From Echinicola rosea (GTDB taxonomy: Bacteria; Bacteroidota; Bacteroidia; Cytophagales; Cyclobacteriaceae), in NCBI RefSeq assembly GCF_005281475.1, contig NZ_CP040106.1, positions 5,880,001 to 5,944,000 of the forward strand: a DNA stretch of 64,000 nt. Reading direction: 5' to 3'. Numbering within the stretch: the first letter of the stretch is position 1; every line of letters starts with the position of its first letter. Below are positions 1-64,000 of this stretch, in pieces. The translations under genes and the position numbers were made by a program. Below the pieces are notes generated by a model. That model did no database searches. It worked only from the letters and a program-made list of their open reading frames with translations, and was not told where the DNA came from.

Positions 1-47
1 GGATCCGCCTTGCAAGTATTGGGCGTTAAGAAATTTAAATGCGGGCG
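1..47. repeat. Intergenic repeat family A, copy 1 (cut by window edge)
   Basis: The first ~47 bases, beginning GGATCCGCCTTGCA and containing GGGCGTTAAGAAAT, recur with few changes at 25424-25470 in the same orientation. Neither copy lies in a convincing gene. The copy at the window start may extend further left. Function unknown; it could be the end of a degraded mobile element or a dispersed intergenic repeat. Confidence 0.6.
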
Positions 48-360
48 GGCAATAAGACAGGCTTGTTTGACGAAATGCTGCCCAAGGAAAAAATATAGAA
101 CTCGTATTTTCCAGATACACTAACTAAACGGCCTTGAAAGCGGGTTGAAAGATTACACTCGAAAGCTAGCCGCAGAGGAGCGACATGGTCATTACCATGG
201 ATGAAGCACGTGGTAAATTGCTTATACAACGTTTATTGAAGCAAAAGATTTTAGGATCGAAAAGCGATTTTGAGAGTACATTATTTGACAACTTTTATAA
301 TAATTGGCCAGAGGAGAGCCGATCATGCGCGAGGAGCACTTCCTTAATGTTAAATTGTAA

Positions 361-1156
361 CTAAATAGCTTAGAGGATTTATGGCAAGGGCCAATACTAC
401 TGGAAAACAGTTTTTATGAAACAGCCTATTGGGTTCACTTCCTAATAGATGAAAACTACTTTACCGTAAAAGTCATCTTTGCCGGAGAGTCGGCCCCTTT
501 GACACCAGAAGACCTCAATAGTGGAGAATATGTATATATCCTTGCCAGGACAAGGATTTCGGACGACTTAGAAGAAACCAAAAGGGCCCAAAAAAGCATG
601 GTCATCGATGCCAAATCAGCTGTTCCCTACGAAGGAAAAGGCTATAAGCCAGAGGAGGTGGAAGCCTATCGAAATAAGCTGATCAAAGACGTCACCGAAG
701 ACCACTTGGAAATCGTTGGTGCCATAAGGATTTGGAGAAAAACCATCCGATGTGGACAAGGTAAATTACCTTCACTGCGCCGCGATGGGCTGGGGAGGCT
801 TACCTCCAAAATACGCCCAATACACTGCTTTGATAAAAGGCCAAGGCGCTGGAGAGAAAAACCAAACGCTTACTTTTCCCAAACCCGATTTGGATTATGA
901 GAAAGGAGGGTTCTTTTCCATTACCACCTATAATTCAGAATCGTGGATCGGCGAAGAAAACTTCTATATCAGTATGGACAGAATGAAGGACAACGGGGAC
1001 GGTACCATGACCGTAGATTTTAATTCGGATACCCCTTATTCAGTCACGGTCTCTGAAGGCTGGAATGGAACATTACGGCTTTACCTTCCTGTGGACGCAG
1101 AGAAGACCATTGAGGAGATCAATCATTTTGTGAACATTCCAATCACTAAGAAATAA
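361..1156 (+). pseudogene. Frameshifted DUF1254/DUF1214 protein remnant
   Basis: Two adjacent frames together reproduce the C-terminal two thirds of the intact gene at 2327-3499. Frame 1 is open from 361 to 900 and covers the end of the DUF1254 part (GEYVYILARTR aligns with GDHVYLFMRTR of the paralogue). Homology then continues one frame over, from about 728 to 1156, with the DUF1214 part (GWGGLPPKYAQY versus GWAGLPAKHAYY). The switch lies around 721-731, where frame 2 has a TAA at 725-727, so a single-base indel explains it. I find no lipoprotein signal or N-terminal domain upstream of 361; the 5' end seems lost. The gene is followed after 40 bases by an intact paralogue. A sequencing error could explain the frameshift but not the missing 5' end. 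Confidence 0.75.
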
Positions 1157-1196
1157 TAATGGATTTAAGCAGCGCTAACCAATTGTAAACGACATC

Positions 1197-2279
1197 ATGA
1201 TGAAAAAAACATTATTGTTTTTGTATTGTACCACTGCATTGGTACTGACGAATTGCAATCAAAAGAAAAAAGAAAACAGTACTGGAGAAGCTTCAGAAAG
1301 CAAAACGGAGAACTCCTCTGTCAGCGTAACCAAAGAGAACTTTGCCCTGGCCATGTGTGATCTGGCCATGCAGAAGGAATTTGTCCAAGGTGCTGACAAC
1401 ACTTGGAACCACCACCGAAAGCCCATGCCATTAGATGAGCAACCAGCACCTTTAATGAACAGGGACACCAATTATTCCTTTGCGATCCTCGATGGAAGGG
1501 GTGATATCGCCATTACCTTGCCCGAGACGGATGGTCGCTACATGTCCTTGCACATCATGCAACACGACCATGTGACCTACAAGGTTTACTACGGGCCAGG
1601 AAGATACGTGATCCCAGCAAATGAGACCACTGACTTTTTCTATGCCAATGTACGTACCCAAATCGACGCCAGCGATCCTGAGGATGTCAAAAAAGTAAAT
1701 GAATACCAAGACCAATTGAAAATTGAATTTCTGAACGGCTATGAACCTGAATCATTTCAGGTGACCAACTGGAACATGGACGAGTTCAAACAACAACTCA
1801 ACCATTATGTAAAAATCGCTCAGAAAGAAGGGGTACTTGGAACAATGGGAACCGTGGAGAACCCTGTTTCCACAGAAGATAAAAACAGAGGTGTGGCCAT
1901 CGCTACCGGCCTCCTGCCTGACAAAGATGCCGTTTATTTTACCGAGCAATACGATGTAGAAAGGGACAAAACCTACAAAGTGACCTATCAAGTCCCTGAA
2001 ATGAGGGATCCTGATCTTGCATTTTATTCGATCACGATTTACGGTGCCGACCAACATCTGAAGACCGATAAGGGATCCATCATCAGCAATGACAAGATCA
2101 CACTCAATCCAGATGGCAATAGCTTTGACCTGTATTATGTGCCGCAGGACCAGTTTGATGAAGCGGACTATGCCAATAAGGTACTGGTACCGTCCAAGCC
2201 ATTTTGGATTTGCTTCCGGGTTTACATGCCCAAGGAGTCTGTCGTCAACGGAAGCTTTTCACTGCCGGATTTAAAATAA
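1197..2279 (+). CDS. DUF1254/DUF1214 domain lipoprotein
   Basis: A 360-residue predicted outer-membrane or periplasmic lipoprotein. The N-terminus has Lys residues, a short hydrophobic stretch and a lipobox-like LTNC around residue 20. It is followed by a Lys/Ser/Glu-rich linker, a DUF1254-type region (about 60-170, with NYSFAILDGRGDIAITLPE) and a C-terminal DUF1214-type region (about 235-355, with LAFYSITIYG and FWICFRVYMP). The biochemical function of this family is not established. Two ATGs stand in tandem (1197 and 1200), and either could start. It is the middle gene of three tandem paralogues in one orientation with gaps of about 40-50 bases, so probably one operon. It has diverged from its neighbours much more than they have from each other. 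Confidence 0.8.
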   Translation: MMKKTLLFLYCTTALVLTNCNQKKKENSTGEASESKTENSSVSVTKENFALAMCDLAMQKEFVQGADNTWNHHRKPMPLDEQPAPLMNRDTNYSFAILDGRGDIAITLPETDGRYMSLHIMQHDHVTYKVYYGPGRYVIPANETTDFFYANVRTQIDASDPEDVKKVNEYQDQLKIEFLNGYEPESFQVTNWNMDEFKQQLNHYVKIAQKEGVLGTMGTVENPVSTEDKNRGVAIATGLLPDKDAVYFTEQYDVERDKTYKVTYQVPEMRDPDLAFYSITIYGADQHLKTDKGSIISNDKITLNPDGNSFDLYYVPQDQFDEADYANKVLVPSKPFWICFRVYMPKESVVNGSFSLPDLK

Positions 2280-2326
2280 CACAGCATTGGTCTTTAAATA
2301 AAAATCACTAAAGCGGTAATATTATC

Positions 2327-3499
2327 ATGAAAAAATTAAGTCTCCTATTGATATTTTGTCTATCAACCTTATTGATAGCATGCAATGGAAAGAAAAAGAA
2401 CGAAAAGGAATCAAGCAAAGAGAATACAGAGGTAACTGCCACTTCCAAAGCCAAAAATGATGTGGACACTGGAGTAGGTAAAAACGGAGAAGCCTCGTCA
2501 GTTAACCCTGCTTTTGTAGATCAAGGGGGAGAGGAGGTAAACATGGAGAATGTAATTCGAGCCGAAACAGCCAAGTACCTCGCTGCCGAAACCATGATCA
2601 GCGGACCAAACAAATTCCGCCACGAGCGAAATGGAATAGACCTGGATAATCAAACAGTCATCCGGTCAAACTTTGACGCCATTTATTCCTATGCGGTGTA
2701 CGATGTGTCGGGAGGGTTGGAAATCTCGGTGCCTGAATATGACTTGTACCAAATTGTGCAGGTGCTGGATGAAAATTCTGTGACCATCGGTGTGGTGTAT
2801 CCAGGAGAAACCAAATCGTTCACAAAGGATGACCTGAGCTATGGTGACCATGTGTACCTCTTTATGCGGACCAGACCAAGGACCTATGATGAAAAGGGCA
2901 TGGAAGAAATGCGTAAGCGTCAAGATGCGGTAACAGTAGAGGCAGGCTCGGCCAATCCTTATGGATCGGAAGTGAAATACGATGTAGAATCCTTCAATAA
3001 ACTCCGTGGCGAGCTGATCAAAAGGGCCATTACAGAAGGGGTGATCGAAGAAGGCTTTATTGATGATATCGATGATATCAAAACCCCTCAATATCAAATG
3101 ATCAATACTGCTGGTTGGGCGGGGCTACCTGCCAAACACGCCTATTATTTTGTCGTTTTGCCTGGTGATGAAGGAGCGAAAAACGGCGAGCACAGTTCTG
3201 TGACATTTGAAAAGCCTGATTTGCAATATGACCGTTCTGCTTATTGGTCAATTACCATCTATAATGAGCAAGGCTGGGTGGTCACCAATCCGTTCAATAC
3301 CAACTCAACAAAAGCAGTCCCCAATGAAGACGGAACCATCACCCTTAATTTTAACGGAGGGGAAGATGCCATTAACAACATTAAGGTTCCCAAAAACTGG
3401 AATGCATTATTCAGGTGTTACCTTCCGGCATCCGTACCGAGTATCATAGAATACAGGAAGGATTTTGTAAAGAATCATAAGGTACTGACGGTAAAATAA
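2327..3499 (+). CDS. DUF1254/DUF1214 domain lipoprotein
   Basis: A 390-residue predicted lipoprotein. The signal peptide ends in a lipobox-like LIAC near residue 19 and is followed by a long charged linker. The DUF1254-type domain spans about residues 70-215 (YAVYDVSGGLEISVPE, DHVYLFMRTR) and the DUF1214-type domain about 255-385 (AGWAGLPAKHAYY, YWSITIYNEQGW, LFRCYLP). This is the intact counterpart of the broken gene at 361-1156 and is more distantly related to the gene just upstream. The domain pair is common in bacterial envelope proteins without a proven reaction. It is the last gene of the run; a palindromic repeat follows at 3507. Confidence 0.82.
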   Translation: MKKLSLLLIFCLSTLLIACNGKKKNEKESSKENTEVTATSKAKNDVDTGVGKNGEASSVNPAFVDQGGEEVNMENVIRAETAKYLAAETMISGPNKFRHERNGIDLDNQTVIRSNFDAIYSYAVYDVSGGLEISVPEYDLYQIVQVLDENSVTIGVVYPGETKSFTKDDLSYGDHVYLFMRTRPRTYDEKGMEEMRKRQDAVTVEAGSANPYGSEVKYDVESFNKLRGELIKRAITEGVIEEGFIDDIDDIKTPQYQMINTAGWAGLPAKHAYYFVVLPGDEGAKNGEHSSVTFEKPDLQYDRSAYWSITIYNEQGWVVTNPFNTNSTKAVPNEDGTITLNFNGGEDAINNIKVPKNWNALFRCYLPASVPSIIEYRKDFVKNHKVLTVK

Positions 3500-3506
3500 T
3501 TAATAA

Positions 3507-3556
3507 AACCTGCTTTGTGCATTAGGCTATCGAAAAACCTGATGCATAAAGCGGGT
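3507..3556. repeat. Short palindromic element, family B (solo inverted ends)
   Basis: The ends are an imperfect inverted repeat: AACCTGCTTTGTGCATTAGG at 3507-3526 against CCTGATGCATAAAGCGGGT at 3538-3556. The same terminal motif bounds the 176-bp element at 38284-38459, so this looks like a short derivative with most of the interior gone. It may act as a terminator for the DUF1254 genes. The rest of the gap, 3557-3801, shows no gene or clear signal. Confidence 0.6.
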
Positions 3557-3801
3557 CAACTCCCCTTTCTGAATAACATTGATCCATGATTTGCGAAATC
3601 ATGTTGATCAAGTTGACCATGTTGCCACTGCACTTTTTTTAGGCACTCGTCCACCATCCCACCCCAGTCCAAGCCATTATCCAGCTTAACAGCACCACAT
3701 TAAGCCACACTTTCCCTGGTCAGCCAAAAGGCAACAACATTAACAAAAAAGAAACTTTCCCTTAACCTGCTTCTTACCTATAACCCGGACATTTGTGGGT
3801 T

Positions 3802-5445
3802 ATGGCATATTTGGTTCGAATCATACTATCTGTTTTTGTATTTATCGCGATCATGGGAAGGCCGGCGGTGGGCCAGACCGAAAAGGAACTCGTCAAAAAA
3901 CTGGATACCGCCCGATCACTCACCAAAAGTGAACCAGAAAAGGCCTTTACGCTGGCAACAGCCGTAGTGGAGGAGAGTTCCCAACTGCAAGAGAAGCTAC
4001 TTTTGGGCAAGGCACAATTGATCCGTGGAAAGATACTCTTACAATTTGGCCTCTTCCAGCCTGCCACTGAGGCGTTTTATGAAGCAGAGCACCTCTTCGA
4101 AGACCTAGGACAGCTATTATTACTGGCCCAGGCAAACAATGCATTGGGAGAAGTATATTATAAAATCAAAACACCGGAAGAAGCCCTCGCCCGTCATGAA
4201 AAAGCGCTCAAACTCTTCCAAAAAAAACATGACCGGGAAGGCGAGGCGGAGACAAAGGGCTTCATCGGGGGGATGTACGAGAAAATGGGCAATTACCCTA
4301 GGGCATTGGACTACCAGTGGGAAGCCCTGGAGCTCTTTGAAATCCTGGGGCTAAAAGGCCATTTGGCCTTTGTGAGGGAAAACATAGGGAGCATCCATGA
4401 AGACCTGGAGCGATTTGACTCCGCTTATTACAATTTTCACAAAGCCTATCTGCTCAATACTGAAATCGGGGACAGCCTCCGCTTGGTAGGCAATTTAAAC
4501 AACTTGGGAGATGTGTTCCGCAAAACCCAGAGACCGGAAAAAGGCCTTGCCTATTCCAAGGAAGCCGCCGAACTGAGTGCCCGCCTCGGTTTTTTGGATG
4601 CCCAAAACAGTGCCTTGGTGGACATCTCAAAAGCCTATGCAGAAATGGGGGATCATGACAAGGCCTACCGGTACCTGGAACAAAGCCGCCAGCTTAGCGA
4701 TGTGGTCTATTCAGAAGAATCGGCCAGACAGATTGCCATTCAGGAAGCCCAAAACAACCTATACACCAAAAACCAACAAATCAGTCAACTGGAACAAATG
4801 CGTGAATTTGACGCCATCGTAAAATGGCTACTGATTTCCTTGGTCGGGCTGCTGTGTGTGTTGGGCTGGGTGATCTTTAACCGGCAAAAACTCAAAATCA
4901 AAAACAACAAGGAAATGCTCCAGCAGCAACAAGAAATCCTACAGGTCAAGGAACGCCTGATCGCTACGGAAAAAGAAAACCGACAACTCCTGGAACTGAA
5001 AATCAAAACCGAGGACCAAGCCCATTCCAAATCCCTAACCGCCCAGACGCTTCACTTGATCGACAAAAACCAAATGCTCGAGGGCATCCAGGTCAAGCTT
5101 AAAAATATTCTCGAAGAAAACCCCAAGGACCAAAAGAAAAAAATCCGAAACCTGATCAAGGAGATCGACTTCAATTTTTCACATGACACCGACTGGGACG
5201 ATTTCAAAAACAACTTTGAAAAAGTCCACCAAGACTTCTTCAAAAACCTCCAGCAGCGAACCGAAGGTCTCACACCCGCAGAAATGAAACTGGCCAGTCT
5301 CATGCGCCTAAACCTGAACTCCAAAGAGGTCGCCTCCACCCTAGGAATTTCCATGGACAGCCTGAGAATTTCACGCTATAGGCTCCGGAAAAAACTAAAG
5401 CTCGAAAAAGGAGACAGTTTACAGCAATTCATCCTTTGTATATAG
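3802..5445 (+). CDS. TPR-repeat membrane regulator with C-terminal LuxR-type HTH
   Basis: A 547-residue protein beginning at ATG 3802; a TTG three codons earlier is unlikely. The N-terminus is a hydrophobic signal segment ending near GQTEKE. Tetratricopeptide-like helical repeats follow (about 25-320, e.g. ALDYQWEALELFEILG, NLNNLGDVF), then one transmembrane helix (about 337-357), a Lys/Glu/Gln-rich coiled coil (about 360-430) and a C-terminal helix-turn-helix (LTPAEMKLASLM, SKEVASTLGIS). This is a recognised Bacteroidota design: a periplasmic TPR sensor linked through one helix to a cytoplasmic LuxR-like DNA-binding domain. It lies 192 bases upstream of the phytase/TonB receptor pair on the same strand and is a candidate regulator of it, by position only. 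Confidence 0.8.
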   Translation: MAYLVRIILSVFVFIAIMGRPAVGQTEKELVKKLDTARSLTKSEPEKAFTLATAVVEESSQLQEKLLLGKAQLIRGKILLQFGLFQPATEAFYEAEHLFEDLGQLLLLAQANNALGEVYYKIKTPEEALARHEKALKLFQKKHDREGEAETKGFIGGMYEKMGNYPRALDYQWEALELFEILGLKGHLAFVRENIGSIHEDLERFDSAYYNFHKAYLLNTEIGDSLRLVGNLNNLGDVFRKTQRPEKGLAYSKEAAELSARLGFLDAQNSALVDISKAYAEMGDHDKAYRYLEQSRQLSDVVYSEESARQIAIQEAQNNLYTKNQQISQLEQMREFDAIVKWLLISLVGLLCVLGWVIFNRQKLKIKNNKEMLQQQQEILQVKERLIATEKENRQLLELKIKTEDQAHSKSLTAQTLHLIDKNQMLEGIQVKLKNILEENPKDQKKKIRNLIKEIDFNFSHDTDWDDFKNNFEKVHQDFFKNLQQRTEGLTPAEMKLASLMRLNLNSKEVASTLGISMDSLRISRYRLRKKLKLEKGDSLQQFILCI

Positions 5446-5637
5446 TTCACGATTTGTTAACCCCTTTTTAACAAAACATAAAGTACTGAAAACCATTTAT
5501 TTAAAAGATAAAAAATGATTTTTGTTTAGATTTTGTTAACGGTCATTTTTCCAATTGTTGCCTAAATGATTACAGTAAAAACTAGCCTGTAGGTGACTCC
5601 AAGGCTAACATTGCAGCATCAAAATTATTCAACACCT

Positions 5638-6723
5638 ATGACAAAAAGTAAACTCATCTATGGGCTTTGTTCGCTGGGCATCCTCGCAGGATCATGCAAC
5701 AATCAAAGCCAGCAAAAAGCAACAGAAACAGCCCAAAGTGCTGTCAAGCCACTTTACGTAACTGACCCTGTCGTCCACGACACCGACGATCCGGCGATAT
5801 GGCTAAATCCCCACGATGCAGCCAAAAGCCTGATCGTAGGAACAGACAAAGACGCTGACGGCGCACTGTATGTTTTTGACCTGAAGGGCAAGGCAATTGA
5901 TTCGCTGACCGTCCGAAATATCCAGCGTCCCAACAACGTGGACATCAGTTATGGACTGCCATTGGGCGACAGTTTGGTGGATTTTGCCGTTACAGGCGAG
6001 CGCCTGACTGCCAAGCTGAGGTTCTATGCACTGCCCTCCATGAAGGAAATCGTTCCTGATGGAATTGAAATCTATCAAGGTGAAACCGGACCTGAATACC
6101 GTGACCTAATGGGTGTGGCCGTGTACCGTAATCCTGAAAACGGGAAACAATACGTCATTGCCGGCAGGAAAAACGGCCCTCAGGACGGCACATACCTGTG
6201 GCAATATGAAATCAAGACCGATGGTGGCCAACTTGGCCTTGAGCTGGTACGGAAGTTTGGGCAGTTTAGCGGGAAGAAAGAAATAGAGGCCATCGCCGTG
6301 GACAATGAACTGGGCTACATTTACTATTCCGATGAAGGAGTCGGCGTCCGTAAATATTACGCAGACCCCGAAAAAGGCAATGAGCAACTGGCTCTCTTTG
6401 CCACCGATGGCTTTACCAAGGACCACGAAGGAATCAGCATTTACAAACTGGATGACAAAACGGGGTACCTCCTGGTGTCTGATCAAGAAGCCAACCAGTT
6501 CCATGTTTTTCCTCGGGAAGGTGCTGCCGACAATCCCCACGACCACCAGCTGATCACCAAAATAAAGACCAGTACCGTTTCCAGTGACGGATCCGAAGCA
6601 CTTAGCACAGCGCTTGGGAAAGAATTCCGGCATGGGATCTTTGTGGCCATGTCCGATGACAGAACCTTCCAAATCTACAAATGGGAAGACCTGGCCGGAG
6701 ATATCCTTAAATCAAAAAAATAA
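5638..6723 (+). CDS. Beta-propeller phytase, lipoprotein
   Basis: A 361-residue protein started at ATG 5638, which gives a proper signal (ILAGSC lipobox near residue 19); the longer open frame from 5593 lacks one. Features of the beta-propeller (3-phytase, BPP) family are visible: DTDDPAIWLNP near the N-terminus, DGALYVFDL, RPNNVDISYG, KEIEAIAVD, and an acidic YYSDEGVGVRKYY segment, several of which carry the calcium-binding acidic residues of the family. The enzyme would release phosphate from myo-inositol hexakisphosphate at the cell surface or in the periplasm. The TonB-dependent receptor starts 18 bases downstream, so the two are almost certainly co-transcribed. No sign of damage. Confidence 0.9.
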   Translation: MTKSKLIYGLCSLGILAGSCNNQSQQKATETAQSAVKPLYVTDPVVHDTDDPAIWLNPHDAAKSLIVGTDKDADGALYVFDLKGKAIDSLTVRNIQRPNNVDISYGLPLGDSLVDFAVTGERLTAKLRFYALPSMKEIVPDGIEIYQGETGPEYRDLMGVAVYRNPENGKQYVIAGRKNGPQDGTYLWQYEIKTDGGQLGLELVRKFGQFSGKKEIEAIAVDNELGYIYYSDEGVGVRKYYADPEKGNEQLALFATDGFTKDHEGISIYKLDDKTGYLLVSDQEANQFHVFPREGAADNPHDHQLITKIKTSTVSSDGSEALSTALGKEFRHGIFVAMSDDRTFQIYKWEDLAGDILKSKK

Positions 6724-6741
6724 TCCTTCAACCATACCGAT

Positions 6742-9522
6742 ATGAAAAATCAATTACAGAAAACTCTCACGTGGCTGGCGGCATTTTTGTGCCTGTCCTC
6801 CCAAGTGGTACTGGCACAGGGCGTCTTACGGGGGCGGGTCATCGATGCCCAAAACCTATCCATGCCGGGCGCAAATGTGGTTTTGCAAAACACCAGACTG
6901 GGTACTGTCACCAACCAGACAGGAGATTATTCGATTGTGGACCTTCCTGCCGGGGACTATGAAGTCTCCGTTTCGTACCTGGGCTATGGCTCAGTGATCC
7001 ATACCGCTACCGTAACGGACGGTGAAACCACGATCTTGAATTTTAAACTGGACCAAAAGACCATCGAAAACCTTGAGTTTGTGGTCATGGGCGACCGTCT
7101 AAAAGGGCAGGCCAAGGCCCTGAGCCAGCAAAAGAACAATCCCAACATCACCAATATCGTTTCCTCAGACCAGATAGGCCGTTTTCCCGATGCCAATATC
7201 GGGGATGCTCTAAAGCGGATCCCGGGGATTACCATGCAAAACGACCAAGGTGAAGCCCGTGACATCATCATCCGCGGAATGGCACCACAGCTCAACTCCG
7301 TCACGCTAAATGGTGAAAGGATTCCTTCTGCGGAAGGGGACAACAGACAGGTACAGATGGACCTGATCCCTTCAGACATGATCCAGACCATCGAAGTGAA
7401 CAAAGCGGTACTGCCCAGCATGGATGCCGATGCCATCGGTGGCTCGGTAAACCTGGTAACCCGCCAAGCACCTAATGAACTTCGTATTTCCGGTACGGCA
7501 GCTTCCGGCATCAACCTGCTATCGGACAAACCTATCTGGACAGGTGCCATGATCGTCGGCAACCGTTTTTTTGACGACAAACTGGGAGCCATCGTCTCAG
7601 CTTCTTATAACAACCATAACTTTGGATCGGAAAACATCGAATCGGTATGGTATAACAGTGACAATGGGGTCGGCCTAGAGGAATTTGAAATGCGAAAATA
7701 CCTGGTCCAAAGGGTGCGCCGATCAGTATCCCTGGCCTTGGATTACGAAATCAATCCAAACCATACGCTGCTGCTTTCCAGCATGTACAATCACCGTGAC
7801 GACTGGGAAAACCGCTTTGCCATGAAAGTGGACAATCTGGATGATGTATTTGATGACGGTAATTATGAAGAGGTATCCCCAGGAGTATTCACTTCATCTG
7901 GCGCAAGGGTGGAATATGAAACCAAAGGTGGCCTGGAGGCAGGCAGGAACAAACAGCCAAGACGATTGGAAGACCAGCGTGTAAAGAACTTCACCCTAGG
8001 TGGTGATCACCTGTTCGATAAACTGAAAATGGACTGGTCGGCCACTTATGCCAAAGCTTCCGAAGAACGTCCCCATGAACGGTATATTTCTTATCGGGAA
8101 GAGGACCAAAACGTCAACATCGACATCACCAATCCCCGAAAGCCTTATGCGGCCTTGGCCAACCTATCGGATAATTTGGGGTACGGCCTGGACAACCTTT
8201 CAGATGAATACCAGTACACCTTTGATGAAGACCTCAATGCCAAATTGGATTTCAAGCTTCCTTACAGTGACAAGGGGATCATGCAGTTTGGTGGCCGGTA
8301 CAGGGGCAAATACAAAAACAGGAACAACAACTACTACGAATACTCCCCGCTGGATGGGGATGCCTTCGGCGCGACCTTGGGCGATGTACCCTACACCGAT
8401 CAATCCGACGCCAACTTCCTACCGGGCAGCCAGTACCTTATCGGCAATTTTGCAGATGCGGATTTCCTGGGCAACCTGGACCTGAACGACCCTTCCCAAT
8501 TTGAAGGAGAACCGGTGTACGAGGAATTTGTACCTGGCAACTATTCCGCCAATGAAACCATCACCGCTGCCTATGCCATGGCTGACCACCAGATCACCGA
8601 AAAACTGTCCACCATCGTCGGCCTTCGGTGGGAGCATACCAGCATTGACTACACGGGGAACCTGTATGATGTGGACAACGAAACCTTCAGCCAGACCACC
8701 CAAGACGACAGCTATTCCAATTTCATGCCCGGTGTGCATTTGAAATACGATGCGGATCCAAATACCATCCTAAGGTTTGCATGGACCAACACCATCGCCC
8801 GGCCAAATTATTACGACCTGGTTCCCTATGCTGAATTTGTCGCTGAAGACGATGAGCTTTCCCGGGGAAATCCAGACCTGTTGCCTACCACTGCCATGAA
8901 CTTTGACTTGATGGCCGAGAAATACTACGACAACGTTGGACTGATTTCATTGGGTGGTTTTTACAAGGACATTGACCAGTTTATCTATGAAAAAACCGAT
9001 CTGAACTATAACGATCCGGTATTCGGCGACAACTTGGAATATACCCGTCCGGAGAACGGGGGAACAGCCGCCGTTTACGGGCTGGAGGCCTCTATTCAGA
9101 AGCAAGTCTGGAAAGGCCTGGGGATCTACCTGAATTATACCTTCACCCAGTCGGAAACCACTGGTATAGAAGGACGTGAAGGGGATGACTTGGAGCTTCC
9201 GGGTACTGCACAGCATATGTTCAACGCCTCCCTTTCCTATGAAACCAATAAGTTGGTGATCCGGGCCTCCCTAAACTACGCCGGAGATTACCTGGACGAA
9301 CTTGGAGGGGAGCAGTTTGAGGACCGGTATTACGACGAACAAATGTTCCTTGATGTAAATGCCTCCTACGCTTTCACGCCCAAATGGCGTTTGTTCTTCG
9401 AAGGCAATAACCTGACCAATCAGCCTTTACGTTACTATCAAGGCATTCGTGCCAGGACCATGCAGGAAGAGTATTACAACGCCCGGCTGAACTTCGGTGT
9501 GAAATTCGACCTGTTCGAATAA
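6742..9522 (+). CDS. TonB-dependent receptor (phytase-associated)
   Basis: A 926-residue outer-membrane receptor. It has a signal peptide (ends near VVLAQG), a CarboxypepD-regulatory-like beta-sandwich domain (about 27-112), a plug domain (about 120-245, with IGDALKRIPGITMQN and SVTLNGERIPSAEGDN) and a 22-strand-type barrel ending in an aromatic residue cluster (NFGVKFDLFE). It is of the type often annotated TIGR01782. Its position directly after the phytase suggests uptake of phytate or lower inositol phosphates. The substrate is inferred from context only. A terminator-like hairpin follows at 9545. Confidence 0.9.
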   Translation: MKNQLQKTLTWLAAFLCLSSQVVLAQGVLRGRVIDAQNLSMPGANVVLQNTRLGTVTNQTGDYSIVDLPAGDYEVSVSYLGYGSVIHTATVTDGETTILNFKLDQKTIENLEFVVMGDRLKGQAKALSQQKNNPNITNIVSSDQIGRFPDANIGDALKRIPGITMQNDQGEARDIIIRGMAPQLNSVTLNGERIPSAEGDNRQVQMDLIPSDMIQTIEVNKAVLPSMDADAIGGSVNLVTRQAPNELRISGTAASGINLLSDKPIWTGAMIVGNRFFDDKLGAIVSASYNNHNFGSENIESVWYNSDNGVGLEEFEMRKYLVQRVRRSVSLALDYEINPNHTLLLSSMYNHRDDWENRFAMKVDNLDDVFDDGNYEEVSPGVFTSSGARVEYETKGGLEAGRNKQPRRLEDQRVKNFTLGGDHLFDKLKMDWSATYAKASEERPHERYISYREEDQNVNIDITNPRKPYAALANLSDNLGYGLDNLSDEYQYTFDEDLNAKLDFKLPYSDKGIMQFGGRYRGKYKNRNNNYYEYSPLDGDAFGATLGDVPYTDQSDANFLPGSQYLIGNFADADFLGNLDLNDPSQFEGEPVYEEFVPGNYSANETITAAYAMADHQITEKLSTIVGLRWEHTSIDYTGNLYDVDNETFSQTTQDDSYSNFMPGVHLKYDADPNTILRFAWTNTIARPNYYDLVPYAEFVAEDDELSRGNPDLLPTTAMNFDLMAEKYYDNVGLISLGGFYKDIDQFIYEKTDLNYNDPVFGDNLEYTRPENGGTAAVYGLEASIQKQVWKGLGIYLNYTFTQSETTGIEGREGDDLELPGTAQHMFNASLSYETNKLVIRASLNYAGDYLDELGGEQFEDRYYDEQMFLDVNASYAFTPKWRLFFEGNNLTNQPLRYYQGIRARTMQEEYYNARLNFGVKFDLFE

Positions 9523-9544
9523 TCCCTTTTCAGCCCTACATCTA

Positions 9545-9616
9545 AAAAGGCTGCCTCACTTGACCAATTGTCCGATAATAAACCGGGCCATTGGTACCAA
9601 AAGTGAGGTAGCCTTT
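9545..9616. terminator. Hairpin terminator between convergent units
   Basis: AAAGGCTGCCTCACTT on the left pairs with AAGTGAGGTAGCCTTT on the right, with one G-T pair and a loop of about 37 bases. The hairpin has A-rich sequence on its left and TTTTCTTATTT on its right, so it could terminate both the phytase operon (+) and the ABC operon (-). Confidence 0.7.
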
Positions 9617-9669
9617 TCTTATTTCAAGGGAATGCACCCTTTCACATCAACCCGTATTTTGGCATTTTT

Positions 9670-10674
9670 TCAGGATCTTACCTCCCTTCTCATAAACAGG
9701 TAATAGCCCAGGGCAAAACACAATAGCGTCGCAGCCACCAGACCACTTACTTGTGGCCATACGACCATTAGGCTGTCCTTGAGCGAAAGCGGTGAAGGTA
9801 CTGCCCCGGCCATTTGCTCCATGGACACCGGTCCAAGGCTTCTGACCGACGGCATCAGCAAAGTAGTGGTGGCATCGGAAAACAATTGGCTTGGTGCCAG
9901 CCTCAGCAAGGAAAGTACCATGCCATTCAGTTGGATAGCCTCGGATTGGGACAGTCCCCTTACGTCAGGCCCCAACGCTCCCACTGCCAATTCAATGACA
10001 ATACGATAAAACACCGTAAAGAAAAGCCAAATGCCAATTGCTGCCAATGCCGAGGTCGAGGGCTGCCGAAAAATGATCGAAAGCAAAATCGCCAATGCAA
10101 GCCAAAAGCCTACATAAAAGGTACACAACAGCGTAAAAGCCAAGATCCTTAGCACCTCCTCTGCTTCCACCATTATGCCGGTAAGCACCATTCCCCCACC
10201 GATCATCAGAAGTGAAAGGCATAAGAGCAACACCCCCACCAACAAGAGGGAACCGGTAAATTTTGACAATAGTAAATTGTCCCGATAAACCGGCTGCGCC
10301 ATCACCCTGGTCAAAGTGCCGTTTTGCTGTTCCGAATTTATGGCATCAAAACCCAATCCTATCCCCAGCAGTGGCCCCAGAAAGTTCAGGAACACATGGA
10401 AGGGAGGAAGGACACCTTCAGTTGTCGTCAGCAGCTTCAAGTATAAAAACAAATCGTCAATGTCCTTAGCCTTGGCGACTACCTCCCGAAGATTGGTTAT
10501 GGCCACAGCAGTAGTACCCCAAAAGGTCAGCACGATCAATCCCAGCAACACAATAAACCGCCAACTGCGCAGATGATCCGCTATTTCTTTTCTTACCATT
10601 GTCCAAAAAGGACTTCGCCACATCCCCTGTCCTTGGACAATCGGGGATTCCAATGATGTCGTCATGTTATTCAT
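9670..10674 (-). CDS. ABC-2 type transporter permease
   Basis: A 334-residue integral membrane protein with about six hydrophobic helices (around 40-60, 105-120, 150-175, 182-205, 213-232, 308-328). A cytoplasmic N-terminus contains WRSPFWTMVRKEIADHLRS and there is a family-typical GFDAINSEQQNGTLTRVM segment. This is the NosY/ABC-2 fold, used mostly for export. It overlaps the ATPase gene by four bases (ATGA), giving translational coupling. The cargo is not evident. It completes the NEW3-ATPase-permease unit that recurs in Bacteroidota. Confidence 0.88.
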   Translation of the reverse strand: MNNMTTSLESPIVQGQGMWRSPFWTMVRKEIADHLRSWRFIVLLGLIVLTFWGTTAVAITNLREVVAKAKDIDDLFLYLKLLTTTEGVLPPFHVFLNFLGPLLGIGLGFDAINSEQQNGTLTRVMAQPVYRDNLLLSKFTGSLLLVGVLLLCLSLLMIGGGMVLTGIMVEAEEVLRILAFTLLCTFYVGFWLALAILLSIIFRQPSTSALAAIGIWLFFTVFYRIVIELAVGALGPDVRGLSQSEAIQLNGMVLSLLRLAPSQLFSDATTTLLMPSVRSLGPVSMEQMAGAVPSPLSLKDSLMVVWPQVSGLVAATLLCFALGYYLFMRREVRS

Positions 10675-11639
10675 GATAGGTTATGATCACTGTTTTGGTG
10701 TTCAAAATACGTTTGGTAAATTTCCTCAAGGCCATATTCCCTTTTTTGGACTCCCGAGACAGCATAGTCCTTGCTCACCAAAAAACGGACAATATCAGGG
10801 GTAATATCAGCCGAACTGGCAATTTCCAGTGATGTACCGTTTACAGATACCTCTTGTACCTTTTCTAGTTCCAACAGGGCGGCTTCGTCCTCCCATGGTG
10901 ATTGCAGCGCTTTTGCCAAGGTAATGTTTACCGTATGGGCATGCCTGGCAAACAATCGACGGGAAAGAGAATGGATACTGCCCTCTCCCTGTAAGGTCCC
11001 TTTTACAAAAATCCCCACACGGTCGCATACCTGCTGCACTTGGTGCAGGTGATGGCTGCAAAGCAATACCGTAAGGCCTCGCTCCTTGCTCAAGGAGGAG
11101 ATCAAGGACAGAAATTCCTTTACCCCACTGGGATCGATCCCCAATGTGGGCTCGTCCAAGACCACCACCTGGGGATCTTTGACCAACACCTCTGCAAGCC
11201 CCAACCGTTGTTTCATGCCCCTTGAATAGGCGCGGGTCCTTTTGTGAACGGCATCTCCGGTAAGGCCTACGGTCTCCAGCATGGACAGGGCACGGTCTTT
11301 TACGATGCTTCGGGAAATGCCGTTCAGCTCACCGATGTACATCAGGTTTTCCAGGGCGGTCATATTGTCGTAAAACCCCACGCTGTCCGGCATGTACCCT
11401 ACATATTTCTTTACGGCTAATGGATTGGTGGTCGCGTCAACCCCACACACCTCCGCCGTACCGTTAGTAGGTTCCGTCAATCCCATCATCATCAAGATCG
11501 TGGTCGTTTTCCCTGCTCCGTTTGGCCCCAGCAGGCCAAAGATCTCTCCTTGATGGATTTTCAGGTCCAGCCCATCTACCGCTTTGAACGAACCGTAGTA
11601 TTTTGTCAAGTTGTTCAATTTAATAATTGGATCATCCAT
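10671..11639 (-). CDS. ABC transporter ATP-binding protein (ABC-2 partner)
   Basis: A 322-residue ATPase, started at ATG 11639 because the 28 upstream codons in frame lack family similarity and this start follows the NEW3 gene by eight bases. Walker A is GPNGAGKTTT (about 41-50), the signature is YSRGMKQRLGLAEVL, Walker B is VVVLDEPTLGIDP, and the switch His lies in LLCSHHLHQVQ. A ~90-residue C-terminal extension is typical of ABC-2-type ATPases. It would drive the permease encoded next. Confidence 0.92.
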   Translation of the reverse strand: MDDPIIKLNNLTKYYGSFKAVDGLDLKIHQGEIFGLLGPNGAGKTTTILMMMGLTEPTNGTAEVCGVDATTNPLAVKKYVGYMPDSVGFYDNMTALENLMYIGELNGISRSIVKDRALSMLETVGLTGDAVHKRTRAYSRGMKQRLGLAEVLVKDPQVVVLDEPTLGIDPSGVKEFLSLISSLSKERGLTVLLCSHHLHQVQQVCDRVGIFVKGTLQGEGSIHSLSRRLFARHAHTVNITLAKALQSPWEDEAALLELEKVQEVSVNGTSLEIASSADITPDIVRFLVSKDYAVSGVQKREYGLEEIYQTYFEHQNSDHNLS

Positions 11640-11647
11640 AAGCCTGC

Positions 11648-12502
11648 TTACCTCCTTCCAAATTTTCTGATCAAGTAATACACCAAACCGATGGCCACAA
11701 GGATCACCAAAATACCGACCCATCCTGAAAGCAAGGAAGTGGTGACGGTCATACGGTAAGACGCCTCGCTGTTGGTTTCAGCGGTCTTGGCGGTAAACTT
11801 GTTCACATAGTCTCCTGGCAAGGTTTTCTCTGGTACAGTGACAGTGGCCACCACATCAACAGATTTCCCGGGATCAAGTTGTTCGATGGTGGAAGGTGAA
11901 AAAGTGGCTTCCCACTTGGGCGGGGTGCGGGATGACAGGGAGACATCGCCAAGGGGTAGCGAACCTGTATTCTTAACCTGTAAATTCACCTGTTTGTTTT
12001 TTCCCTCGGTCACTTCTCCGCTTAACCTTCCAGAAGGAGTAGTAAGCATGATTTCATAGTCACCCTCCACCACGGCTTCCAGGTTAAGGGAAAGGGAATC
12101 CGACCCGACAGCATGTACAGGCACGTCATATTTACCCGGTGCTGCCCCATGGGCGGGGGTGACCTCAATGGCGATCGATTCAGATTTTTTGGGATCCACT
12201 TGGAGGGAAGTGACCTGCTTGCCACTTACTTTAAACCTTACCCGCCACCCATCAGGAGCCCGACCATCCAAAGTGTACTTTGCAGACGTGGAGGCTCCGT
12301 TTTTTAAGGTCGCTTGGTACCGAAAGGTCTCGCTCACCGGTGCTTCCAAATTGATCAGTCGGGCGGTAAGGGAGGAACCGCTCTCCGGGGCCTGTGCGGC
12401 AGTTTCCACTACCGACAGGCAAAACAAAACAGCCAATAAAACAAAGAAAAGGTGATTCGCGCCCATCATGGGCTTTCCATTGTTAAAACTATCTACTGAC
12501 AT
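11648..12502 (-). CDS. NEW3-domain membrane-anchored protein
   Basis: A 284-residue envelope protein with a signal segment (about 14-37), two immunoglobulin-like NEW3-type domains (about 45-140, and 145-250 with NLQVKNTGSLPLGDVSLS and LDPGKSVDVVATVTVP), and a C-terminal transmembrane helix followed by a short basic tail (YYLIRKFGRR). NEW3 proteins upstream of an ABC ATPase and ABC-2 permease form a recurrent trio, with the NEW3 part presumably acting outside the membrane. The start is uncertain: ATG 12502 is used here, but ATG 12469, preceded by GGAAAG, would give a better-placed signal peptide. Confidence 0.8.
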   Translation of the reverse strand: MSVDSFNNGKPMMGANHLFFVLLAVLFCLSVVETAAQAPESGSSLTARLINLEAPVSETFRYQATLKNGASTSAKYTLDGRAPDGWRVRFKVSGKQVTSLQVDPKKSESIAIEVTPAHGAAPGKYDVPVHAVGSDSLSLNLEAVVEGDYEIMLTTPSGRLSGEVTEGKNKQVNLQVKNTGSLPLGDVSLSSRTPPKWEATFSPSTIEQLDPGKSVDVVATVTVPEKTLPGDYVNKFTAKTAETNSEASYRMTVTTSLLSGWVGILVILVAIGLVYYLIRKFGRR

Positions 12503-12784
12503 AATTTAAATAAGTGAATGTTATTAATTGATTAATAATGACGCCTATCCAAATAATCCCTAGACAACCCTAAGAATAGCAACCCCAATTTTATTATAAG
12601 GAAAAAATTTATGCAAAAAATTAACGTTTTTTAACACACCTGAATAGTATAATACTTGGCTTAAAGGCAACGCCGCCAACAAACGTCCCGCCCAAGTCAA
12701 ATAAGGGACATTCCCCGCGGCCGGGAAAGGGCAGCATCCACCCATCGGCGTAAATACTGCCCCAACATTCTGCGCCCCCGTGCT

Positions 12785-13834
12785 TTAGCGGGATTTGTCA
12801 TCTTTACCAAACCATTTTTTCAGAAATTCGATCAACTCCTCAAAGTGTCTTTCAAGAAAATCCAACACCTCTTCAATGGCCTCGTCAAGTGCATTTTCTA
12901 CTGGATCAAACGCCTCCCCATTGAAATACCGCGGCTTGGATCCGGGGCCGTCTGGAGAGCCATGATGTTCGTCAATGGACTTGCGCCATCGTTCGGCATG
13001 CGTGCGCCATTCATGTTGGTTGACCAATTCCGGAGCCTCGAACCAGACATTCCAGGACAGGATATTGCCCGGAGCCAGCATATTGCCCGATGCGATATTG
13101 AACGCCTTCATGACCAGCTCATTAAACTCGTCCACCTTCGGGTCATTGGTTTTGGTGATTTCACCAATTTCAACATCCAGATGACCAACAGCCCATGCCA
13201 TTTCGTTATGGCGGCTAAATTCCGGACTTTTAAATGCCGTGGACTCCCCTGCCCTCAAGGGAAAAATCGGTTGGTCGGGCTTCTTTGGGCAATGCGTCGT
13301 CACCTTAATGGCATTGGCCTTGTCCAAAGGGAACGGATGATGGCTTTTTTCCAATATCGCCCACATCAATTGACCGAAAACCCCTTGCTTTGGACTAAAC
13401 CATATCTTCCCTTCCACGGTCATGTCACCGGCCAACAACGGTCCCTCTGATGGGACATCGGGCGTTTCGTCCACCCATCCCCGCTGGCCTGTGACGGTCA
13501 CCTCCACGTTAAGGCATACTTTATCAAAAATCCATACCCCTTGCTGAGGACAAATGATGGAATATACCCTGCCCGTATCCGTATAGCCCAATCTTGAAAT
13601 ATATGGGGCAAACATCTGGAAACACCGGGTGGACTCCTCCCCTCCCGGAACAGTTTTCCAACTAAATTCCGGCCATTTCACAGGCATCTGCCTTTGGAGC
13701 AGGTTGATATTGGCCAAATTATCCAACATGGGCAAAGCACTCAAATCAGGATCGGGGTAGGCGCATTTCGGGTGTTTTTTAAGAAAGCCTCCTTTCCAGC
13801 CCGGCACGGGCTTGGCGTTTTTTAAAGTGTACAT
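12785..13834 (-). CDS. Uncharacterised 349-residue protein
   Basis: I do not recognise a family. The protein has no signal peptide. It contains several Cys (PKCAYPD, STRCFQMF, SIICPQQG, DKVCLNVEV, THCPKK), many Trp and Pro, and a likely beta-rich middle (QRGWVDETPDVPSEGPL, GKIWFSPKQGVFGQ). The C-terminal ~50 residues are strongly helical, acidic then basic (DEAIEEVLDFLERHFEEL, then FLKKWFGKD), resembling an amphipathic helix or coiled coil. It is the last gene of a same-strand series holding a PorP/SprF protein, a repeat adhesin, a tail-collar protein and an aerolysin-like protein, and lies 142 bases after PorP. Its lack of a signal is shared with four of those genes, which hints at a common role. 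Confidence 0.6.
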   Translation of the reverse strand: MYTLKNAKPVPGWKGGFLKKHPKCAYPDPDLSALPMLDNLANINLLQRQMPVKWPEFSWKTVPGGEESTRCFQMFAPYISRLGYTDTGRVYSIICPQQGVWIFDKVCLNVEVTVTGQRGWVDETPDVPSEGPLLAGDMTVEGKIWFSPKQGVFGQLMWAILEKSHHPFPLDKANAIKVTTHCPKKPDQPIFPLRAGESTAFKSPEFSRHNEMAWAVGHLDVEIGEITKTNDPKVDEFNELVMKAFNIASGNMLAPGNILSWNVWFEAPELVNQHEWRTHAERWRKSIDEHHGSPDGPGSKPRYFNGEAFDPVENALDEAIEEVLDFLERHFEELIEFLKKWFGKDDKSR

Positions 13835-13976
13835 GATTCTTTTGTTTTATGGTCAACATAACATTTGGCATTTTCGCCATGATCAATAAAAAAACCTACT
13901 CATGAAAACCGGTAAAAGCACCCATGCAAAAACAGATAAGGTCATTCCCGCTGCGGTGTGTCCCGGATCCTTTTGG

Positions 13977-14933
13977 TTACCATATCAGCACCTCATCGGG
14001 CTGCCTTCGTTCATTTTTCCTAAATAGGTTAAAGACCACCATAAACTCTTGGGTAGTGCCCGACAACAGGAAACTCCTATTTGTGGGAAATTCATACACA
14101 TAACCTATTTTAAATTTGTCAAAGACCAGTCCTGCTTGGAGATTATTGGCATAATCGATCCGGTGTCCCCCGCCTATCCATAACCTGTCCATAAATAAGG
14201 CCTTAACATTGAATTCGATATTATCGGGCAAATCCTGCTGCGCCCTATAAAAGAAATTGGTGCTAATCGCCAAATTACTGCTCAGCGCTTCCCGGTATCC
14301 AGCCTGTACGATATAGTTGACAGGCCGACCTTCCATGAAATCATCACCACTGGAAATCCTTCCCCCATTTACTTGATGCATGGCATAGGAAAGGTAGTAG
14401 TTGGAATGCGTCAAGGCCAGCCCCAGGTTAAAATCAACAACCTGCATGTCAGAAAAGCCTCCTATATAGTGACTGAGCACATCATCGGCCTGCTGCTCCA
14501 CCGTCATGGCCGTACCGTCCAACCTCACATTGGTATAACTTACCCCTGCTCCAAGTCTCAAATTATGCTTGGCCGTCAATCTCACCCGACTGGCATAGGA
14601 CACCACCAGTCCCGTTTCCTTAAACGCCCCGTATTGATCAAACAACAAGTTCAGTCCCACTGCATTTTTTCCCATTAGCGCGGGATCATCGCTTCCCTTC
14701 ATCTCGGCAAAGTCCAACTCCCCACTGAAGAACATGGTCTTGGGTGCCCCTTCATATCCACTCCATTGATTCCTTACAAACCCACGGAGGGTACTCCCCT
14801 CATAGCCTGTTAGGCCGGGATTATAATAACTCTGGAAAAAGCTGAACTGGCTGATGTACTTTCTGGACTGCCCCTGTACAGTCAACGCCCCAAACAACAT
14901 TAAAAGCAAGATTAGAATAACTGTTTTGTTCAT
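13977..14933 (-). CDS. PorP/SprF family type IX secretion membrane protein
   Basis: A 318-residue protein started at ATG 14933, giving a clean signal peptide (ends near TVQGQS); the longer open frame overlaps the upstream adhesin. Family features are QFSFFQSYYNPGLTGYEGS near the N-terminus, NQWSGYEGAPKT, and a beta-barrel-like remainder with alternating hydrophobics. PorP/SprF proteins are outer-membrane partners that anchor or help export T9SS substrates with type B C-termini. The gene starts 68 bases after such a substrate, a classical pairing, so it most likely serves that adhesin specifically. Confidence 0.9.
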   Translation of the reverse strand: MNKTVILILLLMLFGALTVQGQSRKYISQFSFFQSYYNPGLTGYEGSTLRGFVRNQWSGYEGAPKTMFFSGELDFAEMKGSDDPALMGKNAVGLNLLFDQYGAFKETGLVVSYASRVRLTAKHNLRLGAGVSYTNVRLDGTAMTVEQQADDVLSHYIGGFSDMQVVDFNLGLALTHSNYYLSYAMHQVNGGRISSGDDFMEGRPVNYIVQAGYREALSSNLAISTNFFYRAQQDLPDNIEFNVKALFMDRLWIGGGHRIDYANNLQAGLVFDKFKIGYVYEFPTNRSFLLSGTTQEFMVVFNLFRKNERRQPDEVLIW

Positions 14934-15001
14934 GTTGGCAACCTGATTATTGATTGGCACACTGCGTTGTCCTGGCTGGTCGATATATTTGCTGTTTTCT
15001 T

Positions 15002-18000
15002 TCATCTCCTCAATAAATTTAATGTACCCCTTCTCACTTCTCCGGTTTCTCCTACTTCTATCACCCAGAAATAGGTTCCTCCGGCCATTTCCTTCCCATT
15101 GAACGAACCGTCCCAATGCTCTTCAGGGTTTTCGGAATAGAACAGCCTGTTACCGCTGCGCTCAAAGACCATGATCCTCACTCCGGCGTAGAATTTCAAT
15201 TCCTCCACTCCCCAGGTATCGTTGGCACCATCTTGGTTTGGAGTGAAGGTATTATAGATCACGACCTCATCCAATGGCTCCCTTAGACGGTTGATGACAA
15301 ACGGCTTTTTCAATTGGTTGCCATCTGCGTCGGTCACTTCCAAAAGCACCTCAAATGCCCTTCTGCCCGGCAATGCTTCCGTGCTGCTCCAGTAGAGTGT
15401 GTTCCCGGACAAATTGAAATAGGCATTGTCCACGGCATCTCCCGCCATGGCCAGTGAATGCTGGTCATCCACGGGGTCGATTACCGTAAGCACACCAACC
15501 GCAATTTGTTGTCGGCCTACTTCAGCAGTAAAACTATCATTGTCCAAGGTGATATCTTCAGGAGCAGGCTTGGGCAGGACGACCACCTCCTGGAAAGGCC
15601 CGGCCGCACTATTGGTAACCCCTGGCGGGAGCGTGACAGCTCCCGCCACCGTATAGCTTCCCCTCTTCCTAGAGGCAATGGAAGTCCTGTCCCATACGAC
15701 CGGTAAATTGATCATTTCATCATGACGTGTTCTTACCAGCACTTCCTCGGGAAGTGGGATTTGGCCTGGCACAATCCCCCAGTCAGTCTCCACCACAGGT
15801 TGTTCATAAAATTCCACTATCTCAATGGACGCAATGGTCAAGGTAGCCCCCTCAAACTGCAACAGGTAATTTTCACCCGCAGCCAGGTTCCCCCTGCCAA
15901 TGGCATAGCTTCCCACGGATTCTCCAGCACTTCGATCCAATTTTCCTGTAAATACTTCATATCCGTCGCCATGGGCAAAGCCCGTCGCCTGATAGGTAAA
16001 GACAGGATCCTCGACGCCATAAATCCTGACATGATCATTCGCCGTAACCTTCAATACCGCCGGGCTGATCTCAAAACTGCCGTCAACGTAGCTGATGGTA
16101 TAGTTTCCTGAAATCTGGCCTGAGGCCGTGATCACATAATCCCCAACATCTTCACCAGCCGTTCTCGAAATGGAAAGTGTTCCGCCAAGATCCCCTTCAT
16201 CATCGCCATTGGCAAAGCCCGCATACGAAACCGTCAAGGCTGGATCGGCAGTGCCGTAAACCTTGGTCTTGTCCTCTGCTGTCACCGTCAGGGCCGCCGG
16301 GCTGATCTCAAAGTTGCCATCAACGTAGCTGATCGTATAGTTTCCTGAAGTCTGGCCTGAGCCCGTGATCACATAATCCCCAACATCTTCACCTGCTGCG
16401 CGCGAAACCGTCAAGCTGCCGCCAAGGTCCCCTTCATCATCACCATTGGCAAAGCCCGCATACGAAACCGTTAAGGCTGGATCGGCAGCGCCATAAACTT
16501 TGGTCTTGTCCTCCGCCGTCACCGTCAGAACTGCCGGGCTGATCTCAAAGTTGCCGTCAACGTAGCTGATCGTATAGTTTCCTGAAGTCTGGCCTGAGGC
16601 CGTGATCACATAATCTCCAACATCCTCGCCTGCTGCACGGGATATCGTTAAACTGCCGCCAAGGTCCCCTTCATCATCACCATTGGCAAAGCCCGCATAG
16701 GAAACCGTCAAGACTGGATCGGCAGTGCCGTAAACTTTGGTCTTGTCCTCAGCCGTCACCGTCAGGGCCGCCGGACTGATCTCAAAGTTGCCGTCAACGT
16801 AGCTGATCGTATAATTCGGGGAGGTGTAGCCAGAAGCCGTAACCGCATAATCTCCAACATCCTCGCCTGCTGCACGGGATATCGTCAAACTGCCGCCGAG
16901 ATCACCTTCATCATCGCCATTGGCAAAGCCCGCATACGAAACCGTCAAGATTGGATCGGCAGCCCCGTAAACTTTGGTCCTGTCCTCAGCCGTCACCGTC
17001 AGGGCCGCCGGGCTGATCTCAAGGTTGCCGTCAACGTAGCTGATCGTATAATTCGGGGAGGTGTAGCCAGAAGCCGTAACCGCATAAGTGCCCACATTCT
17101 CACCTGCTGCACGGGAAATCGTCAAGCTGCCGCCAAGATCACCTTCATCATCACCATTGGCAAAGCCCGCATAGGAAACCGTCAAGGCTGGATCGGCAGT
17201 GCCGTAAACCTTGGTCTTGTCCTCTGCTGTCACCGTCAGGGCCGCCGGGCGGATCTCAAAGTTACCATCAACGTAGCTGATCGTATAATTCGGGGAGGTG
17301 TAGCCAGAAGCCGTGATCGCATAATCTCCAACATCTTCGCCTGCTGCACGGGATATCGTTAAACTGCCGCCAAGGTCCCCTTCATCATCACCATTGGCAA
17401 AGCCCGCATAGGAAACCGTTAAGGCTGGATCGGCTGCACCGTAAACTTTGGTCCTGTCCTCAGCCGTCACCGTCAGGGCCGCCGGGCTGATCTCAAAGTT
17501 GCCGTCAACGTAGCTGATCGTATAGTTTCCTGAAGTCTGGCCTAAGGCCGTAATCACATAATCTCCAACATCCTCGCCAGCCGTTCTCGAAATGGAAAGT
17601 GTTCCCCCAAGGTCCCCTTCATCATCGCCATTGGCAAAACCTGCATAGGAAACCGTCAAGGCTGGATCGGCAGTGCCGTAAACCTTGGTCTTGTCCTCCG
17701 CCGTCACCGTCAGGGCGGCCAGACTGATCTCAAGGTTGCCGTCAACGTAGCTGATCGTATAGTTTCCTGAAGTCTGGCCTGAGGCTGTGATCACATAATC
17801 TCCAACATCCTCGCCTACTGCTCGCGAAACCGTCAAGCTGCCGCCAAGATCACCTTCATCATCGCCATTGGCAAAACCGGCATAGGAAACCGTCAAGGCT
17901 GGATCGGCAGCGCCGTAAACCTTGGTCTTGTCCTCCGCCGTCACCGTCAGGGCCGCAGCAGTTACGGTTAAGGTTTGGTCAACCGAAGCAGCTGCATTGG

Positions 18001-21000
18001 TGGTTTGGTTGCCATTTTGGGAAGCGGTAATTTGTGTTGTACCCGCATTTAGGATCGTAGCCTGATTTCCACTAATGCTGACAACCGAAGGATCATCCGC
18101 CACATAGGTCACTTGCAATCCCTGATCTGTCTGTGCATCTCCCAAGGTAAACGTTGCATCGCCATATACTTTGGCCGCAATCGGTCCGAAATCAATGGTC
18201 TGATCCGCTTTCACAGGCCCTTCCAAGGTACTTTCAACTGTCGCACCAGCATCTTGTCCATCGCTAGGAGTCACCTCCACACTGAGAAACTTTCCCCGGT
18301 CTCCAGTTTTCAAGGTATATTGTTTATTGTTTGCCGTCGGAATGGCGGATTTGCCGGTTCCGGTATTGTCGTCAGATTGGTACCATTGATAAACGGTACC
18401 GCTTTCTGCATCTCCATCAGCATCATTAAAGGTATAGTCTGCCGACAAGGATTCTCCCACCGTCAATACGCCACTAATGGAAAGCCCACTGACCGTAGGT
18501 GCTGCATTGGTATCTTTGGTGCTGGTATCGCCCACGGAGGCTCCTTGGTTTCCGAACGAATCTGTCAGGGTCATTGACAAGGTAATGACCCCATCGTCAA
18601 GGGTAGAGATATCTATCCCAATCACCTGAGCACCTGGGGCAGAAACGGTGCCTGTACCGTTGATGGGAGTTCCTCCACCTGAACTTGAGAGTTCATATTC
18701 ATACGTCGCACCCACTTCTGCCCCTGAAAAGGTAAAGCTGACCGCTGATTGGTTTGCCGCATTGATATTGCTTTGGTCTATTGTCGCACTATAGCCCGAT
18801 GGAGCTGAAGTGTCCTTTGCCTTTGTGTCCGTAACGGCTGAGCCCGTATTTCCAAAACTGTCTGTCAGGGTAACGGACAGGGTAACGGTGCCGTCTCCCA
18901 AACTGCCAAGGTCGATCCCCGTGATTTGGGCAGTGGCCGTGGAAACGGTTCCTGATCCGGTTACATTTGTCCCTCCTCCTGCACTGGAGAAGGTATAATC
19001 ATAGTCCGCGCCCACCTCAGCGCCGGCAAAGGTAAAGCTGACAGCTGATTCATTTGCCGCATTGATATTGCTTTGGTCTATTGTCGCACTATAGCCCGAT
19101 GGAGCTGAAGTGTCCTTTGCCTTTGTGTCCGTAACGGCTGAGCCCGTATTTCCAAAACTGTCTGTCAGGGTAACGGACAGGGTAACGGTGCCGTCTCCCA
19201 AACTGCCAAGGTCGATCCCCGTGATTTGGGCAGTGGCCGTGGAAACGGTTCCTGATCCGGTTACATTTGTCCCTCCCCCTGCACTGGAGAAGGTATAATC
19301 ATAGTCCGCGCCCAACTCTGCACCGGCAAAGGTGAAGCTGACAGCTGATTCATTTGCCCCGTTTATATTGCTTTGGTCTATTGTCGCACTATAGCCCGAT
19401 GGAGCTGAAGTGTCCTTTGCCTTTGTGTCCGTAACGGCTGAGCCTGTATTTCCAAAACTGTCTGTCAGGGTCACGGACAGGGTAACGGTGCCGTCTCCCA
19501 AACTGCTAAGGTCGATCCCCGTGATTTGGTCAGTGGCCGTGGAAACGGTTCCTGATCCGGTTACATTTGTCCCTCCTCCTGCACTGGAGAAGGTATAATC
19601 ATAGTCCGCGCCCACCTCTGCACCGGCAAAGGTAAAGCTGACTGCTGATTCGTTTGCCCCATTGATATTGTTTTGGTCGATTGTCGCACTATAGCCCGAT
19701 GGAGCTGAAGTGTCCTTCGCCTTTGTGTCCGTAACGGCTGATCCCGTATTTCCAAAACTGTCTGTCAGGGTAACGGACAGGGTAAGGGTGCCGTCTCCCA
19801 AACTGCCAAGGTCGATCCCCGTGATTTGGGCAGTGGCCGTGGAAACGGTTCCTGATCCGGTTACATTTGTCCCTCCTCCTGCACTGGAGAAGGTATAATC
19901 ATAGTCCGCGCCCACCTCTGCACCGGCAAAGGTAAAGCTGACAGCTGATTCGTTTGCCCCATTGATATTGCTTTGGTCTATTGTCGCACTATAGCCTGTC
20001 GGTGCGGCCAAATCGGCATCCTTGATCGTTAGGGTTACCTGCTGGCTACCACTCTCCACCGCATTGGTAGGGCTCTCCATATCGATAATGATCGTTTCAT
20101 CGCCTTCCTCGACACCGTCAAAAAGCGATGTAACACGCACACTGTCCACCACCTCTCCTGGAGACAGGGTAATCGTACTTCCCGTGATACTATAATCGGT
20201 TCCTCCACCTATGGCCGTACCCGAAAAGGACAAGGGAATGGTCACCGATACTCCGGACACATTGTCTATTTTCCCTCTTACATAGGCCTGCCCTCCGGCT
20301 TCATTGGTAATGGGATTCCAAAAATCCACTATTTCCAAGGTCGCATTGGGTGGTGTATCATCATTCGCTATGGTATATGTCACTTGCTGAACTCCATCTT
20401 CAATGCCTCCCGTAACCGAACTTATGTCAATGATGACCGTTTCGTTATTTTCGTATATGTTGTCATTGATATTTTGCAAAGTGACCGATCCGGTGGTACT
20501 TCCCGCAGGAACATTGATCGTTGTGCCACTTAGGGTGTAATCCACCGCATTGGTAGCTGTGCCGCCAAAGGACAGGTTTACGGTTGTGTTCATACCGTAA
20601 CTGTTGGAAAGCGTTGCGGTTAGGGTGGTCGCTGTAGTTATACTTTCGGTTTTGGAAGTGGAATTTATGCTGAGTGTCACCGTGGGTACCGGGGATACAT
20701 TCAAAGTAGCGGTATAATTTCCCGTGCTATTGTCTGTGCCATCATTTACTTCAAATTGAAAGGAGGTGTTGGTGCTTCCGCTTTGGATATAATGCAAATG
20801 GCCCGCATCCAAGTTTGCCTTGCTGATCTGCTGGTTGGCACTTACTTCCTCGCCACCGTCATAAACATCATCATTGTCCGCATCCAAAAATAAGGTCCCA
20901 GCGCTGGGAATCGACTCGATCAGCACATGGTCCAAGGGATCTCCATCACCGTCCGAATAACCAAAATCCGAAGTGGAAAAAGTATAGACCAAATCTTCGA

Positions 21001-21592
21001 AAGGGCCATTTGAAGCAGTAAAGCCAGAGGCAGTTGGGGCGGTATTTGCCGCAGGAACACTATAAACGATATCATCCAAATCCACAACAATGTTCCCACC
21101 GGAAATGGTAAAGCTTGTGATATCGCTAAAACCAGGCTCAGATGAAAAATCATAATTTTGCTGAAGAAAATAGAGTCCATTGGAAGTAAAACTCTTATTC
21201 CCTCCCGCATTGGATGAAAAGGTGATGTCAGCATCTGCAAGAATATCAAAGGATAAGGAATGGAGACTAAAGCTACCCCCAGAGCTCAGACTTATGACAA
21301 TACTACTAATATTAAAACTGCTATTTGAATCAAATTGAAGGGCATAGTCTGCAGCTCCTCCTTCAGACAAAGAATAGGTAGAATTTGAAGTAGCATGTGA
21401 ATAATTCGAACTTGTTCCTGTGATCTGATACCTGATACCATCATTTGAAAAGTCTTTACTGGTAATTGCAAATCCAGAATCGTCATCAAAATTCTCTGTA
21501 AGTGTCTGCCCATTTACCTGAAAGCAGCAAAGCAGGCACAGAGCCACCAATAGGATCTCCTTAAAATATCGTATATCGTAAATATGTTTCAT
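15002..21592 (-). CDS. Giant repeat adhesin with T9SS type B (gliding-motility) C-terminus
   Basis: About 2,196 residues, started at ATG 21592 for a proper signal peptide (ends near FQVNGQ). Order: an N-terminal beta-rich domain; Calx-beta-like segments (about 300-520, DDTPPNATLEIVDFW, EEGDETIIIDME); five ~100-residue Ig-like repeats (530-1029, GYSATIDQSNINGANESA); a linker with a WYQSDD-type domain; eight near-identical 79-residue MBG repeats (1213-1844, DKTKVYGAADPALTVSYAGF) plus a ninth divergent one; cadherin-like segments; and a C-terminal CHU_C/gliding-motility-associated domain (NTFTPNQDGANDTW). It should be exported by T9SS and held at the surface with the adjacent PorP/SprF. Surface adhesion or gliding is the likely role; the ligand is unknown. 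Confidence 0.9.
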   Translation of the reverse strand: MKHIYDIRYFKEILLVALCLLCCFQVNGQTLTENFDDDSGFAITSKDFSNDGIRYQITGTSSNYSHATSNSTYSLSEGGAADYALQFDSNSSFNISSIVISLSSGGSFSLHSLSFDILADADITFSSNAGGNKSFTSNGLYFLQQNYDFSSEPGFSDITSFTISGGNIVVDLDDIVYSVPAANTAPTASGFTASNGPFEDLVYTFSTSDFGYSDGDGDPLDHVLIESIPSAGTLFLDADNDDVYDGGEEVSANQQISKANLDAGHLHYIQSGSTNTSFQFEVNDGTDNSTGNYTATLNVSPVPTVTLSINSTSKTESITTATTLTATLSNSYGMNTTVNLSFGGTATNAVDYTLSGTTINVPAGSTTGSVTLQNINDNIYENNETVIIDISSVTGGIEDGVQQVTYTIANDDTPPNATLEIVDFWNPITNEAGGQAYVRGKIDNVSGVSVTIPLSFSGTAIGGGTDYSITGSTITLSPGEVVDSVRVTSLFDGVEEGDETIIIDMESPTNAVESGSQQVTLTIKDADLAAPTGYSATIDQSNINGANESAVSFTFAGAEVGADYDYTFSSAGGGTNVTGSGTVSTATAQITGIDLGSLGDGTLTLSVTLTDSFGNTGSAVTDTKAKDTSAPSGYSATIDQNNINGANESAVSFTFAGAEVGADYDYTFSSAGGGTNVTGSGTVSTATDQITGIDLSSLGDGTVTLSVTLTDSFGNTGSAVTDTKAKDTSAPSGYSATIDQSNINGANESAVSFTFAGAELGADYDYTFSSAGGGTNVTGSGTVSTATAQITGIDLGSLGDGTVTLSVTLTDSFGNTGSAVTDTKAKDTSAPSGYSATIDQSNINAANESAVSFTFAGAEVGADYDYTFSSAGGGTNVTGSGTVSTATAQITGIDLGSLGDGTVTLSVTLTDSFGNTGSAVTDTKAKDTSAPSGYSATIDQSNINAANQSAVSFTFSGAEVGATYEYELSSSGGGTPINGTGTVSAPGAQVIGIDISTLDDGVITLSMTLTDSFGNQGASVGDTSTKDTNAAPTVSGLSISGVLTVGESLSADYTFNDADGDAESGTVYQWYQSDDNTGTGKSAIPTANNKQYTLKTGDRGKFLSVEVTPSDGQDAGATVESTLEGPVKADQTIDFGPIAAKVYGDATFTLGDAQTDQGLQVTYVADDPSVVSISGNQATILNAGTTQITASQNGNQTTNAAASVDQTLTVTAAALTVTAEDKTKVYGAADPALTVSYAGFANGDDEGDLGGSLTVSRAVGEDVGDYVITASGQTSGNYTISYVDGNLEISLAALTVTAEDKTKVYGTADPALTVSYAGFANGDDEGDLGGTLSISRTAGEDVGDYVITALGQTSGNYTISYVDGNFEISPAALTVTAEDRTKVYGAADPALTVSYAGFANGDDEGDLGGSLTISRAAGEDVGDYAITASGYTSPNYTISYVDGNFEIRPAALTVTAEDKTKVYGTADPALTVSYAGFANGDDEGDLGGSLTISRAAGENVGTYAVTASGYTSPNYTISYVDGNLEISPAALTVTAEDRTKVYGAADPILTVSYAGFANGDDEGDLGGSLTISRAAGEDVGDYAVTASGYTSPNYTISYVDGNFEISPAALTVTAEDKTKVYGTADPVLTVSYAGFANGDDEGDLGGSLTISRAAGEDVGDYVITASGQTSGNYTISYVDGNFEISPAVLTVTAEDKTKVYGAADPALTVSYAGFANGDDEGDLGGSLTVSRAAGEDVGDYVITGSGQTSGNYTISYVDGNFEISPAALTVTAEDKTKVYGTADPALTVSYAGFANGDDEGDLGGTLSISRTAGEDVGDYVITASGQISGNYTISYVDGSFEISPAVLKVTANDHVRIYGVEDPVFTYQATGFAHGDGYEVFTGKLDRSAGESVGSYAIGRGNLAAGENYLLQFEGATLTIASIEIVEFYEQPVVETDWGIVPGQIPLPEEVLVRTRHDEMINLPVVWDRTSIASRKRGSYTVAGAVTLPPGVTNSAAGPFQEVVVLPKPAPEDITLDNDSFTAEVGRQQIAVGVLTVIDPVDDQHSLAMAGDAVDNAYFNLSGNTLYWSSTEALPGRRAFEVLLEVTDADGNQLKKPFVINRLREPLDEVVIYNTFTPNQDGANDTWGVEELKFYAGVRIMVFERSGNRLFYSENPEEHWDGSFNGKEMAGGTYFWVIEVGETGEVRRGTLNLLRR
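16061..17956 (-). repeat. Eight tandem 237-bp in-frame MBG repeats
   Basis: The unit is 237 bp (79 codons) and begins with the codons for AALTVTAED. Eight copies are nearly identical and a ninth, diverged copy follows to about 15825. Copies differ in mosaic fashion: QTSGNY versus YTSPNY, GAADP versus GTADP, and SLTISRAA versus TLSISRTA appear in varied combinations. That pattern suggests recombination or gene conversion among units, and copy number is likely to vary between strains. Confidence 0.92.
18506..20005 (-). repeat. Five tandem 300-bp in-frame Ig-like repeats
   Basis: The period is exactly 300 bp (100 codons): units begin at 20005, 19705, 19405, 19105 and 18805 on the minus strand. 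The first four are nearly identical at DNA level and the fifth is clearly diverged (GATYEYELSSSGG in place of GADYDYTFSSAGG). The regular + strand open frames seen at 300-bp steps are shadows of this repeat. Confidence 0.92.
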
Positions 21593-21750
21593 AGTTTCTG
21601 TTTCGTGGGCCAACTGCTATTGACCGGGTAATCAAATCATGACCGATTCCGAGAAAGCAATCGCTGAATGCGTAAAGCCAGTATGTTTACAAACGGGCTA
21701 GGGCAGGGAAAACCACTTCCCTGCCTTATTAGCAGCTAATTATTAACTGA

Positions 21751-22317
21751 TCAATCCCGAGGAGGGAAGATTCCCTGCACACAAATGATAAAACTGATGC
21801 AGGAATAGGGCTGAACATTGTTCACTGGTAAATTACTTCCTGTCCTCCCCGTTTCCGAAACTGACTGGCTGCCAGCGTTCAGTGAGACACTGGGCGCTTC
21901 ATTGTTAAACCCTTGTGCTGGCCTACCCGCTGCCACGGGTGCCGCTATAGTCGCTGCTCCATTGGTTCCCGGTATTTGCTCGGTAGCCTGTGCAGGGCTT
22001 GCCTTGATCGAGACCGGAGCCAACGAGTGACTGTGGGAAGGTAGGTTGGCTAAGGTAAGCGTATTAGTTTCTGCACCACCTTTTTGTCCCAATCTATGAT
22101 CGGACAATCCCGGCCCATGGCCCGGTCCTACAGGGACTCTTCCCCTTAGGTCCGGCAGTGCAAAAGTAGTCCTCCCATCTCCACCATAGGTAGTCCCCAG
22201 CAGGGAAAAAAGTGCTGTATATTGTGCTATGGGAAGCAGCTGTCCCTCGCAGTACATCCACCCTCTCGGGGCAAAGGTTCCTGCAAACATTTTAATTGAT
22301 GCCATGTACTCGTCCAT
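21751..22317 (-). CDS. Phage tail-collar domain protein (microcystin-dependent-protein type)
   Basis: A 188-residue protein with the typical tail-collar (PF07484) N-terminal half: MFAGTFAPRGWMYCEGQLLP, LFSLLGTTYGGDGRTTFALP and DLRGRVPVGPG. A Ser/Ala-rich region with SHSHSL follows, then the family C-terminal NNVQPYSCISFIICVQG and IFPP. The length is normal. Such proteins are found both in phage tails and as stand-alone chromosomal genes in Bacteroidota, where their role is unclear. No other phage structural gene is present, so this is not a prophage. It lies 42 bases after the 147-residue protein gene and 158 bases before the giant adhesin gene, on the same strand. Confidence 0.88.
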   Translation of the reverse strand: MDEYMASIKMFAGTFAPRGWMYCEGQLLPIAQYTALFSLLGTTYGGDGRTTFALPDLRGRVPVGPGHGPGLSDHRLGQKGGAETNTLTLANLPSHSHSLAPVSIKASPAQATEQIPGTNGAATIAAPVAAGRPAQGFNNEAPSVSLNAGSQSVSETGRTGSNLPVNNVQPYSCISFIICVQGIFPPRD

Positions 22318-22359
22318 TTTTTCGTTGTTTTAGGTTAAAAATTGATTTTCTTGTAATTG

Positions 22360-22803
22360 CTATTTGTCGTTAACTTGGTCTTGGTATGCCTTGGTGATCT
22401 TTTGGTAAATTGCTTTCATTTCTCCAATTACCTTATCGTACTGCTCTGAAAGGTGTTGAAGGTCTTGGCGAATATAAGGATTATTTATGTCATTTAGCTT
22501 TTTGGATTCCAACATGCCTTTTCGGTGATCGAGCTTGAATATTTGCGTTCTCAATACATCCATGCTCCCTAATAAAATCTGCACGCGATCCGATTGGTAC
22601 TTTTCAGGATCCTGCTGCAGCTCCCTTAGAAAACCAAACCACGCCATGCTGTGTGCACAGCTTAGGCGGCTGTTCCGTACAGCCAGTGGACAAAAACCCC
22701 TTCGTTTCCAAGCATGATGCTGCGTCCCCTGTTCGTTGTCCGCAGGTGCATACGCTTCATGGGCAAGTCCACAATTACACACCTTGTACCTTAATAAGTC
22801 CAT
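22360..22803 (-). CDS. Uncharacterised small Cys/His protein with helical C-terminus
   Basis: 147 residues, no signal peptide and no recognised family. The N-terminal third has Cys and His residues that could bind a metal (VCNCGLAHE, QHHAWKRRGFCP, LSCAHS). The rest (about 58-147) is predicted strongly helical and charged (QILLGSMDVLRTQIFKLDHR, LQHLSEQYDKVIGEMKAIYQ), compatible with a coiled coil. It is sandwiched between the periplasmic-binding-fold gene (52 bases upstream) and the tail-collar gene (42 bases downstream), so it is probably in one operon with them. Confidence 0.6.
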   Translation of the reverse strand: MDLLRYKVCNCGLAHEAYAPADNEQGTQHHAWKRRGFCPLAVRNSRLSCAHSMAWFGFLRELQQDPEKYQSDRVQILLGSMDVLRTQIFKLDHRKGMLESKKLNDINNPYIRQDLQHLSEQYDKVIGEMKAIYQKITKAYQDQVNDK

Positions 22804-22854
22804 ATCCTCATGCCTGACAACTCTCCTGTGCGTCGTTTTATTGATCCCTACACT

Positions 22855-23757
22855 TCATCCACTACATGCTTCCCAATATTCCTCTTTGAAAACAATTTCC
22901 CTTTTGGCTACGGTGTTTTTATGCTTTGTCCCGACTTTGGAAACATAGACCACACTGGATCGGGGGCTTCCTGTACGGAGATTGATCGCACCCCGCGGCC
23001 CGGTCACGTTTACCCGCTGTAAAGCCGGTAAAATGCCACTTGGTGAAGGGGAATGTCTTTTTTGGTTGGGATTTCTCAACAGCAAACCTATTTCGTAGGC
23101 TAGCAGGGCATAGGGGGATGGAATGGTAGCAAAATGCCGCTGAAAACGCTCCACAAATTCCATATTAGCCTCATTTTCGAGCTCTAGGAACCAAGTGGAT
23201 GCCGAAAACAGGGACTTACTACTGACCTCCAGGACTTTGATCATATCCATGGCATCCTGACAATAATCCAACAGGTCTTCACCTACATGGCCTGTCTCCT
23301 TGTCGCTATCCAAAAGGCTTGTAGTACTGTCTATCTTACTGAGACAAACACAAGACTGCTGATCCAACAAGTCCTTTACAAAATTCGCCAGCACAAACTG
23401 ACTGGAAGATAAATAAAGGCTGTTGACAAAAACATGTGGCAACTTTTGGTTCCACACATTTCCACTTTTGGCAATATTGATTACCACAACGGGACAGCGA
23501 CAATTTTTCATGCTCTCCATGATACCCGGTTCCCGGTTCCCTCCCAGCACCGCCAATATCAGCGATACACCGGATACTGACTCAAGTTGCTGAAGGGACC
23601 GTTGAAAATCTCCCTTTCCATTGGATTGGTAATATTGGACTGCAAAGTCCACTTCATCGTGCCCATCGCTGGTTACACCGATTCTCAGGCCATTTTGGAT
23701 TTCCTGTTCAACGCTGGAAACCTGGCCTGAGAACGGTATAAACAATCCTACTTTCAT
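22855..23757 (-). CDS. Type 1 periplasmic-binding-fold protein lacking a signal peptide
   Basis: 300 residues from ATG 23757 (a GTG one codon earlier is unlikely). The beginning, MKVGLFIPFSGQ, and the following NGLRIGV, FAVQYYQSNGKGD, VSLILAVLGG and PVVVINIAKSGN match the layout of amino-acid/branched-chain ABC substrate-binding proteins (Peripla_BP_6-like), with the strand-helix alternation of the Leu/Ile/Val-binding fold. Unlike those proteins it starts directly with the first core strand and has no export signal. There is no transporter gene nearby. It may be a cytoplasmic ligand sensor or part of the complex encoded around it. Family assignment is moderate; role unknown. Confidence 0.62.
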   Translation of the reverse strand: MKVGLFIPFSGQVSSVEQEIQNGLRIGVTSDGHDEVDFAVQYYQSNGKGDFQRSLQQLESVSGVSLILAVLGGNREPGIMESMKNCRCPVVVINIAKSGNVWNQKLPHVFVNSLYLSSSQFVLANFVKDLLDQQSCVCLSKIDSTTSLLDSDKETGHVGEDLLDYCQDAMDMIKVLEVSSKSLFSASTWFLELENEANMEFVERFQRHFATIPSPYALLAYEIGLLLRNPNQKRHSPSPSGILPALQRVNVTGPRGAINLRTGSPRSSVVYVSKVGTKHKNTVAKREIVFKEEYWEACSG

Positions 23758-23954
23758 CACCTAAAAATTAACTTTTACTATCAATTTCTTTTTACTCATG
23801 TTGGTATGTGCAAATTTGCGCTTTTCCCAATCTCCCTGACAGCGCAAAAATCCCTATTCACCAAATCAAGTAGAAATACTTGGTTATGCCAACCGTAAAA
23901 GGAGCCTACCAAATGGAAGTGGCAGGAGAAAATCCCCTGCCACCCTGTAAAAAA

Positions 23955-24818
23955 TCAAACGCCCACCTCATCGGCAAGCACCCTTTCACGTACCAACTTA
24001 CCGTTGGTCTTATCCTTCAGCTCGATTTTTGAATTGGAATAATAGCCGATTTCGATGTCCTCTGTGGACTGGACGGAATTTTTTATCCCTCCCGAAGACA
24101 TCACTCCTCCTATCCCAAGGCTGTAAAAGTGGTGCCCCTTGTAGGTCGGATTATAGTTGATTGCCGTGCTGCCTATCAGGTAGGCATTATAGCGCAACCT
24201 TACCTTCATCACTCCCCTGCTCGCCGAGAGTTCTGCGAGAATGGATTGTCCTGGATCCAGTTCGACACTGACGCCTGCCGTCGATCCCACGGTAATGGAT
24301 TTGGACTCTTGGCCGCCTATCCCCCAGGATTGGCTGTAGGAAAGGGAGGTCTCCCCTCCACCACCGGCACCAAGAAACTTCACATCATAGCTAAACTTCT
24401 GGCCAATTGATAATGTCCCTCCTGTACTCCAATTGGAGCTGGTGGTATTGTTTACCGAATCCGAAATGGCTACGTTAAACGTTCCCTTTTTACTGCTTTC
24501 ATTGGTAAACTCCTGCGTCTTTACAATCACCGGTTCTGATGTAATGCCTAATATCTCCGCACTTTGCACGACCAAGACCATCTGCACCTGGGGCCAGCTA
24601 TAGGTCTTGTATAGATCGCCCCAAGGTGTCGGGCTGTGCAAATAGGTATCATTGGGGGATTTGCCAAAATACGCTTTGACAGCATCTTTGAGCTGCTTGC
24701 TCCCCAATTTAAAGGTTGTTCGTTCCTCGTCGGTGATGACATGCTGAACGGTTCCGCTTGCATTTACACTGGAAACGGACTCATCATGTCCTGCGATAAT
24801 ACTGATGTTGATTCCCAT
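23955..24818 (-). CDS. Aerolysin-like (ETX/MTX2-type) pore-forming protein candidate
   Basis: 287 residues without a signal peptide. The centre (about 100-205) has the look of the aerolysin-fold pore module: long, alternating, Ser/Thr-rich strands (TFNVAISDSVNNTTSSNW, SLSYSQSWGIGGQESKSI) on either side of a Gly-rich turn (FLGAGGGGET), ending in a VELDPGQSILAELSASRG segment like the VPPG-type motif of that family. The N-terminal part (FKLGSKQLKDAVKAYFG) and the ending INYNPTYKGHHFYSLGIG recall Spherulin-2A/follicular-yolk-protein relatives, from memory. It is the first gene of a same-strand series. It might be a toxin, a defence effector or a structural protein; no activity is shown by the sequence. 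Confidence 0.6.
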   Translation of the reverse strand: MGINISIIAGHDESVSSVNASGTVQHVITDEERTTFKLGSKQLKDAVKAYFGKSPNDTYLHSPTPWGDLYKTYSWPQVQMVLVVQSAEILGITSEPVIVKTQEFTNESSKKGTFNVAISDSVNNTTSSNWSTGGTLSIGQKFSYDVKFLGAGGGGETSLSYSQSWGIGGQESKSITVGSTAGVSVELDPGQSILAELSASRGVMKVRLRYNAYLIGSTAINYNPTYKGHHFYSLGIGGVMSSGGIKNSVQSTEDIEIGYYSNSKIELKDKTNGKLVRERVLADEVGV

Positions 24819-25187
24819 GATTTTAAGGATTTTATGGTTAAAAAAAACTTGGTGTTGCCTACTCTTTTATAGGGATTTTCAGCGCTCTCCCTGCTTAGAA
24901 AAATGCCCATGGCCAATGCTTGGCCACTAGCATTACAACAAAATGCCTGTTGTTGTCAAAAATACAGGCTTGCTAGCTTCACCTGTAACCGTTGGCGTAA
25001 TCTGATTCCTTGGCACAAAATGTACGCTTGGCCGGAATTTGGTGTTTTCCGGAGCAAGCAAGGCCAAGTATTTTTTCTTTTCGTTATTTCAAAGTTCTAT
25101 AAAACCCTACTTTTACAACAGCGCAGAAATCGCCATCTTTTCCTTCGGGTATTATTACCTACATCGGAAAATGTGCCAATAGCTTCT

Positions 25188-25333
25188 TCATTTATATCTG
25201 CCGTTCCTACGGAACTGGACCTTTTGTGGGTAATCATTTTTGGTGCAGGTGACAACCTGCACCTTCTATATGATCCTGCGCCAAATGCGGATGAGGCAGG
25301 ATGCTCAGTTGCTAACGCATATTCAGCGTTCAA
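25188..25333 (-). repeat. Intergenic repeat family C, copy 1
   Basis: Read on the minus strand, this stretch (GCGTTAGCAAC, then TCCTGCCTCATCCGC, GTGCAGGTTGTCACCTGCAC, CCAAAAATGATTAC and GTTCCGTAGGAACGGCAG) matches 59640-59772 on the plus strand in the same order. Both contain the GTGCAGGT...ACCTGCAC palindrome. Both lie in gene-free DNA, so this is a dispersed repeat rather than a gene. Confidence 0.75.
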
Positions 25334-25423
25334 TGCCGTTTAGTTAAGAAGATTTTCCAATACGGATCGTCCATTGAGAGCGTTATTATTTTAATCCATG
25401 GCCTTTTAAAATATGTACAAAAT

Positions 25424-25470
25424 GGATCCGCCTTGCAGGTATGGGGCGTTAAGAAATTAAAAATCGGGGA
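25424..25470. repeat. Intergenic repeat family A, copy 2
   Basis: Near-identical to bases 1-47 (GGATCCGCCTTGCA, GGGCGTTAAGAAAT). It ends just before the 3' end of the response-regulator gene. Function unknown. Confidence 0.6.
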
Positions 25471-25488
25471 ATCATTGTCTCCACAAGG

Positions 25489-26190
25489 TCAATCCTTCAG
25501 GGGATCGGTCAGGTCAGAAACATCGATGATCTCATGCTGCAGGCCAAACACAATCAGGCCTACCACATTCTTAGAGTTGGTCTTACTTAGCAGGTTGTTC
25601 CGGTGTCCTTCCACCGTCCGTTCACTTAAAAAGAGCTTTTCTGCAATTTCCTGAGTCCTATATTGCTGACAGAGAAGCAATAAAATCTCCTTTTCACGCT
25701 TGGTGATAAAGTTGGCATCAAACTCCGACGTACTGTTTTTCTTATTCCTGTTATGAAAGTCCCCATTGATGATCTGCAGGACTTCATTACTGTAAAAAAA
25801 TCCCTTGCTGGCCACTTCCCTGATCACTTCCAGCATGGTTTCCGGACTGCTATCCTTGGTGATATAACCAGAAGCACCGAGATTTAGCATATTGAGAATA
25901 AATGCCTTGCCCTTGTGTGTGGTCAGTGCCACCACATTGGTGTCAGGGTATTTTTTGGTAATCACCTTGGTCGCTTCCACGCCATTCATTTCGGGCATCT
26001 TCAGGTCCATCAGGATGATGTCCGGGAACTTGCTATCACCTCTGGCTGCTGCCAGGTTTTCCATCAGTTCAACACCATTCCCTACATCAAAGACCACTTC
26101 ATAATTCTCGGTGTGCTCCAACAAGTGACGAAGTGCTGACCGAAATAGCCGTTCATCATCGGCTAAGGCTATCCGTATTTTTTGCTCCAT
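25489..26190 (-). CDS. NarL/FixJ-family response regulator
   Basis: 233 residues. The receiver domain (about 5-125) shows the acidic pocket (ADDE), phospho-acceptor Asp62 in LMDLKMPEMNG, a switch Thr in VALTTHKG and Lys in YITKDSS. The LuxR-type helix-turn-helix (about 163-220) has FITKREKEILLLLCQ and TQEIAEKLFLSERTVEGHRNNL. The gene start overlaps the kinase gene by 35 bases, so the two are translated together and form a two-component system. The target is unknown; candidates are the neighbouring small protein gene and the divergent GH127 gene. Confidence 0.93.
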   Translation of the reverse strand: MEQKIRIALADDERLFRSALRHLLEHTENYEVVFDVGNGVELMENLAAARGDSKFPDIILMDLKMPEMNGVEATKVITKKYPDTNVVALTTHKGKAFILNMLNLGASGYITKDSSPETMLEVIREVASKGFFYSNEVLQIINGDFHNRNKKNSTSEFDANFITKREKEILLLLCQQYRTQEIAEKLFLSERTVEGHRNNLLSKTNSKNVVGLIVFGLQHEIIDVSDLTDPLKD

Positions 26191-26953
26191 TAAAGTCTTT
26201 TTTTATGGTCAATGTTATGCCATTTCCTGCGCTGGTAACCAAATCCATCTCTCCCTGCATCATGGCCACCCTGTTTTGGATATTCAGCATGCCAATACCT
26301 GCATTGGCCCTATGCCCATCAAATCCCTTTCCATTGTCCCTGTACAAATAGTCAATTCCATCGGGTCCTATCTGAATCTTGATAAGGACTTCCGAGGCCC
26401 CTGCATGTTTGACGGTATTGTTCAGGAGCTCCTGAGTGATCCGGTACAGGATCAACCTGCTCTCCTGATCCAATAGCTCCTCCTGCATGGAAGCCAGCAA
26501 TTCACCGGAAAGTCCCTCTTCAGTACGGGGAAGGCCATCAAGCAATTCAGCAATCCCGGCTTCCAGTCCGAATTTTTCCAAGATCACTGGTGAATGGGCA
26601 TGACTGAGTTCCCGGGTAATGCTGATCACTTTTTCTGAAAGGGCCAACACCTCAGGCAATAACCCATCTTTGTCTCCAGCGGACAATTGGTGCAGGCTTA
26701 ATTTGATAGTCGTCAATTTCGAACCGATGTCATCATGCAGCGCATCCGATACCCGGCGACGCTCTTCTTCCTGAGACCTGATCACGGTATGTAATAAGTC
26801 GGTCTGATGCTTCAGCTTGAGCTCCGCATTCCGCATTTTTTCCTGGATGACCTTTTTCCTGAAAAGCTCCAAGGAAACGATCACCACTACCGCCAAGACC
26901 AAAACCAGGCCGATGGCCAAGGTGATATACCTTACGAACTCCGTACTCTCCAT
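26156..26953 (-). CDS. Sensor histidine kinase, HisKA_3 (NarX/LiaS) type
   Basis: 265 residues: one N-terminal transmembrane helix (about 8-30), a coiled linker, the HisKA_3 dimerisation box EEERRRVSDALHDDIGSKL with phospho-acceptor His73, and an ATPase domain with N-box ELLNNTVKHAGASEV, DNGKGFDGH and GIGMLNIQNRV. It has no extracellular sensor domain, so the signal must come through the membrane helix or a partner. The gene upstream encodes a multi-helix membrane protein whose end overlaps this start by 22 bases and is the obvious sensing partner. Confidence 0.93.
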   Translation of the reverse strand: MESTEFVRYITLAIGLVLVLAVVVIVSLELFRKKVIQEKMRNAELKLKHQTDLLHTVIRSQEEERRRVSDALHDDIGSKLTTIKLSLHQLSAGDKDGLLPEVLALSEKVISITRELSHAHSPVILEKFGLEAGIAELLDGLPRTEEGLSGELLASMQEELLDQESRLILYRITQELLNNTVKHAGASEVLIKIQIGPDGIDYLYRDNGKGFDGHRANAGIGMLNIQNRVAMMQGEMDLVTSAGNGITLTIKKDFNGAKNTDSLSR

Positions 26954-27555
26954 AGCTGTGCAAAATAAAATCCTTGGAAGACCAGAAACAGCAACAAGTT
27001 AATGAGCAATAGCGGCCTCCAGTCCAACTGGTTCAACTTATCTCCCAATAGAAATACGATAGAGCTCCCCCCTGCGTACACGATCATGCCATAGTTCAAA
27101 AGCTTATGGGCGATCTCTTTTTCTTTCAACACGCCATGGACCAAATAGAAAATGGACGTAAACACAAACACCAAGTTCATGACAAAGTAAGAATATCCAC
27201 CAAACACCTGGGCCAAATTGTCCCATTTGGAACTGTACTCCCATACTATCAAGCCCAGACAAATGACAAGGAAAGCCAAAAACCCCTTTTTGGAAGGACT
27301 GGACGGTAAGATCAACCAATAGAAAAGGCCATAGCCTATCAGTTGGGCAGCAAAGTAAACGTGGAACAGCAGCAAGTTACTGATCGAAAACCTAGCAAGG
27401 GAAAAGCTTACCACCTGGACTATATAAACGATAAAGAAGGTGACCGTAAAGACCTTGGTAGGTAGATTGGATTTTTTGAAACAAACTCCTCCAAAAATTA
27501 CCACCAATGATAATGAAATCAAATTCAGGTAATTCAATATACTATAGCCACTCAT
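26932..27555 (-). CDS. Multi-helix membrane protein, candidate sensory partner of the kinase
   Basis: 207 residues with six to seven hydrophobic helices (about 8-25, 34-52, 59-80, 90-105, 118-140, 153-168, 178-200) and short polar loops. No known family is recognised. The overlap with the histidine kinase gene and the kinase's lack of a sensor domain suggest it supplies signal input, in the manner of 7TM sensory modules in Bacteroidota. That role is inferred from context only. Confidence 0.75.
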   Translation of the reverse strand: MSGYSILNYLNLISLSLVVIFGGVCFKKSNLPTKVFTVTFFIVYIVQVVSFSLARFSISNLLLFHVYFAAQLIGYGLFYWLILPSSPSKKGFLAFLVICLGLIVWEYSSKWDNLAQVFGGYSYFVMNLVFVFTSIFYLVHGVLKEKEIAHKLLNYGMIVYAGGSSIVFLLGDKLNQLDWRPLLLINLLLFLVFQGFYFAQLWRVRSS

Positions 27556-27743
27556 TATCGTTTGCTAATTCCAGGTGATATACTATTTATGATTGCCCGC
27601 ACTCATGCCAGTAACAAGGGTTCCAACGGTTTTCTCGGATGATCACATGTAGCACATCAAAAACCTGTGCTATCCCGTGCAATCCATGCAACATTCTCCT
27701 TTAGCTAAAGCTTTACCGGCACAATGCGAACATGCATCTACCA

Positions 27744-28073
27744 TTAAATGCTCAGCAAGCCATCGTCATCCATTTCTCCACAATCCGGAGGACACGGTCT
27801 GGTAAAATCATAAACAAACTGTCCCTGCGCTTCGTTGGTCATGTCATTTCCCTTCTCATCCACGCCGACAATCAGGAGTTTCTCCATATCACTGTCATCA
27901 ATCCCCAAATAGGCACGGACATTAGCGGCACCCACCTCCGCAATCACCTCTTGAAGGTCAACCATGGGAACCAAAAAACCATTGACAGGGGTCTTTTTGT
28001 TGTAATCTTTTTCCATTTTTTTCCACCTTTTCATCCATTTTTTGGCGGTCGCTTTAGGAATAGTATTTTTCAT
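27744..28073 (-). CDS. Small uncharacterised protein with CPPxC tail
   Basis: 109 residues with no signal peptide. A basic N-terminus (KATAKKWMKRWKKMEKDY) is followed by a compact alpha/beta-like part (VPMVDLQEVIAEVGAANVRAYLGID, LLIVGVDEKGND) and a C-terminal Cys motif, FTRPCPPDCGEMDDDGLL. I recall similar small proteins with PCPP-C tails in other Bacteroidota but cannot name a function. It is the first gene of the minus-strand run leading into the sensor system (188 bases apart) and might be its target or signal. Confidence 0.65.
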   Translation of the reverse strand: MKNTIPKATAKKWMKRWKKMEKDYNKKTPVNGFLVPMVDLQEVIAEVGAANVRAYLGIDDSDMEKLLIVGVDEKGNDMTNEAQGQFVYDFTRPCPPDCGEMDDDGLLSI

Positions 28074-28575
28074 AGTTTTTATTATTTTTGATTAAAAAGA
28101 ATCAAACTTGGGTAGGGGGTGAATTATACTGCAAGCTAATCCTAAATAAAGGATAATCAAAGCATGTTTTGGTAATTATAAAATATTGCCGGATACTTTT
28201 TACAAACAATTATCTAACGTTAGTTTACTTTAATACTCGTTTTTGTTACAAAAGGCCAGTAATAAACATAAAAATATCAACTTGACAATAGATGGTGCAT
28301 TTGGGTGAATATATAATAAAAAACAGATTTTATATTACCAAATACACAAGCTTACCAACAGGCAAAATTCTTCGTATCTGCTGACCGTGTAGCAACCACT
28401 CAGTCCACCATCCTCTGATAATGATAATATAGTGTCATACTCCGCCTATATGCCGCAATATGCCTTGGTTGATATTCGCTACTTTTATGCTTGGGATCTT
28501 GATCCCTCCATTATGTACAGTAAATTCCACTGCGGGAATTTGGTCCGTGGACAAAAAGACAAAACGATTGATAAC
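28074..28575. other. Divergent intergenic region
   Basis: About 500 bases of AT-rich DNA between the small minus-strand gene and GH127 (+). It must hold promoters in both directions, but I find no clear TTG/TAnnTTTG pair. The palindrome CTAACGTTAG lies near 28215. The frame upstream of the GH127 start is open from 28432 but reads as non-secretory sequence and is not taken as coding. Confidence 0.5.
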
Positions 28576-31500
28576 ATGAAAATAAATCTGTTACTCGCCT
28601 TCTCATTATTTACCTTTTGCTGTTTAAGCACAAGTGTACAGGCCCAAAGCGGCGACCAGATCCTGGACGGTATCGGGGAAACAGACCTGATTGCCCGATA
28701 CCTATTCGATGAAGATGCCAAGGATTGGTCACGAAACAACTTACATGCCCTCGTCAAAGGCCCTGATGCTGCCTTTGTCAAGGATGAAAAATTCGGTAGC
28801 GTACTTACCCTTTCCGGAAAAGAAAACCCCTTCGTTTCCATCCCTGCGGAGACGCTGACCGGAGTGGAATCATTAAGCATATCGGGCTGGGTATTCCTTA
28901 GAAACACCCTAGCCGGACAAGTGCTGTTTGATATCGGCACGGGCAATAAAAGTCGGTTTTCTGTACTTCCTACAGGAAACGGGCACAAGAAAAACCTTAT
29001 CACCACCATCAACAAACCATCAGGAGAACGCATTGAAATCCTCGCCTCTCCCCTTCCCATTGGCCAGTGGAACCATGTGACCGTTGTCCTGGACATTCCC
29101 TCCAAATCCGTCAGCTACTACATAAACGGAAAAAAAGCAGCCTCAAGTGATGATGTCGTCCTTGACCTGTCCGAGCTATTTGGAAACCAGGTGGGCAAAA
29201 ACCACTTTTCCATTGGAAAACCCCTGACAGCAGATGCCCCTTATCTGGATGCCAAAGTGCACGACGTCAGAATATACAGGATACCGCTAAATCCGCGACA
29301 GGTAGCCAATATCTACGACAATGCTTCAAACAAAGGGGAAAACAGGGTCAACGAACGAAAAGGGCCTCAGGATGATTTCCAGGAATTTTCGCACAGCCAC
29401 CTCCAGTTGTACAACGAATACCTCATGGAAGTGGCCGATGTGCAGGTGGAAACAAAAGTAGGACATCTTCCACGCCTCCCGCGCTACCTTAAAGGAACTT
29501 ATCGTGATGGCATTAACGGCCCCATGGTCCGGGTCATCTGGCCGGCCCCTAAAGGCAACAGCGCGGTACTTGAACCCGGACAATACACTGTTATCGGAAA
29601 AATTGCAGGTTCGTCGATTGCCCCGAAGGCCATCGTCACCATCAAGGAAAGTAACGGAATAGCTGCACCGAAACAGAGCCTCGAAGCCTTTGGCTTGGAC
29701 GAGGTCACCTTGGATGCCGATACGCACGGACATTCCTCCAAATTCATTGAAAACCGTGACAAATTCATCACCACCTTGGCCAAAACCAATCCGGATGATT
29801 TTCTGTATATGTTCCGAAATGCCTTTGGCCAAAAGCAACCTGAAGGTGCCAAACCGCTGGGCGTATGGGACAGTCAGGAAACCAAGTTGCGAGGGCATGC
29901 CACAGGCCACTACCTGACGGCCATTGCCCAAGCCTACGCCAGCACAGGCTATGACTTGTCACTTCAGGCCGATTTTGCCGATAAGATGGCGTACATGGTC
30001 AATACCCTCTTCGAACTGTCCCAATTATCGGGAAAGCCGGCGGCTTCAGGAAAGGGATATACCGCTGATCCATTAGCTGTCCCTGTGGGACCGGGGAAGG
30101 CTTCCTACGACTCTGACTTGAGCGAAAAAGGCATTCGTACCGATTGCTGGAATTGGGGAGAGGGCTATATCAGCGCCTACCCGCCGGACCAGTTTATCAT
30201 GCTCGAAAAGGGCGCCAAGTATGGCGGCCAAAAAGACCAGGTATGGGCTCCCTACTACACCCTTCATAAGATCTTGGCAGGACTAATGGACATTTATGAT
30301 GTCAGTGGCAACGAAAAGGCCTTGGAAGTAGCCAAAGGTATGGGAAATTGGGTAGCGGCACGCCTGGACAAACTGCCTACCGAAACCCTGATCAGTATGT
30401 GGAACACTTATATCGCCGGAGAGTTTGGCGGGATGAACGAGGCGATGGCACGGCTTTACAGAATGACAGGTGAACCCAATTATTTGGCTGCGGCAAAATT
30501 GTTTGACAACATCACTGTTTTTTATGGTAATGCCGACCATACCCACGGACTGGCAAAAAATGTGGACACCTTCAGGGGATTGCATGCCAACCAGCACATT
30601 CCCCAAATCATGGGTGCACTGGAAATGTACCGTGATACCGAAAATGCCCCATACTACCGTATTGCAGACAATTTTTGGCACATCGCGACCAATGATTACA
30701 TGTACAGTATCGGAGGGGTAGCCGGAGCCCGCACCCCGGCCAATGCCGAATGCTTCACCACGGAACCCGCTACTTTATACGAAAACGGTTTTTCAGCAGG
30801 AGGACAAAATGAAACCTGCGCAACTTATAACATGCTCAAGCTGAGCCGAAACCTGTTCCTGTTCCAGCAAAACCCCGCTTACATGGATTACTATGAGCGC
30901 GGACTGTACAATCACATTCTAGCATCGGTGGCAGAAGACTCCCCTGCCAATACTTACCATGTTCCCTTGCGACCAGGATCCAGAAAGCAATTTGGCAACC
31001 CCGAAATGAAGGGCTTTACTTGCTGCAACGGAACGGCCATCGAAAGCAGTACCAAATTGCAAAACTCCATTTATTTTAAAAGTATCGACAATAACAGCTT
31101 ATACGTCAACCTTTTTGTTCCCTCCACCCTCCATTGGAGAGATCGAAAGGTGACCATCGTCCAGTCCACTGCTTTCCCAAAAGAAGACCACAGTCGGCTT
31201 ACCATTCAGGGAAAGGGTAAATTTGAGTTAAAAATCCGCGTTCCCAAATGGGCCAATAAAGGGATGACGGTCAAAATAAATGGCCAAGATCAGCAGATCG
31301 ATGCCGCACCGGGAAGCTACGCCACGATCAGCCGTAAATGGAAAGATGGCGATACCATCGATATCCACATCCCGTTCCATTTCTATCTCGAACCTGTCAT
31401 GGACCAACAGAACATCGCCAGCCTATTCTATGGGCCGATACTGCTGGCCGCCCAGGAAGACGAGCCCAGAAAGGAGTGGCGAAAAGTAACCCTTGATGCC

Positions 31501-31629
31501 AGGGACATTGGCCAATCGATCATCGGCAATCCGGAAAAACTGGAGTTCACCATTGACGGAGTGCCCTACAAACCTTTTTACGACACCTATGACAGGCACT
31601 CGGTTTACCTGGACGTGACCTTGGAGTAA
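28576..31629 (+). CDS. Glycoside hydrolase family 127 with LamG domain (beta-L-arabinofuranosidase type)
   Basis: 1,017 residues from ATG 28576, the start that gives a signal peptide (ends near VQAQS). Residues about 30-240 are a LamG/concanavalin-like module (SISGWVFLRN, VSYYINGKKA, HDVRIYRIPLN). The GH127 (formerly DUF1680) catalytic (alpha/alpha)6 barrel and beta domains follow. By comparison with HypBA1, the probable Zn ligands are Glu746 and Cys748 (NETCATYN) and Cys816/Cys817 (FTCCNG); Cys816 is the likely nucleophile and Glu730 (TEPATLY) the acid/base. It would release L-arabinofuranose from plant or algal glycans in the periplasm. No SusCD pair adjoins it; the closest is at 41.7-46.8 kb. 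Confidence 0.9.
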   Translation: MKINLLLAFSLFTFCCLSTSVQAQSGDQILDGIGETDLIARYLFDEDAKDWSRNNLHALVKGPDAAFVKDEKFGSVLTLSGKENPFVSIPAETLTGVESLSISGWVFLRNTLAGQVLFDIGTGNKSRFSVLPTGNGHKKNLITTINKPSGERIEILASPLPIGQWNHVTVVLDIPSKSVSYYINGKKAASSDDVVLDLSELFGNQVGKNHFSIGKPLTADAPYLDAKVHDVRIYRIPLNPRQVANIYDNASNKGENRVNERKGPQDDFQEFSHSHLQLYNEYLMEVADVQVETKVGHLPRLPRYLKGTYRDGINGPMVRVIWPAPKGNSAVLEPGQYTVIGKIAGSSIAPKAIVTIKESNGIAAPKQSLEAFGLDEVTLDADTHGHSSKFIENRDKFITTLAKTNPDDFLYMFRNAFGQKQPEGAKPLGVWDSQETKLRGHATGHYLTAIAQAYASTGYDLSLQADFADKMAYMVNTLFELSQLSGKPAASGKGYTADPLAVPVGPGKASYDSDLSEKGIRTDCWNWGEGYISAYPPDQFIMLEKGAKYGGQKDQVWAPYYTLHKILAGLMDIYDVSGNEKALEVAKGMGNWVAARLDKLPTETLISMWNTYIAGEFGGMNEAMARLYRMTGEPNYLAAAKLFDNITVFYGNADHTHGLAKNVDTFRGLHANQHIPQIMGALEMYRDTENAPYYRIADNFWHIATNDYMYSIGGVAGARTPANAECFTTEPATLYENGFSAGGQNETCATYNMLKLSRNLFLFQQNPAYMDYYERGLYNHILASVAEDSPANTYHVPLRPGSRKQFGNPEMKGFTCCNGTAIESSTKLQNSIYFKSIDNNSLYVNLFVPSTLHWRDRKVTIVQSTAFPKEDHSRLTIQGKGKFELKIRVPKWANKGMTVKINGQDQQIDAAPGSYATISRKWKDGDTIDIHIPFHFYLEPVMDQQNIASLFYGPILLAAQEDEPRKEWRKVTLDARDIGQSIIGNPEKLEFTIDGVPYKPFYDTYDRHSVYLDVTLE

Positions 31630-31630
31630 G

Positions 31631-31668
31631 GTTAAGTTTGGGAGACTTTCCTTTCTCCCAAACTTAAC
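31631..31668. terminator. Perfect 15-bp hairpin between convergent genes
   Basis: GTTAAGTTTGGGAGA at 31631-31645 pairs perfectly with 31654-31668 around an 8-base loop. There is no clear T-run on either side. It begins one base after the GH127 stop codon and faces the DUF4625 gene, so it is probably a bidirectional terminator. Confidence 0.65.
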
Positions 31669-31686
31669 TGCCCCCCTATCTACCAC

Positions 31687-32151
31687 TTACTCTATCTTAA
31701 TACTCAGTCCCTGGATGGTCTGCCACCCTTCCTTATCGGTCACGCGGATCATAAAATGATAATCCCCCGGATCGATGTCTGCCGGGATGTCAATTTCCGC
31801 AGTGCCTTCATATTCCTGTAGCCCGGAAGGAATGGTATAGGTCTGGATAAACAACATCGGCTCAACAGGGGACTTGATAGGATCCACATCACAGTCATTC
31901 ACTTCGGTGCTGTGGGTATGGTGGTCAAAATTGTGATGAATATCCACGCTAAATCCTCCCAGCTCGACATTATCCCTAAACGTGGCATTGAACTGCACGG
32001 TAGATCCCCTTTCCAAGACACTGCACTGGAGAGGAAAGGACGATTCGGTCACGATGATCTCAGGATATTCGGTATCAATGACGGGCTTTTCATCGTCACC
32101 ACAAGCCGAAAATAGCAGCGCCATCAACAAGATGTACCAGTTTTTTTTCAT
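31687..32151 (-). CDS. DUF4625 lipoprotein with His cluster
   Basis: 154 residues. The signal ends in the lipobox LFSACG (Cys17), and the rest is a single beta-sandwich DUF4625-type domain (GGFSVDIHHNFDHHTHSTEV, YEGTAEIDIPADIDPGDYHF, RVTDKEGWQ). The HHNFDHHTHS cluster is well suited to binding Zn2+ or another transition metal. It starts 18 bases after the TonB-dependent receptor gene on the same strand and so falls under the receptor's palindrome-marked promoter. The protein is expected at the periplasmic or outer face of the outer membrane, possibly handing metal to the receptor. Confidence 0.8.
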   Translation of the reverse strand: MKKNWYILLMALLFSACGDDEKPVIDTEYPEIIVTESSFPLQCSVLERGSTVQFNATFRDNVELGGFSVDIHHNFDHHTHSTEVNDCDVDPIKSPVEPMLFIQTYTIPSGLQEYEGTAEIDIPADIDPGDYHFMIRVTDKEGWQTIQGLSIKIE

Positions 32152-32169
32152 AATATATTGTCCTTTTGT

Positions 32170-34413
32170 TTAAAATTCATACTTCAATGAAAGGCTAATG
32201 TTCCTGCCCGCTTCGGGCAAACTGATCAACCGATAAAAGCTGGTGTGGTTCAGGTAGCGGGTATTTAAAAGGTTCTGTACCTGAAAGTCCGCTTGAATAG
32301 GTTGTTGAAACACCTTGACTTTTGCTCCTGCCCTGAGATGTACCAACTGATAGCCCTCCGTAATTTTTTCTGGTGGTACGATATTGGTCTGTTTGGCCGT
32401 CGCCCTTAAATCCACCGCAAAATAGGGACTGGTGAACATTTCCGATCCATCAGGTTGGTAGGTCACATTAAATATCCCGGAAGGTGGCGGGGAAAAGGGA
32501 AGCGTATAACCGCGCTTTGCCCCCGACTGCTGCTCACTGTACACATATTCTCCAATGAGCTCTGCACTCCACTGTGGGGTAAACCGGTAAACTGCATTGA
32601 ACTCAGCCCCATAGCGCATTACTTCAGCCTGGGTATAGTCAAAAACCTGGTTTCCAGCTCCGTACAGAATATCCAGTTCAGCAGTGGGGTTCAGGTAAAT
32701 ATAATTGGAGAAATAATTGACAAAAGGGCTAAAGGCCACTTACCACTTTTCCTTTTTCAGCTCGGCACCAAAATCCAATTGGAGGGATTGTTCGGGATCT
32801 AGATCGGCATTGCCCTTTTCATACCGAAAATAATGGTAATTCACCCCATTGGCAGCCAACTCCTTGGCAATGGGCATGCGGAAGCTAGTCCCTAAATTGG
32901 CCTTTAAGCTCAAGTCACCCGGAGCAAAATTAACCCCCATTGCCCAAACCATATTATCAAACTCCCTCCTGAAATCTTCTGCCCGGTAGAGGTAATCTGC
33001 TGGTGTCGCCTCCGTGGCATCTATCACACTTGGAAACCAATCCCGGTATTCCTCAATGTCGATGGTACTTCGGTCATAGCGTAGGGCAGCGGTAAACCTC
33101 CATTCAGGATTGAGCTGGTATTTTTCAATGGCATACAGCCCAAAACTAAATTGGTCATATGCAGGAATCAAAAAACCCCATCCACCAATCTCATTGCGTT
33201 GGTATTCCCCAGTTAGTCCCACCATCAGCTCGTGCTTATCCAAAAACAATTCGTCTTTGAGGTTGATCGAAAACACCTCCTTGTCAAATGCCCGCTCCTG
33301 CGTGGCTGGATAGGGCATCTCTGCAGGATAAACGGGGGGCATATATCCGTGGTTGACATATTGGCTCCATTCCTTTCGGTCATTCCGCTGGTAAGCCAAG
33401 TCCAACTGGAGGAACTGTTTTCCTGCTGCATAACTGGCCTTATTGATTATTTTGGTATGGCTGACCTCCTGAAACGGCAAAAGGATATCCCTGCTGGATT
33501 TATCATGCAAAGCGGCATCCACCTGTCGGGGCTCCAATCCATGGGCATTGGCAAAAAAACCCGATTTGGTATAGACACGGCTTACGGATAAGGTATTGCG
33601 AAAATGCGCTCCCAAATAGCCGATCCGGCCTGAGAAGTTTTGCTCCTTGCCGGCTGTATTGCGCATCTGGCCTTCGTGCAATGCCACACCAAAATCATAG
33701 ACAAATACCGAATCAGTGGGCACTTTAAAATCCCCATATTCGGCCATGGTAAAACGGCCCTCTGCAAACCAATTGTCCTTTCGGGCAACGACATTCGCAG
33801 AACCGCCCAGCCAGGCATTATTGGAACGCCCGCCCAGCTCAATGGATCCGTCCACTCCTTCCTTCGTGGGAGGAAGCTTCTCCCGGATGTCTACCACCCC
33901 TGCGATGGCGTCCGAACCGTACTTAAACGATGCAGGACCTTTGATGATCATTACTTGGTCGGCTGCGTACTGATCTACTTCCAGTCCATGGTCAGCCCCC
34001 CATTGTTGGCCTTCATGTTTGATGCCGTTTTCGACCACCATGACCTGATTGAAGCCAAGCCCTCGGATCAATGGCTTGGAAGCTCCTGAGCCTATTCCAA
34101 TGGTACTGATCCCGGGAACGCGCTCCAATGACTTCATCAAGCTTCCGCCGCGGTTTTCCCGGATAAAATCCTGCTTGACCAGCTCAATGCTGTTAGAAGA
34201 TTCCCGCTTGATCATCTCGGCCTGATCAATGACCACCACTTCGTCCAGCTCTCGGTATTCGGGAAAAGTATCCCGTTTGGCAAGAGTAGTCGTATCCAGC
34301 TTTACCAATGGATGCTCCAAGGATTTTGGGGATGATCCCACTGCCGGAAAAATCCCCAATGGCAAAACCGTGGCACTGAATATAGAAGAAACAAGAAATA
34401 TCAAAAGGGGCAT
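32170..34413 (-). pseudogene. TonB-dependent receptor interrupted by an in-frame TAA
   Basis: Starting at ATG 34413 with a signal peptide (ends near PAVGSS), the frame encodes a plug domain (DEVVVIDQAEMIKRESS, LERVPGISTIGIGSGASKPL, SDAIAGVVDIRE) and most of a beta-barrel, then meets TAA at 32740-32742. The same frame continues without other damage for 189 codons to 32170 and completes the barrel (ending ISLSLKYEF). One substitution (e.g. from GAA, CAA or AAA) explains it. The product would lack the last quarter of the barrel and be inactive, unless the stop is read through or is a sequence error. The plug resembles metal/haem-type receptors (ZnuD/HmuR-like). The promoter carries two copies of the shared palindrome. 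Confidence 0.85.
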
Positions 34414-34423
34414 AAGACTATAA

Positions 34424-34440
34424 ATGCAATGGAATTGCAA
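34424..34440 (-). promoter_or_regulatory. 17-bp operator, TonB-receptor promoter (downstream copy)
   Basis: ATGCAATGGAATTGCAA on the plus strand has the 6-5-6 form WTGCAA-N5-TTGCAW. It overlaps the -7 element and inferred start of transcription of the receptor gene, 11 bases before its ATG, a position suited to repression. Confidence 0.65.
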
Positions 34441-34467
34441 ATATACAAACAATAACACATGAAACAA
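34438..34467 (-). promoter_or_regulatory. Bacteroidota-type promoter of the TonB receptor operon
   Basis: On the minus strand, TTG (34467-34465), a 19-base spacer and TATATTTG (34445-34438) match the TTG-N17..20-TAnnTTTG consensus. The inferred transcript starts about 18 bases before ATG 34413. Both promoter elements are overlapped by palindromic operators. Confidence 0.65.
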
Positions 34468-34475
34468 CGTTGCAT
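34459..34475 (-). promoter_or_regulatory. 17-bp operator, TonB-receptor promoter (upstream copy)
   Basis: ATGAAACAACGTTGCAT has the same 6-5-6 layout with one mismatch in a half-site (ATGAAA for ATGCAA). It covers the -33 TTG of the receptor promoter. Confidence 0.6.
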
Positions 34476-34635
34476 TTCAAAGTAGCGAATTAAAATTCAT
34501 TTTGCACCCGTCCACTGTACCATTAGGAAGATTCCTTCTTTCCTTCTCTAAAACCATCACATCCCGGCACCTATTCCCCACACCATTCCCCTTGATCAAA
34601 TAAATTAAGAGCATTAATGATTTCCCTGCTTGCTT

Positions 34636-34676
34636 TTGCAACTTTATTGCACAATATTTGCGCAATAAAGTTGCAA
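34636..34676 (+). promoter_or_regulatory. Double operator forming a 15-bp perfect inverted repeat
   Basis: TTGCAACTTTATTGC at 34636-34650 is exactly mirrored at 34662-34676 around an 11-base centre. It can be read as two adjacent 6-5-6 operators: 34636-34652 (TTGCAA-CTTTA-TTGCAC) and 34660-34676 (GCGCAA-TAAAG-TTGCAA). It lies 81 bases before the DUF4625 gene at 34758. A weak promoter, TTG (34630-34632), 20 bases, AATATTTG (34653-34660), would lie inside it. Confidence 0.7.
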
Positions 34677-34757
34677 AGACACAAAATAACAGGGGGCAAA
34701 TTGATCTTGCTTTCCATTCAGGACTAAATAAATCTTTACACCATAATTATTTACAAA

Positions 34758-35528
34758 ATGAACAAACTGAAACGCACATTTCTAATTTCACTTTTGGGCT
34801 TGGCCTTGTTCTCTTGTCAGGACGACGAAGACCAAACGTTTGACGCGCCCATCATTTCCTCATTTGAATTTGGAGAGGGCAGTACTCATTCTACCGAACC
34901 CGTGGCCTACCGAGGTTCAGACCTTCATATGGAAGCCAGTATCCAAGCGGAGGTAAACGTCGCATCCATCACGGTATCCATCCATGGCCATGACCTGGAA
35001 GTGGGCGAAGGAGAAACCGAATGGGATTTTTCACAAACCTATACCGATGAAAAGTACATGGTCAAAAATCCAACCTTCCATGAACACATTGATATTCCGG
35101 CCACAGCTCCAGTTGGTGAATACCACGTGGTCTTGGAAGTAACGGACGAATTAGGAAACACCACTGAAGAAGAAGGACACTTAGAGATCATGTCTCCTGT
35201 GACCATCAGTGAATTCCACATGGATGAGACCGTTGTAAGGGGAACTGATTTCCACGTGGATTTCATGATTGAGGCGATCCACGGTATCCATGCTATCTCT
35301 GTGGATATCCACGCCCATGGCCTAACACCCGTGGAAGGAGAAACTGAATGGCATCTTGACCAAGTATATGAAGAAGGATACCATGGCCTTACCGAGGCTG
35401 AATTTCATGAGCATATCGATGTACCTTCCACTGCTCCTGCCGGAGAATACCACGTGGTGTTCAGTGTAGAAGACGAAGAGGGAAACATACAGGAATATGA
35501 CACCCATCTTGATGTGACTGCCAATTGA
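34758..35528 (+). CDS. Tandem DUF4625 lipoprotein, His-rich
   Basis: 256 residues with lipobox ALFSCQ (Cys20). Two DUF4625-type beta-sandwich domains follow (about 30-145 and 147-254), clear duplicates of each other: FHEHIDIPATAPVGEYHVV in the first and FHEHIDVPSTAPAGEYHVV in the second. Both carry many His residues (SIHGHDLE, DIHAHGLTP, FHMDETVVRGTDFHVDF). It is divergent from the TonB receptor and single-domain DUF4625 gene and has the same operator upstream. A periplasmic or surface zinc-binding role is a reasonable inference, not shown. Confidence 0.82.
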   Translation: MNKLKRTFLISLLGLALFSCQDDEDQTFDAPIISSFEFGEGSTHSTEPVAYRGSDLHMEASIQAEVNVASITVSIHGHDLEVGEGETEWDFSQTYTDEKYMVKNPTFHEHIDIPATAPVGEYHVVLEVTDELGNTTEEEGHLEIMSPVTISEFHMDETVVRGTDFHVDFMIEAIHGIHAISVDIHAHGLTPVEGETEWHLDQVYEEGYHGLTEAEFHEHIDVPSTAPAGEYHVVFSVEDEEGNIQEYDTHLDVTAN

Positions 35529-35540
35529 TCGTCACTACAA

Positions 35541-35572
35541 AAAAAGGCTGACCGAATATGGTCAGCCTTTTT
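35541..35572. terminator. Hairpin terminator
   Basis: AAAAAGGCTGACC (35541-35553) pairs perfectly with GGTCAGCCTTTTT (35560-35572) around a 6-base loop, with T-rich sequence after it and A-rich sequence before it. It is bidirectional in form and separates the tandem DUF4625 gene (+) from the transporter operon (-). Confidence 0.85.
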
Positions 35573-35652
35573 CTTTTCCCCATGCATTAAGAAGAGTGCA
35601 CGTTACGCAAACAACTTCATTGATCGGTGACCATCTGACGAAACTTGGGAAA

Positions 35653-36087
35653 CTATTTATGGACGGTAGCGTCTTCGAGGATATAATTACATTGGTAAAT
35701 GTCCGTTGCATTAAGCTTGAGCTTTCCTTTAAAGGTCAATATTTCATCCATTTTGAACCGTGGATGGTCCTTGGAAACTTTTAGTTCGATAATCGATTCT
35801 GGTCCGGCAGCCCCACAAAAAAAACAGGCAGAAAAGGGATTGGCTGAGAGAATATAGACGTCCTCGTCCGCATCGATCTCGAGCAAATACCCACGGATGA
35901 CCACTTCCTTATCCGCCAGTTCCAAAACGGAAGGCCCAAATTTCGGGAAGTAATAATAGGCATCCACCTCCTCGCTATATTTATCTGTAAATGAAACATC
36001 TGCCAACGTTTCCCATGTAATCTTCGTCTGAGAATATCCGGTAAGGGAAATAATAAAAAGGAGTATTAATAAACTGGTCCTAAACAT
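35653..36087 (-). CDS. DUF3299-like periplasmic protein (ZrgE-like)
   Basis: 144 residues with a signal peptide (ends near TGYSQT) and a small beta-rich domain: ITWETLADVSF, FPKFGPSVLELADKEVVIRG, YLLEIDADEDVYILS, FSACFFCGAAGPESIIELKV. The layout (WETL start, a GYLLEID-type strand, then a Cys-containing loop) matches DUF3299-type proteins, which in some proteobacteria are encoded with zinc-regulated MacB-like transporters. The gene overlaps the end of the FtsX-type permease by 8 bases. The FSACFFCG Cys pair may bind metal or redox-couple. The DUF3299 assignment is from recalled motifs. Confidence 0.65.
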   Translation of the reverse strand: MFRTSLLILLFIISLTGYSQTKITWETLADVSFTDKYSEEVDAYYYFPKFGPSVLELADKEVVIRGYLLEIDADEDVYILSANPFSACFFCGAAGPESIIELKVSKDHPRFKMDEILTFKGKLKLNATDIYQCNYILEDATVHK

Positions 36088-37417
36088 CTGATAGACTTTT
36101 TGAAATGTCGATTCTATAAACTGAAATCGCTGGAATGAGCGCTGAAAGAAACCCTATGGCCAAGGTCACCGCAAACAAGTAACCTTCTCCCAAAATTGGC
36201 CCTGATGGGTAAAATTCATAATGATATTCGGATTTCAGCAGCCATCCAACCACCCAGAGTCCCAGCCTACTGAAGACCAATCCCAGTAAGAATCCTGCAA
36301 CAGCAATAAACACTCCTTCCTGAAAGACCAGTCCAAGCAATTGCCCCCTGGACGCGCCAAACGTCCTCAAAAGTGCCATCTCGTAAGAACGTTCCCGAAG
36401 TCCCAAGTACAAGCTGATGAAAACGCTGATGCCCGAGACCAAGATCACAATAAAAGCCACCATCTTAAGAGTGGAGGTCGCCATCCCCATCAGACTGAAG
36501 AGCTTTGCCAATTCGTATTTGGGCAAGGCTGCCTGCATATTGGTGTGCTCGTTGACCAATCTGGGAAGCTGGACCATACCTAGCGGATTTTTAAACTTGA
36601 TCAGCAGAGCGGTGATCTCCTTGTCCGCTTCGTGGGAATGGGATGCACCTGCTTCCTCCTGTAGGTGATTTGCTTCGTCTCCGTGATGATGCCCTTCTTG
36701 ATGTCCATGTGATTTATTTTCCTTGGGTTTATCCTCATGAGCATGATGGTCTTTTTCGTTTTCTCCTTCACGCACTTTATCTGCTACTTCATGCGCTCCA
36801 TGATGGCTGTGGATATCCCATACACTTTGCAGATCGGTCAGGATCAATTGGTCCACCACGGTCCCTGAAGGTTCGAATATTCCGGTTATCAAATAGGCAT
36901 GGTCATCGTGGACATGTCCACCCTCTCCAAGCCCATGGGAACCATGAAACCTGTCGCCTATCCCCAGTCCTGTTTTTCTGGCCACTGCTGCTCCGATGGT
37001 CACTTCCATGAATTCCCCCCATAACCGGCCTTCCTGGAGTTTCATCGCATAGTTTTCCGGATACCGGCCATCGGTGCCCACAATTCTGAATCCACCATAA
37101 GAATCCCCATATGAAAGTGGAATGCCATACTCGACCAACCTGTTTTTCAAAAGCCTATTGGCCTCGGAGAGCTGTATGTTTCCCGTCGGAACATCCACCT
37201 GAAAAACAGCTGAAAGGATCAGTTGCAGTGGACTGCCTTTTGCTCCCACCACCATGTCTATGCCACGGATATTGGAGTTCATCTGTGCCTTAAGGTGCTG
37301 ATCGAGATGCAGCATCAATGAGATCAGTCCCACCCCGAGAGACAGCAACAACAAACTCAATCCTGTGGAAAGTGGCTTGGCAGTGATATTTTTGATACTT
37401 AAGCGGAAAATATTCAT
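36080..37417 (-). CDS. FtsX/MacB-type ABC permease with a long His-rich loop
   Basis: 445 residues from ATG 37417. It has one N-terminal transmembrane helix (after FRLSIKNITAKP), a MacB-like periplasmic domain, and three C-terminal helices typical of FtsX permeases (VAFIVILVSGISVFISLYLG, LLGLVFQEGVFIAVAGFLLG, LFAVTLAIGFLSALIPA). Inserted in the periplasmic domain at about 210-270 is a stretch with about 16 His in 60 residues (DKVREGENEKDHHAHEDKP, SHGHQEGHHHGDEANHL, ASHSHEADKE), plus GGHVHDDHAY and IHSHHGAHEV just before it. This strongly suggests Zn2+/Ni2+/Co2+ binding. With the ATPase it resembles the zinc-regulated Zrg-type transporter rather than a lipoprotein exporter. Confidence 0.85.
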   Translation of the reverse strand: MNIFRLSIKNITAKPLSTGLSLLLLSLGVGLISLMLHLDQHLKAQMNSNIRGIDMVVGAKGSPLQLILSAVFQVDVPTGNIQLSEANRLLKNRLVEYGIPLSYGDSYGGFRIVGTDGRYPENYAMKLQEGRLWGEFMEVTIGAAVARKTGLGIGDRFHGSHGLGEGGHVHDDHAYLITGIFEPSGTVVDQLILTDLQSVWDIHSHHGAHEVADKVREGENEKDHHAHEDKPKENKSHGHQEGHHHGDEANHLQEEAGASHSHEADKEITALLIKFKNPLGMVQLPRLVNEHTNMQAALPKYELAKLFSLMGMATSTLKMVAFIVILVSGISVFISLYLGLRERSYEMALLRTFGASRGQLLGLVFQEGVFIAVAGFLLGLVFSRLGLWVVGWLLKSEYHYEFYPSGPILGEGYLFAVTLAIGFLSALIPAISVYRIDISKSLSDV

Positions 37418-37422
37418 GGAAT

Positions 37423-38079
37423 TCAATTTATAGAAGAGACTGACTGGATGGCAGGAAGTGTTACCGAAACGGGAAATTCGGACTTCAAGCGTTGATCATG
37501 CGTGATGATGATCAAGCTGGAATTGGTCTTGACAGTCTGCCTTTTCAGCAGCTCGATGACCCGAAAGCAATTTTTATCATCCAGTGCGGCTGTTGGTTCG
37601 TCGGCGAGGATCAGTTTGGGACGGTTGATAACGGCCAACGCAATGGACGCCCGCTGCTGCTCTCCCTGAGACAGCTGACGTGGGTAGCTTTTGAGCTTAT
37701 CCAGCAATCCCAGACCATCCAGCACCTCCCTGATTTGATGGGAATCCTGCGGTTTGTTTGCCAAAAACCTGACCATCTCCAGGTTTTCCTCCAATGTAAG
37801 GGACTGGATAAAATGGGCACGCTGGAAAACGATCCCGACATGGCCGCCTCTAAAAGTATCCAATTGCTTTCCGCGCAATTGGGCAATATCTGTTTCTCCT
37901 ATCTGGATGCTACCGTTTTTTGGCTTCAACAAGCCTGCTATCAGGTGTAAAAAGGTCGTCTTGCCGACACCGGACTCCCCAAGAATCAATAAATCTGTCC
38001 CTTCGGGAACGTTCAGGTCTGGAAATTCGAATTGGTTGTCCTTATTGTATTCAAATGAAACTGATTGGGTAATTAGCAT
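37423..38079 (-). CDS. ABC transporter ATP-binding protein (LolD/MacB type)
   Basis: 218 residues. Walker A is GESGVGKTTFLHL (about 34-46), the Q-loop lies near GIVFQRAHF, the signature is LSQGEQQRASIALAV, Walker B is ILADEPTAALDD and the switch is IITHDQ. The size and motifs fit the LolD/MacB/FtsE class, which works with FtsX-type permeases; the His-rich permease follows 5 bases downstream. It is the first gene of an ATPase-permease-DUF3299-like operon whose promoter is covered by a 20-bp palindrome at 38113-38157. Confidence 0.92.
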   Translation of the reverse strand: MLITQSVSFEYNKDNQFEFPDLNVPEGTDLLILGESGVGKTTFLHLIAGLLKPKNGSIQIGETDIAQLRGKQLDTFRGGHVGIVFQRAHFIQSLTLEENLEMVRFLANKPQDSHQIREVLDGLGLLDKLKSYPRQLSQGEQQRASIALAVINRPKLILADEPTAALDDKNCFRVIELLKRQTVKTNSSLIIITHDQRLKSEFPVSVTLPAIQSVSSIN

Positions 38080-38101
38080 ATCTTCTGGATGTTGGACAAT
38101 G

Positions 38102-38132
38102 CAAATCTAGCCATCAATTTTATCAAATGCAA
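38102..38132 (-). promoter_or_regulatory. Bacteroidota-type promoter of the His-rich ABC operon
   Basis: On the minus strand, TTG (38132-38130), a 20-base spacer and TAGATTTG (38109-38102) match the consensus. The transcript would begin about 15 bases before ATG 38079. The -33 TTG lies inside the palindromic operator. Confidence 0.7.
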
Positions 38133-38157
38133 CAATATTGCATTTGATAAAATTGAT
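38113..38157. promoter_or_regulatory. 20-bp perfect inverted repeat containing the 17-bp operator
   Basis: The arms 38113-38132 and 38138-38157 are perfectly complementary with a 5-base spacer (CAATA). The core, ATGCAACAATATTGCAT at 38127-38143, is the cleanest example of the 6-5-6 motif found also at 34424, 34459 and 34636/34660. It covers the -33 element of the ABC operon promoter. Its form and the His-rich genes it controls suggest a Zur/Fur-family repressor site; the protein itself is not in the window. Confidence 0.75.
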
Positions 38158-38283
38158 AACATCTACATACACCCTGGATTTTACTGCTTGTCCCTTTGGA
38201 TATGAAAAAATCAATAAAAAAGCCCATTCGAACTTGCATAGACCCAATGACCGGACCAAATGACCGGGGAAGTATATTGCTTA

Positions 38284-38459
38284 AACCCGCATTATGCATT
38301 AGCCTATCTATTGCGACCTGATCCGCCGCGGCGGACAAAATCAATCGCTTCGCTGCTGTTTTCGATTTCACCATAGCGATGCTATGATTCAATCTCCAAA
38401 CAGCCTGATTTTCTTGTAGTTTCAGCTCTCATAACGATTCCTAATGCATAAATCGGGTT
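38284..38459. mobile_element. MITE-like element, family B, with ~19-bp terminal inverted repeats
   Basis: The left end, AACCCGCATTATGCATTAG, matches the inverted right end (38440-38459, CCTAATGCATAAATCGGGTT) with few mismatches. The 176-bp interior has no open frame of note and contains the small inverted motif GCCGCGGCGG. Similar ends without the interior occur at 3507-3556. This looks like a non-autonomous miniature element. The rest of the gap, 38460-38683, shows no gene or clear signal. Confidence 0.6.
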
Positions 38460-38683
38460 AAAAAGAAGATACTTCCCCATAAAAAATTTGTCTTTTGCCA
38501 TCGGAATGTTAAATCGTGCCTTGTTCCACAGGAACATTTTCTGTCTCGTATTGCTCTCCGCTTGGAACTGAAAACACCTAGTGGACCAGGTTCGAACCTG
38601 CTGTGCAAAAGAATCTGAGCGATACTTTGATGGAGTTGATTTATCCTAAATGAACAACGATTGCTTTTGGACTATATCAGGTG

Positions 38684-39544
38684 TCATTTATGCTTCTTGC
38701 CCCATGGGGTCCTTTTGACCATATAGTTAAGTGAGTTCACATAAGAATTCGAGTCATTGCCAAATGCTTCCCTACTATCCGAATATACGCTACTCCCTTG
38801 GTCGCTGAAAATTTTCAGGGAAACACTGCAATCATAATTGATAGTGGTCGTAGCACTTCCCCCCGAATAGGTGGTCGTCTTGGTTTCCCTTCTGTTTTTT
38901 TCTTTTTCCTTTTCGGTGGAATAGGCACTTCCCGTGGTGATCGCCCCTTTGTTTTCGATATCAGTACTTCCAAACACGACATACTCCACGCCTAACAATA
39001 CCGCTATTTCCTGGGGATTAGCGGCCGTCGCGAGGTGATGGCCATCAATGCCATTTTTCTCCAGAATTGAATTAGTGATCATGGGGTCCTGGACAGAAAT
39101 CAAGGAAGTATTCTTGCGAAATGAATTGGCACACTCATTTTGGGCTTTGGTCTGCAGGGCATCCACCATCATGCCCTGATCGTTTGTAATGATCTGGAAA
39201 GGTAATACTGCGAGCTTGTTCCTTCTGTCCTCCGCCGTGGATGCAGGACGCTGGGAAGCCACAGGGGCCGCACTGGGCACCTTAGGTTCATTGACCACTT
39301 CGGTCCTTCCACTCGCAAACTCGATCTTGTTGATTTCATCTTTGCTCACTTCATACTCGAGGTCTTCCCCAGCATACTTGAATTTGATAGAACTGGAACC
39401 CATACTGGTCACTTTTCCTTCCATTTTCTTACCGTCCAACTTCACGATGACATCATGTTTTTCTTCTTGTGCAATGGCTTTGGGCTGAAAGGCAATCACC
39501 CCCATGATCAACACCACCATCAGCAGGTTACTTGATAGTTTCAT
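38684..39544 (-). CDS. Secreted protein with TolB/CsgG-like nucleotide-fold region, function unknown
   Basis: 286 residues with a signal peptide (ends near KAIAQE). A small beta domain follows (about 27-80, HDVIVKLDGKKMEGKVTSM, KYAGEDLEYEVSKDEINKI), then a Pro/Ala linker, and then a region starting KLAVLPFQIITNDQG that reads like the first strand of TolB/CsgG/GNA1162-type periplasmic domains (NPQEIAVLLGVEYVVFGSTDI). A Ser/Thr/Lys-rich section ends the protein. CsgG-like folds sense or assemble envelope components; the precise role is unknown. It forms a probable operon with the 169-residue protein gene 32 bases upstream. Confidence 0.7.
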   Translation of the reverse strand: MKLSSNLLMVVLIMGVIAFQPKAIAQEEKHDVIVKLDGKKMEGKVTSMGSSSIKFKYAGEDLEYEVSKDEINKIEFASGRTEVVNEPKVPSAAPVASQRPASTAEDRRNKLAVLPFQIITNDQGMMVDALQTKAQNECANSFRKNTSLISVQDPMITNSILEKNGIDGHHLATAANPQEIAVLLGVEYVVFGSTDIENKGAITTGSAYSTEKEKEKNRRETKTTTYSGGSATTTINYDCSVSLKIFSDQGSSVYSDSREAFGNDSNSYVNSLNYMVKRTPWGKKHK

Positions 39545-39576
39545 AGCTTAGTATATTTTGTTAGGATCATTAATTG

Positions 39577-40086
39577 CTAAAATTTCAGGGCCAGGCCAAG
39601 GCCATGTCCTCCCATCTGCACGCGCAATCTTGGACGATAGGAATGAGCGGACTGATAGCCGGCATTATGAAAATCAATGGCTTCCTTGGCATTCTTGTCA
39701 AACCATTTGGTAAATGGAATCGATAACAGGGCACAGCCTGCCCCGATATAAGCGAGGTTCCAGTTTGGATCACTGTCCTTGCTAAAGGAATCCACTACGG
39801 GATAGCCCACCAATATCCCGGCAGTAGCAGCCAATAACTTGGACATTAATAAATTCACGCCCAAAGGCTTCACATAATCCTGCATGCCGGGATCATCCTT
39901 GAACAAGTTCAAGAGCTGAACTGGCTCCATTTCGATACCGCATTTCTTATAGACCTTTTTCTTGAACAAGCCCTTTTCGATTATTTCAATAGGTTCTACG
40001 CTACCACTTTGTGCCCTGACCTCTTCTACAGACATCCCCGTGAAGAGCACGAAAACGACAAGGAATACGTTAATTTCAGTTCTCAT
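39577..40086 (-). CDS. Uncharacterised envelope protein
   Basis: 169 residues with a signal peptide (ends near VRAQSG). A YKKCGIEMEPVQLLNLFKDDP segment and two hydrophobic stretches follow (LLMSKLLAATAGILVGYPVV and LAYIGAGCALLSIPFT). The C-terminus LRVQMGGHGLGLALKF ends in Phe after a short beta-like segment, as in outer-membrane proteins. No family is recognised. It is co-oriented with the TolB/CsgG-like gene 32 bases downstream. Confidence 0.65.
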   Translation of the reverse strand: MRTEINVFLVVFVLFTGMSVEEVRAQSGSVEPIEIIEKGLFKKKVYKKCGIEMEPVQLLNLFKDDPGMQDYVKPLGVNLLMSKLLAATAGILVGYPVVDSFSKDSDPNWNLAYIGAGCALLSIPFTKWFDKNAKEAIDFHNAGYQSAHSYRPRLRVQMGGHGLGLALKF

Positions 40087-40730
40087 GATATTGGTTTATA
40101 TAAACAGTTTGTTGGTGACACAGACATCAAAAAAGATTACATTATTCATCGTTCTCCAAACACTTAAGCCGTCCAAATACCTAATAAAAATAATATAATT
40201 TGGATAAAAAACACATTTTAAATTTGAAAAAAAACACTTTTTTTTGAAGTAATTGAAAAAGGGGAAGCATGAACCTTATTTCTTTTATAGCCTAAGTTCG
40301 GTTTAAAAACCGTCTCCGTACATTAGTAGGAACAAGCACTGCCACGGATTGGGCGTAATGTGCAGACAGAAACTGCTTCGGAAGGAATGACCAGATAGGG
40401 GCACTTGGTAATAGAAAGTGGATAAAGTATCCCACCAGTGTCGAGGTATTAAGTTAAAAACTCTATACTAGTGGTTCCGCAGCGCAGCTGTCGGAACAAC
40501 CGGCGAGCTCTTGTGCTAAGGCATCGGAAATCGGAAGGACGATTAGCAAAATGACCAAAAGACTTTGTACTTTCATTGTAGTGGGGTTAGGTTTGGTTTA
40601 CAAAAACAATTTGTGGGCGAAAGCTGCGCGAAAACCTAATAACACCTTATAAAAATGTTATTTATTAGAATAAAACATCACCAAAAAACAACTGCACACA
40701 TTTTAAACTTTGTTCAATTTTTCATATTCC
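40087..40730. other. Long intergenic region with unassigned structured sequence
   Basis: About 640 bases. 40087-40270 is AT-rich and likely holds the upstream promoter of the envelope protein pair. 40290-40620 is more GC-rich and looks non-random (e.g. AACCGTCTCCGTACATTAG and GTGTCGAGGTATTAAG) but has no usable open frame. It could be the remnant of a mobile element or an RNA. A family D repeat lies at 40470-40500. Confidence 0.5.
40470..40500 (+). repeat. Intergenic repeat family D, copy 1
   Basis: A 31-base stretch starting AGTGGTTCCGCAGC and ending TGTCGGAACAAC. 28 of 31 positions match the reverse complement of 62752-62782. Its centre can fold as an imperfect hairpin (GTTCCG...CGGAAC). 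Confidence 0.65.
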
Positions 40731-41468
40731 TTACCGGCTTAGCTTCTTGATAAACGCATGGGATGCAGGACCGCCAAACATGGTAATTACCTGCTCTGGC
40801 TTATCATCGAAAAATTCATCGACTGCCAAACGCGCGCCGGGATTTATTTTGTGTAGCTTATGGGCAAGGGTCAGTTTATCCCCATCTTCAGGATCAAAAT
40901 AATCCATAAATACACAAATTCCATTTGGAGCCAACCGGGAATATATATGGTCCAGACAGTCCAACACCAATGCTTTGTGCAAAAGGGGATCGTCTCCACA
41001 TCCACAATCGATATGAGCAAACGCGATCGTATCGGGAAGCTGATCAGGAAGAGTTTCCTGATAATACCCTTTGTGAACCACCGGGAGCTTAAGCCCAGCG
41101 GCCTCAAAGTTCGCCTTCAACAGGGATAGGATATCTCCCTTCTCTGTAAATTTGGTTTCAAAACTGTCAAATACGTGTAAGTGTTTAACAAGTCCAAATT
41201 GGCTGTTCACTTTCTGAAACAGCAATGCGCACTGACCGGTAAAAGTGCCCAACTCCACTATTTCTCCTTCCACATCATCTTGCAGTACCCGCGTCAACAG
41301 ATGAAACAAATTGATCCGTTGTTCCACGCTGCACATGTCGCGCATGGTATCAAAATGATGATTCAGGCGAAGGCCGATCCTTTTGAGGATTTTATTGGGA
41401 AGTTCAAGAGACGGCGTCACTGCCTCCCTTCTGCTAAAAGGAGAATGATTGATAAACAGGTTATTCAT
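40731..41468 (-). CDS. TylF/MycF-like SAM-dependent methyltransferase
   Basis: 245 residues with no signal. The SAM-binding segment EIVELGTFTGQCALLFQ is followed by an HLHVFDSFE strand, the metal/catalytic-type AHIDCGCGDDPLLHKALVLDC, and PNGICVFMDYFDPEDG. This is the layout of TylF-type (macrocin O-methyltransferase-like) enzymes, which methylate sugar or polyketide hydroxyls. No biosynthetic cluster is nearby, so the substrate cannot be guessed. It is transcribed alone, 210 bases downstream of the SusD stop codon on the same strand. Confidence 0.78.
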   Translation of the reverse strand: MNNLFINHSPFSRREAVTPSLELPNKILKRIGLRLNHHFDTMRDMCSVEQRINLFHLLTRVLQDDVEGEIVELGTFTGQCALLFQKVNSQFGLVKHLHVFDSFETKFTEKGDILSLLKANFEAAGLKLPVVHKGYYQETLPDQLPDTIAFAHIDCGCGDDPLLHKALVLDCLDHIYSRLAPNGICVFMDYFDPEDGDKLTLAHKLHKINPGARLAVDEFFDDKPEQVITMFGGPASHAFIKKLSR

Positions 41469-41679
41469 GAAATCTTGGGTTTATTTCGATTAGCTACTGT
41501 TTGGGTGATGGTATCGAAAACCTGAGGAGTGTTAAATAAAAGGGCGTTCAATAATTTACCACTTAATTACAGTTTTCACAATCATATACCTTAAAAAAAC
41601 AGGGCAACACCAAGATTGGCGATAACTTTTTGAGCTTAAAAAAAGAAAGCGAGGACAAAACGCCCCCGCTTTCCATGGA

Positions 41680-43350
41680 TTAATAGTTGGGATTCTGTTC
41701 TGCCAAATCAGGCCCCATCATGTCCAAATAGGTTTGGGGGATGGGAAAGTATTCATGTTTTCCCGCCACAAAAGTGGCATTGATCAAGTGAGACCTGATC
41801 TGCTTCTCCTCTTCCAGGTAGTTGTTCATGGTTTCAGCGGCCACGCCCCAACGGACCAGGTCAAAGAACCGATGACCTTCCATGGCCAACTCCAGCCTTC
41901 TCTCCAACCTCACTAATGCTTGTGCCTGTGCAGCATCTGTCCAAGGCTCATCATACATGGCCACCCGGTAGTTATCAGCAGGCTGGTCACTGTCCAGCTG
42001 TGTCACCACTTGACTTTCGGCAGCCCGACCCCTGACTTCATTTACCGTCTGTCTAGCCCCTTCCAGATCGCCTAGGGCCACTTGCGCTTCGGCCTTCCAA
42101 AGCAACAGGTCGGCATAGCGGATGATATAGTAGTTCAGCGCACTAATGTAGGGCCAAGTAGGTGTCTGTAAATCCGATAGTGCGGATACGATTCGCTTTT
42201 TGGGCGCGAAAGGGCCATAAGTAGATAAATCACGAGCCCACGATGCCTCATATAGAATATTCAGATCCAGATAAGGAATTCCAGGCCTTCCCACCGTATG
42301 GTCGAGTCGTGGATCCAGGAAGTCACCATCTGCCAGCTGGTCCCCCACTACAGGCATCCCCTCGGCATTGGTTTCAAAAGCATTGATCAGGTTCTGGCTG
42401 GGACGGTGAAAACCATACTGGTTATAATACGGCCCACCCGGTGCAGAAAGACGGTCTCCGATGCTACCGTTATAATTGCTGGGCTCGCCATCGTTGACAG
42501 AATGTTGTACAGCAAAGATAATCTCTTCACTATTGTCATTCTCCGGTAAAAAAACATCTCGAAAGTGTGGCAAGAGTGCATATTTCCCAGAGGCGATCAC
42601 CTCATTGGTTGCATCTAAGCAAGCCTGCCATTTCTCCTGAAAAGCGTAGGTTTTTGCCAAATAGGCCATAGCGGCATACTTTCCGGGACGGCCCGCATCG
42701 GTTTGGTCTGTCGGCAGCAGCTCATAGGCCGCACTGAAGTCCTCTTCTATCTTGCCCCACAGCTCTTCATCGGTCAGTGCGATGTTTCCCACGTAATAAT
42801 CATCTACCGTCTCAGCCTGTTCATCGATGTAGGGAATATTATGGTATATTTTCTTCAACTCAAAATAGAAATGTCCCCTTAAAAACCGGAGCTCTCCCTC
42901 CCGGGACTGCTTGAGACCGGCATCAAACGATTCGCTGTTCTGAAGTAACCTTAAGGCATAATTGGCCCTTTTCACACCTTCATAAAGCGCCAGCCATTTC
43001 CGGTTGACATCCGTAATGGTCGGGTTGGTATTGAAGATTTCCATTTGATGGATCTGGTTCTGGTCCCCGGTACCGCCGCCACCTTTGTAAGCGTCATCTG
43101 AGATGGCGTCTCCAAAGCTCCAATTGGAGGCAGGGCTGTTAAAAGCACTGGATGCTCCATCAAACTGGCCGTTCAGGATACTATAAGACGCGATGATGGC
43201 ACGCTCGATATTTTCCGGTTTGCTCATCTCATCGGGAGCCACTTCTCCGTAAGGCACTTCTTCCAAGTAACTGGAATCGCAGGCAAAAGACCCCAACATC
43301 GCAGATGCCAATGCCAGGTATGCTATATTTTTTATTGGTCTGAATTTCAT
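41680..43350 (-). CDS. SusD/RagB family outer-membrane lipoprotein
   Basis: 556 residues with lipobox LGSFAC (Cys24). The N-terminal SusD_RagB region has LEEVPYGEVAPDEMSKPENI and KWLALYEGVKRANYALRLL, and the C-terminal region has YYIIRYADLLLWKAEAQVALG and LARLERRLELAMEGHRFFDLVRWG-like segments (here QALVRLERRLELAMEGHRFF). The protein forms the surface lid of the SusC channel and binds the nutrient before import. It lies 12 bases after susC. No glycoside hydrolase adjoins, so the substrate (glycan or protein) is open. Confidence 0.94.
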   Translation of the reverse strand: MKFRPIKNIAYLALASAMLGSFACDSSYLEEVPYGEVAPDEMSKPENIERAIIASYSILNGQFDGASSAFNSPASNWSFGDAISDDAYKGGGGTGDQNQIHQMEIFNTNPTITDVNRKWLALYEGVKRANYALRLLQNSESFDAGLKQSREGELRFLRGHFYFELKKIYHNIPYIDEQAETVDDYYVGNIALTDEELWGKIEEDFSAAYELLPTDQTDAGRPGKYAAMAYLAKTYAFQEKWQACLDATNEVIASGKYALLPHFRDVFLPENDNSEEIIFAVQHSVNDGEPSNYNGSIGDRLSAPGGPYYNQYGFHRPSQNLINAFETNAEGMPVVGDQLADGDFLDPRLDHTVGRPGIPYLDLNILYEASWARDLSTYGPFAPKKRIVSALSDLQTPTWPYISALNYYIIRYADLLLWKAEAQVALGDLEGARQTVNEVRGRAAESQVVTQLDSDQPADNYRVAMYDEPWTDAAQAQALVRLERRLELAMEGHRFFDLVRWGVAAETMNNYLEEEKQIRSHLINATFVAGKHEYFPIPQTYLDMMGPDLAEQNPNY

Positions 43351-43362
43351 AGTGTAGTCAAG

Positions 43363-46300
43363 TTAAAATTTCACATTAAACCCAAGTGTAAACGTTCTGG
43401 ATGGTGGATATACGCCCCTATCCACACCAATATCCAAGTTTCGGTTATTGGAGGAATAATTCTGCAAGCCAATCTCCGGGGTCATCCCTGAATAACTGGT
43501 AATGGTAAACACATTGGAGGCTTGTCCGTAAACCCTCAGTTCCATTCCCCCCAGCATGCTTTGCGGAAAAGAATACCCCACTTGAAGGTTGTTCAATTTA
43601 AAATAACTGGCATTTTCGAGGTAATAAGACGATGGCCGGATATTCTCGTTTTCGTCATCGAGTGAAAGCCTTGGAATATCAGTGTCGGTATTTTCCGGGG
43701 TCCAGGCATTCAGTACCTCATTGGATTTGTTATAGGCTGATTGGTTAAAGAACAAGGTCTTATATTTGGTCAGGTTATAGATTTGCTGACCAAATGCCCC
43801 GTTAAAGAACAATGCAAGATCAAAGCCTTTGTAATAGAAATTGGTCGTAAAACCAATAATTGCCTTTGGGTGGGGCGAGCCAATGGCCGTTCGGTCATCG
43901 GCGTCCAATACACCATCGCCATTAATATCCTTGAACCGTAGATCTCCGGGCTGTGCCTCGGGCTGGATGCCGTGTGTGGCCACTTCCTCCTCAGACTGGA
44001 AGATCCCCATGGACTCATAGCCAAAAAAGGTGCCTATCGGCTGCCCCACCATGGTTCGGGAAATCTCTTGTCCAAAGTTCACACTGTGCAGGGACGAGCC
44101 TGGAATCCCCAGATAATCAATCCCGTCGGCCAGCTCCAAGAGCTCGTTTTGATAGAATGAATAATTCAATCCCACAGTGTAAAACACCTCTCCCGCACTG
44201 CCGTTATACTTGGCACCCAACTCGAAGCCCCTGTTGCGCATTTTTCCACCGTTGATCCAAGTACCGTCATTGGTACCGCCGTAAGTAGGGGGAATCGGTG
44301 CATAGATCAACAGGTCATCGGTTACCTTGTTGTAATAGTCTGCGCTGACCTGCAAGCGCTCGTCAAACATCGCCAAGTCCACGCCCACACCGCTTTGAGT
44401 GGTTACTTCCCAGTTTAGCGAAGGATTGGCCACCCGTGTCTCCACCAAGCCAATGGCCACACTTTCTTGGCTGCCATCAATGGCATAATTGGAATAGGTA
44501 ATATTGTTCTGGAAGCTGGCCAAGGTCGAGTAAGAAGGCACCTGCTGGTTTCCTGTTTGCCCCCAACTCGCCCTTAACTTCAATTCATTGACATTGGATC
44601 CCAGGTTTACAAAATCTTCATTGCTGATCCTCCAGCCTGCGCTGAATGCCGGAAAAATATCCCAATTATTGTTATCCAGTCGTGATGTACCATCATTTCG
44701 CAAGGTGGCCGAAAACAGGTATTTATCTTTCCAGTTGTAATTTACCTTGCCAAAGAAGGAAAGCAGGTTCCATTTACTGGCATATCCTGAGTTTCGTTGG
44801 TTTTCGGTTCCATAGCTCAGGTAATGGAAATTGTCATCCTCGTATAGGAACTCCTGTCTAGAGGCGCTTTTGGACTCAAAGTAATTTTCGATTGATTCCT
44901 GGCCAAGCAGCACATCCAGGGTGCCTTCTCCAATTTTCCTCGAATAATTCAAGGTATTGGTCCAGGCCATTTGGTAATAAAAGGAGTTGTTATCGGACAG
45001 ACTGTTTACCGCATTCAAGGATAAAATCTCATCATATACCGGCGAAAATGCCCGTTGGAAATAATTTTCATAGTCCATTCCCAAGTTGGTTCTGAAAGAG
45101 AGGCCTTCTGCGAGCTTTGCCTCGGCAAAAACGTTGCCCATCAGCTTTATACGGTTTTTGGTATTGTCCTTCCTGCGGTTCAAGTTACCCAGTGGATTGC
45201 CGATATCATTGATGGGATTCCCGCCAAAGTTGCCGTTGATATCCTTCACCGGGACAATAGAAGGAAATTGGAAGGCATCATAAACGATACTTCCCAAGGA
45301 GGTATTCACTCCTACGTCATTGGTCCTGGTCAGGGAGGCGTTAAAATTTTCTCCTACCTGAAGGAAATCCTTCACCTTATAATCGGAATTGAACCTGGCC
45401 GAAAACCGATCAAATCCGGTGTGTTTGATTACCCCCTCTTTATTAAAATAACCCAACGTCATGACATGGCTCCCTTGATCTCCTCCTTTGGAAAGGGTCA
45501 AGTTATAGGACTGCACAGGGGCTGTTTGGAAAATCTCGTTTACCCAATCCACATCCGCAGAAGGAATGGTCTGCTCCTCATCCAGCCACGCAGGGATTAC
45601 CGGGCCACTGGGATCCGAACCGTACACATCACTAGCGGGGGCCTTTCCGTCGTTCTCCGATGCCCGCCACAGCATGTCTCCATATTCTTGGGCAGAAAGC
45701 ATGCGGGGAAGGTTAAAAGCCTCTTGGATGCCTGTGTAGGCATCAAACGTGACTTGGGTTTCCTTCGATCGGCCTTTTTTGGTGGTGATGATCACCACGC
45801 CATTGGCAGCCCTGGAGCCATAAATAGAAGAAGCTGCGGCATCCTTCAAAACTTGGAAAGACTCGATATCCTGGGGATTGATGGTATTCAGGCCATTGGT
45901 CACGGGTGTGCCATCGATGATGTACAACGGATCATTGTTGTTTACCGTGCCAAATCCTCGGATCCTGACCGTGACATTGCCGCCAGGGCCATTATCGGAA
46001 AGCACCTGTACACCGGGTGCCCGTCCTGCAAGCATGTTTTCCACACTTGCAGAAGGCAAGGTTTTCATCTCTTCCACGTTGACCACAGATACCGCTCCGG
46101 TCAAATCCTTTTTCTTCTGGCTGTCATAACCGAGCACAACCACCTCTTCCAGCAGGCCTTCTTCCTCCCGCAGGTAAATGGTCAAGGTACTTTGGTTGCC
46201 CAAGACCACTGTTTTGGCTTCATAGCCCAAAAAGGACACCTGCAGTTCAACAGCTCCCTCAGGAACATCGATGGAAAAATTACCATCCAGATCGGTCACG

Positions 46301-46782
46301 GTTCCCTGTGAGGTCCCTTGCACGATTACCGTAGCCCCTACGATTGGCTCATTTCGCTGTGCATCTAGCACCTTTCCCTGGATTTCCTTGTCCTCCTTCT
46401 CCACCACGGCCTGCATGGGATAGGGAATATCCACGGCCGTGACATAGATGTTTTGTTCTACTCGTCTAAACTGAAAATCGCATTGTTGGGTAATGGCTTT
46501 CAGCACGGTACGCAAATCAGCATCCATGTATAAGGTGATCTGCTCCTTGGAACGATTGACAGCTTGATTATAGGCAAATTCAAAATCAGTCTGCTCTTCC
46601 AGCATCTGTAGTACTTCGGCCAGCGAGTGGCCTTGGGCCTTTAAGCTCACCTGGTAATCCGAAAGGTTTTGGCTATTGGACGGGTTGGCAAAGAGCACTT
46701 GCATAAAGAGCACCTGCACGAAAAAAACCCGAAATGTGTATTTTGTTAATTGCACAATTCGTTTGCGTAAATTAATTTTCAT
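43363..46782 (-). CDS. SusC/RagA TonB-linked outer-membrane protein with STN domain
   Basis: 1,139 residues. In order: signal segment; STN (secretin/TonB short N-terminal) domain (about 50-118, LAEVLQMLEEQTDFEFAYN, YMDADLRTVLKAITQQCDF); CarboxypepD-regulatory-like domain (about 130-205); plug (about 210-345, IRGFGTVNNNDPLYIIDG, AAASSIYGSRAANGVV); and a 22-strand barrel. The STN domain marks a receptor that signals to an inner-membrane FecR anti-sigma factor, and such a gene lies just upstream. Together with SusD it imports oligomers with TonB energy. The + strand open frames opposite it are shadows. Confidence 0.95.
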   Translation of the reverse strand: MKINLRKRIVQLTKYTFRVFFVQVLFMQVLFANPSNSQNLSDYQVSLKAQGHSLAEVLQMLEEQTDFEFAYNQAVNRSKEQITLYMDADLRTVLKAITQQCDFQFRRVEQNIYVTAVDIPYPMQAVVEKEDKEIQGKVLDAQRNEPIVGATVIVQGTSQGTVTDLDGNFSIDVPEGAVELQVSFLGYEAKTVVLGNQSTLTIYLREEEGLLEEVVVLGYDSQKKKDLTGAVSVVNVEEMKTLPSASVENMLAGRAPGVQVLSDNGPGGNVTVRIRGFGTVNNNDPLYIIDGTPVTNGLNTINPQDIESFQVLKDAAASSIYGSRAANGVVIITTKKGRSKETQVTFDAYTGIQEAFNLPRMLSAQEYGDMLWRASENDGKAPASDVYGSDPSGPVIPAWLDEEQTIPSADVDWVNEIFQTAPVQSYNLTLSKGGDQGSHVMTLGYFNKEGVIKHTGFDRFSARFNSDYKVKDFLQVGENFNASLTRTNDVGVNTSLGSIVYDAFQFPSIVPVKDINGNFGGNPINDIGNPLGNLNRRKDNTKNRIKLMGNVFAEAKLAEGLSFRTNLGMDYENYFQRAFSPVYDEILSLNAVNSLSDNNSFYYQMAWTNTLNYSRKIGEGTLDVLLGQESIENYFESKSASRQEFLYEDDNFHYLSYGTENQRNSGYASKWNLLSFFGKVNYNWKDKYLFSATLRNDGTSRLDNNNWDIFPAFSAGWRISNEDFVNLGSNVNELKLRASWGQTGNQQVPSYSTLASFQNNITYSNYAIDGSQESVAIGLVETRVANPSLNWEVTTQSGVGVDLAMFDERLQVSADYYNKVTDDLLIYAPIPPTYGGTNDGTWINGGKMRNRGFELGAKYNGSAGEVFYTVGLNYSFYQNELLELADGIDYLGIPGSSLHSVNFGQEISRTMVGQPIGTFFGYESMGIFQSEEEVATHGIQPEAQPGDLRFKDINGDGVLDADDRTAIGSPHPKAIIGFTTNFYYKGFDLALFFNGAFGQQIYNLTKYKTLFFNQSAYNKSNEVLNAWTPENTDTDIPRLSLDDENENIRPSSYYLENASYFKLNNLQVGYSFPQSMLGGMELRVYGQASNVFTITSYSGMTPEIGLQNYSSNNRNLDIGVDRGVYPPSRTFTLGFNVKF

Positions 46783-46892
46783 AGTTTTAGTTGTTAAATC
46801 CTAAAAACAGACCTGGAGATTTTCCCGGTCTCGGTCGGGCTGTTGGCGCAGTCCGACCTACTTTTGTGATCTTGTGATGTAAGCGTTGGATT

Positions 46893-47885
46893 TCACATAG
46901 GCATAGATGATTGGGATTTTTTACATGATTTATAGGTAATGACAATACGGTCATCAGCTTGTTTTTCATATTCAAAATCTACCAGCAACTGGAGCCCACT
47001 TAGTATAAAGGTCAGGCCATTGTTTTGGTAGGCCGCCTTGATCATGCAGCTTCCTTTCTGGTAGTTTTTCAGCGTGATGGGTACATGGTAATATTGCTCC
47101 AAGATGGCCAACACTTCATCAAAAGGCACCATATCAAAATCCAGCTTGCCAGACTTCCAGCCGATGACCTTATCCGCGTCATAAGGCTGCTTCAGCAGTG
47201 CTGTGGTCGAACCATCCATAACCGCTGCCTCATCTGGCAATAACAATAGCCGCTTTTCAGGTCGCTCGTGGGCTGACACTTGCACTTTACCGCTTTTCAC
47301 GGTCACCATCTCTTCTTTTCCCTTGTAAGCATTGACGTTAAAGCTGGTGCCCAAAACCTTGGTTTCAAGTCCTGCGGAGCTCACCAAAAACGGGCGTTCC
47401 GTATCCCGCTGCACTTCAAAAAATGCCTCGCCTTCCAAGCTCACCCTTCGCAGGTCATCCTCAAACTCCTCAGGATACGTTAAAGAGGTATTGACGTTCA
47501 ATTGGACCATACTGCCGTCAGGCAGGGTGATCTTGGCCCTTTGTGTAGCATCAGTGGACTTCACCACCAGCCTGACATCAGGGGACTGACTGGAAGACAG
47601 GTGCCATGCCGCACCCCCACCGGTCAACATCAACAATACCACTGCCGCCACCTTTACAAGGTTTGGCCAAAAGGGATATGAACGCAGCCCTTCCTTTTGG
47701 ATGCGTGCTTGGGCCTTTTTCCGTATATTGCTTTTCACCTCACCTTCTGGGGTTTCCTGCCAATTGAAGGGGGCCTGCTCCGCATATATCTGCTCCCATA
47801 TCCGAGCGATCAATCGATCCTTTTCCCTGCTGGTTTTTCCTTCCCGCTGTAATTGCAGCAATTTCCTGAAATCTTCCTTGTGCAT
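46893..47885 (-). CDS. FecR-family anti-sigma factor
   Basis: 330 residues from ATG 47885. It has a cytoplasmic N-terminal segment (about 1-70), one transmembrane helix (about 78-97, VKVAAVVLLMLTGGGAAW), a FecR domain (about 115-215, DGSMVQLNVNTSLTYPEEF, RRVSLEGEAFFEVQRD, VLGTSFNVNAY) and a C-terminal DUF4974-type domain (VPFDEVLAILEQYYHVPIT). It should hold the adjacent ECF sigma factor inactive until the SusC STN domain signals. SusC starts 110 bases downstream. Confidence 0.93.
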   Translation of the reverse strand: MHKEDFRKLLQLQREGKTSREKDRLIARIWEQIYAEQAPFNWQETPEGEVKSNIRKKAQARIQKEGLRSYPFWPNLVKVAAVVLLMLTGGGAAWHLSSSQSPDVRLVVKSTDATQRAKITLPDGSMVQLNVNTSLTYPEEFEDDLRRVSLEGEAFFEVQRDTERPFLVSSAGLETKVLGTSFNVNAYKGKEEMVTVKSGKVQVSAHERPEKRLLLLPDEAAVMDGSTTALLKQPYDADKVIGWKSGKLDFDMVPFDEVLAILEQYYHVPITLKNYQKGSCMIKAAYQNNGLTFILSGLQLLVDFEYEKQADDRIVITYKSCKKSQSSMPM

Positions 47886-47976
47886 GACGATCTTCGTGCT
47901 TTTACTGGACAGTAACACCAAGTCAAAAAAATACCTGCTCTAAAAACAGACTTAACGAAAGGTTAACTTTATCGAT

Positions 47977-48540
47977 TTAGTGGTAAAGAAAAATTAACAC
48001 CAAGATATACATATGCTCTAGGTCTGCCTTGAGGGATTTCAATGCTCTTTGCAAATGTCCTTCCACTGTCCTTGGGGAAATATTTAGATTGGCGGCTATT
48101 TCCTTAGCGGTGTAGCCATGCTTTTTGTTCAGGTAAAAAACCTCCCTGCACTTGGGAGGAAGCTGCTCGATCCGCTCCTCCACTACCTTCAGTAACATCA
48201 CATTATGGCCTACTTCCGGTTCATCAGTCACCACGGTATCTTCGAGTTGGACAGTGTTCCAGTCAAGATGCCATTTTTGGTTTCGAATGACATTGGCCAC
48301 TTGGTATTTCACGGCCCGAAAAAAATACCCCGAGAGATGCTGAATTTCCCTTTTGGGAGCATTTTCCCACAATTGTACGAACACCTCTTGTACCACATCT
48401 TCGGCCTGCTCCCGGTCTTGGAGCATCTTAAAGGCATATTCAAACAAACGCTTCCAAAACCTATCGAACAGCTGATCAAAGGCTTCGTGATCGGCCTGTC
48501 TCACTTTTTGGTACAATTGTTCATCGCTGTGCAGCTTCAT
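47977..48540 (-). CDS. ECF-type RNA polymerase sigma factor (Bacteroidota sigma-70 family 1)
   Basis: 187 residues from ATG 48540. Region 2 has FDQLFDRFWKRLFEYAFKML and EDVVQEVFVQLWEN; region 4 has VEERIEQLPPKCREVFYLNK and YTAKEIAANLNISPRTVEGH. It pairs with the FecR protein encoded next and would direct transcription of the SusCD genes. This is the standard sigma-FecR-SusC-SusD order. Confidence 0.95.
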   Translation of the reverse strand: MKLHSDEQLYQKVRQADHEAFDQLFDRFWKRLFEYAFKMLQDREQAEDVVQEVFVQLWENAPKREIQHLSGYFFRAVKYQVANVIRNQKWHLDWNTVQLEDTVVTDEPEVGHNVMLLKVVEERIEQLPPKCREVFYLNKKHGYTAKEIAANLNISPRTVEGHLQRALKSLKADLEHMYILVLIFLYH

Positions 48541-48753
48541 ACGGGAGAATAAGTATATACCAAAACAAGTCAAACGGTTGATAAGAAGCGAAAAAACGAG
48601 GTTAAGGTTTGATTAAATTAAAGGGGAGATTTTACAATAAATAGTAGGTAAAAAGCCCTTTGATTGTCATTTACACAACTACCGACCCATGTTTTAACAT
48701 GAAATTTATTTTTTCATTGACAAAATCTATCAAGATTGTTGACGAATGGCTAG

Positions 48754-48781
48754 TTGAATTTAATCTTTTACAATACCTTTG
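48754..48781 (+). promoter_or_regulatory. Bacteroidota-type promoter of the TonB receptor/DUF4374 operon
   Basis: TTG at 48754-48756, 17 bases, then TACCTTTG at 48774-48781 match the TTG-N17-TAnnTTTG consensus exactly. The transcript should begin near 48788 and have a leader of about 95 bases that contains the hairpin at 48818. Confidence 0.72.
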
Positions 48782-48817
48782 CCTTAATTTAAACTTAATC
48801 TAAATAAGTAAAAAAGG

Positions 48818-48847
48818 AAGCCGCGCAGCTGCCACTGCACGGCTTTT
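48818..48847 (+). terminator. Terminator-like hairpin in the leader of the receptor operon
   Basis: AAGCCGCGCAG (48818-48828) pairs with CTGCACGGCTT (48835-48845) with one mismatch around a 6-base loop, followed by TTTT. It sits between the inferred transcription start (~48788) and ATG 48884, so it may act as an attenuator producing a ~60-nt leader RNA. It may instead be the terminator of an unseen small transcript. Confidence 0.6.
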
Positions 48848-48883
48848 CAAAATACTACTTCTTAATTCTCCAATTAAAAAGCT

Positions 48884-51256
48884 ATGCAATATAAAAAAAT
48901 ATTGTTGACAGGCTGTTTCTTTGCCTTTATATGCTGCTTACTACAAGCGCAACAACAGGTAAAAATCACCGGTAAAATCACCGACACATCTGGGAATCCC
49001 CTTCCGGGAGTACTCATAAAGGAAACGTCCACGGGAAAGGGAACAGTCACCAATGAAGACGGCGCATTCACTTTTCCTGGACAGCCCAACCAATCCTACA
49101 TTTTTCATTTTACATTTCTGGGTTTTAAACCCCATCAAGAAACCGTTAATACTGAAAATGTTAGTCCCCACCTGGACATCGTCCTTACCGAATCAGAGCA
49201 TAACCTTTCGGAAGTGACCGTCACCGGCAAGTCCATCATTCAGGAGATTGAAGAAAAGGCATTTAACGTCGATGTCATTGATGCCAAAAAACTCTACAAT
49301 ACTAATCTCGACCTTGGCCACGCCCTGGACAGGGTTTCTGGCATTCGTGTCAGGGAATCGGGTGGCGTAGGATCCAATATGAACCTTTCACTGAACGGTT
49401 TTACGGGCCGACAAGTAAAGGTATTCATTGACGGAATACCCATGGACAATTTCGGCTCATCCTTTCAGCTCAACAATATCCCCATCAACCTGGCCGAAAG
49501 GATCGAAGTATATAAAGGGGTGGTTCCCGTAAGCCTTGGCGCGGACGCCCTCGGTGGGGCCATTAACATCGTCACCCGAAAATCGGTCAAAAGCTATCTG
49601 GATGCCTCCTATTCCTATGGTTCCTTCAATACCCACAGGACGGCCATCAATGCCGGTTATGTGGCACCATCAGGCTTTACCATCGAGATGAATGCCTTCC
49701 AAAACTACTCGGACAATGACTATAAGGTCACCGTGGATGTGGCCGACATCAACACTGGCCAGTATTATCCCCAGCAAACCGTAAAACGCTTCAATGACCA
49801 GTACCATAATGAAACCCTGATCACCCAGGTAGGTGTCCAAAACAAATCCTACGCAGACCGACTGCTATTTGGAATTACGCTGGGCAAAATGTACAAGGAA
49901 ATCCAAACTGGAGCACGGCTGGTGAGTGTCTTTGGGGACTGGCACCGCAAAGGGGACATTATCATGCCTACGCTTAAATACCAAAAAACAGACCTCTTTA
50001 CCAAAGGCCTTAGCGTAACCCTGAATGCCAATTATAACTTGGGCACAGAACAAAACATCGACACGGTACACCGTAGGTACAACTGGTTTCAGCAATATCG
50101 GGAGTACGACACACCTGGAGGGGAAAGGAGTTACTCCATGTACAAATACCAAAACAACAATGCGGTAGGGTCTTTTGCGGCAGATTATAGCATCAATGAA
50201 GCACATACCCTTTCGCTAAGCAACACCTTCAACTCCTTTAGCAGACAGGGAAGCGACCCGCTTTTCCCCGACCAAGACCGCTACCAACAGCCTCGGGAGA
50301 CCATGAAAAATATCCTGGGCTTGGGCTATCGCTATCAGCCAAACACCAGTACAAGCATTTCTGTTTTCGGGAAACAGTACCATCAATCCAACTACTACGC
50401 CAAGGCCTATAACCCTACTGGAAATTATGGGGATGTGGCTTATATCAATACCCGGGACAATTTCAACTATTGGGGCTACGGATTAGCGGCCACCTATTTT
50501 CTCAATCCCAATGTACAGCTAAAGGCTTCTGCCGAAAAAACCTACCGCCTGCCCGAGCCCGAAGAACTCTATGGTGACATGGTCAACCTGGAAGGAAACA
50601 TCGGCCTTAAACCGGAAAGCAGCTACAACTATAACCTTGGCATATTCTACAATCACACTTGGACCATAGACCGCAGGTTGGAAATAGACGCCAATGTCCT
50701 TTACCGCGATGCCAAGGATTTTATCAGGCCGCGCCTGAACACCAACCAAGCCATGCAGGTCATGGATAATTTGGTCAATGTGACCAATTTGGGCTTCGAA
50801 ATGGATGTCAGGTATTTCCATAACCGGAATTTCACTGCAGGGGCTAACCTCACGTATCAAAACCTACGGAACAACACCAAATATGACGAAGGACAAACAG
50901 TAGAAAGTGTCGTGTACAGAGACCGGGTTCCCAATATGCCCTACCTCTTTGGCAATGCCAACGCTTCCTATACCATCAATGATGTCTTGGGGGAGCAAAA
51001 AAATGTGGTGATCGGTTATAACCTGCTGTATGTCCACGCATTCTACCTCTACTGGCCCAGCTTGGGAAGCGACAAACTGGATATTCCAAAGCAAATCAGC
51101 CATGACATCAATGTCACCTATACCCTCGGCCAAAACAACCGCTTCCAATTCACTGCCGAGTGCCGAAACATCCTTGACAGTAAACTATACGACAATTTCA
51201 GCCTGCAAAAACCGGGACGAAACTTCAGTGGAAAAATCAGATACTTCATTTATTAA
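48884..51256 (+). CDS. TonB-dependent receptor (siderophore/iron type)
   Basis: 790 residues. Signal peptide (ends near LLQAQQ), CarboxypepD-regulatory-like domain (about 25-105, GNPLPGVLIKETSTGKGTVT), plug (about 115-225, ALDRVSGIRVRESGGVGSNM, LGADALGGAINIVTRK) and barrel ending ISGKIRYFIY-like (here FSGKIRYFIY). The following DUF4374 lipoprotein and PepSY membrane protein form a trio known from iron/siderophore uptake loci in Bacteroidota. The substrate is therefore likely a ferric siderophore, by context. Confidence 0.9.
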   Translation: MQYKKILLTGCFFAFICCLLQAQQQVKITGKITDTSGNPLPGVLIKETSTGKGTVTNEDGAFTFPGQPNQSYIFHFTFLGFKPHQETVNTENVSPHLDIVLTESEHNLSEVTVTGKSIIQEIEEKAFNVDVIDAKKLYNTNLDLGHALDRVSGIRVRESGGVGSNMNLSLNGFTGRQVKVFIDGIPMDNFGSSFQLNNIPINLAERIEVYKGVVPVSLGADALGGAINIVTRKSVKSYLDASYSYGSFNTHRTAINAGYVAPSGFTIEMNAFQNYSDNDYKVTVDVADINTGQYYPQQTVKRFNDQYHNETLITQVGVQNKSYADRLLFGITLGKMYKEIQTGARLVSVFGDWHRKGDIIMPTLKYQKTDLFTKGLSVTLNANYNLGTEQNIDTVHRRYNWFQQYREYDTPGGERSYSMYKYQNNNAVGSFAADYSINEAHTLSLSNTFNSFSRQGSDPLFPDQDRYQQPRETMKNILGLGYRYQPNTSTSISVFGKQYHQSNYYAKAYNPTGNYGDVAYINTRDNFNYWGYGLAATYFLNPNVQLKASAEKTYRLPEPEELYGDMVNLEGNIGLKPESSYNYNLGIFYNHTWTIDRRLEIDANVLYRDAKDFIRPRLNTNQAMQVMDNLVNVTNLGFEMDVRYFHNRNFTAGANLTYQNLRNNTKYDEGQTVESVVYRDRVPNMPYLFGNANASYTINDVLGEQKNVVIGYNLLYVHAFYLYWPSLGSDKLDIPKQISHDINVTYTLGQNNRFQFTAECRNILDSKLYDNFSLQKPGRNFSGKIRYFIY

Positions 51257-51268
51257 TTACCTAAAATC

Positions 51269-52501
51269 ATGAGAACAAGATTAAACAATTGGTTAGGAGC
51301 AGGTGCGCTAGCGGCCTTCACCCTAATGGGATGCACCAACGACGATGGACCTGACGGTCCAGGCAATGTTTCGGAAAGATTTGTCATTGCTTCCACCCCT
51401 ACTACTGCTTCTGACGGGGTTGCCGATTACCTACTGACGGCAGAATCCCTTACTTCCGGCACCATCAGTACCGTGGGGAACGGGATCGAACAAGACGGTA
51501 CCTACCGCTATTACATCACCATCAACAACAAGTTCTTCAGCTTGCTTTACGGCCAGGGAAATCCCGGTGCTGTGACCACCTACCAGCTGAACAACCAAGG
51601 TCAATTGGCAAAATTATCAGACTTCCAAGCGGAAACCGTCCAAGCTTTTGCCGAAATCGACGACGATCTATTGATGATGAAAATCCCTCGATCAGGTGCA
51701 GAAGATGCGACTTGGTATCAAATGGACACCGATATGCTCCAAATCACCGGCGATGGCCTGACCAATATTGTGGATGTGGCCAACAACGGTGAAAGGGCGC
51801 ATTTCACTTGGCTTACACAAGTGGGAGACAAGGTATATGCCCCATATATGAGCATCAAGGGATGCTGTGACGATAATTTTGGCACCAATAATCCCGACAG
51901 TGCCTGGGTGGCCGTCTATGATTATCCTAGCATGGAGCTGGAAAAAGTCATTAAGGATGACAGGACCAGCTATATCGGCCGCTATTTCACAGAAGGGCTA
52001 ACGGAAGTGGAAAACGGCGATGTCTATGCTTTCTCTTCCGGTGTCGCCACCAATAATGGAGAGGCCAGTTCTACCCTTCCTTCTGCTTTCGTAAGGATCA
52101 AAGCTGGCCAAACCGAATTTGACCAAAGCTATTACTTCAACATCGAAGAAGTAGCCGACGGCTATCACGTAACCGACAAGACCTATCTGGGTGACGGCAA
52201 ATTCGTGGTAAATATGCACAATGAAAAAGGTGCATACACCACAGGAAGCCGTTTGGCCATTGTAAATGTGTACGATGAATCATTCACATGGGTAACTGGC
52301 ACACCTGATCCTGAAAATGTCCTGAGGGTTACCACTAATAATTATAGCTTAATGGACGGAAATACTGCTTACATTGGCTTCACCACAGAGCAAGGTAGCT
52401 GGGTATATGAAGTGGATGCCACTTCAGCCACTGCCACACAAGGCCTGAAAGTGGAAGGCGGTACGATCACGGCCATCAGCAAACTGGATGTTGCGGAATA
52501 A
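51269..52501 (+). CDS. DUF4374 lipoprotein
   Basis: 410 residues with lipobox LMGCTN (Cys22). The remainder is a beta-propeller-like repeat protein (RFVIASTPTTASDGVADYLL, RYYITINNKFFSLLYGQG, AHFTWLTQVGDKVYAPYMS, SAWVAVYDYPSMELEKVIKD) matching DUF4374, a family encoded next to TonB receptors and PepSY proteins in iron-acquisition loci. It contains an adjacent Cys pair (KGCCDDNFG). It is probably surface or periplasmic and helps capture or release the iron ligand. It starts 12 bases after the receptor. Confidence 0.85.
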   Translation: MRTRLNNWLGAGALAAFTLMGCTNDDGPDGPGNVSERFVIASTPTTASDGVADYLLTAESLTSGTISTVGNGIEQDGTYRYYITINNKFFSLLYGQGNPGAVTTYQLNNQGQLAKLSDFQAETVQAFAEIDDDLLMMKIPRSGAEDATWYQMDTDMLQITGDGLTNIVDVANNGERAHFTWLTQVGDKVYAPYMSIKGCCDDNFGTNNPDSAWVAVYDYPSMELEKVIKDDRTSYIGRYFTEGLTEVENGDVYAFSSGVATNNGEASSTLPSAFVRIKAGQTEFDQSYYFNIEEVADGYHVTDKTYLGDGKFVVNMHNEKGAYTTGSRLAIVNVYDESFTWVTGTPDPENVLRVTTNNYSLMDGNTAYIGFTTEQGSWVYEVDATSATATQGLKVEGGTITAISKLDVAE

Positions 52502-52513
52502 TTGATATGTTTA

Positions 52514-52550
52514 AGCTGCCAGACGACACTTCTTGTCTGGCAGCTTTTTT
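52514..52550 (+). terminator. Strong hairpin inside the receptor-DUF4374-PepSY operon
   Basis: AGCTGCCAGAC (52514-52524) pairs perfectly with GTCTGGCAGCT (52535-52545) around a 10-base loop, followed by a T-run to 52550. This is a textbook intrinsic terminator. It lies 32 bases before the PepSY gene, so PepSY expression would depend on read-through or on a separate promoter. Confidence 0.85.
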
Positions 52551-52581
52551 CTATAGCTTACCCACCATATACACCATACTT

Positions 52582-53793
52582 ATGAAACCCTCCACCAATA
52601 ACAAAAAGAAGAAAAACCGTTCGCTGTTTTATCGTATATCAGCTTGGCTTCATCTTTGGTTAGGACTGGTATCCGGTATTGTAGTAGTCATCATCAGCTT
52701 GACGGCTGCGCTGTTGACTTTTGAGGAAGAAATCAGGTTGGTATTGGAAGCCTCCCGTGAAAAAGTCACCAAGCAAGAAGGCCAGGTCCTCTTGCCCCCC
52801 TCACAACTTGCCACAGCAGTAAAGGAGAAATATGGTTGGCCGTCGGTGTATGGTGTCATGTACAGAGGTGAAGGCAGAAGTGCCATGATCCCCTATTACC
52901 GGGACCGTTCCAATTACCAACAGGCACTGGTAAACCCCTACACGGGTGAAGTCCTTCATAATCGAAAGTTAAACGATGATTTTTTCAGGTTTATGTTGAT
53001 CGGCCATTATCAGCTATGGTTGCCAAGGTCAATTGGCAAACCTGTAGTAGCTTACAGTACCTTGATTTTTGTCATCACCCTGATCACTGGCCTGATCTTG
53101 TGGTGGCCAAAAAAATGGACTCGCGCAACCAAAAATGCCAGTTTCAAGGTTAAATGGCCCGCCACTCCAAAACGCTTCAATTACGACTTGCATAATGTAG
53201 TAGGCTTCTATTCACTATTGATTGCATTGGTCCTGGCCCTTACGGGAATGGTATATGGTATGCAGTGGTTCAGGGCTTCCTCCTACTGGGTGGCCTCTGG
53301 AGGGGAAACCGAAACTTTTGAACGCATGCATTCGGACACCACTTTGGTGGCAGCGGAAGATCAGATAGATGAAGATGTCCTCTTCACGAACCTGCTCCAA
53401 AGCGGCCTGGATCCAGACCAAAACCGCTTTAGTATTTTCTATCCACGGGGAGCGGCGGGAGTCTGGAACATGCAGGTAAATCCCAGTCTTATCAACACCT
53501 TCCAAAGCCGCAACCATTATTTCGAACAGGGCAGCCTGCACCTACTAAAAGAAGATCCCGCGTTTTCCACCGCCAATGGCGGAGACCAATTGATGAAGCT
53601 CAACTATGACCTTCACCTTGGGCTGATTGGGGGAATCTGGACCAAGATCATCGCTTTCTTGGCATGTCTCATATCTGCCAGCCTACCCATCACAGGGTTT
53701 ATTATCTGGTGGGGCAAAGAAAAGAAAAAGCGAAAAAACAAGGCAAAATCCAAGCAAAAAGTAAAACAACAAAGGGTTCCTGTTCCAGCTTGA
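52582..53793 (+). CDS. PepSY-associated transmembrane protein
   Basis: 403 residues, started at ATG 52582, where a basic N-terminus (NNKKKKNRSLFYRISAWLHL) precedes the first helix; the longer frame runs through the terminator hairpin. It has four helices: about 25-47 (GLVSGIVVVIISLTAALLTF), 158-177 (VAYSTLIFVITLITGLILWW), about 212-232 and about 350-375. PepSY-type periplasmic segments lie between them. Members of this PF03929 family act in siderophore-linked iron uptake, possibly as inner-membrane ferric reductases; the pairing with receptor and DUF4374 fits. The C-terminus is very Lys-rich. Confidence 0.88.
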   Translation: MKPSTNNKKKKNRSLFYRISAWLHLWLGLVSGIVVVIISLTAALLTFEEEIRLVLEASREKVTKQEGQVLLPPSQLATAVKEKYGWPSVYGVMYRGEGRSAMIPYYRDRSNYQQALVNPYTGEVLHNRKLNDDFFRFMLIGHYQLWLPRSIGKPVVAYSTLIFVITLITGLILWWPKKWTRATKNASFKVKWPATPKRFNYDLHNVVGFYSLLIALVLALTGMVYGMQWFRASSYWVASGGETETFERMHSDTTLVAAEDQIDEDVLFTNLLQSGLDPDQNRFSIFYPRGAAGVWNMQVNPSLINTFQSRNHYFEQGSLHLLKEDPAFSTANGGDQLMKLNYDLHLGLIGGIWTKIIAFLACLISASLPITGFIIWWGKEKKKRKNKAKSKQKVKQQRVPVPA

Positions 53794-53945
53794 TCCCCAT
53801 ATGGATGGCCAATAAAGTGACCTCCTTAAGGATATCAATCAAGTAAATCCAAAAAGCCATTTAACTATTTATTTGAACAAACTAAAAATTACGTTGAATT
53901 TTATTATATTGGTCATGAGCTTAAACCAATTTTAATGCAACGATC

Positions 53946-55070
53946 ATGTCAAGAAATTTCAGCCTGCTTTTTTTAGTGATCATCCTGCTATCATGCAGTA
54001 AAAAGCCCACGCAACAAGAGGTACTTGAGCAAGCCAGGACCATGATGGCCAATCGTCAGGCGATATCCCATACCACCACCTATCATTGGGAAAATGCCTT
54101 AAATGAAATGGACACCTTCAACTATTCCCTTCAACTCGAAAAATATAAAAACGAACATTTTGACTATAATTATATTGCAAAGGGACATCAATCTGACATC
54201 ATATATATAAGAGGCAACTATTCTAGAATCGACCATAAAGACAGCACCATTTCCTTATATACCGCAGAAGATCTCAAGACCGAGGCACATAAAGATGAAA
54301 TAAGTTCCATTCGGAACACCATGGCACTTGCCTTTAATCCTATCTTACTATTACAACTGGATCAATGGTCCTATCTTAAGGACACCACTGTAAAAGGAGC
54401 CCTTTACCATGATTATTTTTTGGTCAAAATGGATACCGTTATTGATGGGAAAGAAATTTACCTCGAAAACCACCTTTTTATCAATCCCGCAACAAAAAAC
54501 CCCGACTTCTTTTCTAATAGACTTTACCATAACGGCAGCAGGTCGCAGCTGATCAATGCCTATTTTTCGGATTATGATTTCCACGCTCCCGATGAAAAAT
54601 TGGACTATCTTCCTCCGGCAAATTATCTCTCCCGATCCGGCAAAAATAAAAATACCGAAAAACGCATTATGCTAAAAGCTGGAGATAAGGCCCCAGGTTT
54701 TGAACTCCCTACTCTTGAAGGAAAAACCTTTACACTATCGGACATGAGAGGAAAAAAAGTTTTGCTGGACTTCTCTATGATCAATTGCGGCTGGTGTGCC
54801 ATCGCACTAGAGCAGTTTACCAAACCAGAATTTAGTTTTAGGTCCAATATAAACCCCATTTACATCAACCCTGTGGACTCCAAAGAGGATGTAAAGAAGT
54901 ACCAATCCCTCAACAACATCCCATTTCCAATTATCCCCGATGCTGGAGAAATAGGCAAGGCTTACGGTGTAAGTGGCTATCCCTCTTTTTTTCTGATCGA
55001 TGAAAATGGCTACATCGAAAAGGCCTTTGCAGGATACGATAAGAGCATCCTATTGGGGCTTGGTCAATGA
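53946..55070 (+). CDS. TlpA-like thioredoxin-fold lipoprotein
   Basis: 374 residues with lipobox LLSCSK (Cys17). An N-terminal ~230-residue region has no clear family (similar extensions occur in Bacteroidota TlpA-like proteins, HENALNEMDTFNYSLQ-like; here HWENALNEMDTFNYSLQL). A C-terminal redoxin domain follows (about 243-374) with GDKAPGFELPTLEGKTFTLS, the active site NCGWCAIAL and cis-Pro loop SGYPSFFLID. It is an envelope thiol-disulphide reductase. It stands alone, 152 bases after the PepSY gene and 215 bases before a large kinase gene, both on the same strand. Confidence 0.85.
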   Translation: MSRNFSLLFLVIILLSCSKKPTQQEVLEQARTMMANRQAISHTTTYHWENALNEMDTFNYSLQLEKYKNEHFDYNYIAKGHQSDIIYIRGNYSRIDHKDSTISLYTAEDLKTEAHKDEISSIRNTMALAFNPILLLQLDQWSYLKDTTVKGALYHDYFLVKMDTVIDGKEIYLENHLFINPATKNPDFFSNRLYHNGSRSQLINAYFSDYDFHAPDEKLDYLPPANYLSRSGKNKNTEKRIMLKAGDKAPGFELPTLEGKTFTLSDMRGKKVLLDFSMINCGWCAIALEQFTKPEFSFRSNINPIYINPVDSKEDVKKYQSLNNIPFPIIPDAGEIGKAYGVSGYPSFFLIDENGYIEKAFAGYDKSILLGLGQ

Positions 55071-55285
55071 TATGCTTAGTCCTCAAAAAAACTGACATGG
55101 CATTCCTTGTGGTCCACCAAAAATTCCCCAGTAGAAAAAAGCACCTTATACACACAATAAGGATTGTCAAACACACTGCTGTAACGATTATTTTTTTAAT
55201 CAGTTTTTTATAGTTAATTACCGCCTATAAATAAACCTGTTTTACCCAAATTAGGTTTTTTAGACCTATATAAACATTATTCCCA

Positions 55286-58200
55286 GTGAAAGACCACCAA
55301 CAAATCTTCCAGCAAAACAACAAAATACTGCAGACCTTGTTAAAACTCGCCAATAGCAATCGTGGTTTTATTGGAGTGATCAAGGAAGGTGGTCTCAATC
55401 TTTTGGCAGTCACCAACTTGGACGAAAACACCCTTCATCTCCATGAAGAACCACTAATTGACCTGATCAATACGGCTGAAAAAACCGGGGCAACTACCTT
55501 ACCTTTCAATATCGGAAAAGTGTCTTCCCAACCGGGTATTATCGCTCCTTTTTCCACTGGCCAAAGCGGCACCAAAGGAGCCGTTTTTCTGTTGGATGTC
55601 GAAGGGGATGCAAATGACGCAGCCCCGTGGGAAGAAATAAGCATACTCACTGAGGCATTGGCAGAAAAGCACTTTTCACCGGGACCTTCACCGAATGTCC
55701 ATTATGCAGAAAATCAGTTCAGAGATTTTTTCGAAAATTCCATGGGACTTATGTGCGCCCATGACCTCCAAGGAAATTTCCTCATGGCCAATAAGGCAAG
55801 TGCCCATAGTCTTGGTTATAATCAAAAAGACCTGATCGGGAAATCACTTCATGATATTATCCCAGTCCAACACCATGAATTGCTAAAACAATACCTGCAG
55901 AACATTCAACACCACGGAAAAAGCCAAGGGACCATGCGGGTGCAGCATATCAACGGGTCTGGCAGAATATGGCTATACAGTAATATTCTCCTGAAAGACC
56001 ACAAAGGGGCTCCATATGTCCTCGGCAACGCGCTGGACATCACTGAGCGTTACCAACTGGAGCGGGAATACGACAGGTTGAAAGAAATGCTTGAGCAGAC
56101 CAATAGTGTTGCCCGTGTGGGTGGCTGGGAAGTGGATCTAAAGGACAACACCATATTTTGGTCCAAGGTTACCCGAGAAATCCACGAAGTACCTGATGAC
56201 TTTGTTCCCGATACTGCAAAGGCCATAGAATTTTATAAGGAAGGAAAACACCGTCAAGCCATCCAACAGGCATTCGAAAATGCCGTCCGCAAAAATGAAC
56301 CATACGACCTGGAACTCATTTTGGTCACTGCAAACGGCAAAGAAGTATGGACACGCGCCATTGGCCAGCCGGAATCAATCAATGGTGAATGCGTTCGGAT
56401 CTTTGGCACCTTTCAGGACATTACTGCACAAAAGGAGGCAGAACTGGAAATTATCAGGTCAAAAAACCTCCTTGAAGATGTCTTAAATGCCTCCTCTGAG
56501 ATCAGCATCATTGCCACTGACAAAAACGGCTTGATTAGTCTTTTTAACAAAGGTGCTGAAAAAATGTTGGGCTATTCTGCAGAAGAGATGATTGGAAAAC
56601 AAAGCCCGGCCATCATCCATGATCCTGAAGAAATAGCAGAAAGGGGTCAAGAGCTGAGCGATAAATATCATCAAGAAATCAGCGGGTTCGAGGTTTTTGT
56701 TTATTTACCGGAATTAAAAGGTGCTGAGGAACGTGAGTGGACCTACATCCGAAAGGACGGTCGCAAACTGTATGTTTCCCTAGCAGTGACCTCCATGCGA
56801 AATGAAGAAGGAGAAATCACCGGATACCTTGGCATGGCTACAGACATCACAGAACGGAAGCATGCAGAACAGGCACTAACCATCGAAAAGGCACGGTTAA
56901 ACGCATTTGTCTCCCATGCCCCAGCTGCCGTTGCCATGTTTGATAAGGAAATCCAATATATTGCCTATAGTAACAGGTGGGTAGAGGAATATCAGCTGGA
57001 AGGGACAGACCTTTCCGGAAAATCGCATTATGAAGTGTTTGGCACCATTTCCGAGGAATGGAAAGCTATCCATGCCCGCAGCCTTAAAGGAGAAGTCATT
57101 CGCAATGAGGAAGATCGATGGCGGCCCGATGGCTGGGATCACGACCAATTCCTTCGCTGGGAAGTTCGCCCTTGGCACTACTATGATGGCAGTATAGGAG
57201 GCATTATGATGCTTACCCAGGACATCACTGAGACCTGCCTGCAAAGAGAGGAATTAAAAAAAGCAAAAATCCTTGCCGAACAGGCCAGTAAAGCCAAATC
57301 GGAATTTCTTGCCAACATGAGCCATGAAATCCGAACCCCTCTTAACGGTGTGATAGGGTTTACAGATCTGGTACTAAAAACAGACCTTTCCGACACACAG
57401 GAGCAATACCTATCTATTGTCAATCAGTCCGGCAATGCCCTGCTCAATATCATCAATGATATTTTGGACTTCTCCAAAATCGAGGCCGGTAAACTGGAAC
57501 TGGATATTGATAGGTGTGACTTGTACGAACTCACCGAACAGGCCAGTGACATCATCACGTATGAGGTACACAAAAAGGGACTGGAGATGTTATTGAATAT
57601 CCATCCCGATACACCTAGATATATATGGACTGACAGCGTGCGGTTAAAACAAATATTGGTAAACTTACTTGGAAATGCCTCCAAGTTTACCGAAACCGGC
57701 GAAATAGAACTGCAGCTCCATCCTGCTTCCCAAATAAATGAGGAAAATGAAATCACACTACGTTTTGCTGTAAGGGATACGGGAATAGGGATCAAAGAGG
57801 AAAAACAGCAAAAAATATTTGAAGCCTTTTCACAAGAGGATATAAGCACTACCAAAAAATACGGAGGTACCGGCCTCGGCCTGACCATTTCCAATAGCCT
57901 CCTCTTGATGATGGACAGTGGACTGAAGCTCAAAAGCAGGGTAGGCGAAGGGAGTACATTCTACTTTGACCTGACGGTCAAATCAGAACAGGAAGAATCC
58001 GACCATATGGATGAAAATATTGATATCCAAAAGGTCCTTATCGTAGATGACAACGATAACAACAGGATGATACTGGAGCGGATGCTGTCCCTACGGGGAA
58101 TCGAATCGATCCAAGCAAAAAATGGATTTGAAGCACTACAGAAATTGGTAGAAGAAGGCAGGTTTGATGTGATCCTGATGGATTATCACATGCCCTATAT

Positions 58201-59206
58201 GAACGGTATAGAAACCATACGCAAAATCCGCGAAATTGTCGAACACCAACCCATTATCTTTTTGCACAGTTCTTCAGATGACGACACAATCCTCAAAGCC
58301 TGCAAGGAACTGGGGGGACGCAAAAAACTAATCAAGCCCATCAAGCTGCAAGAAATGTACAATGCATTGCTCACCATTAACAAAAAGCAGGATCATCAAA
58401 AAGCAACCCAAACAACTTTTAGCGAAAACCACTTCCCTGAAGACACCACCGTCCTCCTTGTAGAAGACAATAGTATCAACATGCTTTTGGCCAAAACAGT
58501 CATCCATAACCTCTCACCTACCACCAGAATCCTAGAGGCCACAAATGGATTAGAAGCGCTTGCAGTGATGGAAACTGAAATTCCAGCAGTAGTTTTTATG
58601 GATGTCCAAATGCCCGAGATGAACGGTTATGAAGCAACGCAAGCCATTCGAGATAAATACAATAAACATAATATCCTGATCATTGCCCTGACTGCCGGAA
58701 ATGTAAAGGGCGAAAAAGAAAAGTGCCTACAAGCTGGCATGAATGATTTTATCGCCAAGCCATTCGTGGAAGCTGATGTCATTAATTTGCTAAAAAAGTG
58801 GAATATCAACAAGGGAAATGATGAGCTCGCCACCACCAATACAAATGCTCATGGCGATCCCCAAAAACAGTTTGATCTTGAAAAATTCCAAGCCGTACTA
58901 GGTTTTCCTGATTTGGAAAGTGAAATGTTCCAGGTGATTCTAAAATCGGGCTTGAAGGAATTGGGAAAATCTAAAATTCAGCTGGAGGAAATCCTTTCTT
59001 CAAAGGGAGAGGGCCTTTCCATTGCTGCCCACAAACTCTACAGTACCGCCAGTGCCATGTACCTGACCCCGCTAGCCCAACTCAGCTCCAAAATGGAGAC
59101 CCGAAAGGACTTTGATTTTGCTGATCCAAGCCTTGAAAATGAAATAATGATTATTCTAGCGGAAATCGACAATGCTAGCATATTGATTGATGAGGTTATT
59201 AAATAA
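55286..59206 (+). CDS. Multi-PAS hybrid sensor histidine kinase with two receivers and HPt
   Basis: 1,306 residues from GTG 55286 (first possible start after the stop). An N-terminal GAF-like region (about 5-140) is followed by four PAS units (about 150-262, 265-385, 390-535, 540-665; the recurring [18 protein letters not shown] motif closes them). Next come HisKA with His680 ([16 protein letters not shown]), an ATPase domain ([27 protein letters not shown]), receiver 1 (Asp966, [11 protein letters not shown]), receiver 2 (Asp1106, [14 protein letters not shown]) and an HPt domain (His1249, [13 protein letters not shown]). No transmembrane segment is seen, so it senses inside the cell. The output partner is not adjacent. 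Confidence 0.92.
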
Positions 59207-60167
59207 TAAACCCGCACTTTAGGTAAGGGCAAGTGACACCCGAGCCGCTGCACGATGTACTGGTTTGAATATTTATAATTTCTTCGAACGAACATCGGAA
59301 AAGCTGAAAGCAAAACCATAAGGGCGATCTGAAGATGCAGGGCAAACGCATTTAGTGTTTTGAAGGGGAAAAATTTTTGTGTAAGCATGACTATCATCCG
59401 TGCCGCTGGCACTCCTTCGAAGGGTTGAGGTGAGCTTAAGCTCCTGCGGATGAATCCGCAGGTTACTAAATTTATCGTGCCACTGGCACTTTGCCCCGGT
59501 TTGTACATTGGAAACTTCAGTAGCCTATCTTGCCGAATGGCTGGATAGACTGAAGAAATGATCAGTTGATTTGGAACCTAAAAACCGTCGCAGCTATCTG
59601 CTCATGAATAGTGTGGCTTGGTTGAGGTCAAACCCTGAATTTGCGTTAGCAACCAAGCGTCCTGCCTCATCCGCCTTAGGCGGAGGGGCATTTTTGGTGC
59701 AGGTGGTCACCTGCACCAAAAATGATTACACACAAAAGGTCAAGTTCCATAGGAATGGCAGGTATAAATGCAAATAGGAATATTATTATTAAATCAAATG
59801 GAACACCTTAAACATTTTGCTTAAACGACAAACACCTCTCTACTCATCACTATCTATCCAGAAAAACCTGCTTGTTTTTACCGTCCATAAAAAAAAATTT
59901 TTTCTAATTTTTTCCACTGAGCAAATCAAATATTCGTTTAAAACCATCCTCCGTTACTATCACTTTTTTTTCAGACTTAACCAGAAGCACAACAACCTAT
60001 TTTACAGAAAGTTATAAACGCCTAAAATCTACTTTTTTTACCCTCTCACTTCTACTTAAACAAGTGATTAATCCATAGTTTGCTTATAAAATACACCCAA
60101 ATAAGCTATTTCTGTTTTGTCATAATGGCAAAATCCGGTGTGACATTTTCATAAAACATGTGTCCTA
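59207..60167. other. Long gene-poor region with repeats
   Basis: About 960 bases without a convincing gene. It has small inverted motifs near 59400-59490 (GTGCCGCTGGCAC and GTGCCACTGGCAC; CCTGCGGATGAATCCGCAGG), the family C repeat at 59640-59772, and AT-rich sequence at 59780-60150 that probably holds the promoter of the HTH gene. Short open frames here overlap the repeats. Confidence 0.6.
59640..59772 (+). repeat. Intergenic repeat family C, copy 2, with terminator-like palindrome
   Basis: It matches the minus strand of 25188-25333. Within it 59691-59705 (TTTTTGGTGCAGGTG) and 59708-59722 form a perfect 15-bp hairpin with a 2-base loop, A/T-flanked as in a bidirectional terminator. It probably ends transcription of the kinase gene, or marks a REP-type element. 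Confidence 0.72.
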
Positions 60168-60560
60168 ATGATAAAGACAGAAAAGACAAACCATTTAAAC
60201 CAATTAGTCATGAGCAACCTTGTTAGTCGAAATTTCACCAATCCGCAGGAACGGTTCTATACCACTGACCCAGCACAAAACTTAAAATCGTTTATTGAAA
60301 AGGGTGATCTACATTTCCTTTCAGAATTCAATGGGATATTTCCGAATTTCATTTCAAAAGTAAAAAGCGCCAGTTCCAAGCTAAATGCCATGGACATTAA
60401 ATTTTGTGTGCTATTGAAAATGGGATTTTCCACCAAGGAAATCGCAAGCGTTACCAAAAGTACGATCCGCGCAGTACAGTCAAGAAAATACCGGATCAGA
60501 AAACGTCTTGGCGTCCCCAAAGACGAGGACCTTAACCTCTTCATGGTTACCTTTTCATAA
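60168..60560 (+). CDS. Small LuxR-type HTH DNA-binding protein
   Basis: 130 residues. The N-terminal half has no known domain (RFYTTDPAQNLKSFIEKGDL). The C-terminal half is a helix-turn-helix (LNAMDIKFCVLLKMGFSTKE, IASVTKSTIRAVQSRKYRIR) closely resembling the output domain of the TPR regulator at 3802-5445. It has no receiver or membrane part, so it is probably a stand-alone transcription factor. ATG 60210 is an alternative start. Neighbours give no target. Confidence 0.75.
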   Translation: MIKTEKTNHLNQLVMSNLVSRNFTNPQERFYTTDPAQNLKSFIEKGDLHFLSEFNGIFPNFISKVKSASSKLNAMDIKFCVLLKMGFSTKEIASVTKSTIRAVQSRKYRIRKRLGVPKDEDLNLFMVTFS

Positions 60561-61007
60561 TGGCCAAAAATCCCATGTAAGTATGGTAACCTGAAGCACT
60601 ACACGATTATTCTAATGATGACGGAAATACATTATTATATTTTCCGCCATTTTTAGGGATGGTACTCAATCCACCTGTTCCCCAAATCGTTTCCAGCCGT
60701 TACCCTACAACAAAAGGACACTATTCATAAATATTATTTCATCAACCTTGCCTATTGCATAGTAAATTAGAACAACATTATTTACCATGATATTAATCGA
60801 AAAAGGTAAAGACAATATATCAATAAGTAAATCACATGGCTTTACTACCAAAACACCCATAAAATCTAGTAAGTTTATGAATGATATCAAGGCTTTTTTA
60901 TTGAACACCTATCCAGGACACGACAGAAAACATCCGTCTGTTTTGAGGCCTGTACCTTGGCTTGGCAATTACAGGGCATTGTTTTAGAATATCTTAGGGA
61001 AGTTTAT
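60561..61007. other. Intergenic region upstream of the ECF sigma gene
   Basis: About 450 bases. A 66-codon open frame at 60787-60987 lacks domain signal and is not called. I find no clear promoter or terminator motif. Confidence 0.45.
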
Positions 61008-61598
61008 ATGACTATCTCAAAAAACAAAGAGGATAAGGAATTAAATTACTCAAGTCTGGACGATATCCAGCTGATAGAGCTAATCATCAAAAACAATGAC
61101 TCTAAGTTATTTGGGACCCTGTACGATAGGTATTCCAATATAGTTTATAACAAATGCCTGAGTTTTGTAAAGAGCAAGGACGAAGCCCAGGATTTGACAC
61201 ATGATATATTTATCAAGCTCTTTTTCAATCTCAAAAAATTTAAGGGAGAAGCCAAATTTTCCAGTTGGCTATATTCCTTTACCTATAATTTCTGTGTAAA
61301 CTACGTTCAGCGAAAATACCAGAAAAAAAAGGAAACGTTCCAGAGTTTGGATGACTTACAAAATCACCCCTATGATGAAATCGATGATAGTGAAATCTAT
61401 AAAATGCAGGCCGAACGCCTACAAAAATCTCTCAAGTCCCTTGATCCCAATGATAAAATGGTCTTGTTGATGAAATACATGGATGGAATGTCCTTGAAAG
61501 AAATCCAACACGCCATAGGAGTGGGGGAGTCAGCGGTGAAAATGAGAATTAATCGTGCAAAACAGCGATTATTGGATATTTATAAAAATATTGACTGA
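61008..61598 (+). CDS. ECF-type RNA polymerase sigma factor
   Basis: 196 residues from ATG 61008. Region 2 has LFGTLYDRYSNIVYNKCLSF and DEAQDLTHDIFIKLFFNLKK; region 4 has LDPNDKMVLLMKYMDGMSLK and IQHAIGVGESAVKMRINRAK. It differs from the SusCD-type sigma at 48 kb and no FecR is adjacent. The next gene overlaps its stop codon and may encode a small regulator; an MscS channel gene follows. This suggests an envelope-stress unit, by context only. Confidence 0.92.
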   Translation: MTISKNKEDKELNYSSLDDIQLIELIIKNNDSKLFGTLYDRYSNIVYNKCLSFVKSKDEAQDLTHDIFIKLFFNLKKFKGEAKFSSWLYSFTYNFCVNYVQRKYQKKKETFQSLDDLQNHPYDEIDDSEIYKMQAERLQKSLKSLDPNDKMVLLMKYMDGMSLKEIQHAIGVGESAVKMRINRAKQRLLDIYKNID

Positions 61599-61789
61599 TG
61601 AATAATCCTTTTCAAGAAATAATCAGTGACGAGAAATTACCAGAATATATCCGGCAAAAGGTAATTGACGACATCAATTTGATAAAATTATCGATTGATA
61701 TGGCGGACCTTTTCATGGTAAAGAGCCCTAATGTATTGGGAACTTTATTTGATGATAAAGATGATAAAAATGAAAATCCTGAGTTTTAA
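61598..61789 (+). CDS. Small protein translationally coupled to the ECF sigma gene
   Basis: 63 residues. Its ATG overlaps the sigma stop codon (TGATG at 61596-61600), a strong sign of coupled translation. The sequence is helical and acidic (PEYIRQKVIDDINLIKLSID, MADLFMVKS) and ends in a charged tail (FDDKDDKNENPEF). No family is recognised. Its size and coupling are compatible with a small soluble anti-sigma factor, but that is inference. It ends 13 bases before the MscS start. Confidence 0.65.
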   Translation: MNNPFQEIISDEKLPEYIRQKVIDDINLIKLSIDMADLFMVKSPNVLGTLFDDKDDKNENPEF

Positions 61790-61802
61790 AATTACTACTA
61801 CT

Positions 61803-62630
61803 ATGAAAGATGTATTTACCCATACTGATTGGAGCTTATACTTAGTGGACAACACACTTAAACAAATCAGTGACCTGTTACCAAGACTGGTCGTATTCAT
61901 TGTACTGCTGATAGCAGCTTGGCTGATCATGCGCGGGCTCCTTTTTTTAATCAAAAAACTGCTTAAACTGTCAAGGATCGACGAACTGGCACATAACTTA
62001 AGTGAAAGTGAATTGTTTAACCACATCAATATAAAACCTACCGCTATTATACTGGCTTTTGCGAGGTTCTTCTTCATACTCTTGATCGTAATTTTCAGTG
62101 CTGACTTCTTACAGCTCCACGCTGTTTCTGACGAAATCAGTAAATTCCTGGGGTATATTCCTCAAGTGTTCGTGGCCATGGTACTTTTTGCACTGGGCGT
62201 GTACTTGTCCATTGTGGTCAAAAAATTCATCAGAGGACTCCTTAAGTCCTTTGGTTCGTCGGGGGCCTCCGTGATATCCAATATTGTCAGCTATATAATC
62301 CTGATCATAGTTGGAATTACAGCCATGAGCCAAGCGGGGATCAATACCCAAGTCATCACCGATAACCTTTCGCTGGTACTCGGGGCATTTTTGGCCTGTT
62401 TTGCCATCGCCATTGGACTGGGATCCAGGGATATAGTACAAAGAATACTGTACAGTTTTTATTCAAAAAAGAACTACCAAATAGGCCAACACATTAGATT
62501 TGATGATATCGAAGGTCAAATCCTCGCCATTGACAATATATCCATCACGCTTAAAACCGAAAGTGGAAGGATGATCGTCCCCATTAAGGATTTGGTGGAC
62601 ACCAAAGTGAAAATACTGAACAATAATTGA
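61803..62630 (+). CDS. MscS-family mechanosensitive ion channel
   Basis: 275 residues from ATG 61803. There are four to five transmembrane helices (about 25-48, 77-100, 114-133, 150-172, 180-205). The pore-lining helix and start of the beta domain are visible in GAFLACFAIAIGLGSRDIVQ and FYSKKNYQIGQHIRFDDIEG, and a short beta domain ends with GRMIVPIKDLVDTKVKIL. It would open under membrane tension to release solutes on osmotic downshock. It is encoded with an ECF sigma and a small coupled protein, so it may be a target or sensor in that unit. Confidence 0.9.
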   Translation: MKDVFTHTDWSLYLVDNTLKQISDLLPRLVVFIVLLIAAWLIMRGLLFLIKKLLKLSRIDELAHNLSESELFNHINIKPTAIILAFARFFFILLIVIFSADFLQLHAVSDEISKFLGYIPQVFVAMVLFALGVYLSIVVKKFIRGLLKSFGSSGASVISNIVSYIILIIVGITAMSQAGINTQVITDNLSLVLGAFLACFAIAIGLGSRDIVQRILYSFYSKKNYQIGQHIRFDDIEGQILAIDNISITLKTESGRMIVPIKDLVDTKVKILNNN

Positions 62631-62751
62631 GATAAAAACATAGGGGCTTTCCCAATTTAAATCTCGGGAGAGCTTCCTTTCTGATTGGCCTTTCAGAGGG
62701 CAGGTGAGTTTTAGGAAACCGAAATAATCCTTCCTCATTTCGTTTAGACTC

Positions 62752-62782
62752 GTTGTGCCGACAGCTATGCTGCGGAACCACT
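62752..62782 (-). repeat. Intergenic repeat family D, copy 2
   Basis: The reverse complement (AGTGGTTCCGCAGC..TGTCGGCACAAC) matches 40470-40500 at 28 of 31 positions. It lies in gene-free DNA. Confidence 0.65.
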
Positions 62783-62958
62783 GATGTCAAATCAACGCTT
62801 AAATGACGGGTAAGGCCGTAATGGATTTTTGACAAGATCAAGGAAAAAAACGACCTTATCCATGAAAAGTCGGCTATGAAGTATCTCCAATTCTTCACCA
62901 TAGGCCTATGCGCATCCTGCCTTAGACATCAAAGCTTGGTAACAGCTACGGCCAAAAG

Positions 62959-62996
62959 TCCTCTGCAATGTCCCAAAGGAGGCACATTGCAGAGGA
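62959..62996. terminator. Hairpin between convergent genes
   Basis: TCCTCTGCAATGT (62959-62971) pairs perfectly with 62984-62996 around a 12-base loop. There is no clean T-run, but it sits between two convergent genes and likely serves as a terminator. Confidence 0.6.
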
Positions 62997-63071
62997 TCAA
63001 TTGAACTCTTAAAAGTCCGCTTGGGCAGATTAGGCCATGCACAGGTCACTGTGATAAAATAAATCTTCTTC

Positions 63072-64000
63072 TTACTCTTCTACGACCCAGTAATTCAAAT
63101 AACCGGAGGGCGTCTCCAACACCACTTTCAGCAACTTGGAGTCTAGCCCATCCAGCAAGACCGTTGCCGCTTCATCATCGAGATTTACTTCGCCAAAATC
63201 CCAGTAGTTGTCAAGGCCACCATTTTGGAAATTATTGGAAGGGGCAATCCACACCCGGCCTCTCTCACCTTTTGCAAAAGCTTTCCATCCCAGCTTCAGG
63301 CTTTCCCTTACACGGTCCACCTCAAAATCTGCTGCCGATACATGGCCTACGAAAGAAACACCGTCCAATTCCATCGCTTGATTCTTGGGAAGCGAGAGGC
63401 CCAAATGATGGGCTAAAGAAGGAAATATATCCACCATCTCCTGTTCATTGTCCATAAAGTACCCGTTGAGATTATCGGCGTTGGTCGCGATCCAAATTTT
63501 GCGTTCACGTTCACTCTGACCGCCGTGGCCATATCCATCCACCGTGCGGCCATGGTCTGTAGTGACCACCAGCATCCAGTCTTCCTCAAAATTGGCTTCT
63601 CTGTACTTTATGGCCTCCCAGATCCTTCCAATCTGAACATCAGCCTTCTTTACACCATCTATCATTTCGGGGCTATTGCCGTACTTGTGCCCCATATCAT
63701 CCGAGTACTCCAGGTACACCCAAGCCAAATCTGGTCCTTCTTTTCTGACATGGGCAGCCGCCTCCTTGGATACTGCCTCATCAATCAGGTGTATAAACTC
63801 CCGCTGCTCATCGTGCGGGAAGTGAAGCGTGTCGATTTCCATTCCATCATAGTAGTAATCAAAGGAAAAATGCCCCGTGGCAGGTAAATTGGCACCGACA
63901 AGCTTTGTCCGATTATCCAGCCACGTAGAATATATGGCTGTTTTCTTGGATGGAAATACCGTCTTAAACGCCTTAAAGATGGTGGGGTAATAGTAATTGG
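63072..64000 (-). CDS. Type I phosphodiesterase/nucleotide pyrophosphatase family protein (5' end beyond window)
   Basis: The C-terminal ~309 residues; the frame runs open to the window edge (TVFPSKKTAIYSTWLDNR, LVGANLPATGHFSFDYYYDG), so the start is missing. Alkaline-phosphatase-superfamily metal motifs are visible: YLEYSDDMGHKYG (metal Asp/His) and TTDHGRTVDGYGHGG (Asp-His and later His). A C-terminal region (about the last 90 residues) has no clear family. The enzyme would hydrolyse phosphodiester or pyrophosphate bonds. A signal peptide cannot be checked because the N-terminus is outside the window. Confidence 0.85.
   Translation of the reverse strand, partial: NYYYPTIFKAFKTVFPSKKTAIYSTWLDNRTKLVGANLPATGHFSFDYYYDGMEIDTLHFPHDEQREFIHLIDEAVSKEAAAHVRKEGPDLAWVYLEYSDDMGHKYGNSPEMIDGVKKADVQIGRIWEAIKYREANFEEDWMLVVTTDHGRTVDGYGHGGQSERERKIWIATNADNLNGYFMDNEQEMVDIFPSLAHHLGLSLPKNQAMELDGVSFVGHVSAADFEVDRVRESLKLGWKAFAKGERGRVWIAPSNNFQNGGLDNYWDFGEVNLDDEAATVLLDGLDSKLLKVVLETPSGYLNYWVVEE

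Follow-up and report, generated by a model that had tools for sequence, protein, structure and literature searches.

Five palindromic boxes in a 64-kb stretch of the Echinicola rosea genome as putative operators of a Zur-type zinc repressor

The window analysed here is a stretch of 64 kb from Echinicola rosea which carries five palindromic boxes in front of three transcription units. The palindromes are real, and it is highly probable, judging from sequence comparison, that a zinc repressor of the Zur type (Fur family) uses them as operators and thereby controls the three units. The sites themselves, their ranking by a matrix, their conserved spacing, their overlap with promoters and the content of the regulon have been established here; the binding protein, zinc as its signal and repression as the mode of control are inferred. 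For the phylum Bacteroidota the boxes would provide an operator code of zinc control which can be tested and is clearly placed on the promoter. They would tie zinc starvation to DUF4625 lipoproteins, MerC-like proteins and a Zrg-like ABC system, and hint at a lanthipeptide whose function may involve a metal. In those parts of the literature covered by our search, which did not extend to the RegPrecise set for Bacteroidaceae, no Zur box for Bacteroidota was found.

Five boxes, their genes and their position on promoters

An earlier note on this DNA had described five 17-bp palindromes of the pattern WTGCAAN5TTGCAW with 6-5-6 spacing, and inspection of the sequence finds each of them where it had been placed:

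34424..34440: promoter box of the TonB receptor unit on the minus strand; downstream member of a 35-bp pair; exact match; matrix score 17.4; E 5e-4
34459..34475: box, upstream member of the TonB pair; matrix score 16.2; E 0.15
34636..34652: first box of a 24-bp pair which precedes the DUF4625 lipoprotein; matrix score 16.4; E 0.004
34660..34676: weaker box, second of the DUF4625 pair; matrix score 8.3; E 0.018
38127..38143: box upstream of the ATPase-permease-DUF3299-like operon (minus strand); exact match and best of the window; matrix score 26.1; E 1.7e-5

While the boxes at 34424 and 38127 follow the pattern exactly, those at 34459 and 34636 deviate at one position and that at 34660 at two. 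Their symmetry is better read as the 7-1-7 inverted repeat of Fur-type operators, TGCAACA-N-TGTTGCA, whose core contains a Y...R step within the N5 of the 6-5-6 pattern. The matrix was derived from 82 sites of related genomes, the own genome being excluded, after five of 87 family sites had been removed which lie inside ORFs and were treated as chance. Its core is not independent of the earlier note since the sites behind it match exactly a pattern which was developed from the motif given there. It ranks the five boxes as the top five places of the window (next 4.5), in line with the former statement that no further copies are present, and a calibrated sequence model based on these family sites yields the E values listed above, followed by 1.7 for the next place. 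In 40 simulated 64 kb sequences the mean number of places scoring at least 26.1, 17.4, 16.4, 16.2 and 8.3 amounts to 0.00, 0.05, 0.12, 0.15 and 0.75, respectively, so that the fifth site (34660) is weak when taken alone. Among 60 related genomes, 54 contain the motif, with 215 exact sites versus six for the reversed pattern, a control which differs in CpG content.

The boxes are located 10, 81 and 47 nt upstream of the first-gene starts (TonB receptor, DUF4625 lipoprotein and ATPase, respectively) of three units, as had been proposed. The genes concerned are:

32170..34413, minus strand: TonB-dependent receptor; Pfam Plug plus barrel in the first piece of the frame and barrel in the second
31687..32151, minus strand: DUF4625 lipoprotein behind the receptor; Pfam DUF4625, 137 bits
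34758..35528, plus strand: His-rich lipoprotein with tandem DUF4625; 20 of 256 residues are His
37423..38079, minus strand: ABC ATPase (Zrg/PA4064-like); Pfam ABC_tran
36080..37426, minus strand: MacB/FtsX-type permease containing 15 His within a His-rich stretch of 60 aa; Pfam FtsX and MacB_PCD
35653..36087, minus strand: DUF3299-like protein with an OB-like fold; Pfam DUF3299 at 13.6 bits, below the cut-off of 22

The reading frame of the TonB receptor is interrupted by an in-frame TAA at 32740-32742. The model of the tandem DUF4625 lipoprotein consists mostly of beta strands (mean pLDDT 89.1), and eleven His columns are invariant among 42 aligned sequences. A fold search with DUF4625 returned beta-sandwich matches of a general kind whose TM scores are low, and our literature search yielded no paper on DUF4625 lipoproteins. 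For the DUF3299-like protein the best fold match, and the sole one at E <= 0.001, is PA4066 (4hsp; E 2.5e-4, TM 0.51).

Larger symmetric elements and promoter-like motifs accompany the boxes:

34635..34677: inverted repeat formed by both DUF4625-side boxes; 20-nt arms, 95%
38113..38157: perfect 45-bp palindrome enclosing box 38127; 20-nt arms, 100%
34438..34445, minus strand: -7-like element TATATTTG; position -13 relative to the centre of box 34424, common in relatives
38102..38109, minus strand: -7-like element TAGATTTG; position +26 relative to the centre of box 38127, common in relatives

Given the -7-like element at +26, box 38127 would cover the -33 region. The sequence TAnnTTTG occurs at -13 or at +25 to +28 in 20 of 54 one-direction sites versus one of 54 in the opposite orientation, which points to a tendency of the boxes to overlie the Bacteroidota -33/-7 promoter. 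At the DUF4625 promoter of the window no perfect -7 match was found.

Spacing is conserved as well. Among 29 box pairs lying within 300 bp, class loci being left out, 15 are spaced by 38-40 bp and six correspond to those of the window itself. Nine of 13 DUF4625 loci, the own one included, have kept both window pairs (35 or 36 bp; 24 bp) and the remaining four carry no box. All nine contain box 34459 in the form TGAAACAAYGTTGC, and the counterpart of box 34660 with its degenerate left end is kept in relatives. In four loci of another genus the lipoprotein gene rather than the receptor adjoins the 35-bp pair. As the TonB pair is misaligned in four loci, we did not use the 69% versus 36% identity of the intergenic alignment as evidence and relied on the pair counts given above. 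Out of 30 permease loci, 22 lack a box. All six loci with a permease of at least 56% identity possess one (own included; two alignments are partial and a partial match at 58% in G009 is left out), while L167 (55%) is without a box and L162 and L177, at lower identity, are boxed. A high proportion of His in the permease is not sufficient to predict a box since L161 (5.2%) and L164 (4.2%) have none.

That the palindromes merely reflect chance or structural elements such as hairpins, terminators or mobile-element ends might be suggested by the loose scan, which at three mismatches yields 90 hits in the window (133 are expected, i.e. there is no enrichment; the loose pattern is therefore no evidence by itself and the matrix was used in its place), and by four exact A/T-centred copies elsewhere in the genome whose neighbours are either integrase- or transposase-like genes or an ORF without label. 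We give this reading hardly any weight in view of the matrix ranking, the kept spacing and the strand-specific promoter position. The four copies (539861, 3066211, 3117215 and 5808681), mostly beside integrase- or transposase-like genes as judged by eye, are absent from the model hits and were set aside as unrelated.

In the mechanism we propose, one repressor dimer would presumably bind per 7-1-7 inverted repeat. In the presence of zinc the repressor would lie over the -33 and/or -7 elements and block transcription, while in its absence it would be released and the three units be made, i.e. the TonB receptor with its DUF4625 lipoprotein, the His-rich tandem DUF4625 lipoprotein and the Zrg/PA4063-66-like ABC operon.

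Box-bearing promoters outside the window

The earlier note had proposed to scan the genome and its relatives and had regarded many hits lacking a link to metal genes as speaking against a metal regulon. The model scan, in which 150 of 2331 first-look candidates were scored, marks about ten promoters genome-wide. Their targets include a lanthipeptide cluster, three units with a TonB receptor, two COG0523 GTPases and, within the window, the Zrg/PA4063-66-like operon. Among relatives the box is also present at genes for HisI, FolE (GTP cyclohydrolase I) and Zur-like Fur proteins, and the 89 genes adjoining the 82 family sites comprise 11 TonB plugs, eight MerC-like proteins, six ABC ATPases, three COG0523, three Fur and two HisI proteins. 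Operators are thus found at hallmark genes of zinc starvation, namely COG0523 in the own genome and HisI, COG0523 and GTP cyclohydrolase I in relatives. The set delivered by the scan is compact, and its targets, taken together with those in relatives, comprise zinc-starvation genes (COG0523, HisI and FolE homologues, Zrg-like operon). Looser-pattern hits examined beyond this set show no clear metal link; at one mismatch the looser pattern has 64 hits in the own genome. Position 865166 is a weak model hit (E 5). Sites 4551027 and 5352901 of the own genome, as well as the sites of nine of 28 class loci, lie within ORFs and were taken as chance.

The own lanthipeptide cluster, which carries a box, comprises a precursor with a pinensin leader (NF038180, 31.9 versus 24 bits), LanB (Lant_dehydr_N) and LanC (LANC_like), and adjoins a TonB receptor and an ABC-2 system, both putatively box-controlled. 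A Fulvivirga cluster likewise carries a box, and the precursors of both are His-rich. From the boxes, the His content and the neighbouring transport genes it appears possible, if rather doubtful, that in the Echinicola-like genome and in Fulvivirga a Zur-type repressor controls an exported, zinc-binding His-rich lanthipeptide which, in the own genome, would be re-imported via the adjoining TonB receptor/ABC-2 system and thus act as a peptide zincophore. In the literature listings searched we found no zincophore role for lanthipeptides. The leader search, with at most 26 candidates scored per genome, gave at least 194 matches in 20 of 295 genomes. Out of 30 loci fetched, four have a box above score 8; in seven the filter did not find the precursor frame, among them L241, which was read as L259. 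His content alone is no predictor of a box since L243 and L244, with three or four core His, have none. LanC relatives occur in 11 of 196 family genomes; of these loci a single one is boxed besides that of the own genome. A LanC search of the wider genome contig collection found nothing, and two hits of a combined box and leader DNA pattern in that collection, both in unrelated organisms, were taken as chance.

Candidate regulator and its signal

The earlier proposal of a Zur/Fur-type metal repressor gains support from the compact regulon, its zinc-starvation targets and the boxes at Zur-like fur genes. The likeliest regulator is the product of the Fur-family gene G000:C1:1174200-1174616 (1174 kb gene). 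Its first PDB matches are FurB (2o03) and E. coli Zur (4mtd), and it contains two CxxC motifs as well as a YALC cysteine, the latter aligning with that of E. coli Zur, where, according to a part of PMC4219657, C88 belongs to the regulatory site. Against the NCBIfam Zur equivalog, a model of E. coli type, it reaches 45.3 bits (cut-off 167).

The anticipated hits upstream of zur/fur are seen in relatives, where Zur-like fur genes carry the box in L059, L060, L108 and L156 of the family and in L201, L203, L204, L207 and L209 of further families within the class. No box precedes the 1174 kb gene of the own genome. Among the 30 best regulator loci fetched, one of 28 readable ones (own included) is boxed, for which reason autoregulation was rejected as a family rule; the pattern search turned up three further boxed fur genes among the 60 related genomes. 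The motif is absent from four of nine genomes without a match to the 1174 kb protein versus two of 51 others (Fisher p 0.003; several of the nine are incomplete).

The boxes might instead belong to another Fur-family paralogue, e.g. one beside the efflux islands at 5169, 5262, 5269, 5644 and 5761 kb, or to several sharing one box type, an alternative which partly overlaps with our preferred explanation as the latter leaves the choice of paralogue open. The own genome encodes nine Fur-family proteins, and the 1174 kb query matches six of them, i.e. itself and five others. Close to such paralogues, CCC- or GGG-centred variant boxes precede RND efflux genes and genes of small Cys-rich proteins, and in L159 a Zrg-like operon adjoins a Fur paralogue whose nearest own counterpart is that at 5262 kb. 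The efflux-side boxes, however, are not found by the genome model scan and were for this reason left out of the regulon. Moreover, the 1174 kb protein is matched in 49 of 54 good family genomes (E <= 1e-12; some matches may be paralogues), and eight of the nine box-carrying fur genes (two being near-copies) are closest to it among eight of the nine own Fur proteins compared. We therefore consider a different paralogue rather unlikely. The Fur tree leaves the paralogues unseparated (L143 and L147 represent wrong frames with very long branches; the own 2057 kb protein is left out).

Iron regulons commonly include TonB receptors and ABC systems, and the signal could accordingly be iron (Fur) or another metal such as cobalt, nickel or manganese rather than zinc. 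PA4063-66 has been tied to cobalt-pyochelin export in a part of PMC11481552. Opposed to this, COG0523, HisI homologues and Zrg operons are predicted or measured Zur targets elsewhere, as stated in parts of PMC2770081 and PMC9817125, and in the tree two own Fur proteins, presumed to be of iron type, group apart from the box-carrying genes. A metal other than zinc hence appears quite improbable to us.

Comparison with known systems

The putative zinc regulon resembles the Zur regulons of proteobacteria, Bacilli, actinobacteria and cyanobacteria in its putative Fur-family regulator, in COG0523 and HisI homologues and TonB receptors as members, in a possible autoregulation in some cases and in the 7-1-7 type of its operator, a type of Zur box mentioned in a part of PMC6103462. 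It differs in the box TGCAACA-N-TGTTGCA itself, in its location on the -33/-7 promoter of Bacteroidota, where it often occurs in pairs spaced by 38-40 bp, and in DUF4625 lipoproteins and MerC-like proteins as targets.

With ZrgABCDE of Vibrio and PA4063-PA4066 of Pseudomonas, whose layouts are given in parts of PMC9817125 and PMC11481552, the window operon shares a separate ATPase and a MacB/FtsX-type permease as well as a DUF3299 protein, recognised by its fold as PA4066 is itself the match. Regulation by zinc starvation is known there, and the Zur-type box would suggest it here. Since no DUF2796 protein (ZrgA/PA4063) is present among the nine window proteins scanned, we file the operon as Zrg-like and not as Zrg. 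In contrast to both systems DUF4625 lipoproteins adjoin it. A second Zrg-like copy in the own genome is without a box.

The lanthipeptide clusters share the pinensin leader (NF038180), LanB, LanC and a C39 exporter with the pinensin family of Bacteroidota, from which they differ in their His-rich core segments and in the Zur-type boxes at their promoters. Staphylopine and pseudopaline are small molecules produced under zinc starvation with dedicated transport. The analogy of the lanthipeptide to these opine-type zincophores would lie in a small molecule made under zinc starvation and served by its own transport; unlike them, it is a ribosomal peptide, and its zinc binding is putative.

Putative operator sequence and its place on the promoter

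All five palindromes listed in the earlier note are present in the window sequence, at 34424, 34459, 34636, 34660 and 38127. Taken alone, the pattern proposed there is weak evidence; if three mismatches are allowed, shuffles of the window exceed the window itself in number of matches. Therefore, a matrix was built from sites of relatives. Searching 60 genomes of the family Cyclobacteriaceae for exact matches to WTGCAAYNNNRTTGCAW yielded 215 sites (8 in the E. rosea genome) compared to 6 for the reversed pattern. Of 87 distinct sites from other genomes of the family, five were dropped for lying inside open reading frames, leaving 82 for the matrix. The five top-scoring places in the window are the five reported sites, the sixth scoring well below, and a calibrated sequence model built on the same 82 sites agrees with the matrix on all five. 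The aligned sites give the consensus WTGCAAC-ANT-GTTGCAW with TAA/TTA-rich flanks, i.e. the 7-1-7 form TGCAACA-N-TGTTGCA, so that the 6-5-6 spacing originally read from the palindromes missed a conserved inner step. The term 7-1-7 is used for Zur boxes in a passage of a 2018 review (PMC6103462). Throughout the class Bacteroidia the motif is found in 95 of 159 genomes (195 sites versus 19 for the reversed pattern), with the site inside an open reading frame at 9 of 28 loci examined. No Zur box of Bacteroidota was apparent in the literature searched on Zur in this phylum, a scope outside which lies the Bacteroidaceae collection included in RegPrecise 3.0 (PMC3840689). Four exact copies of the outer pattern with an A/T centre (G000:C1:539861, 3066211, 3117215 and 5808681, G000:C1 being the E. 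rosea contig) are not model matches and lie, judged by eye, mostly near integrase- or transposase-like genes.

The -7 element of Bacteroidota is described as TAnnTTTG (PMC9723704). Considering only sites with genes on one side (n = 54), 20 have this element at -13 or between +25 and +28, counted from the centre of the box; with the positions read in the opposite direction, one site does. These two positions are about 39 bp apart, and 15 of the 29 box pairs separated by at most 300 bp (6 being the window's own) show a spacing of 38-40 bp. From this agreement we infer that paired boxes would share the promoter between them, one lying over the -7 region and its partner over the -33 region, where a bound repressor would sterically block the promoter. 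Of the window's boxes, 34424 is accompanied by TATATTTG at -13 and 38127 by TAGATTTG at +26. No perfect -7 match was found at the DUF4625 promoter, and the window's own two pairs, with spacings of 35 bp and 24 bp, fall outside the 38-40 bp range.

Promoters under the box and the candidate regulator

The earlier note had suggested searching the genome for boxes upstream of zur/fur and other zinc genes. A model scan of the whole genome (6,064,527 bp in a single contig), in which 150 of the 2331 first-look candidates were scored, led to about ten promoters, two of them preceding COG0523 genes, which bears out the suggestion as to zinc genes. A box was also looked for upstream of the likeliest regulator, the Fur-family gene at 1174 kb (G000:C1:1174200-1174616), and is absent there.

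Box promoters of the E. rosea genome from the model scan (position in G000:C1)
3037 kb: alkaline-phosphatase-like protein
3160 kb: MerC-like protein and COG0523 GTPase
4008 kb: ABC-2/TonB unit
4455 kb: second COG0523 protein
4680 kb: pyridine-nucleotide oxidoreductase
5236 kb: lanthipeptide cluster
5247 kb: second TonB/ABC-2 unit
Window: three promoters

The 89 genes adjoining the 82 family sites include 11 for TonB plug proteins, 8 for MerC-like proteins, 6 for ABC ATPases, 5 for pyridine-nucleotide oxidoreductases, 3 each for COG0523 and Fur proteins and 2 each for HisI and DUF4625 proteins. In other bacteria, COG0523 and HisI belong to the predicted or known targets of Zur; PMC2770081, whose main text contains no word beginning with "Bacteroid", names Bacilli, proteobacteria and cyanobacteria. 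Homologues of GTP cyclohydrolase I (FolE) are found near boxes at L070, L158 and L260, loci of relatives, where the box-bearing neighbour is a Zrg-like operon or a lanthipeptide cluster.

The 1174 kb gene, one of nine Fur-family genes, stands alone and encodes a protein of 139 amino acids. In the PDB this protein matches M. tuberculosis FurB and E. coli Zur best; it contains two CxxC motifs plus a cysteine that aligns with Zur's. Of the 54 good family genomes, 49 contain a match at E <= 1e-12, a count that includes paralogues. Boxes precede fur genes within the family (L059, L060, L108, L156) and outside it in the class (L201, L203, L204, L207, L209); among eight E. rosea Fur proteins compared, the nearest relative of eight of these nine is that of the 1174 kb gene. 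Among the loci of its 30 best matches, one of the 28 readable carries a box. A non-canonical Fur, that of Porphyromonas gingivalis, is the subject of PMC6613475.

A variant box with the centre CCC or GGG precedes genes of small Cys-rich proteins located before RND efflux genes (L026, L028, L031, L035, L036 and, in relatives, L057 and L206), often with Zur-like Fur paralogues nearby. The small protein is assigned to DUF6660 by Pfam in L026, the others being alike by eye; that of L035 has no Pfam match. Perhaps these loci are a metal-excess counterpart. In L028, identical 137-aa IS200-like transposase frames (Y1_Tnp; 11766-12176 and 13024-13434) flank the small Cys-rich gene.

A lanthipeptide cluster between box pairs

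The lanthipeptide cluster (G000:C1:5235598-5252600), whose His-rich precursor has a pinensin leader, has a Zur-type box pair on either side. The first pair, exact boxes with a spacing of 39 bp, is situated upstream of the 58-aa precursor gene, which is followed by genes for LanC, C39 exporter, HlyD and LanB proteins; the second pair precedes the adjoining TonB/ABC-2 unit. Of at least 194 leader matches, 30 loci were examined and four carry the box, namely that of E. rosea and three of one other genus, g37; two other His-containing precursors among the 30 have none. The g37 precursors, whose family has two members in Fulvivirga by database names, contain HPTHTE segments. Two database relatives of the E. 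rosea precursor keep HTTIHT and AHCC. At L258 and L260 boxes are present at the precursor and also at the exporter operon (exporter and LanB identified by Pfam in L258, LanB in L260). This arrangement supports a lanthipeptide under zinc control, for which we hypothesise a role as zincophore; no zinc-regulated lanthipeptide was apparent in the literature searched on lanthipeptides with zincophore or Zur. A gene for a carnosine N-methyltransferase-like protein (L030:139-1572; Pfam CARME, 3.4e-20) is oriented divergently to the box-controlled TonB unit that neighbours the His-rich lanthipeptide; that it methylates histidine is only a guess.

Gene products of the window

The DUF4625 lipoprotein, on which a literature search found no paper, occurs in 13 of 295 family genomes including that of E. 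rosea, the closest protein match being from Echinicola vietnamensis (91%). Both box pairs are kept at nine of the 13 loci, five from Echinicola (E. rosea included) and four from another genus, with spacings of 35 or 36 bp and of 24 bp and DNA of varying length in between; at the latter four, a lipoprotein gene and not that of the receptor adjoins the 35-bp pair. The four more distant of the 13 loci show no box. In the tandem DUF4625 protein, which contains 20 His, 11 His columns are invariant among 42 aligned sequences; the protein may bind zinc at the surface beside the TonB receptor. An in-frame TAA at 32740-32742 splits the receptor gene into two frames; therefore, the receptor may not work in this strain, or the sequence may contain an error.

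At the permease, 8 of 30 loci carry the box. A second ATPase-permease-DUF3299-like operon of E. rosea (G000:C1:8150-9373), in a neighbourhood common to many family genomes, has none. The structure model of the window's DUF3299-like protein (mean pLDDT 89.6) has PA4066 (4hsp; TM 0.51) as sole PDB match at E <= 0.001. Since no DUF2796 protein is present among the window proteins scanned, we call the operon Zrg-like. With its ATPase, permease and DUF3299-like protein it is laid out as ZrgABCDE and PA4063-66, both reported to be zinc-repressed and assigned, differently by the respective papers, to zinc import or to the export of a metal complex (PMC9817125, PMC11481552).
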